Assembly (NCBI GenBank): GCA_014860005.1
Contig: JACZKP010000093.1
Coordinates: 1-14,121, forward strand
DNA length: 14,121 bases
Origin: Verrucomicrobiota bacterium
Lineage (GTDB): Bacteria; Verrucomicrobiota; Verrucomicrobiae; Limisphaerales; UBA11358
Direction of reading: 5' to 3'
The notes beneath the pieces were generated by a model. The model saw nothing but the letters and a program-made list of their open reading frames with translations. It did no database searches and was not told the origin of the DNA. Below, piece by piece: positions 1 to 14,121 of the stretch (positions within the stretch are counted from its first letter, which is position 1; each line of letters begins with the position of its first letter). The translations under genes were made by a program, and so were the position numbers.

Positions 1-1335
1 CCGTTCACCAACCTGACCGTCAAGAGCAGGGTCCGTTACCAGAGCGACGAACGCATCCTGCACGATTTCTTTGAAAGCGAATACCGCCAGAACCCGCAGC
101 CAAACACCTTCGTTGAAATCAACCGGGTCTGGAGCAATTTCAGTCTCGACCTCCACGCCGAACCGCGCGTCAACGATTTTTTTGAAACGGTCGAGCGTTT
201 GCCGGAGGTCAAACTCACCGGCTTCCGTCAGCAACTCGGCGAGACGCCGCTGTATTACGACAGTGAAAGCTCCGCGGGCTATTACCGCCGCCGGTTTGCC
301 GACACCAACGGCCCGCCCATCGGGCTGGACTATTCCGCCAGCCGCGCGGACACGTATCATCAACTCACCTTGCCCCAGACCTATTTCGGCTGGCTGAACG
401 TGACCCCGCGCGCGGGCGGACGCTTCACCTACTACAGCGAAGCCACCGGTGCGGGCGGCACGAACAACGAGGTGTATCGCGGCGTGTTCAACACCGGGGC
501 GGAAGTTTCCTTCAAAGCCGCGCGCCTCTGGCCGGGGGCAACCAATCGGTTCCTGGCCATGGACGGCTTGCGGCACATTGTCCAGCCGTCCGTCAATTAC
601 GTCTTTGTGCCCCGGCCCGACGACCGCCCGCGCGATCTGCCACAGTTCGATTACGAACTGCCCAGCCTACGCCTGTTGCCCCTCGAGTTCACCGACTACA
701 ACTCGATTGATTCCATTGACAGCCAGAACGTGCTGCGCTTCGGGTTGCGGAACAAGCTCCAGACCAAGCGGGCTGGGCAAGTCGAGAATCTGCTGTATTG
801 GGATTTGTACACGGACTGGCGACTGAATCCGCGAGGGGAGCAGACCACACTTGCCGACCTCTATTCCGACCTGGTGCTCCGGCCCCAAACCTGGCTTACG
901 CTGGAATCACAGACGCGTTACGACGTTGAACGCGGCACGTGCCAGTTGGCCTTCCACAACCTGACGTTCCAGCCGACCGAGCGGTGGAGCTGGAGTTTCG
1001 GCCATTGGTATCTCCGCAATGATTTCTCCGATACGCCCGACGCGCTGGGCCAGGGCAACAATCTCTTCTCCAGCATCCTGTTCTTCCGGCTGAACGAGAA
1101 CTGGGGCGCGCGCACGGCGCATTATTTTGAAGCCCGCGACGGGCGCATGGAAGAACAGTCCTACACCATCTACCGCGATTTGCGCAGTTGGACGGCGGGC
1201 TTCACCCTGCGGCTGCGCGATCATCGCGAGAGTTCAGACGACATCGCGTTCGCCTTCACCTTCTCGCTCAAAGCCGCTCCGAAATACCGCGTCGGCCAGG
1301 ATGCGGTGCGGTCATCGCAGTTGCTCGGTTACTAA
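1..1335 (+). CDS. lptD: LPS-assembly protein LptD (C-terminal part, 5' truncated by window edge)
   Basis: The frame is open from base 1 and ends at TAA 1333-1335, so about 444 C-terminal residues are present. The product resembles the LptD beta-barrel that inserts lipopolysaccharide into the outer leaflet of the outer membrane. Support: the segment DERILHDFFE followed by alternating aromatic/polar strands, the LptD_C-like stretch GLRHIVQPSVNYVFVP, and the SQNVLRFGLRNKLQTK block, which matches the typical 'Q..RYGL.N.L' barrel strand. The first ATG-type start inside the window (199) is not the true start, because the recognisable sequence continues upstream of it without a stop. The C-terminus does not end in a canonical aromatic residue after a strand (it ends LLGY). 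The gene converges on the phosphoesterase gene with only 12 bases between the two stops and no clear terminator. The family call is good; the N-terminal OstA domain lies outside the window. Confidence 0.82.
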   Translation, partial: PFTNLTVKSRVRYQSDERILHDFFESEYRQNPQPNTFVEINRVWSNFSLDLHAEPRVNDFFETVERLPEVKLTGFRQQLGETPLYYDSESSAGYYRRRFADTNGPPIGLDYSASRADTYHQLTLPQTYFGWLNVTPRAGGRFTYYSEATGAGGTNNEVYRGVFNTGAEVSFKAARLWPGATNRFLAMDGLRHIVQPSVNYVFVPRPDDRPRDLPQFDYELPSLRLLPLEFTDYNSIDSIDSQNVLRFGLRNKLQTKRAGQVENLLYWDLYTDWRLNPRGEQTTLADLYSDLVLRPQTWLTLESQTRYDVERGTCQLAFHNLTFQPTERWSWSFGHWYLRNDFSDTPDALGQGNNLFSSILFFRLNENWGARTAHYFEARDGRMEEQSYTIYRDLRSWTAGFTLRLRDHRESSDDIAFAFTFSLKAAPKYRVGQDAVRSSQLLGY

Positions 1336-1347
1336 GTGCCAGGCCGT

Positions 1348-2325
1348 TCAGCGCGGCAGGCGATGGCATTCAAAGCGCGCCGCTTCGGGCGCCGCTGCGT
1401 CAAGCGTCGTTGTCAAATACCCCCCATCCTTGAGCAGTTCAATGCCGGCGAGCGACGGACACAAGCGGACGCGGAACGGCCGCCACAAGCGGGCATCGTT
1501 CAGCGCGGTGCTCATCCGGCGGATGGAATGACCGAGGAAACCAATCACCGGCATGCCCGCCAGGAGTTTGCTGGTCTTGAGAATGAGATTCGAGTGCAGG
1601 TGGCCAATGATGGTATGTTCGATCTGTGCCAGTTTCCCGCGAACCAGCTCCTCCCGCCACAGGAACGGCAGCGCGGTCGGATCGTGACAAAACAGCAGTA
1701 CTCGCTGGTGCGGTTGCAGCGCGGCAAAGGCGGTTCGTATGTCGGTAAAGTGTTCCGCGCGGAGTTGTTCCCAGGCGGGGCGTTCCTCGGGCAGCATGTC
1801 GCGCTCGAACACCGGCAGGGCCACGAGCGAGGAAACCACCGACAGCAAAACATAATTGCCCAGTTCGAGTTTCCAGAAGGGCCGCAAATCGAGTTCTTTG
1901 ACGCAGCGCTGCCAACTGTGCAGCCGCATGCCGCCCCGCGTGCCGAGCAGGCGGAGTTTCCCGAGTTCATGGTCGCCGAAATTTGTGAGCAACCTGTCGC
2001 CAAATCGCCCGCGCAGTTTATCGAGACATTCGCGGGCGCTCTGCATCGCCGCTTCATCGCTCAAGCCGATGGCGGCGGTGTTGCAGGAGTAATCGCCGTT
2101 GGCGATGACGTAATCAACTGGACCAACTTCAGCCAGGAAACGGTCGAGTTGGCCGTTCTGTTGCAACGGGTGGCGCAGCCAGATGTAATGGCGGTAAGCG
2201 CGCAGTGCGCGGCGCAGGAGAGGATTGCTGATGGCTCGGATTTCGTAGTCGTCACCCACGGCCTGTTCTGCGGCGCCGGCGTAGTGGATGTCGCTCAGTA
2301 TGGCAAGCGTGAAGCAGCGGCTCAT
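1348..2325 (-). CDS. Calcineurin-like metallophosphoesterase
   Basis: A 325-residue protein with the ordered metal-binding motifs of the calcineurin-like phosphoesterase fold: SDIHYAG (D12, H14), ANGDY (D78), FGDHE (D118, H119, E120), a lone CHD (H214) and GHLHSN (H242, H244). The third motif normally reads GNH(D/E); here Asn is replaced by Asp, which can still bind metal but is unusual. No signal peptide or membrane segment is seen, so a cytoplasmic enzyme is likely. Substrate cannot be deduced: members act on nucleotides, phosphoproteins, cyclic nucleotides and UDP-diacylglucosamine. It starts 10 bases after the stop of the kinase gene on the same strand, so the two are probably co-transcribed, and a phosphatase next to a histidine kinase may be functional. 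The spacing and a start at the beginning of the fold support ATG at 2325; the Shine-Dalgarno sequence is poor. Confidence 0.85.
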   Translation of the reverse strand: MSRCFTLAILSDIHYAGAAEQAVGDDYEIRAISNPLLRRALRAYRHYIWLRHPLQQNGQLDRFLAEVGPVDYVIANGDYSCNTAAIGLSDEAAMQSARECLDKLRGRFGDRLLTNFGDHELGKLRLLGTRGGMRLHSWQRCVKELDLRPFWKLELGNYVLLSVVSSLVALPVFERDMLPEERPAWEQLRAEHFTDIRTAFAALQPHQRVLLFCHDPTALPFLWREELVRGKLAQIEHTIIGHLHSNLILKTSKLLAGMPVIGFLGHSIRRMSTALNDARLWRPFRVRLCPSLAGIELLKDGGYLTTTLDAAAPEAARFECHRLPR

Positions 2326-2335
2326 CGCTCGCGGA

Positions 2336-3439
2336 TCAGTGCGGGCGGGTGCCCGCCGGCAGCAGAACGATAAAGGAGGTGCCTTGATTCAACCGACTCT
2401 GCACGCTGATGTCGCCGTGATGTTCCTGGAGAATCCGCCGGGTGATTGGGAGTCCGAGGCCGGTGCCATGGTTCTTGGTGGTGAAGAATGGCTCGAACAG
2501 GCGCTCGAGGTTTTCCGCCGCCACGCCGATGCCGGTGTCGGTGATCGTAACGCGCAGCTGCGGTTGACCAGCCGTCCCGGCGGTGGTGGCGACGGTTGCG
2601 GAGGCTGCAACAATTTCGGTATCCACGGTTAGCGAACCTTTTGCCTCCATGGCTTCGACCGCGTTGAGGAACAGGTTCACGAAGGCCTGCTCCAATTGGT
2701 AGTTGTCGCCCTGGATGGCATCGGGCGCGGCATTGAACTTCCGTTGCAGGTTGATCTGCTTGTTCGCCAGTTGATGCTGCACCATGCGCAGGGAGTGATT
2801 GAGAATCTCATGCAGTCGCAACGCGGAGAATGTCGGCTGGGCCGGCGCGCCAAACTTGAGCAACTGACTGACCATGGCATCAATGCGGCGCATCTCGCGC
2901 CGGACCACGTCCGTCAGTTCCGAGTCCTGACTTTTTTCGATTAGCAGGTCCACGAAGGTTTTGACGGCCACGAGCGCATTCTTGATTTCATGCCCCATGC
3001 TGGCCGACAACGTGCCGATGCTGGCCAGCCGGTCGAGCCGGCGCATGTTTTCCTCCAACTGCCGGGCCACGCTGATGTCATTCAACACAACCACCACCTG
3101 CCATGAACCGGCGGTCGCTACTGGCACGGCACTGACGTGAAGGGCGGTAGAGCTGCCGGATCGCGGCGGCAAGCTCACGCTTTGATCGGTGAGTGCGGCT
3201 TTGGTGGAAACCACCTTGCGGATGATTGCCTGGAGCGGCTCCGGCAGGAGGGAAAGCGAACCTTGCGCGACGCTGCCGGCCGGCAACTGAAGCAGGTGGG
3301 TGGCTTCGGGCGTGCAGGCCGTGAGGCAACCATGTGAATCCACAACCAGTACGCCGCACGCAAGACAATCATGCAGGGCGCTGGTTAGGTTCAGCGCCTC
3401 GTGGCTTGAGGTTTTTTGACTATGACTAAGGACTGACAC
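2336..3439 (-). CDS. Soluble PAS-type sensor histidine kinase
   Basis: A 367-residue kinase without membrane segments. Residues about 20-125 look like a PAS-type sensor (CGVLVVDSHG near the start, VVVLNDISVARQLEE at the end), followed by a coiled linker and a HisKA domain with MGHEIKNALVAVKTF (phosphoacceptor H150). The HATPase is complete: N-box NLFLNAVEA (N259), G1 DTGIGV (D301), F-box FEPFFTTK (315-322), G2 GTGLGLPI (325-332). An Ala/Thr-rich insert (about 278-292) lies before G1. It is therefore expected to autophosphorylate in the cytoplasm in response to an intracellular cue. No receiver gene lies next to it. The start chosen is GTG at 3439, since no ATG lies near the beginning of the domain; no Shine-Dalgarno sequence is evident. 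The next gene in the operon is the phosphoesterase. Its H-box region is strikingly like that of the hybrid protein at 10493-11758, so the two may share a partner. Confidence 0.88.
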   Translation of the reverse strand: MSVLSHSQKTSSHEALNLTSALHDCLACGVLVVDSHGCLTACTPEATHLLQLPAGSVAQGSLSLLPEPLQAIIRKVVSTKAALTDQSVSLPPRSGSSTALHVSAVPVATAGSWQVVVVLNDISVARQLEENMRRLDRLASIGTLSASMGHEIKNALVAVKTFVDLLIEKSQDSELTDVVRREMRRIDAMVSQLLKFGAPAQPTFSALRLHEILNHSLRMVQHQLANKQINLQRKFNAAPDAIQGDNYQLEQAFVNLFLNAVEAMEAKGSLTVDTEIVAASATVATTAGTAGQPQLRVTITDTGIGVAAENLERLFEPFFTTKNHGTGLGLPITRRILQEHHGDISVQSRLNQGTSFIVLLPAGTRPH

Positions 3440-3782
3440 AGTTTATAGGCAATCAAAACAACATTTGGCCAGGACAGAAACATCTTTACCTGTGAGTTTT
3501 CAGGCAATCGTGTTTCGCGAACGGAAGCAACATAATTATCGAGCAGTTCACCGAAGCCAGCATATCAACGTAACCCGGTGGCCTGGCCTGACTGCGTGCT
3601 ACCGCGAATCCCAATCCAATGGCAGAGCATGGCTGCGTCCAGACTCTGGCTGGATTCTGCGCAAGTCTGTACCACTTTTGGGCAACTGCAAATCTTAACA
3701 GTTGCCAGAAAAAGAAGTAAACCGCAGTGGCACACGCATCTTTGTGCAATTGGCATCGGGGTAGCTCGAATATTGGTCAATC
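3440..3782. promoter_or_regulatory. Divergent intergenic region, 343 nt
   Basis: This gap separates the minus-strand kinase operon from the plus-strand six-gene run and must hold both promoters. It is visibly less GC-rich than its flanks. I find no convincing reading frame: the short ones have no recognisable content or start context. A weak plus-strand promoter guess is TTGTGC (3742-3747) with TCGAAT (3766-3771), 18 bases apart; this is only a resemblance. The one clear structure is the palindrome listed separately at 3681-3706. Confidence 0.5.
3681..3706. promoter_or_regulatory. 8-bp perfect inverted repeat, possible operator
   Basis: GGCAACTG (3681-3688) and CAGTTGCC (3699-3706) are exact reverse complements around a 10-nt AT-rich spacer. 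It is followed by an A-rich run on the plus strand and has no T-run on either strand, so it is not a standard intrinsic terminator. Its position, about 75 bases before the hydrolase start and about 240 before the kinase start, suits a transcription-factor site for the plus-strand operon. No regulator can be named. Confidence 0.4.
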
Positions 3783-4649
3783 ATGAAGGCTTCACAGGAA
3801 ACAGTTTGCCTCCGCTCCCAAGGGGACGAGCTTGCGGGCGTATTGTTTCTGCCCGAAAGCGAGCGGCCAGCCCCGGTTTTGATCATCTGTCATGGTGCCG
3901 GTGAGTTTAAGGAGAATTATTTTGAGTTGTGCAAAGTGCTTGCTGGCCGCGGAGTGGCGACCCTTGCCATTGATATGCATGGACACGGTGCCAGTGCCGG
4001 GGAGCGGTACTACGTAAATATGCGTCAGTGGGTGGGGGATATCCGGGCTGCCATTGATTTCCTCCTGACCCATCCAAGAATTGATGGCAAGCGAATCGGC
4101 GCCTTCGGACTCTCGTCAGGCGGGACGGCGATTCTTGAGGCGGCAATGATTGAACCGCGCTTGAAAGCTTTGGTGGCGCTCGACGCCACGGTGCGAGACA
4201 CGCTCCCATGGGTCATGGCCGTGTTTCTCAAGCTCTTGGTAGTCTGCGGTCGGATCAAAAAGCTGTTGACCCGGAACGATCTAAGAGTGCCGCTGGCGAA
4301 ACTGTCGAAGGGGTTTAAAATGGCGGCGGATCCCGCCGTGGAACAGCGGTTACAAGCCGATCTGCGATTGCGGGCGGCGTACATGGACTTCCCGTTGCCG
4401 GGAGCCGAACAGGCGTTCTTCGTGGATACCCTGAGCCGCGTCTCTCAAATCTCGGCGCCCACGTTGGTGTTGTGGGGTGAGGAGGACAAATTCGACCCGC
4501 CGGAAACCGGGCGGTTGTTGTACGAGGCGCTCGCCTGCCGGAAGCAACTGCACATCATCCGGGGCAACGGCCACGTCGGCCATCTTGATCGCAATCGGGA
4601 TATAGTGTTTACGTTGACGGCTGACTGGGTTTTAAGGACTCTGGTCTAA
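3783..4649 (+). CDS. Alpha/beta hydrolase (serine esterase/thioesterase-like)
   Basis: A 288-residue alpha/beta-hydrolase-fold protein without a signal peptide, so cytoplasmic. The oxyanion-hole motif is HGAG (37-40), the nucleophile elbow is GLSSG with S111, the acid is D235 in WGEEDKFDP, and the histidine is H264 or H267 in GNGHVGH. Residues about 140-205 form a helical cap over the active site. The family includes esterases, thioesterases and acyl-hydrolases; substrate cannot be read from sequence. It is the first gene of the plus-strand run, and its stop lies 4 bases before the possible GTG start of the next gene, which implies co-transcription. In view of the downstream methyltransferase related to fatty-acid methyl ester synthases, an ester or acyl-thioester substrate is an attractive but unproven idea. 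ATG 3783 is the only start at the beginning of the fold; the Shine-Dalgarno sequence is weak. Confidence 0.88.
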   Translation: MKASQETVCLRSQGDELAGVLFLPESERPAPVLIICHGAGEFKENYFELCKVLAGRGVATLAIDMHGHGASAGERYYVNMRQWVGDIRAAIDFLLTHPRIDGKRIGAFGLSSGGTAILEAAMIEPRLKALVALDATVRDTLPWVMAVFLKLLVVCGRIKKLLTRNDLRVPLAKLSKGFKMAADPAVEQRLQADLRLRAAYMDFPLPGAEQAFFVDTLSRVSQISAPTLVLWGEEDKFDPPETGRLLYEALACRKQLHIIRGNGHVGHLDRNRDIVFTLTADWVLRTLV

Positions 4650-4653
4650 CAAG

Positions 4654-5847
4654 GTGCGGCACATTCACACTGCCGCGCGCGTCAACATGGCAATCAGAGT
4701 TATCGAGGCACAAGCGGCCCAGGCTCTCGGCGCAAGAGAGAAATGGGAACTGCTGTCACCATTTCTCCGGCAACACGGCCGCGAGGCGCTGGCCTATGCG
4801 ACCCTGCAGACGGGCTTGGAATACTTCATAGACGAGTGCGGTTACATTGCCTACACGACCGTGTATCACCCGGTGTTCGCCCGCAAACCCAAGCGCATCG
4901 CCTTCTCCGATCCACTCTGTGCGCCCCAGGATCGTTCCAGGATTGTGCGGAACTTTCTCGCGGCAGATTCCCGGGCCGTGTTCGCGTGTGTGTCCGAGTC
5001 TTGTGCGGAAGTGCTGCGCGACTTGAGGTTCAAGGTGAATTGCATCGGCTACGAATCGGAGTTGCCCATCCAGTCTTACAACACCAAGGGCAATTGGAAG
5101 GAACTGGACCTCATCAAACGCGCGCGAAACGAGGCCCGTCGCCAAGGGATTGTTGTTCGGGAGGAAAAGATCGAGACGGTCAACCGGGACGAGTTGGCAG
5201 CCGTTTCGTCCCGGTGGATAGGCAACAAAAAGGTGAATGACCGGGAAATCTGGATTTACGCCAGACGGCCGGTTTTCGAATATGAGGATGATGTCCGCAA
5301 ATTCGTGGCCTATGATCGCGAGGGACGTGTGGCGGGCTTTGCCTTTTACGATCCCATGTATCGCGAGGGGCGGGTCCGCGGTTACTCGGCCAACATTCTG
5401 CGTTGCGACGAGAGCCGCTTCGGTCGCCTGGCCACGGCACTCCACATGGAGGCGATCGAAAGATTCAGGCCCGAGGGCATGGAAGTGTTGAACCTGAACC
5501 TGGCGCCGTTTGTGAAACTGGAGAGCGGGCGCTTCAATGATGACTTCGGGGCGAGACTTTTCTTTAAGTTGAGCGCCCGCTATGGCAATGACATCTACAA
5601 TTTTCAGGGCCTGGCCTTTCACAAGTCGAAATACCGCGGACAGGAAAAAAATCTCTACTTTGCCTCGAACAGCTTCTGGCCGGCGAACGACATTTATTTG
5701 GCGTTCCTCTCCGCGGACATCACGAGGAATTACTTCGGCACGCTTGGACAATTGCTGAAGGGCATGGTAGCTGCTAAAAAGAGTCCCAAGCTTGCTCTTC
5801 CAGCCAGCCATCAGAATACGGGTGCTCCGGACCGGCGCTCCTCGTAA
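4654..5847 (+). CDS. DUF2156 / phosphatidylglycerol lysyltransferase C-terminal-like (GNAT-fold) protein
   Basis: A protein of 397 residues from GTG 4654, or 386 from ATG 4687; neither start has a good ribosome site, and the ATG is equally plausible. It resembles the soluble catalytic part of MprF/LysX-type aminoacyl-phosphatidylglycerol synthases (DUF2156), two GNAT-like halves: an N-terminal half with YFIDECGYIAYTTV and IAFSDPLCAP, a linker helix LDLIKRARNEARRQG (151-165), and a C-terminal half with VAGFAFYDP, NLAPFVKLE and the end motif FHKSKYRG (322-329). The MprF membrane flippase is absent, so it is a stand-alone enzyme. Known relatives move aminoacyl or acyl groups to lipids; this one's donor and acceptor are unknown. 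Its place between a hydrolase and a porin gene points to a lipid or cell-envelope reaction. The C-terminal 25 residues are low in complexity and probably disordered. Confidence 0.78.
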   Translation: MRHIHTAARVNMAIRVIEAQAAQALGAREKWELLSPFLRQHGREALAYATLQTGLEYFIDECGYIAYTTVYHPVFARKPKRIAFSDPLCAPQDRSRIVRNFLAADSRAVFACVSESCAEVLRDLRFKVNCIGYESELPIQSYNTKGNWKELDLIKRARNEARRQGIVVREEKIETVNRDELAAVSSRWIGNKKVNDREIWIYARRPVFEYEDDVRKFVAYDREGRVAGFAFYDPMYREGRVRGYSANILRCDESRFGRLATALHMEAIERFRPEGMEVLNLNLAPFVKLESGRFNDDFGARLFFKLSARYGNDIYNFQGLAFHKSKYRGQEKNLYFASNSFWPANDIYLAFLSADITRNYFGTLGQLLKGMVAAKKSPKLALPASHQNTGAPDRRSS

Positions 5848-5858
5848 AGCCGTAAAGC
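5843..5858 (+). repeat. Tandem 8-bp duplication over a stop codon
   Basis: CGTAAAGC occurs twice in tandem; the first copy contains the TAA stop of the DUF2156 gene. It looks like a small slippage duplication in the 20-nt spacer before the porin gene and has no evident role. Confidence 0.6.
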
Positions 5859-5867
5859 CGTTCACCA

Positions 5868-7331
5868 ATGCGCGAAACTATGAAAACGAAATGCACGCGG
5901 AGAGTCACGGCGGCCATCGGGCTGATCGTGCTCATCATGTTTGGACCTAGCGTCCTTGCCGGAGATGCAATGGCGCCACCCAAATCCGGCTTCATGCGCT
6001 TCCTGGAACAGGATTATCTGCTGGGGAGTTGGGGCGGTCTTCGCACCTCGCTTCAGGAGAAAGGGGTGGATTTCGAGTTTGTTTATTTCGCCGCCGTGCC
6101 CATGAATCTGGACGGTGGCCTCAAACGAGGCTCGGTTTACGAGGGTGGGTTGCTGATGATGCTCGATTTGTATTCGGACAAATTGGTCGGATACGAGGGC
6201 GGCCAGTTCCATGTGGGCGGGCTTTCCATTCACAACGGGCCTGAATTCTCTGAAAACTATGTCGGCGATCTCAACAAAGTCAGCATGCTGGATTTTCCAG
6301 ACACCCTACAACTCTGGGAACTTTGGTATGAGCAGAAGTTTTTCAACAACCGGGTGGCGCTGAAATTAGGGCAGCTTGCCATAGACCGCGATTTTATTCT
6401 GCCTGAATATTACAATTCCCTTGCCGGCATCAGCCTGCTGAACCAAACCTTTTTTTACCCCACGATGGCGTTCAACGTGTATGACCAGCCGTTCTTCCCG
6501 GTGGGTCACCACGCGCTGGCTTCCACTCCGTACGGCGCCCCTGGAGCGCGATTGCGGCTGGACCCCTGCTCCCACGCTTACTTTCAAATCGGCGTTTACG
6601 ATGGCAACCCGGACCGCAAAGACGGAGGGACGCGTGTCAAACTCAGCGGTGACGAAGGCGCTTTGATCTATGCCGAACTGACACTGAAGATCAATCAAAG
6701 TGAAAGCGCCGTGCGGCCCCCCGGCAACCTCAAGCTCGGAGGTTATTATCACACCGATGATTTCTACGACATGTATCAGGGGTCCTTCGTGGCCTTCGAC
6801 AATTATGTCGCTGCCAGTGGTTTTCCCCTGCCGCCTATTTCGGGAGGCACCGCCCGGAAACGCGACGGCAATTATGGAATTTATTTTCTCGCCGACCAAA
6901 TGCTCTGGCGCGAAGCAGGTAAAGATGATCCAGCCCAACAGGGATTGACCGGGTTCTTCCGGGCAGCGTTCGCTCCAAAGGACCGCAATCTCGCACAGTT
7001 TGGCGTTGACGGTGGAGTGGTTTACAAAGGACTGATACCCACCCGCGACTGGGACACGCTTGCGCTGGGGGTGTCTTATTTGGAAATCAGTGACGATTTG
7101 CGGAAAGCCCAGCGAGATATCAACGCCCTCATCACCGGCTTCGGTGGGCCGGCACCTTTCTCCAAGATTGCGGATCATGAAACAGTCGTTGAACTCAGCT
7201 ATAAGGCGCAACTGACCGCGTGGTGGACGGTGCAGCCGAGCATTCAACGGGTGTTCCATCCGGGCGGCCGGATTTTTGACGACACGCCCGACGCCTGGGC
7301 GTTCATTGTTCAGACTTCGTTGCGGTTCTGA
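5868..7331 (+). CDS. OprB-like carbohydrate-selective porin, outer membrane
   Basis: A protein of 487 residues from ATG 5868, or 483 from ATG 5880. The second start gives a cleaner signal peptide (MKTKCTRR, then a hydrophobic stretch ending PSVLA, cut before GDAM), so I favour 5880. The mature part has the OprB hallmarks: the opening LLGSWGGLRTSLQEKGV, the middle LKLGQLAIDRDF and LNQTFFYPT, the YGAPGARLRL segment, GVYDGNP, and a terminal strand ending in phenylalanine (SLRF), the usual BAM recognition signal. OprB-family porins form 16-stranded barrels that let sugars or other small solutes cross the outer membrane. No sugar-uptake genes lie nearby, so a passage role for a substrate or product of the neighbouring enzymes is possible. 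The gene starts 20 bases after the DUF2156 stop and is followed by a 312-nt gap, the only sizeable break in the run. Confidence 0.87.
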   Translation: MRETMKTKCTRRVTAAIGLIVLIMFGPSVLAGDAMAPPKSGFMRFLEQDYLLGSWGGLRTSLQEKGVDFEFVYFAAVPMNLDGGLKRGSVYEGGLLMMLDLYSDKLVGYEGGQFHVGGLSIHNGPEFSENYVGDLNKVSMLDFPDTLQLWELWYEQKFFNNRVALKLGQLAIDRDFILPEYYNSLAGISLLNQTFFYPTMAFNVYDQPFFPVGHHALASTPYGAPGARLRLDPCSHAYFQIGVYDGNPDRKDGGTRVKLSGDEGALIYAELTLKINQSESAVRPPGNLKLGGYYHTDDFYDMYQGSFVAFDNYVAASGFPLPPISGGTARKRDGNYGIYFLADQMLWREAGKDDPAQQGLTGFFRAAFAPKDRNLAQFGVDGGVVYKGLIPTRDWDTLALGVSYLEISDDLRKAQRDINALITGFGGPAPFSKIADHETVVELSYKAQLTAWWTVQPSIQRVFHPGGRIFDDTPDAWAFIVQTSLRF

Positions 7332-7643
7332 TCCCATGCCAAAGTGGATGTTCTTTGGAGTTCCTGGTGCATCCGCCTTCGGGTCGGATGGAAGTTGAGG
7401 CACGTGGCGGGTGGCTTGCCGCGGCAGGATGGAAACCTTCCGCTAACGGAGTCACCGCTACCATAGCATGGTGCTGGCTTGCTTGGTTGCCGGCTTATTG
7501 GTGGGGCATTGCAGATACTGCTGCGTTGTGGGCGCGGATAATGTTATGGGACATGACGTTCGCTTCGGGTGGCCTGCGGATTGGCGGTTGGCGCAGAGAT
7601 TGCCGCAAACCTGTGGCCGGGTCTGAGTGGTGGATTTGATCAA
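7332..7643 (+). other. 312-nt spacer between the porin and methyltransferase genes
   Basis: The gap holds a TTCG-loop hairpin (7370-7390) and little else that I can support. A 94-codon frame (7355-7639) has 12 tryptophans and no family resemblance. A short frame at 7468-7626 starts with a signal-like MVLACLVAGLLVG but has no further support. The methyltransferase frame can be read back to GTG 7569, but recognisable sequence starts only after ATG 7644. An internal promoter for the three signalling genes may lie here; no convincing boxes are seen. Confidence 0.45.
7370..7390 (+). promoter_or_regulatory. Stable TTCG-tetraloop hairpin after the porin gene
   Basis: CATCCGCC (7370-7377) pairs with GG plus CGGATG (7382-7390, one bulged T) around the loop TTCG. 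C(UUCG)G is an exceptionally stable RNA tetraloop. It lies 38 bases after the porin stop and is not followed by a T-run, so it fits an mRNA-stabilising or processing hairpin, or an imperfect terminator, better than a classical terminator. Confidence 0.5.
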
Positions 7644-9074
7644 ATGGGCACGTTGAATTCCGAAATCAAAGACAGTTCAGTTGTCTGTCAAACCAGCCAG
7701 GGGGTGGAGTTTCGCGCCTCGCTGCTGAGGTTGACCCGCTTTCTGGCGGTTTTTGAAATTTACAATCCCGACCTTGTCCTGCGCGCTTCCGAGGTGCTCA
7801 AGGATTTCCGAATCGTGTTTCAGAACCGGACCGTTTATTCGGGCCGGGCGGTGATTCGCAATCAACTCAACGCCGGTTTGGGGGATGTCTGCGAAGTCAC
7901 TTTGAACGAAGGCTCGTGGATGGATGTGGCATTCACCCCGGAAATGATCGCCAATGGCGGACTGCGCAAACAGTTCGTCGAGTTCCTCGAGGAATGGCAG
8001 AAGCTTTACCGGGTGCGGGCAGATTACAAGGTGATCATTGCGGACATGCAGAGTTTCTTCGCGGATCTGCGGCTCTCGTTGGATCAAGTGGAACTTGGGA
8101 TCAAGGCTTCGCCGACCGACAGTCAGCTCCAACTGGAGCAGGACGCAGCGGAGGAATTGAGCCATCCGATCATTCCCTGCGTCAATGTGCTGTTCGAGCA
8201 GTTTGAAGAAATTGCCGGGAAGCTTGACGTGGACCTGCGGCCGGCTCACCAGAATTATATGCGGCGGCAGATGCATCCGCTGGTGCTGTGCGCACCGTTT
8301 GCCAACCGCACCTTTCACAAGCCGCTGGGCTACGCGGGTGACTATGAAATGGTGAACATGATCGCGCGAAATCAGCACGAGGGAGGGTCGCTCTTCGCCA
8401 AGATCGTCAACACCTGGTTTCTCCGGCAGGCGCCGGCGGAGGCGCACCGCAACCGCATCCAATACTTGGAGGAAACGCTCGCCACGGAGACGCTTCGCGT
8501 CTGTCGGCGGCATCGTCCAGCCCGCATTTTTAATCTGGCCTGCGGTCCGGCCCAGGAAATCCAGGCATTCCTTGCGAAGAATCCGCTTTGCGAACACACC
8601 CAACTTACGCTGCTGGATTTTAACGAAGAAACGTTGCGGTATCTCCGTAACATTCTGGATGACCTCAAGCGACGGCATTCGCGCGGGACGCCAATTGAAT
8701 ACATCAAACGATCTGTTCACCACATCATCAAGGAAAGCAGCCGGACCAAGGATCGCGCGACCGAGCCGCAGTATGATTTCGTTTACTGCGCCGGGCTGTT
8801 TGATTATCTGTCGAACCAGGTTTGCCAGCGTTTGATGAACATCATGTACGACTCGGTGGCGCCGGGAGGGTTACTGGTGGCCACAAACGTCGAGCCGCGC
8901 AATCCGTTGCGCAATGGGATGGAGCATTTGCTGGATTGGCATTTGATTTACCGGACGGCTGCGCAGATGCGCAGTTTGGCGCCCGCCCGTGCCCGGGCGG
9001 AGGATTGTTGTGTGCGGGCGGAGGCCACCGGAGTGAACGTGTTCCTGGAGGTTCGCAAACCGGATCATGCCTGA
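7644..9074 (+). CDS. SAM-dependent methyltransferase, 3-hydroxypalmitate methyl ester synthase (PhcB)-like, with N-terminal PilZ-like domain
   Basis: From ATG 7644 the product has 476 residues (a GTG at 7569 would add 25 that look unconserved). Residues about 10-95 are beta-rich and PilZ-like, but lack the RxxxR and D/NxSxxG residues needed for c-di-GMP. A helical middle (about 110-220) leads to LGYAGDYEM (228-236), a signature I associate with this family, then a Rossmann methyltransferase: motif I NLACGPAQE (297-305), acidic LLDFN (D325), post-II FVYCAGLFDYL (379-389) and APGG (406-409). Related proteins are named after the Ralstonia extracellular factor 3-OH-PAME, made by PhcB by methylating a 3-hydroxy fatty acid. 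The substrate here is inferred only. It overlaps the following kinase by 8 bases, so the two are translationally coupled. It may be a signal-producing enzyme of a quorum-sensing unit. Confidence 0.8.
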   Translation: MGTLNSEIKDSSVVCQTSQGVEFRASLLRLTRFLAVFEIYNPDLVLRASEVLKDFRIVFQNRTVYSGRAVIRNQLNAGLGDVCEVTLNEGSWMDVAFTPEMIANGGLRKQFVEFLEEWQKLYRVRADYKVIIADMQSFFADLRLSLDQVELGIKASPTDSQLQLEQDAAEELSHPIIPCVNVLFEQFEEIAGKLDVDLRPAHQNYMRRQMHPLVLCAPFANRTFHKPLGYAGDYEMVNMIARNQHEGGSLFAKIVNTWFLRQAPAEAHRNRIQYLEETLATETLRVCRRHRPARIFNLACGPAQEIQAFLAKNPLCEHTQLTLLDFNEETLRYLRNILDDLKRRHSRGTPIEYIKRSVHHIIKESSRTKDRATEPQYDFVYCAGLFDYLSNQVCQRLMNIMYDSVAPGGLLVATNVEPRNPLRNGMEHLLDWHLIYRTAAQMRSLAPARARAEDCCVRAEATGVNVFLEVRKPDHA

Positions 9075-10476
9075 AGTCCTGACAACACGCTCACCGGAGT
9101 TCCAAGCCGCCTTTCTGGCCAATGAACGGCAGGAACGGGTCAACACAGGCAAGGTGGCCTCGGCCCTGGTGTTCTTCCTCATGCCCTTCGGATGGACGCT
9201 CGACTTCTTCCTGTACGAGGAATCCGTGGGCACGTTTTTGGTGTTGCGATTGATTTGCTCCGCGCTGGCCGCCGTTCTGTTCTATCTGCACACCACGGAG
9301 TTCGGGAGGCAAAACTTCCGGTTGCTAGGGCTGCCGATTGCCCTGCTGCCGGCGGTCTTCATCGCCGTGATGATTTATATGAAGGAGGGGCCGGCCTCGC
9401 CTTATTACGCGGGACTAAACCTGATCCTTCTGGCGGTGAGCGTCGTGGTTCATTGGAGCACGCGCGAATCGCTGCTCGCCGTCCTGGGCGTGCTCCTCAT
9501 CTACATGATGGTTTGCGTCCTTCACCGGTACAATCATCCGGGCGAGCCGGTGGGTGGCATCTTTTATAGCAACCTGATTTTCATGATCGAGACCGGGATC
9601 ATCGTGGTGGTGGGCAACTACTTCTACAACCGCTTGCGCTTTCGGGAATTCTCAGCGCGTTACGAATTGGCCCAGAACAAACAGGCCCTCGAACAGACCA
9701 ACCAAAAGCTCGATACCCAAAACAAGGAACTGGCCGACACCCTTCAGAAACTCACCGAGGCCGAATCCCAACTTGTGCAATCCGAGAAGATGGCCTCCCT
9801 TGGCCGCATGAGCGCAGGCATCATTCACGAGATCAACAACCCGTTGAACTTTGCCACGACCGGCCTCTTCACGCTCAAGAAGAAGGGTAAACACCTGCCC
9901 GCGGAACAACGCGGAGAATACGAGGAGATTATCCGCGACGTGGGCGATGGCATCACCCGCGTCCGGGACATCGTCTCGGACTTGCGCATGTTCACACACC
10001 CCGACACGGACAGTCACGATGAGGTGGAAGTATCCGAAGTCATTGCCACGGCTGTGCGCTTCATGAGCAACGAATTGGCGGACAAGGTCCGACTCGAACA
10101 GAACCTGCCCGCGAACCTGACGATCCGGGGCAACAAGAACAAGCTCATCCATGTGGCGGTGAATTTGATTCAGAACTCGCTGGATTCGCTGCAGGCCAAA
10201 ACGTTCGACGGCGAACAGCCGACGATCTGGATCGAAGGCCGCGAGGAGCCAGCCGGCAGTTACCTGATTGTGCGGGACAACGGAATCGGCATTGAGAGCC
10301 AGCACTTGGACAAAATCTTCGATCCCTTCTTCACCACCAAGGACGTGGGCCAGGGGATGGGATTAGGACTGAGTATATGTTATCGCATCCTGGTAGAGAG
10401 CCGCGGGAAGATTTCAGTGCGCACCGAACCGGGGAAGTTCTGCGAGTTTACGCTGGAGTTCCCGCCGCAAGCGTGA
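9067..10476 (+). CDS. Six-TM membrane sensor histidine kinase, PhcS/LqsS/CqsS-like
   Basis: A 469-residue membrane kinase. Six hydrophobic segments lie at about 31-50, 57-76, 86-105, 113-130, 134-153 and 166-188, with short loops and no large periplasmic domain. A coiled coil (about 195-245) follows, then HisKA with SAGIIHEINNPLNF (H254). The HATPase is intact: N-box NLIQNSLDS (N370), G1 DNGIGI (404-409), F-box FDPFFTTKD (418-426), G2 GQGMGLGLS (428-436). A six-TM input domain is the layout of quorum-sensing kinases that detect hydrophobic signals within the membrane (LqsS, CqsS, PhcS), which fits the methyltransferase gene just upstream. ATG 9067 overlaps that gene's stop; GGAGG at 9047-9051 is rather far away, so coupling probably drives translation. 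There is no attached receiver; the likely partner is encoded 16 bases downstream. Confidence 0.9.
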   Translation: MPEVLTTRSPEFQAAFLANERQERVNTGKVASALVFFLMPFGWTLDFFLYEESVGTFLVLRLICSALAAVLFYLHTTEFGRQNFRLLGLPIALLPAVFIAVMIYMKEGPASPYYAGLNLILLAVSVVVHWSTRESLLAVLGVLLIYMMVCVLHRYNHPGEPVGGIFYSNLIFMIETGIIVVVGNYFYNRLRFREFSARYELAQNKQALEQTNQKLDTQNKELADTLQKLTEAESQLVQSEKMASLGRMSAGIIHEINNPLNFATTGLFTLKKKGKHLPAEQRGEYEEIIRDVGDGITRVRDIVSDLRMFTHPDTDSHDEVEVSEVIATAVRFMSNELADKVRLEQNLPANLTIRGNKNKLIHVAVNLIQNSLDSLQAKTFDGEQPTIWIEGREEPAGSYLIVRDNGIGIESQHLDKIFDPFFTTKDVGQGMGLGLSICYRILVESRGKISVRTEPGKFCEFTLEFPPQA

Positions 10477-10492
10477 GAAAGAAAACGACGCA

Positions 10493-11758
10493 ATGATCCC
10501 GGCAATGGAATCGCAGTACGATTACAAACAGTTCGCCATCCTTTACGTGGACGACGAGGAAAACTCGCTCAAGGCGTTTGCCCGCGCCTTCGCTGACGAG
10601 TTTCGGATTTTTACGGCGGCCAATGCCCAGGACGGATTGAGACTGCTGGAGCAGCACCGCCAGGAAATCGGCCTGCTCATGACCGACCAGCGCATGCCGG
10701 GTGAGAAGGGCGTGTGGTTGCTCGAACGCGCGCGGCAATTGGAGCCGCGCATGATTCGCATCCTGGCCACCGCCTACTCCGACATGGACGCGGCCATCTC
10801 CGCGGTAAACACCGGCGCCATCTACAAGTACGTCACCAAACCGTGGGATCCCGAAGAACTCGAACAAACCCTGAAGCGGGGCCTCGAATTCTTCATGGTG
10901 CAACGCGAGCGTGACCAGTTGCTGTTCGAGAAGATGTCGGTCTTGCACAACATGATGATCGCCGACCGCCTCGTCAGTCTGGGGTTGCTGGCCGCCGGCC
11001 TGAGTCACCACATCCGTAATTCACTGGTGGCCGTCAAAACCTTCCTGGACCTGGCCCCGGCCAAGATGGCGGAGGAGAAAGTGGATTTGAACGGACTGCG
11101 GAATCCGGACTTCTGGAAGGACTACTATCAGAATGTTCAAGGCCAGGTGGAGAAGATCAACAATCTGCTCAAGGACCTTTGGGTGGCGTCCGAAGGCGCT
11201 TCCTCCCAGTTTGCCGACCGCGTCAAGTTGCACGAAGTCATCGCCGGGGTGATTGCGGAATTGAAGCCGGAATTTGATGCCAGACACATCGAGGTCGAAA
11301 GTCAAATTTCTGACGCCTTGCCGGAACTGAGCGTGGACCGCCCGAAATTCCAACGGCTGTTCGAGTTGTTGTTAAAGGACGAACTCGCCAGTCTGCCGGC
11401 AGGCACGCGGATAACTCTCACGGCGGAATTGAACGACAGCGGCCCAAAGCCGGAGATCCAGATGCAGATCAGCGACAACGGCCCAGGTTTGCCCGAGGAA
11501 GCCGTGCGCGTGCTGTTCGATCCGTTTGTTGTTCGCAGCGATACGCCTGCCGAGTATGGCATTCATTTAATGGCCTGTTTCTTTATTGTTTATCATCATG
11601 GTGGCAAGATCGAAGCCCGCAGCCAGAAGGGCATCGGCACCACGTTTACGCTCCGATTGCCGCTTAACCCGGATCGCGCCGTGGTGGAGCAAAACCAGGG
11701 CCTGCTGCAAAAATCACTCCTGAATCAGACTTTTTGGGAGAAGTTGATTGCCTCCTGA
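10493..11758 (+). CDS. Response regulator with C-terminal histidine kinase-like domain (PhcR/PhcQ-like), degenerate ATPase
   Basis: A 421-residue protein with reversed order: receiver first, kinase-like part last. The receiver (about 14-130) is complete: D20/D21, phosphoacceptor D65 in MTDQRMPG, T93 and K116 in YVTKPW. A short coil leads to a HisKA-like segment LSHHIRNSLVAVKTF (H172, with the usual Glu replaced by H173). The ATPase-like part is worn: the N-box reads ELLLKDELAS with no Asn, G1 is kept as DNGPGLP (328-334), the F-box is FDPFVVRSD, and the G2 region has no GxGxG. ATP hydrolysis is doubtful; the domain may be a phosphotransfer or protein-binding output. Receivers with a kinase-like output are the hallmark of PhcR in Ralstonia. 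It starts 16 bases after the six-TM kinase and probably receives phosphate from it. Start ATG 10493 or 10505. No DNA-binding domain, so the final target lies elsewhere. Confidence 0.88.
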   Translation: MIPAMESQYDYKQFAILYVDDEENSLKAFARAFADEFRIFTAANAQDGLRLLEQHRQEIGLLMTDQRMPGEKGVWLLERARQLEPRMIRILATAYSDMDAAISAVNTGAIYKYVTKPWDPEELEQTLKRGLEFFMVQRERDQLLFEKMSVLHNMMIADRLVSLGLLAAGLSHHIRNSLVAVKTFLDLAPAKMAEEKVDLNGLRNPDFWKDYYQNVQGQVEKINNLLKDLWVASEGASSQFADRVKLHEVIAGVIAELKPEFDARHIEVESQISDALPELSVDRPKFQRLFELLLKDELASLPAGTRITLTAELNDSGPKPEIQMQISDNGPGLPEEAVRVLFDPFVVRSDTPAEYGIHLMACFFIVYHHGGKIEARSQKGIGTTFTLRLPLNPDRAVVEQNQGLLQKSLLNQTFWEKLIAS

Positions 11759-11790
11759 CCCGCACGTACCGTTCGGCCACGATCCGAGTA

Positions 11791-11969
11791 TCCGCCTGAT
11801 AGCGGGTATGGATTCGAGTGGAGACAGACGCGGCGGCCAGGACACCTGCAAAAACGGGCCGGCGACGAGCGGGCCATCATCGGTACCCGTCGGTTGAGAA
11901 GGTTCTTCATCCTCACTGCGAAGTGGGGATACCAGCAGCCAGCGCGGTTAAGTCGGCCCGCTGCCACAA
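11791..11969 (+). repeat. 179-bp dispersed direct repeat, copy A
   Basis: It matches 13101-13279 without gaps, with 15 differences over 179 bases (about 92% identity), both copies in the same orientation. The minus strand of both copies can be read as protein in the same frame, but the differences fall 3/7/5 by codon position (third/second/first), so there is no third-position excess and it is unlikely to be a conserved coding unit. GCGGGCC (11869-11875) and GGCCCGC (11955-11961) could pair and fold the unit as RNA or DNA. Confidence 0.9.
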
Positions 11970-11985
11970 CGCAATGGATTAATTG

Positions 11986-12065
11986 GGTGGGGCGAGGCTA
12001 CTGACGAGCCGGCCTTGGCGCGTCAAAGCGCAGTGGCGACGGCTCGCGGGGACGCTCGCCCCGCC
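11986..12065. repeat. Long imperfect inverted repeat, MITE/REP-like
   Basis: Arms of 26 bases (11986-12011 and 12040-12065) are reverse complements at 19 of 26 positions around a 28-base centre. The arms read GGGGCGAG...GACGAGCCG outward to inward. This sort of GC-rich palindrome resembles dispersed repeats I associate with Verrucomicrobiota genomes, but no second copy lies in this window. It lies 16 bases after repeat copy A. Confidence 0.6.
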
Positions 12066-12121
12066 AGCTACTGTGGCGTGTGTCAAAGTGAACAGGATGC
12101 CTTGGCTGGTGGCTCGGCAGT

Positions 12122-12136
12122 GGGCGCGTAGCGCCC
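12122..12136. repeat. Short GC-rich hairpin
   Basis: GGGCGC (12122-12127) and GCGCCC (12131-12136) enclose a GTA loop; outer bases CAG/CTG can extend the stem with an internal mismatch. There is no T-run beside it, so a terminator role is unsupported. It may be part of a dispersed repeat. Confidence 0.4.
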
Positions 12137-12233
12137 GCCGCTGATCGCCGGCAAAGGCTCCTTGTAGAATTCCTATGCCTAAATCACCATCACGAATTGA
12201 AACAAACGCAGGTCTGGCACGAGGGCATTCAAC

Positions 12234-12902
12234 TTAGTGAAGATTTATGGTGTAGGGATGTTCACGCAGGAACTGGCCGAAGTCCGGCGTGATACGTTGA
12301 ATCACCGGGTCAATCGGATAAACCACCCCGTTGGCCGACTGGATGGCATTGCGTGGAAAAAGATCGAACATCAGCAAACCCGCCAGCTCATCATAGTAAG
12401 CCCCATCCGCCAATTTTTCATAACCCTTCCCCGCCATCAATTCATCCAGGGCCGTTTGGGTCGGGGCACGGCCTTTGATGAATGGCTGCGAAGTGATGAT
12501 GATGGGCTTGCCATTCTTTACGACCACACGCTCCAGCCGGATGTCATCGTTGAAAACCAGGTTTTGCAGGTCAAGCCGGTCGAGGTATTCAGCCGGGGTT
12601 GCGCCTCGGGAATTGGAGCCGAGGGCGATGCCGTAGCCCAACTGGCGTTCCGGCAACGTGGCCTTGAGGTAGCGCTGCTTGCGCCGGTGAAAATAAACCA
12701 GATGCTCGCCGCCCCGAGTGAACTCTGGCGGCAGCCTGCCCCCTAGTTTCCGGTTTTCTTCGGCCCACTGGATGAGCCGTTGCTGTTCTGCTTCAACACG
12801 CCCTGTGCGACTCGCGTGAGCGGCATCGTGGTCTGGAGCTGGCGCACCGCCTCCACGCGTGAAGTCTGCGGCTGATTCAAGCGTCCTGCGAGCGTCGGCC
12901 AT
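12234..12902 (-). CDS. Polyvalent-protein-type kinase domain protein, stand-alone
   Basis: A 222-residue protein resembling the small kinase-like domain found in polyvalent proteins of phages and conjugative elements. Visible landmarks: GGEHLVYF (64-71), a candidate ATP-binding lysine K80 in RYLKAT, ATPAEYLDRLDLQN (101-114), IITSQPFIKGRAPT (135-148), a catalytic-loop equivalent DLFPRN (D180, N185, spacing as in the HRDxxxxN motif) and a DFG equivalent PID (D198). The retained K, D, N and D suggest an active kinase or phosphotransferase, but the target is unknown. The N-terminal 60 residues are charged and probably flexible. An in-frame TGA lies 7 codons before ATG 12902, and AAGAAGG sits just before the ATG, so the start is well fixed. 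In phages this domain is usually one part of a giant protein; here it stands alone between two copies of a repeat, suggesting it came with a mobile element. Confidence 0.65.
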   Translation of the reverse strand: MADARRTLESAADFTRGGGAPAPDHDAAHASRTGRVEAEQQRLIQWAEENRKLGGRLPPEFTRGGEHLVYFHRRKQRYLKATLPERQLGYGIALGSNSRGATPAEYLDRLDLQNLVFNDDIRLERVVVKNGKPIIITSQPFIKGRAPTQTALDELMAGKGYEKLADGAYYDELAGLLMFDLFPRNAIQSANGVVYPIDPVIQRITPDFGQFLREHPYTINLH

Positions 12903-13004
12903 GGCCTTCTTGAAGTTGTTGTTTCACGTTGCATTTGACGTTCACAGGATAGCAAAAAACGCCCGCTTTGCCATGTTTATTTGGGGTAATTCCAGGCCAT
13001 CTCA

Positions 13005-13100
13005 TCACGCTACGGGGGTGAAGGCTTCTTTGAGGACGGCTTGGAGGAGGTGGGCGGCGTGGGTGCGCGTGTGCGTGATCTCCGCCGCCAGCAACTGGCT
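13005..13100 (-). pseudogene. Possible C-terminal remnant of a type I restriction specificity subunit (HsdS)
   Basis: Reading the minus strand from 13100 gives about 31 residues ending at TGA 13005-13007, including LLAAEITHTRTHAAHLLQAVLKEAF, here split as LLAAEITHTRTH and AAHLLQAVLKEAF. The amphipathic helix closing in (L/V)LxxAF resembles the end of many HsdS proteins. The similarity stops exactly where repeat copy B starts, as if the repeat had landed in, or replaced, the rest of the gene. The fragment is short, so the assignment is a guess from pattern. Confidence 0.3.
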
Positions 13101-13279
13101 ACCGACTGATAGCGGGTATGGATGCGAGTGGCGACAGACGCTGCGGCCAGGACACATGCAAAAACGGGCCTGCGATGAGCGGGCCATCATCGGTTCCCGT
13201 CGGTTGAGAAGGTGCTTCATCCTCGCTGCAAAGTGGGGATACCAGCAGCCAGCGTGGTAAAGTCCGCCCGCTGCCACAA
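13101..13279 (+). repeat. 179-bp dispersed direct repeat, copy B
   Basis: Second copy of the unit at 11791-11969 (offset 1310, same orientation, 15 mismatches, no gaps). It abuts the possible hsdS remnant at its left side and lies 49 bases from the transposase stop at its right. The two copies flank the stand-alone kinase gene. Confidence 0.9.
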
Positions 13280-13328
13280 ATGCGGGCCAGATGCTCTGAC
13301 CGCCCAAAGTAGTATCGTGACAATATAG

Positions 13329-14048
13329 TTACGTTACATAATGTCGCGCCAGCTTTTTGTCGGCGTCTTGGCGGGTGAACCGCCATTCAATCTGGCAACC
13401 CGCCGCATTGCGCCGTTGTTCCCATGCCTCCAGTTCGGCATGCAAGCGGTTCTCACTGCCGATCCGGCGTCCGAGGCACTGCCGATCCAGGATGCCAATT
13501 TCAATCTCCGCCATGTTGAGCCAACTGGCATGCTTGGGCGTGTAGTGAAACTCAATCCGAGCCAGGAACTGCCGGGCCACTTCCACACCGAGCACTTGTT
13601 CAAACGAGCCGCGGAAATGCGTGTTGAGATTATCCAACACCAAGTGGATCGTCCGCGCGGTGGCATAGGCCCCGTTGACCAGGCTCTGGACAAACCCGAC
13701 AAAATCCGGATTGGTTCGCCGCCGCGTGACCGTGACCGCTCGCCGTCCGCCCTTGGGTTGGACCGCCACAAACAGATTGCGGGTGCCGGCGCGCCGATAC
13801 TCATAGTCTTCCCGGGCGAGGCGCCCGGGGCTGGCCGCCAAGGGTGGTCGGGTTTGTTCCAAGAGTTGTTTGCTCTTTTCATCCAAGCAAATCACAGGTT
13901 CCTGCGCATCATACGGCTTGGCATAGAGGGCCAACAGGTTGTACATCCGCTCTCGATACTCGGCGGTTATCCGGCCGATGCACCAGCAGTTCTCATTTTG
14001 ATTAAGTGCGGGATGGTTACAAGCGGGGGTGAAGGTGGATTGAGGCAA
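13329..14048 (-). CDS. IS630-family DDE transposase, C-terminal two-thirds (N-terminus lost or beyond the window)
   Basis: The product has the IS630 catalytic core: PVICLDEKS (D56), HLVLDNLNTH (D139), then KHASWLNMAEIEIG (E181), and ends FTRQDADKKLARHYVT, the usual close of this group. The DDE triad is intact. The N-terminal helix-turn-helix is not recognisable: before CWCIG the frame reads NHPALNQNEN, where relatives have a longer linker, suggesting a small deletion or decay. The listed start is TTG 14048, but the frame stays open to the window edge at 14120, so the true start may be outside. IS630 elements use a DDE enzyme and insert at TA. Full-length relatives are roughly 340 residues, against 239 here. 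It lies next to repeat copy B and marks this end of the window as mobile. Confidence 0.85.
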   Translation of the reverse strand: MPQSTFTPACNHPALNQNENCWCIGRITAEYRERMYNLLALYAKPYDAQEPVICLDEKSKQLLEQTRPPLAASPGRLAREDYEYRRAGTRNLFVAVQPKGGRRAVTVTRRRTNPDFVGFVQSLVNGAYATARTIHLVLDNLNTHFRGSFEQVLGVEVARQFLARIEFHYTPKHASWLNMAEIEIGILDRQCLGRRIGSENRLHAELEAWEQRRNAAGCQIEWRFTRQDADKKLARHYVT

Positions 14049-14121
14049 AGCAATGTGGGAATATAGCGGCGCTGAAGACTGTGGGATGAAACGCGAGCAA
14101 GGCGTAGCCTCACGCTGGCTG
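13329..14121 (-). mobile_element. IS630-type insertion sequence, partial
   Basis: The transposase gene plus flanking bases represent one end of an IS630-type element; the other end is beyond the window. The 3' boundary is near 13280-13328, which is rich in TA dinucleotides (the target of this family), but no inverted terminal repeat can be paired inside the window. Confidence 0.6.

Follow-up and report, generated by a model that had tools for sequence, protein, structure and literature searches.

The 14,121-nucleotide stretch of a Verrucomicrobiota contig analysed here (the window) carries three consecutive genes that probably constitute a Phc-type cell-to-cell signalling unit, made up of a methyl ester synthase, a sensing kinase and a receiver-pseudokinase that is the likely counterpart of PhcQ. 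To our knowledge, the Phc-type signalling class is known only from Ralstonia, Cupriavidus and kin; if our reading is true, the class extends to Verrucomicrobiota, with a testable signal. Among the open-licence papers listed for phcB or signal names together with Verrucomicrobiota, there was no report linking them, which is not proof of absence.

Results

Locus architecture and host

A first-pass annotation, made from the letters alone, had described the locus as a tightly packed homologue of the phcBSRQ operon in a genome that looked verrucomicrobial. The ORF coordinates bear out the packing (Table 1). The methyltransferase and kinase ORFs overlap by 8 bases (9067–9074), and 16 bases separate the kinase stop from the ATG at 10493 of the receiver gene. 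The start of the receiver gene is more likely the ATG at 10505, since 71 of the 74 relatives in the alignment have Met5, while Met1 occurs solely in the window protein; the gap then becomes 28 bases. The host assignment also held, as the best organism-labelled match, P0004 (85%), comes from a Verrucomicrobiae metagenome-assembled genome and most of the 80 genome-contig loci described below are labelled as Verrucomicrobiota. Two blocks of the window, 1346–7331 and 7511–11758, are collinear with locus L125 (genome G997) at 83% and 84% DNA identity, respectively. Comparison with this locus gave dN/dS values of 0.114 for the methyltransferase, 0.065 for the kinase and 0.066 for the receiver protein.

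Table 1 Features of the window, with the evidence for each
Feature	Coordinates	Strand	Details
Alpha/beta hydrolase (Hydrolase_4)	3783..4649	+	Pfam; first gene of upstream trio
MprF-type C-terminal domain protein (LPG_synthase_C)	4654..5847	+	Pfam; upstream trio
OprB-family porin	5868..7331	+	Pfam; upstream trio
PhcB-type SAM-dependent methyltransferase	7644..9074	+	476 aa; ATG 7644; ORF, Pfam, alignment, tree, AF2 model
PhcS-type sensor histidine kinase	9067..10476	+	469 aa; ATG 9067; Pfam, TM segments, sensor-domain profiles
PhcQ-type receiver protein	10493..11758	+	421 aa; ATG 10493, probable true start 10505

Conservation of the gene order

Gene order was compared across 106 loci: the window, plasmid locus L001, 80 genome-contig loci (L004–L083), 16 loci from an even draw of Verrucomicrobiota (L100–L115), six from a Pseudomonadota draw (L116–L121) and two from the phylum of genome G002 (L122, L123). 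Left out were L002 and L003, the short or repeated stretches L084–L092 and L094–L099, and L124–L125. The 80 genome-contig loci are the best 80 of at least 569 confirmed relatives of the window methyltransferase and lean towards the window's kin, because they were picked as the best methyltransferase matches. The plasmid search returned 70 records, one of them covering at least 80% of the query; three were inspected, and L002 and L003 proved to hold distant methyltransferases without this gene order.

A homologous kinase lies downstream of the methyltransferase on the same strand in 105 of the 106 loci, within 100 bp in 104; the kinase is 1734 bp away in L017, and L113 has none. The receiver gene follows directly after the kinase in 84 of 85 loci (L020 is the exception), while 20 contigs end at that point. 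The third gene of L001 encodes a receiver alone, and the receiver of L107 groups with those of hybrid kinases in a quick tree. This order of methyltransferase, six-TM kinase and receiver is the order of the Phc system (phcBSRQ operon plus phcA) in Ralstonia and Cupriavidus. Pairwise distances of the module parts correlate across 80 of the 106 loci (r 0.60–0.84; best of 500 permutations, 0.191), although shared descent alone also gives such values.

At E 1e-50, 17 of 288 genomes in the even Verrucomicrobiota draw, its centre included, hold a homologue of the window methyltransferase; 16 of these have the kinase and 15 also the typical receiver protein. The same query and threshold found the methyltransferase in 10 of 12 genomes of the family of G005, and in an Acidobacteriota draw it found one genome in 247, the centre itself; occurrences in Acidobacteriota, Binatota and Omnitrophota may accordingly reflect errors of binning. 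With the Cupriavidus query P0174, homologues were detected in 9 of 45 genomes from the phylum of G002 (probably FCPU426) at E 1e-50 and in 6 of 398 Pseudomonadota at E 1e-60. Most Verrucomicrobiota records in the analysis are metagenome-assembled genomes; cultured relatives include Pelagicoccus (L064, L079).

The methyltransferase belongs with PhcB

The protein is organized into a small beta domain at the N terminus (its strands fall between residues 11 and 87), a helical middle part and a C-terminal Rossmann-type methyltransferase domain (AF2 model, pLDDT 87.4), and it contains the motifs LGYAGDYEM and NLACGPAQE singled out at first reading. In a full-length, colinear alignment of 16 rows, six Burkholderiales PhcB-type proteins are 36–38% identical to the window protein, and the motifs KPLGYAGDY and YCAGLFDYL are invariant throughout. 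The N-terminal domains are homologous as well, with profiles of 25 and 15 sequences matching at E 3.4e-24 where the reversed control gave 0.61. From one set of at least 120 homologues, 9 were taken into alignment set A1 and 24 into set A2; from a second set of at least 120, 5 and 15 were taken. Many homologues bear the automatic label "3-hydroxypalmitic acid methyl ester biosynthesis protein", which is a label and not a functional test.

In a tree of 53 methyltransferases, the ten proteobacterial proteins form one clade (100/100) that adjoins three proteins from the Verrucomicrobiota draw (99/98) and is nested among non-proteobacterial rows, with the window protein grouping with Verrucomicrobiota and two distant outgroups falling outside the family. 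The outgroup branches are longer than five changes per column, which makes the root weak and, with it, any claim of origin. On this weak rooting, proteobacterial PhcB appears to nest inside a mainly verrucomicrobial family.

Pfam assigned nothing to the N-terminal domain in five of six methyltransferases and made two chance-level matches in the sixth (L057); the idea of a PilZ-like domain thus found no support in these six proteins. NCBIfam had no match for the window methyltransferase, and searches of the PDB (by sequence) and of Rfam gave none either. In PADLOC the methyltransferase domain scored weakly against mad2 (29.6 bits), a result we read as general methyltransferase similarity.

The kinase shares the PhcS sensor domain

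Six hydrophobic segments at residues 30–182, together with Pfam HATPase_c and HisKA domains, agree with the initial description of a six-TM histidine kinase. The protein is 33% identical, over residues 28–466, to a C. taiwanensis protein named "SENSOR HISTIDINE KINASE, repressor of PhcA" and 32.5% identical to a Ralstonia insidiosa homologue. Relationship of the sensor domains was assessed with profiles of 91 and 46 sequences; their match reached E 1.4e-38, while the two controls with reversed sequences gave 0.077 and 0.068. Both sides of this comparison had been cut on the pattern YYx[GA], which 46 of the 120 listed Burkholderiales S proteins (PhcS-type kinases) fit, so that the motif does not count as independent evidence in the match. 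In the window kinase the motif reads SPYYAGLNL at residue 111, a form seen in 52 of 95 longer S proteins, with variants in most others. Pfam MASE8 matched one of three PhcS proteins at E 0.82 and left the window kinase unmatched; PhcS-type proteins carry a precomputed assignment to PF20968, a more recent release of the MASE8 model.

His254 (in HEINNPLNF) is the probable phosphoacceptor, and the kinase has its N, G1 and G2 boxes. In Ralstonia PhcS, H230 is reported to be autophosphorylated (PMC11960443), and His254 would correspond to that residue.

A receiver is inserted in 68 of 105 S proteins, so the wiring differs among relatives. We considered whether kinases of about 890 residues are PhcS–PhcR fusions and rejected the idea: six of them (L004, L010, L024, L046, L103, L112) show a first kinase with SHELRTPL followed by the PhcS-type HEINNP[LI]N, and the receivers inside the 68 S proteins stand apart from PhcR in the trees.

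The third protein is a probable receiver-pseudokinase

In the third protein Pfam found Response_reg, HATPase_c and a sub-threshold HisKA (23.2 bits, with a cut-off of 26.9), in line with the early description of a receiver bearing a C-terminal kinase-like domain. The alignment of relatives took in 74 receiver proteins over 340 aa from loci other than the seven proteobacterial ones. The receiver residues Asp65, Thr93 and Lys116 are invariant in this set. The kinase-like domain looks dead and is unlikely to work as a kinase, because the N-box Asn occurs in none of the 74 relatives (five have a gap at that column) and His followed by Glu or Asp in one; His172 itself is found in 44. The column mapping was checked against the S proteins, where NLIQNSLDS aligns with ELLLKDELA. 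The G1 motif is mostly kept, and the G2 box of the window protein reads GIHL. The DHp-like part is the most constrained region of the protein (dN/dS 0.035). The AF2 model is poor (pLDDT 69.9), and its best match among solved structures is the receiver-kinase LvrB (8vc9). LvrB-type hybrid response regulators of Leptospira share the domain order of receiver then kinase, a comparison made by structure and profile match only, and the NCBIfam LvrB match, at 62.7 bits, falls well short of the 500-bit cut-off.

PhcQ or PhcR

Loci L116–L121 encode PhcB and PhcS, then PhcR (receiver plus kinase) and PhcQ (receiver plus about 190 aa), and the annotation had pointed to the receiver-kinase, PhcR, as the relative of the third protein. 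We consider it likely, from receiver phylogeny and a shared linker, that the protein is instead the counterpart of PhcQ. In a careful tree of 39 of 185 receivers, a single branch (100/99) sets off the window protein, 14 relatives and PhcQ together, with the receivers of hybrid kinases standing apart; a larger quick tree agrees on the PhcQ grouping (support 88). The linker ERDxLxREKxxVL (ERDQL in the window) is common to the third protein and PhcQ. Whole-protein phmmer searches gave more bits to PhcQ than to PhcR in five of the six loci L116–L121. The six proteobacterial PhcR proteins with a kinase domain retain His-Glu, the N-box Asn and GxG, whereas the only receiver protein of the window lacks the kinase residues. 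The window ORFs include no second receiver gene.

These results weigh against a diverged PhcR whose kinase domain decayed while PhcQ was lost, a reading we regard as decidedly unlikely. Its attraction is the PhcR-like architecture, and the tree grouping the third protein with PhcR was not rejected (p-AU 0.219), PhcR itself not being a single clade among the 39 receivers. The exceptional locus, L121, gave 126 bits to PhcR against 122 to PhcQ. Profile matching of the C-terminal half likewise favours PhcR (99.5% with its kinase domain, 100% with S kinases) over the PhcQ C-terminus (96.9%, mostly linker). Since the window domain matches both PhcR and S kinase domains, it is of kinase ancestry. The C-terminus of PhcQ matched neither set (PhcR 0.1%, S kinase domain 0.0%), and a kinase ancestry for that part of PhcQ is offered as a suggestion. 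Compared with PhcQ, the window counterpart carries a larger and different C-terminal domain, a full but apparently dead kinase domain, and compared with the Phc system as a whole, the window lacks a PhcR gene of its own that would encode an intact kinase.

Discussion

Most of what the annotation had read as a Phc homologue stood: the methyltransferase belongs with the PhcB family, the kinase sensor domain is related to that of PhcS and the gene order is kept, and none of the outcomes that the annotation had named as refuting it was observed; the assignment of the third protein to the receiver-kinase PhcR probably does not hold. For the proposed unit, by analogy with PhcB, the methyltransferase would most likely transfer a methyl group from SAM to the carboxyl of a fatty acid, possibly a 3-hydroxy fatty acid, releasing a diffusible methyl ester; a 3-hydroxy fatty-acid methyl ester is the expected product. 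The six-TM kinase would sense this ester in the membrane, autophosphorylate at His254 and hand the phosphate on to Asp65 in the third protein, both sites being evident in the sequence. Pfam detected no DNA-binding family in the third protein. It would most likely act through partner contacts, as PhcQ does on PhcA, and not by binding DNA or by a phosphate of its own. PhcQ is reported to bind and stabilise PhcA (PMC13320629) and to contribute more than PhcR (PMC8578825).

The same module could instead serve another signal, with the enzyme making, and the kinase sensing, some methylated compound that is not a 3-hydroxy fatty-acid methyl ester; we hold this to be unlikely, though a serious contender. 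The modest identity of the methyltransferase to PhcB-type proteins, the lipid-type transferase and hydrolase upstream, the differently built hybrid kinase of many relatives and the looser sensor motif in Burkholderiales all lend it weight. Against it, homology runs the full length of both the enzyme and the sensor domain, which argues for a similar ligand. We give a distinctly small chance to there being no signal at all, with the methyltransferase modifying a protein partner or membrane lipid under the control of the kinase and receiver; the locus would then be a conventional two-component system whose output is an enzyme. Two methyltransferase relatives with weak CheR similarity (E 0.0011 and 0.086), an N-terminal beta domain without an assigned role and the envelope-related neighbour genes would suit that arrangement, but Ralstonia PhcB, whose gene has neighbours of this type, is a reported signal synthase (PMC8578825), and orthologues of phcB and phcS occur in a Cupriavidus strain that reportedly appears to produce a version of the signal (PMC2842291). 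Histidine kinases and receivers are abundant and frequently encoded by adjacent genes, which is what a chance neighbourhood or a set of unrelated look-alikes would draw on. The order conserved in 104 of 106 loci, the full-length homology and the profile matches with reversed controls already contradict it, and we find it scarcely credible. The Phc-type signalling unit is the reading we consider most probable.

How such a unit came to span these lineages is more speculative. It is possible, though we hold it with real doubt, that the methyl ester unit is older and wider than Proteobacteria, with a core of B, S and receiver-pseudokinase that diversified mainly in Verrucomicrobiota and FCPU426, and that Burkholderiales acquired it and later trimmed the pseudokinase to PhcQ. 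If true, the Ralstonia virulence switch derives from such a non-proteobacterial source, and the present loci suggest where to seek it. They also suggest where to seek the meaning of the uncharacterised C-terminus of PhcQ, namely in partner binding through a former kinase domain.

Regulators and upstream neighbours

In line with the annotation, which had seen no PhcA-type regulator in the window, Pfam found no LysR-type family in the 10 window ORFs scanned (the ORF at 1–1335 lay outside the scan). LysR helix-turn-helix matches number 4–7 in four genomes of the G005 family and 142 in the Cupriavidus-like genome G592 (150 of 248 candidates scored), none of them identifiable as PhcA.

The window differs from the Phc system in its upstream trio of hydrolase, transferase and porin. 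By their Pfam families, the neighbouring genes of the window are envelope-related. At least 4.5 kb of upstream sequence is available in 75 of the 106 loci. The trio precedes the module in the same order in six of the 106 loci (the window, L005, L009, L029, L060 and L067); the L044 contig starts at this point and carries the last two genes, L013 has the transferase alone, and L051 and L102 have trio homologues in another orientation. The upstream hydrolase and MprF-type transferase may parallel the pairs of an lpiA/acvB-type aminoacyl-phosphatidylglycerol synthase and a hydrolase, with the difference that in the window transferase Pfam matched the C-terminal part of the synthase only. Of the 12 genomes in the G005 family, four encode the transferase (E 1e-50), each time within 2 kb of the methyltransferase gene and on the same strand.

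Comparison of the window with L125, the locus of a relative whose DNA is ~83–84% identical, revealed a difference in orientation at the left end. Window positions 1–1374 correspond to L125 positions 15196–16568, and relative to L125 the ORF at 1–1335, which looks LptD-like as judged by eye alone, lies opposite in orientation to the block 1346–11758. The signalling cluster is kept whole. Beyond the right end of the cluster by 34 bases lies the first of two 178-base repeat copies, which are 92% identical to each other in the window. Near the IS630 transposase, an ORF at 12234–12902 shows a match to PF18762, a family of polyvalent-protein kinases.

Features within and to the right of the signalling cluster
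Feature	Window position	Strand	Remark
Methyltransferase N-terminal beta domain	7644–8000		Without Pfam match
178-base repeat, copy 1	11792–11969		Directly right of third gene
178-base repeat, copy 2	13102–13279		Precedes IS630-family transposase
IS630-family transposase	13329–14048	minus	

The N-terminal beta domain of the methyltransferase is common to the window protein and proteobacterial PhcB. The methyltransferases nearest to proteobacterial PhcB among loci from the Verrucomicrobiota draw are those of L106, L108 and L109, each of which carries three consecutive receiver genes. Among the 105 PhcS-type kinases encoded downstream of the methyltransferase gene, 68 contain a receiver; the window kinase is a short form. 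Enlarged kinases of about 890–1005 aa with two kinase boxes occur at four loci from genome contigs (L004, L010, L024 and L046) and two from the Verrucomicrobiota draw (L103 and L112). At a single locus of the 105, L017, 1734 bases separate the methyltransferase gene from the kinase start.
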